Assembly: GCA_015222255.1 (NCBI GenBank)
Contig: JADFUX010000036.1
Location: 1-10,386, forward strand
Length of the DNA stretch: 10,386 bases
From: Chloroflexota bacterium
GTDB taxonomy: Bacteria > Chloroflexota > Dehalococcoidia > GIF9 > AB-539-J10
Reading direction: 5' to 3'
Of the stretch, positions 1-10,386 are shown one piece after another; the stretch's first letter is position 1; the number at the start of each line of letters is the position of its first letter. A program made the position numbers and the translations under genes. The notes beneath the pieces were generated by a model. That model searched no databases, was not told the origin of the DNA, and worked only from the letters and a program-made list of their open reading frames with translations.

Positions 1-1787
1 GATGCGCCAACTTTCTGCATAGTCTGTGATAGCTCTTCCATAGAACTACGAATGGAGTTTACATCTTTCCCTTGAAGTGCGGTGCGCACATTGGCTATCT
101 TTCCTTCTATTTCTTGCTTCACATCGGCAGGTACTCTATCTGCATAATCTCGAAGCGTTTTCTCCGCGGTATAAGCCAAGCTATCAGCGGAATTACGCAA
201 TTCCGCCTCCTCTTTGCGCTTAGCATCCTCGGCAGCATAACCTTCGGCATCTCGTTTCATCCTCTCCACCTCTGCCTTGTCAAGTCCGCTGGAGGCAGTA
301 ATGGTGATTTTCTGCTCCTTACCCGTGCCTTTGTCGCGAGCACTAACGCTAAGGATGCCATTGGCATCGATATCAAAGGTTACTTCAATCTGGGGCATAC
401 CTCGTGGCGCTGGCAAGATCCCATCGAGCATAAATCGCCCCAAAGTGCGGTTGTCAGATGCCATAGGTCGTTCGCCCTGAAGAACATGGATTTCTACACT
501 CGATTGATTATCAGCGGCAGTACTGAAAATCTGGCTTTTGGAAGTCGGGATAGTCGTATTGCGAGGGATAAGGGATGTAGCTACCCCTCCTAGTGTCTCT
601 ATGCCCAGGGTAAGCGGGGTGACATCAAGGAGAAGTATCTCTCCTACCTCACCCTTAAGCACTCCAGCTTGAATCGCTGCACCTAGGGCTACTGCCTCAT
701 CGGGGTTAACACCTTTTGCCGGCTCTCTGCCGAAGAACTGTCTTAAGGTATCCTGAACCTTTGGCATCCTTGTCTGACCACCAACCAAAATCACATCGTT
801 GATTTGAGGCGGTGTGAGGCCAGCATCGGACACGGCTTGGCGAACCGGGCCAAGGCTTCTCTCTATCAGGTCAGCCGATAGCTGTTCCAGTTTGGCTCTA
901 CTTAGCGTCATGCTGAGGTGCTTGGGCCCAGTAGCATCAGCAGTAATAAAGGGAAGGCTTATCTCCGTCTGAGTTACTGTAGATAGCTCCTTCTTCGCCT
1001 TTTCAGCAGCGTCCTTTAGCCGCTGCAGTGCCATTTTGTCTTGCTTTAAGTCGATGCCTTGCTCTTTCTTGAACTCATCACATACCCAATCCATAACCCT
1101 CTGGTCAATATCATCGCCACCAAGGTGGGTATCACCACTAGTTGACTTAACCTGGAAGGTACCCTCGCCCAGGTCGAGTATGGAAATATCGAAGGTTCCG
1201 CCACCAAGGTCATAGACCGCGATGGTTTCCTCCTTTTTCTTGTCCATTCCATAAGCCAGTGATGAAGCTGTAGGTTCGTTGATAATGCGCAAAACATTGA
1301 ACCCCGCTATCTCACCAGCGGTCTTAGTTGCTTGCCTTTGGCTATCATTAAAGTAAGCCGGCACGGTGATGACGGCCTCGGTGACTTTTTCACCCAGGTA
1401 AGCCTCCGCATCAGTCTTCAACTTCTGCAGTATCATAGCTGAGATTTCCTGCGGGCTGTACTCCTTGCCCCCTAACACTACTCGGCAATCGCCATTGGAG
1501 GCTTCAGTAATCTTATACGGCAAGCGTTTCATGTCATCCTGTACTGAAGACTCCTGGAACTTGCGCCCTATGAGCCGCTTTATACTAAAAACAGTGTTCT
1601 CGGGGTTGACTATTGCCTGGCGCTTCGCTAGTTCTCCTACTAATCTCTCTCCAGATTTGCTTATGGCTACCACCGAAGGGACAAGGTTTCCACCCTCGGC
1701 GCTTGGAATAATCTTGGGATCGCCCCCCTCCATTACTGCTACTGCACTCAGTGTAGTCCCTAAATCAATACCTACCGTTTTACCCAT
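1..1787 (-). CDS. dnaK: Molecular chaperone DnaK (Hsp70), 3' end cut off by window edge
   Basis: This is the cytoplasmic ATP-dependent Hsp70 chaperone. It binds exposed hydrophobic peptides and works with DnaJ and the exchange factor GrpE. The reading frame is open from ATG at 1787 to the window edge, giving 595 residues; the family is usually about 610-640, so only the C-terminal tail is missing. Visible landmarks are the phosphate-1 loop GIDLGTT (6-12), K70 in FSIKRLIG, the [13 protein letters not shown] segment (142-154), the phosphate-2 motif DLGGGTFD (193-200), GDTHLGGDD (218-226), the adenosine motif [11 protein letters not shown] (332-342), the interdomain linker LLLDVT (385-390), and then the beta-sandwich and helical lid. 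A perfect AAGGAGG lies 7 nt before the ATG, and the ATG overlaps the end of grpE by 8 bp, so translation is probably coupled. One oddity is Leu at position 13, where DnaK normally has Asn. Expression is probably controlled by HrcA through the CIRCE upstream of hrcA. Confidence 0.97.
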
Positions 1788-2325
1788 GTCTGGTCCTCCT
1801 TTTCTCTTTGCCCCCTTTACCTTTACCCACTACCACCATGCTAGGGCGAATTACTCTGTCCCTAAACTTATAGCCCTTCTGAATCTCCTCAATGACTATT
1901 CCGTCCTCACCCTCTTGTCCCATCACTGCTTCATGCAAGTGAGGGTCGAAAGGCTCTCCCTTAGCCTCTATTTCAGTTAACCCTTGTGCCTCCAAGGTTG
2001 CCTTGAACTTATTATAAATGAGCTTAATGCCCTCAGTCCAACTGGACTCCATCAGTTCAGCTGGCACTGAGGCTAAAGCCCTATCTAAGTCATCCAGTGC
2101 ACTAAGCAAGTTCAATATGAGCGTGCTACTGGCAAATTCAACCATCTCTGTTTTTTCCTGCTCAGTGCGCTTCTTGTAGTTGATGAAATCGGCCTGAGTC
2201 CTCTGCCAGTTGGCTAGGTAGTTCTCCGACTTCCCCCTCTCCTCAGCCAGAACTTGCTTCAGGGCTTCTATGTCCTCATCCCGCTCAGACTCTTCCATTT
2301 CACTCATTTCGTTGTATTCAGCCAA
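1780..2325 (-). CDS. grpE: Nucleotide exchange factor GrpE
   Basis: This is the cochaperone that releases ADP from DnaK; it acts as a cytoplasmic homodimer. It has 181 residues, normal for the family. An acidic N-terminus (1-20) leads into a long charged helix (about 18-75) that would form the dimer coiled coil. After it come the helical-bundle segment and the C-terminal beta domain. The GrpE signature is intact: FDPHLHEAV at 126-134, then [16 protein letters not shown] at 151-166. The basic tail [14 protein letters not shown] is unusually positive, partly because it encodes the dnaK ribosome binding site. I chose the TTG start because a strong AAGGGGGA lies 5 nt upstream; the first ATG would begin at residue 7. 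The gene lies 12 bp after hrcA and overlaps dnaK, so the three form a tight operon. Confidence 0.95.
1795..1801 (-). promoter_or_regulatory. Shine-Dalgarno site of dnaK inside the grpE end
   Basis: Read on the minus strand, this is AAGGAGG, a full anti-16S match, 7 nt before the dnaK ATG. It lies inside grpE and is translated as part of the basic GrpE tail (KRRTRHG). The two genes therefore share coding and initiation sequence. It confirms ATG 1787 as the dnaK start. Confidence 0.85.
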
Positions 2326-2330
2326 GCCTG

Positions 2331-2338
2331 TCCCCCTT
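2331..2338 (-). promoter_or_regulatory. Shine-Dalgarno site supporting a TTG start for grpE
   Basis: On the minus strand this reads AAGGGGGA, overlapping the hrcA stop codon and ending 5 nt before TTG at 2325. No comparable site lies before the downstream in-frame ATG at 2307, so it favours the TTG start. Confidence 0.6.
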
Positions 2339-3351
2339 TAGATATACTCAGCTAGTGATTTGCTCAGCAATGATGAGAAGCGATTGACCGAAGAGATTGC
2401 TCTGACATAATCCATTCGCTTCGGGCCAAGGACTCCGACGAGACCACTACCTTTTTCAGGCATCCCATACTGGCTAATTACCAAGCTGAAACCTTGCAGT
2501 GCCTCCTCGGTATTTTCTCCGCCAATAATCACTCTTGTCTCTCCTTCACAAATCCTTTGGCAAGACACGTGTCTAAACCAGTCCCCACCCTCTAGCACCT
2601 CCAATATGCTAAGCATTTTCGGGCTGCTGGAGAACTCAGGCTGACTCAACATTAGACATAGTCCCTCAAGGTAAGGCTTGCCATATTCCAGCCTGTCCTC
2701 AGCATCTATCATATCTACCAAGCACTTCGTTACTTGCTCTTCCTCGAGCGAGAGTTTTGTCTTACTAGCCAAGATTTCACTGCTGGTCATCCCCGAATAG
2801 GCAGCATTTAGCCTATTAGCCAGCCTCGTTAGCTCATCCTGCGTAATTCTCTTGTCGAAGGATAGGATCTGCTTTCTAACTTGGGCCTGACAAAGAACCA
2901 AAACCAGCAAAGACACAAAATCTTGCAATGCTACTAGCCCCAAGTGCTTAAGGCGATGTTGATGTGTTCTCACTGGGCTTATTATGGCCATATTCTTAAC
3001 AAGGTAGGCCAGCCAAGCTGACGCCAATCTTAGCCATTGCTCGAACTCCTCCTCTGCTCTCTGAAACAAGTCATAAACCAGATATTCTTCAGCCAAAGGG
3101 AGCTCAATATCTCCGCTTATCGATTCCACGTAATAGCGATAACCCTTATCAGTCGGTATGCTACCAGCCGAATGATGGGGGCGAGTAATATATCCCTGCT
3201 CTTCCAGAAACGCCATGTCATTACGGATTGTAGCCGGGCTCACCTTAAGGTCATAGTTATAAGCAATTGTATTTGAAGCTACGGGTGTTGCCTCGGCAAC
3301 GTAATCATCAACTACTATCCTCAAGATTCTCTTTCTTCTTTCCGACAGCAT
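2338..3351 (-). CDS. hrcA: Heat-inducible transcription repressor HrcA
   Basis: This is the repressor of the class I heat-shock regulon. It binds CIRCE operators as a dimer, and GroEL keeps it active in the species studied. It has 337 residues, normal for the family. The N-terminal winged helix covers about 1-75, with the recognition-helix region SPATIRNDMAFLEEQGYI (38-55) and the wing RPHHSAGSIPTDKGYRYYV (57-75). It is followed by the GAF-like and dimerisation region to the end. In the usual family motif PHTSAGRIPTDKGYR, here T becomes H and R becomes S. ATG 3351 is the only sensible start; the nearest purine-rich site (AAGGGGG) is 13 nt away, a long spacing. HrcA is first in the operon and almost certainly represses itself, grpE and dnaK through the operator just upstream. 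Confidence 0.96.
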   Translation of the reverse strand: MLSERRKRILRIVVDDYVAEATPVASNTIAYNYDLKVSPATIRNDMAFLEEQGYITRPHHSAGSIPTDKGYRYYVESISGDIELPLAEEYLVYDLFQRAEEEFEQWLRLASAWLAYLVKNMAIISPVRTHQHRLKHLGLVALQDFVSLLVLVLCQAQVRKQILSFDKRITQDELTRLANRLNAAYSGMTSSEILASKTKLSLEEEQVTKCLVDMIDAEDRLEYGKPYLEGLCLMLSQPEFSSSPKMLSILEVLEGGDWFRHVSCQRICEGETRVIIGGENTEEALQGFSLVISQYGMPEKGSGLVGVLGPKRMDYVRAISSVNRFSSLLSKSLAEYI

Positions 3352-3354
3352 TAT

Positions 3355-3381
3355 CTGGCACTCGCCCCCTTAGATTGCTAA
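3355..3381. promoter_or_regulatory. CIRCE operator (HrcA binding site)
   Basis: On the plus strand the two half-sites are CTGGCACTC and GATTGCTAA, separated by exactly 9 nt. Against the consensus TTAGCACTC-N9-GAGTGCTAA they match 7/9 and 8/9. The element begins 3 bp upstream of the hrcA start codon. It lies immediately downstream of the predicted transcription start, and its spacer contains the candidate hrcA ribosome binding site (AAGGGGG on the minus strand). HrcA bound here would block transcription of hrcA-grpE-dnaK. Confidence 0.88.
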
Positions 3382-3389
3382 TCGTGTGC

Positions 3390-3418
3390 AATCTAGCATT
3401 TTGAGCAAGATTCGTCAA
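3390..3418 (-). promoter_or_regulatory. Sigma70-type promoter of hrcA-grpE-dnaK
   Basis: On the minus strand there is TTGACG (3418-3413), a 17-nt spacer, then TAGATT (3395-3390) preceded by TGC, an extended -10. The expected start of transcription is near 3383, directly at the edge of the CIRCE. That is the usual arrangement for HrcA-controlled operons. The predicted 5' leader is about 32 nt. Confidence 0.72.
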
Positions 3419-3452
3419 TGGTGGCAGCATTCTTGACGCTGAGCTTTCTTCA

Positions 3453-3481
3453 TTGACTGACGACCATTCGAGTAGTATTAT
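3453..3481 (+). promoter_or_regulatory. Sigma70-type promoter of glyA
   Basis: TTGACT (3453-3458), a 17-nt spacer and TATTAT (3476-3481) give a near-consensus promoter divergent from that of hrcA; 34 bp separate the two -35 boxes. The predicted transcription start is about 3488, only 3 nt before the glyA GTG codon. The mRNA would therefore be nearly leaderless. Confidence 0.7.
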
Positions 3482-3490
3482 GGCACGAAC

Positions 3491-4747
3491 GTGGAAAGAG
3501 GAAGAACATCCTTTATTGCGCAGTCCGACGCCGAAGTGGCCCGAATCCTGGAACTGGAAGCAGAGAGGCAAGCAAGCACCATAAATCTCATTGCTTCTGA
3601 AAACCATGCCAGCCGAGCGGTGCTTGATGCCCAGGGTTGTCTTATGACAGACAAGTATGCCGAAGGATACCCTGGGCATCGTTACTACGGTGGTTGCACC
3701 TACATGGACAGAGTCGAGAATCTGGCTATTGATAGGGCAAGAAAGCTATTCAAGGCTGAACATGCTAATGTTCAAGCTCATAGTGGCACTCAGGCCAATA
3801 TGGCAGCCTATTCAGCCTTGCTGGAGCATGGTGACCTTATTATGGGCATGCGCCTGAGTCACGGGGGACATCTCACCCATGGCTCTGGGGTCAATTTTTC
3901 AGGAAAGTGGTATAGATTCATTCCCTATGGAGTCAATCCCAAAACTGAGATGCTTGACTATGATGAAATAGAGAGGCTGGCCTTGGAACACAGGCCCAGA
4001 CTGATTGTGGCTGGAGCGAGCGCTTATCCCCGCATCATTGATTTCGCACGCTTTCGTTATATAGCTGACAAGGTGAGTGCTAGATTGCTGGCTGACATAG
4101 CTCACATAGCCGGCATAGTAGCCGCTGGACTTCATCCTCCTCCTGTTCCTCATGCTCAGGTGGTTACTTCTACCACTCAAAAGACTCTGCGGGGTCCAAG
4201 AGGCGGATTTGTTCTGTGCGATAAGGAATTGGCCTCAGTTATTGACGCTGCGGTTTTTCCCGAAACACAGGGCGGCCCTCTGATGCATGCCATCGCCGCC
4301 AAGGCTGTATGCTTTTTTGAGGCCATGCAGCCCGAGTTTGTAGATTACCAGAAGTCAGTGCTAGAGAATGCCTCCATCTTAGCTTCTGAGCTTCAAGCGC
4401 GAGGGCTACGCATTGTTTCTGGAGGTACCGATAGTCACCTTGTTCTTGTTGACCTTTCCCCCTTTGAAATAAGCGGCAAGGAAATCGAGGAGGCTCTGGA
4501 GGCTGCCGGCATATTGGTAAACAGAAATAGCATCCCCTTTGACCCCAAGCCGCCGCAGATTACAAGCGGTATTAGAGTGGGTACACCAGCAGCGACTACG
4601 AGGGGCTTTGGCATAGAAGAAATGAAGCGGATCGCCTCTCTGATTTTCCGAGTTATCTCTTCTCCCTGTGATGAGCATCTTCAGGAACAAACTCGTGAAG
4701 AAGTAAAGGAAATGTGTCAGCGTTTCCCCATACCTGGGATAGCGTAG
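3491..4747 (+). CDS. glyA: Serine hydroxymethyltransferase
   Basis: This PLP enzyme interconverts serine plus tetrahydrofolate with glycine plus 5,10-methylene-tetrahydrofolate, feeding one-carbon, purine and thymidylate synthesis in the cytoplasm. It has 418 residues, normal for bacterial GlyA. Landmarks in order are [10 protein letters not shown] near the N-terminus, [31 protein letters not shown], the PLP-lysine motif [12 protein letters not shown] with K231, QGGPLMH, and near the C-terminus the substrate-binding R of [15 protein letters not shown]. The usual His before the lysine is Gln (Q230). GTG 3491 is the only usable upstream start in frame, since TAG lies at 3473-3475. There is no Shine-Dalgarno, in line with a near-leaderless message. 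An out-of-frame ATG at 3480 opens only a short overlapping frame. The gene is transcribed away from hrcA, and no functional link with the heat-shock operon is implied. Confidence 0.96.
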
Positions 4748-4753
4748 GCCATA

Positions 4754-4770
4754 GCTCTTCGCAGTGACAG
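4754..4770 (+). repeat. Possible eroded end of the 29-bp palindromic repeat
   Basis: The 17 bases GCTCTTCGCAGTGACAG resemble the right end of the repeat seen at 9967-9999 (..CTTCGC..GCAATGACA), with bases missing in the middle. The left arm is absent. It lies in the 89-bp glyA-MFS gap, which otherwise shows no clear terminator. The match is short enough to be chance. Confidence 0.3.
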
Positions 4771-4836
4771 TCTAGTCCGCTACTTCTGTTTTGACATAAA
4801 TAGACGTATTCTATTGGCTCTCGCCAAGAAAGGAAC

Positions 4837-6084
4837 ATGGCTAGTAAATCCGAAACGGGCATCTTCTACGGATGGGTCATAGTAGCTGCCGGCTGCGTAA
4901 TTTTGTTGGTGGAGTGGGGCTGTCTCTATTCCTATGGTGTTTTTCTTACGGAGCTATGTGCAGATTTCGGCTGGACAAGAACAATGGTCTCTGGAGCCTA
5001 CTCCCTGTATTTTCTCTGGCACGGCATTATCTACTTTGTGGCAGGTACCTTCACTGACCGATACGGTCCTCGGCTTATGCTTATGATTTCTGTTCTTGCC
5101 TTGGGCTCAGGCTATGCCTTGATGTCTACCATAGACTCACCCTGGCAGCTTTACATGTTCTACGGCATTATGATAGGCACTGGAATGAGCTTTGGCTTTT
5201 TGCCCGTGACATCAACGGTATCACGCTGGTTTGTGAAAAGAAGAGGCACCGCACTGGGGCTCACTGTGGCTGGAGTAGGCATAGGGACGCTGCTTTTGGC
5301 GCCTTTTGCCCAATTCCTTATCTTTGAATTTGACTGGCGCACTTCTTACCTGATCCTGGCTGGTCTTGTTGTAGTCATAGCTCTTCCTGTTTCCAGATTG
5401 ATGATCCGCGATCCATCGGAGAAAGGACTCCTCCCCTACGGCATGAGGGAACTGGAAACAGAAAGCAAGCAGAATGATAATTCGCCTTCCAGCGTGGTAG
5501 ATTTCTCGCTCAAGCAAGCCATCAAAACGAGGCAATTCTGGCTGTTGAGTGTGATGTACGCCTGTTTAGTCCTGGCGGTTCAGATGGTGATGGTTCATTT
5601 GAAAGCATACGCCACTGATTTCAACGTCGCGGAGATGACCGCCGCCACTGCTCTGGGTCTTGTCGGCGGGGCTAGCATTGGTGGACGGATAGTCATGGGG
5701 AGTCTCTCAGACAGAATTGGAAGAAAGGCGTCATTCTGCATTGGTTACTTCTTGATGGCTATCATCATGCTGTGGTTGCTCAAAGCGAGGCAGCCGTGGG
5801 AGTTTTACCTCTTCTCAACTATTTTTGGTTTTGGCTATGGAGCTTGTGTTCCCCTGTTCCCAGCAGTAATCGCTGACTGGTTTGGGACGAGATTTCATGG
5901 CAGCATTTTTGGCACGTTATCCGTAGCAGCTGGCGTTGGTGGGACGCTTGGCCCCCTATTAGCTGGTTACAGTTTCGACATTACGGCAAGCTACAATATC
6001 GCCATCATGATAGGTGCAGCAGTGCTTTTTCTAGCTCTAGCTTGCAGTTCTGTAATGAGGTCGCCTCATGCGAGGCCACTCTAA
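4837..6084 (+). CDS. Major facilitator superfamily transporter, 12 membrane helices, substrate unknown
   Basis: This is an inner-membrane secondary transporter of 415 residues. Hydrophobic segments fall at about 11-35, 51-73, 79-98, 104-125, 137-159, 168-190, 233-254, 266-288, 298-316, 322-345, 355-378 and 385-406. A cytoplasmic loop between helices 6 and 7 carries RDPSEKGLLPYG and a charged, Asn/Ser-rich stretch. Both halves have the MFS motif A: GTFTDRYGPR (70-79) and GSLSDRIGRK (288-297). The start FYGWVIVAAG and the sequence SRWFVKRRGTALGLTVAGVGIG resemble the monocarboxylate/oxalate-formate (MCT/OFA-like) branch, so an organic acid is possible, but the substrate cannot be read from the sequence. 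ATG 4837 has AAGAAAGGA just upstream, with a short 2-nt spacing. Neighbours glyA and prs give no clue to the substrate. Confidence 0.9.
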   Translation: MASKSETGIFYGWVIVAAGCVILLVEWGCLYSYGVFLTELCADFGWTRTMVSGAYSLYFLWHGIIYFVAGTFTDRYGPRLMLMISVLALGSGYALMSTIDSPWQLYMFYGIMIGTGMSFGFLPVTSTVSRWFVKRRGTALGLTVAGVGIGTLLLAPFAQFLIFEFDWRTSYLILAGLVVVIALPVSRLMIRDPSEKGLLPYGMRELETESKQNDNSPSSVVDFSLKQAIKTRQFWLLSVMYACLVLAVQMVMVHLKAYATDFNVAEMTAATALGLVGGASIGGRIVMGSLSDRIGRKASFCIGYFLMAIIMLWLLKARQPWEFYLFSTIFGFGYGACVPLFPAVIADWFGTRFHGSIFGTLSVAAGVGGTLGPLLAGYSFDITASYNIAIMIGAAVLFLALACSSVMRSPHARPL

Positions 6085-6155
6085 GAATAAGGCGCCAGCC
6101 CGCGTTTTCTCTCCTTTCACAACAATGCCATCCTTAGCGACTGGAACTGCATCCA

Positions 6156-6164
6156 TGCTATAAT
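6156..6164 (+). promoter_or_regulatory. Extended -10 promoter for prs-secA
   Basis: TGC followed by a perfect TATAAT (6159-6164) lies 30 bp before the prs start. No good -35 box is visible at 16-18 bp, which fits an extended -10 promoter. The expected start of transcription is near 6171. A Shine-Dalgarno AGAGGAG follows at 6183-6189. It is the only convincing promoter between the MFS gene and secA. Confidence 0.6.
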
Positions 6165-6194
6165 CACCTCAACCATCTGAGTAGAGGAGTCATT

Positions 6195-7133
6195 ATGGAT
6201 GAATTGAAAGTCTTCAGCGGCAATGCTCATCCTGCTTTAGCTCAGGCAGTATGTGATTATTTAGGCATGCCCCTGGGTAGAGCCGAGATCTTCGAATTCA
6301 GCAATGAGAACATCTTCGTTCGCATCTTGGAGAATGTTCGTCAGCGAGACGTTTTTGTTATTCAGCCCATTTGCTCCCCAGTCAACAAGAGCTTGGTTGA
6401 GTTGCTTATTATGCTTGATGCCTTTAAGCGGGCTTCCGCAGCGCGACTCACTGCTGTTATCCCCTATTATGGCTATGGTCGCACCGACAAGAAAGACCAA
6501 CCACGAGTGCCTATCACTGCTCGCTTGATCGCTGACTTGCTTACCACTGCTGGGGCCAATAGGGTACTTGCTATTGATCTCCATGCTCCTCAAATTCAAG
6601 GCTTTTTTAATATACCTGTTGATGAGCTCAGTGCCTTGCCTCTCCTCACCCAATACTTCGAAGACAGGGCTCTTGACAATCTAGTGGTAGTAGCTACTGA
6701 TATCGGCATCTCTAAGCGAGCCCGCGACCTCGCTGCTAAACTCCATGCGCCACTGGCCATTATTGAAAAGAGGCGCCTGGGAAATAGTGATGCTACTGAG
6801 ACCCTCAACATAATTGGCGAGGTTCAGGGGATGCACGCCCTGACCGTCGATGATGAAATTGATACTGCTGGCTCCTTAATTGGCGCGGTCAATACCCTCT
6901 TGGACCATGGGGCCACTGAGGTCTATGCCTGCTGCACCCATCCTGTCTTTTCCGATTCAGCTCCTGAAAGGATAGCCTCCAGCCCGGTAAAGGAGGTGGT
7001 GGTCACCGATACTATACCTGTTGCCGCCAACGAAAAGCTGAATAAAGTCACTGTCTTGCCTACAGCTTCGCTTCTCGGCGAAGCTATCCACCGCATTCAC
7101 ACGGGCTTATCCGTAGGAGCAATGTTCGAGTAA
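6195..7133 (+). CDS. prs: Ribose-phosphate pyrophosphokinase (PRPP synthetase)
   Basis: This cytoplasmic enzyme transfers pyrophosphate from ATP to ribose 5-phosphate, making PRPP for purine, pyrimidine, histidine, tryptophan and NAD synthesis. It has 312 residues, close to the usual 315. Visible landmarks are [10 protein letters not shown] at the N-terminus, the ATP-contacting loop [14 protein letters not shown] (91-104) with R96, the catalytic H130 in [11 protein letters not shown], the flexible loop EKRR (191-194), and the PRPP/ribose-5-phosphate loop [11 protein letters not shown] (218-228). Two spots differ from the enteric form: T97 replaces Gln, and [13 protein letters not shown] replaces the usual VVSPD-type segment. 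Both are probably lineage variation rather than loss of function. ATG 6195 has AGAGGAG 5 nt upstream. The stop is 2 bp before secA, so the two are probably cotranscribed and coupled. Confidence 0.96.
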
Positions 7134-7135
7134 CA

Positions 7136-9730
7136 ATGTTTAAGTGGCTTGGCGGGTTAATTGATTCCAATGAGAAGGAGCTAAAACGCCTTCAGCCTTT
7201 AGTTGCCCGAATAAACTCACTTGAGCCTGACTTCGAGAAGCTGAGCGATGCTGAGCTTCGAGGAAAAACAGATGAGTTCAAGGCTCGATTAAGGGATGGT
7301 GAAAGCCTGGATAAGCTCTTGCCCGAAGCCTATGCTGCGGTTAGAGAAACAGCTAAGCGAACTATAGGGCAGAGGCATTTTGATGTCCAGTTAATGGGTG
7401 GGATCGTCCTTCACCAAGGCAAAATAGCCGAAATGAAAACTGGTGAAGGAAAGACCTTAGTAGCTACCCTACCCCTTTATCTCAATGCTCTCAACGAGGA
7501 AGGTTGCCATCTGGTTACAGTTAACGATTATTTGGCCAAGCGAGATTGCCATTGGATGGGACCCATCTATCATGCTTTGGGGGTAACCGTTTCCTGTATC
7601 AATGCCCAACAGAACCCAAATGAGCCCGCCCCTTCGTACATTTACGACCCGAGCTATGAATCGGAGGACCAGAAGTGGCGTTTCCTCAATCCCATCACGC
7701 GACGCCAGGCTTATGAAGCAGACGTGACCTATGGCACCAACAACGAGTTTGGTTTCGACTATCTTAGAGACAACATGGTTTTGGATCTATCTCAGTGCGT
7801 CCAGAGGTCACTTAATTACGCTATTGTTGATGAGGTTGATAATATCCTCATTGACGAGGCCCGCACTCCGCTGATCATAAGCGGTCCTGCCGAAGAAGCT
7901 ACACAGAAATACTATATCTTCGCTCATCTAGTTTCTCGCCTAAAGAAAGAGGAAGATTACACCATTGATGAGAGGACGCGTACTGCAAGCCTTACCGACA
8001 CTGGTATCACCAACATGGAGAGGATGCTCAAGAAGGAAGGTTTGCTCAAAGCACCTAGCCTCTATGACCCCTCTAATCATTTCCTTACTGAGTATCTGGA
8101 GAGTGCCCTTAAGGCCCATGCCTTGTTTAAGAGGGACAAAGACTACATAGTCAAGAATGATCAGGTGATTATTGTTGATGAATTCACTGGTAGGTTGATG
8201 TTTGGGCGAAGGTACTCCGAGGGGCTGCATCAGGCTATTGAAGCTAAGGAGAGAGTAAAAATCCAACGAGAAAGCGTTACCTTAGCCACCATCACTTTCC
8301 AAAATTACTTCCGCCTGTATCAGAAGCTGGCAGGCATGACTGGAACTGCCGCCACTGAAGCTGAGGAGCTTCACAAGATCTATGAACTGGAGGTAGTGGT
8401 CATACCAACCAATAAACCCTTGATTCGCACCGCATACCCTGACCAGATTTACAAAGATGAGAAAGCCAAGTTTGCCGCTGCGGTCAGGGAAATCGAGCAA
8501 TTGCATAACGGGGGCAGGCCTGTTCTTGTAGGCACAACTTCCATCGAGAAATCAGAGTATCTGAGCGACCTTCTGACGAGAAGGGGTATACCGCATCAGG
8601 TGTTGAATGCTAAGAATCATGAGCGCGAGGCGGGCATTATTGCCCAGGCTGGGCATCTGGGAGCGGTGACGGTGGCTACGCACATGGCTGGGCGCGGCGT
8701 GGATATCATTCTCGGTGGCAATCCTGAGGGGCGTAGCCATGAAGAATGGCTTGAGGAGCATGAGAAGGTAGTCGAGCCCGGTGGACTTCATATCATCGGC
8801 ACCGAGCATCATGAAGCTAGACGCATTGATAATCAGCTTCGGGGGAGGGCAGGAAGACAAGGAGACCCGGGCAGCTCTCGTTTTTATGCCTCTTTGGAGG
8901 ATGAGGCCCTTCGCCGTTTCGGCGGTGAGCGCGTCAAGGGCTTTATGCAGTGGGCCGGAATGGATGAGAACACCCCTATTGAGCATAGCTTGGTTACCAA
9001 GAGTATAGCCAATGCCCAGGTGGAGACGGAGGGCTATCACTTTGATATTCGTAAACATCTTGTTGAATATGACGATGTGATTAACAAGCACCGTGAGATG
9101 ATCTACGCCGAGAGGAAGAAAATCCTCAGTGGTGCCGACCTCAAGGCGAACATAATCTCTATGATTCAGGAGGAAATTCAAGCCGTGGTCAACGCTCACT
9201 TTGACCGTAGTCTGGGCGAGCTAGACTCATCCAGTTTGCTTCAAGATCTTTCCTCTGTCCTCCCACCACCACCGCAACATCTCATTGCGAGCGAAGCGAA
9301 GCAATCTCGCTCCAACGGCAAGGAAATCGCAGAAAGGCTCAGTGACTACGCCGCGGAGCTTTACAACCAACGGGAGCAGGAGATAGGTGCTGATATCATG
9401 CGCCTCGTGGAACGTCAAGTAATGCTTCGCGTTGTTGATAGATTATGGATGGAGCACCTTACTGCTATGGACCGGATGCGCCGCGGCATAGCACTGCGAG
9501 CTGTCGGGCAGCAGAATCCGCTGGTGGTTTACAAAAGGGAGGGCCATAGCCTTTTCGAAGCCCTTTTGTCTGGCATCCAATATGACGTTGTCCACAGCAT
9601 TTACCACATCAACGTGAGCAAGGAACCCCCGCGCAGAAAGCAAGCTGTAGTAGCAGGCAAGAGAGTTGGCCGCAACGCCCCTTGTCCTTGCGGCTCAGGT
9701 AAGAAATACAAACACTGCTGCGGGAAATAG
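7136..9730 (+). CDS. secA: Preprotein translocase ATPase SecA, with a palindromic repeat inserted in frame
   Basis: This is the motor ATPase that pushes unfolded preproteins through SecYEG; it is cytoplasmic and membrane-associated. It has 864 residues, within the family range. Order: Walker A TGEGKT (102-107) in the first nucleotide-binding fold; an insert typical of this lineage before [13 protein letters not shown]; Walker B DEVD (232-235) followed by [15 protein letters not shown]; the preprotein cross-linking domain; [22 protein letters not shown]; the second fold with [15 protein letters not shown] and [20 protein letters not shown]; then the helical scaffold and wing. The C-terminus has a complete zinc site, CxCx8CC, at C850, C852, C861 and C862, known in this family for SecB or phospholipid contact. 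Residues about 715-725 (LIASEAKQS) are encoded by a dispersed repeat and sit in the variable helical region after a run of four prolines. ATG 7136 lacks a close Shine-Dalgarno: AGGAG at 7115-7119 is 16 nt away, so coupling to prs is likely. Confidence 0.97.
9280..9308 (+). repeat. Palindromic repeat, copy 1, in frame inside secA
   Basis: This 29-bp copy has arms ATTGC and GCAAT around a core containing GCGAAGCGAAGC. It matches copy 2 in ruvX (opposite strand) at 26 of 29 positions without gaps. It is translated as SecA residues 716-724, LIASEAKQS. All three forward frames are open. The flanking sequence in secA is not obviously duplicated. Confidence 0.88.
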
Positions 9731-9760
9731 GAAGCCTTCCTTCGCTCACAATGACATTTC
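9731..9760 (-). repeat. Palindromic repeat, copy 3, spanning the secA-ruvX junction and the ruvX stop
   Basis: The copy fills the 15-bp gap between the convergent secA and ruvX ends and continues into ruvX. Its right part (CTTCGCTCACAATGACATTTC on the plus strand, 9740-9760) matches copy 2 at 19 of 21 positions, including the flank TTTC. The left arm is degraded by small changes. The ruvX TGA (9748-9746) stands where other copies have CGA. No intrinsic terminator is visible here for either gene. Confidence 0.75.
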
Positions 9761-10243
9761 CTTCACGCTATCCAGAAAACCCTGGAGGATAAAAGCTGCT
9801 GCCACAGCATCTACTGCAGCTTTAGCCGAAAGGCGCTGAGTCTCGGACCCCTTTCTTGCCCTAGAGCGCGGTCTATTTCTCCCACCACCAGCCTCCATCA
9901 TTAACCGCTCAGCAGCTTTGCTGGAGAGCCGTTCATCCCACATTTGTATATCAAGTCTAGCAAAATAAGATTGCTTCGCTTCGCCCGCAATGACATTTCG
10001 AAGTCTCTCAGTGAAAGCGGTTACCTTCTCAGCTTGTCCCCCAATGGATCCGTCCAGGGAATAAGGCAAACCAACCACAATGCGCTCCACCTGATACTGC
10101 TGAGCAAATCTCATAACATCGGCTATGGCTGCTTCCTCGTTCTTGTGGTCAATGACGCATAGAGGGAAGGCGATGAGACCTTCTGCATCGCTTATTGCCA
10201 CCCCAGTCCTTCTGTCCCCGATATCTAATCCCAAGCTACGCAT
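9746..10243 (-). CDS. ruvX: RuvX/YqgF family: putative pre-16S rRNA nuclease, with an in-frame repeat insertion
   Basis: This RNase H-fold protein (YqgF, RuvX, Holliday-junction-resolvase-like) is linked in other bacteria to 5' processing of 16S rRNA; the resolvase role is less certain. It acts in the cytoplasm. From ATG 10243 it has 165 residues, longer than the usual 135-150. Acidic catalytic residues are D7 in LGLDIGDRR, E104 in WDERLSS, and D145 in AAVDAVAAAFILQGFLD; the VVGLPYSLDGS strand-loop is at 56-66. Two expansions explain the length: residues 84-92 (VIAGEAKQS), encoded by repeat copy 2, and a basic stretch at about 120-141. The C-terminal MSL-stop comes from copy 3. I prefer ATG 10243 because the family normally starts MRxLGLD. 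A TTG at 10255, overlapping the alaS stop, would add four residues. Neither start has a clear Shine-Dalgarno, so coupling to alaS is likely. Confidence 0.92.
   Translation of the reverse strand: MRSLGLDIGDRRTGVAISDAEGLIAFPLCVIDHKNEEAAIADVMRFAQQYQVERIVVGLPYSLDGSIGGQAEKVTAFTERLRNVIAGEAKQSYFARLDIQMWDERLSSKAAERLMMEAGGGRNRPRSRARKGSETQRLSAKAAVDAVAAAFILQGFLDSVKEMSL
9967..9999 (-). repeat. Palindromic repeat, copy 2, in frame inside ruvX
   Basis: The 29-bp unit (9967-9995) plus four flanking bases is shared with copy 3. Read on the minus strand it has the ATTGC and GCAAT arms and the GCGAAGCGAAGC core. It is translated as RuvX residues 84-92, VIAGEAKQS, the same phase as in SecA. It falls between a helix (TAFTERLRN) and the strand leading to the WDER motif, a surface-loop position in this fold. 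Confidence 0.88.
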
Positions 10244-10251
10244 ATCAAGAA

Positions 10252-10386
10252 TCAAGTCTCACGAGACTGCTTCGCTGTGTTTCCAATGACAGATTCAACT
10301 AAGTTCAAAGCCTCACCAAGCTTAGATGAATCCTTGCCTCCTGCCTGAGCCATAGTTGCCTTGCCCCCACCACCACCACCAGTGAC
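10252..10386 (-). CDS. alaS: Alanyl-tRNA synthetase, C-terminal 44 residues only
   Basis: Only the last 44 codons and the TGA stop (10254-10252) are in the window; the gene continues past the right edge. The peptide starts VTGGGGGGKATMAQAGGKD and continues SSKLGEALNLVE. It matches the conserved glycine-rich end of the AlaRS C-Ala domain (family form GGGGGGxxxMAQAGGKDPSKL). The enzyme charges tRNA-Ala in the cytoplasm. The final residues SVIGNTAKQSRET are not the usual ending: they are encoded by repeat copy 4, read in the same phase as in SecA and RuvX. The stop is 8 bp before the ruvX ATG (or overlaps its alternative TTG), so alaS and ruvX form an operon, a pairing also seen in other bacteria. 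Confidence 0.88.
   Translation of the reverse strand, partial: VTGGGGGGKATMAQAGGKDSSKLGEALNLVESVIGNTAKQSRET
10263..10291 (-). repeat. Palindromic repeat, copy 4, forming the AlaRS C-terminus
   Basis: This degraded copy matches copy 2 at 21 of 29 positions without gaps. The outer part (ACTGCTTCGCT on the left, CAATGACA on the right, plus strand) is well kept and the centre has diverged. It is translated as VIGNTAKQS within AlaRS, in register with VIAGEAKQS of RuvX. Next to it, GTCTC and GAGAC (10256-10267) form a small 5-bp inverted repeat with a 2-nt gap. Confidence 0.72.

Follow-up and report, generated by a model that had tools for sequence, protein, structure and literature searches.

Repeat copies in and around secA and ruvX

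The window analysed here is an entire contig of 10,386 nt (G000:C109). It belongs to a draft genome (827,319 bases, 114 contigs) that is 62% complete. From the reading of its open reading frames, its genes are presumably dnaK, grpE, hrcA, glyA, a transporter gene, prs, secA and ruvX; Pfam was run on the SecA and RuvX products. The secA gene (7136..9730, plus strand) encodes 864 amino acids with matches to SecA_DEAD, P-loop_SecA, SecA_SW, SecA_PP_bind and SEC-C. The ruvX gene (RuvX/YqgF; 9746..10243, minus strand) encodes 165 amino acids from its ATG, with TTG at 10255 as a possible alternative start. Its product matched PF03652 (E 2.4e-34), with the 134-position profile covering residues 5-163 of the 169-aa form.

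Both genes harbour a copy of a repeat unit of about 30 nt, for which the consensus TGTCATTGCGAGCGAAGCGAAGCAATCTCA was derived from 148 non-genic copies; in these, conservation extends from the TG 5' of the core through a C and a weak A 3' of the core. The secA copy (9280..9309, plus strand) and the ruvX copy (9966..9995, minus strand) each match the consensus at 28/30 positions, the core being exact in the former and having one mismatch in the latter. The sister genome G001 has the ruvX copy at this position too. A preliminary description of this DNA had reported LIASEAKQS in SecA and VIAGEAKQS in RuvX, and both were confirmed, at SecA residues 716-724 (DNA 9281-9307) and at RuvX residues 84-92 counted from the ATG at 10243 (DNA 9968-9994, minus strand). 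The two copies are indeed nearly identical, but the measured identity was 27/29 and not 26/29 as stated. Both are read in one phase, as xIAxEAKQS (phase 1), and direct reading bore out the statement that none of the three forward phases contains a stop. In reverse, two phases are likewise open and the third has a TGA. Forward phase 0 gives a peptide of the SLRAKRSNL type (net charge +3), phase 1 the VIASEAKQS type (net charge 0, no cysteine) and phase 2 a reading with two cysteines; the most hydrophobic of the repeat's readings is reverse-2.

The 26-base core occurred twice on the contig at up to 3 mismatches, and in none of 200 shuffles. Two degenerate copies were also recognised, one at the 3' junction of secA and ruvX (9727..9756, minus strand; 21/30 to the consensus) and one just 5' of the ruvX start (10262..10291, minus strand; 23/30); the best score in 200 resampled windows was 21 in 1% of cases and never above 22. 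The ruvX frame enters the junction copy in phase 0 (M-S-L-stop) and takes its TGA stop codon from it. The counterpart of the upstream copy in G001 (C101:502-527) has 2 mismatches, lies directly before the ruvX match of that genome (536-1030), and is better preserved there than on the contig. Rfam gave no match on the contig at gathering thresholds.

The RuvX insertion and the reuse of sites among relatives

Judged by the alignments, the repeat in RuvX is an insertion. The stretch from the helix to the WDER motif has 20 residues here and 10 in the aligned relatives without the repeat, and the gap to homolog P0095 (57% identical, without the repeat) is exactly 10 residues, or 30 nt. Alignment to the solved 1vhx gave gaps of 8 and 2 residues at the same stretch. 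Both comparisons agree with the earlier claim that the insert lengthens the fold between D7 and E104, and the opposite case raised with it, homologs that lack the repeat and have an equally long loop, was not encountered, the loop being 10 residues versus 20. The AlphaFold model of RuvX (mean pLDDT 79) matches RuvX/YqgF structures and has residues 71-88 in one helix, 89-93 in coil and 98-103 in a strand. In this predicted structure one half of the insert (84-92) extends the helix and the other half is coil, so that only part of it lies in a loop; the preliminary description had expected an exposed loop for residues 83-95. A second length difference among RuvX homologs, some 15 additional residues in the C-terminal part ahead of the final helix (9818-9889), is not obviously the repeat.

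The SecA copy is situated within SecA_SW (residues 614-825), the wing and scaffold domain. At this site SecA has 17 residues here and 14 in relatives, about 3 more as counted by eye, which suggests that the copy largely replaced a variable linker. A different, shorter stretch occupies the site in the SecA of G012, G004 and G016.

The alignment took in 30 RuvX loci, out of 50 genomes that gave a match. The repeat makes up the loop DNA in phase 1 in G000, G001 and G030, and in the SLRAKRSNL-type phase 0 in G007, G009, G015, G031, G033 and G035, in both groups above all 300 shuffles; partial or gapped matches above the shuffles were obtained for G006, G012, G018 and G027. Among the best 120 of 1,560 RuvX protein homologs, classed by loop length and letters and not by DNA, 86 had a 16-residue loop of the phase-0 type, 31 had the phase-1 type (8 of these longer), one had no insert and 2 were not parsed. 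P0026, with a phase-0 loop, is 84% identical to P0095, and its model (pLDDT 71), which is weaker than that of RuvX, retained the order of helix, coil and strand. A tree of 30 SecA sequences (685 columns), several backbone supports of which are 7-53, placed genus g5 inside g9 (supports 97, 87, 80 and 98), and these two genera differ in RuvX phase. One insertion or several may underlie the phase-1 copies in RuvX of g1, g5 and g6.

Similar reuse was observed in other genes. One site in CarA holds phases 0 and 1, one in DUF1015 phases 0 and 2, and one in HypD forward 0 and reverse 0. As the RuvX loop is in phase 0 in other genera, and the CarA, DUF1015 and HypD sites are reused in other readings, the phase of the repeat, as read from these sequences, is not fixed at a given site. 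In G018 (L421) the adjacent genes carA and pyrC have copies in phases 0 and 1, respectively. In PheT the repeat was seen at three different sites among relatives (L059, L243, L380 and their clusters). A phase-0 copy in L189 (Dehalococcoidia) is, by eye, at the phosphoglucose isomerase site of L308 and L391. A longer second repeat (CHSEG...KRPKNLAQGKL type) interrupts the copy in RuvX of L038 (G027) and L040 (G006) and in SecA of L211 (G019) and L214 (G018). It lengthens the RuvX loop by about 50 residues, the interrupted copies of G006 and G027 being in phase 1.

Reading phase and orientation of genic copies

The survey comprised 363 distinct copies in 327 loci of the host genome and its relatives, at up to 2 mismatches (3 in the host genome); 9 of the 363 had too little flank. 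Genic copies were called by the codon usage of the flanks, excluding the repeat itself, or by ORF length, and were merged by gene, site and phase; the union of the two rules was used because several phase-0 copies escaped the codon model when it was applied alone. A strict rule kept 53 of 75 raw events, those with Pfam matches (E <= 0.001, a few under Pfam's own cut-off) across the copy or on both its sides. They were assigned by hand from Pfam coordinates, the position of the second Pfam stretch being deduced for L058, L309, L402 and L495. The 22 events dropped had Pfam support missing or on one side only, or the copy before the domain: L048, L226, L323, L309 (MiaA-like), L371, L419 and L463 in forward 0; L374, L053, L387 at residue 69, L422, L238, L256, L364, L382 and L446 in forward 1; L460 in forward 2; and L066, L427, L326, L329 and L415 in reverse 0. 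Of these, L226/L066, L053 and L364 may well be real. The ruvX copies at G015:C126 and G031:C11:178338 lie outside the survey loci, and RuvX phase 0 enters the tally a single time, as L298.

The 53 strict events, which share ancestry and genomes, were distributed as 16:28:4 over forward phases 0, 1 and 2, with 4 and 1 in the reverse readings. Equal use of the forward phases, which the preliminary description had named as the outcome against its own reading, was rejected (48 forward events, p = 1.2e-4). Phase 1, the xIAxEAKQS reading, was above one third (28/48, p = 6e-4) and phase 2 was depleted (4/48, p = 8.5e-5), but the lead of phase 1 over phase 0 (28:16) is unsettled (p = 0.10). An excess of the xIAxEAKQS phase, named earlier as a sign of selection or mechanism, was found relative to one third but is incomplete, with 16 events in phase 0. 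Similar distributions were obtained from all 75 raw events (forward 23:37:5, p = 6.9e-6), from one count per family per phase (15:25:4, p = 5.4e-4) and from an earlier cut of 47 events (forward 13:26:3, reverse 4:1). The host genome has 13 copies, of which 6 were genic, all forward, with phase 1 in SecA, RuvX, a dihydroorotase-like gene and HypF, and phase 2 in MnmA and DUF1015.

A contig scan for the repeat gave at least 117 stretches among the matches listed. An exact copy was spanned by 34 ORFs of at least 150 aa, and 20 of these were run through Pfam: 12 were without a family, in L108, L160, L164 and L173 the copy lay outside the domain and was left out of the count, and in 4 from other phyla it lay inside the domain, always in phase 1. 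These four encode LeuRS, UvrD, GcvT and PPDK, and come from Flavobacteriia, Curtissbacteria, Omnitrophota and Shapirobacteria.

The agreement between SecA and RuvX could be due to chance, with phases equally frequent and the pair matching one time in three. Two forward copies are expected to share a phase in 33% of cases under uniform phases and in about 46% under the observed distribution, so the match of SecA and RuvX is by itself unremarkable and the pair alone proves nothing. However, chance of this kind requires equal forward phases, which were rejected in both the strict and the raw counts, and we regard it as an unlikely account.

The orientation of the genic copies was also biased. Forward events made up 48 of the 53 (p = 1.5e-6 against the 3:2 ratio of open readings), that is 91%, compared to 56% expected among open readings from a null based on flank preference. 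The 248 non-genic copies in the orientation set, 143 of which had no scored coding flank, also favoured the forward orientation with respect to adjacent coding sequence (81:50, p = 0.009, counting flanks), on the 3' side of genes (51:34) as well as the 5' side (30:16). Against the baseline of 71% based on these copies the genic share was still higher (p = 7.7e-4). As the non-genic copies lean forward too, the orientation bias is only partly a protein effect. Five copies of the full set were in the stop-bearing reverse phase with one coding frame on both sides, which indicates that reverse insertions do occur. Copies in this phase in L319, L322 and L362 mark possible interrupted genes. One relative has three tandem copies with a 49-nt spacing (G051:C93:6685-6808).

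An insertion target in a fixed codon register might set the phase instead. The recurrence of sites (RuvX, CarA, PheT, HypD), the weakly C-rich upstream flanks and the forward lean of non-genic copies are compatible with such a target. However, the null built from the flanks of 241 non-genic copies puts the expected forward phases in the order 0, 2, 1, with the observed favourite last; there is little conservation outside the 30-mer, and single sites occur with more than one phase or orientation. A fixed register is accordingly improbable.

The phase-1 excess might also reflect a useful peptide, for example a flexible linker, with positive selection for phase 1, and the retention of the RuvX insert in several genera, with 31 homologs among the best 120 having it, would agree with this. 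However, codon-level constraint was not found beyond the absence of stops: synonymous and non-synonymous changes were 12:27 in phase-1 genic copies and 75:148, with 8 stops in addition, in non-genic copies. No signal of continuing selection on the peptide was thus detected in phase-1 codon changes, in a test restricted by the 2-mismatch limit. The 86 homologs with a phase-0-type loop and the one without an insert, as well as the interruption of the copy by the longer repeat in some relatives, also argue against a useful peptide, which we consider very unlikely.

The wider phase bias is real and points to the effect of the insert on proteins, not to a fixed insertion register. We judge it probable that a mobile REP-type palindrome together with a loose protein-level filter explains the phase pattern, SecA and RuvX being two separate insertions with no fixed register. 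The repeat would be a mobile, TGTC-tagged palindrome of some 30 bp, its mobility being suggested by the scatter of copies. Some copies land in genes. With five of its six readings open and exactly 30 nt added in the RuvX case, the repeat can make a protein about 10 residues longer with no frameshift, as seen for RuvX against the homolog without it. The filter may then keep insertions in tolerant loops and linkers, favouring VIASEAKQS, tolerating the basic SLRAKRSNL and mostly removing phase-2 and reverse readings, and the SecA and RuvX insertions would both have passed it. As the phase is visible in translation only, the pattern of phases is most simply attributed to such a filter. Of the three options originally offered for the shared phase (chance, a fixed preference, or selection for a harmless peptide), a fixed preference is not supported, in view of the RuvX loop, the carA/pyrC pair and the phase-2 copies of the host; the counts (28/48 in phase 1, 4 in phase 2, 5/53 reverse) fit a filter on proteins.

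Comparison with known palindromic repeats

The repeat resembles short REP-type palindromes, in particular the CGTC-tagged REPs and the Rickettsia palindromic elements RPE-4, RPE-6 and RPE-7. According to the available part of the literature on CGTC REPs, TGTC and CCTC are variants of the tag, the stem is 8-9 bp and starts with AT, the loop is 4-5 nt, and the unpaired tail is mostly CCA (PMC3733652). The list of five phyla given in that part does not include Chloroflexi (PMC3733652). As far as those descriptions go, the two share an AT-first stem, an imperfect short stem-loop, an unpaired tail, many dispersed copies and the lack of an evident linked transposase, and some copies of each are genic, including in DNA-repair and tRNA-enzyme genes. 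In 148 non-genic copies the TGTC tag was conserved at 0.80, 0.99, 1.00 and 0.97, and the CTCA tail at 0.99, 0.88, 0.74 and 0.49. The tail thus differs from CCA, but CCA is described for most copies and not for all, so the repeat may still belong to this group. The stem, compared by description, also differs, being 5+2 bp with unpaired purines between. The 30-mer folds into 5 bp and 2 bp with a 3-nt loop, at a stability not above that of shuffles (z 0.43). Among 94 non-genic copies with two changes, the inner pairs were kept by double changes at 12-18 (A/T, in 6) and 13-17 (T/A, in 4), and these paired changes at two inner stem positions support the hairpin.

The GTAG REPs with RAYT transposases are likewise short dispersed palindromes (PMC3733652, as far as available). 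This system was considered and rejected, as the tag here is TGTC and Y1_Tnp is absent from 12 of 14 genomes with nine or more copies. The Y1 transposase (PF01797) was found in 3 of the 20 genomes searched and in 2 of those 14, the 14 being drafts that are 59-99% complete.

Rickettsia RPE-4, RPE-6 and RPE-7 share an ATGAC motif, the R. japonica inserts of Table 1 are 68-192 bp, and PheT is an RPE-7 host gene, according to the available part of the source (PMC3767692). The motif is GTCAT on the other strand of the repeat described here. On the same partial account, both kinds of element insert in frame in conserved genes (here 53 Pfam-backed events), and they have host genes in common, namely phenylalanyl-tRNA synthetase beta and an aminomethyltransferase. 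Rickettsia orthologs can differ in the element group found at a site or close to it, and sites are reused here also. The present repeat differs in that a single 30-bp unit suffices and in that it belongs to another phylum. Neither a match to the peptide strings of the repeat nor a phase tally for such inserts was found in the literature searched; an earlier report of a preferred frame in the original RPE papers is possible.

Protein-invading palindromes, best known from Rickettsia, thereby gain an example of only 30 bp in bacteria that are probably Dehalococcoidia, a name with which one RuvX homolog is labelled. The survey gives numbers for the reading phases and orientations of such inserts, together with site reuse in which the reading has changed, and in the RuvX loop one fold is found with two different readings and with none. 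The phase spectrum offers a ready measure of the short peptides that proteins tolerate. It is a tentative idea that the repeat acts as a natural linker-scanning experiment, a translatable 30-bp unit entering the tolerant loops of essential proteins again and again while the spectrum of phase and orientation records peptide tolerance, and that the repeat has perhaps itself been shaped to be harmless when translated.
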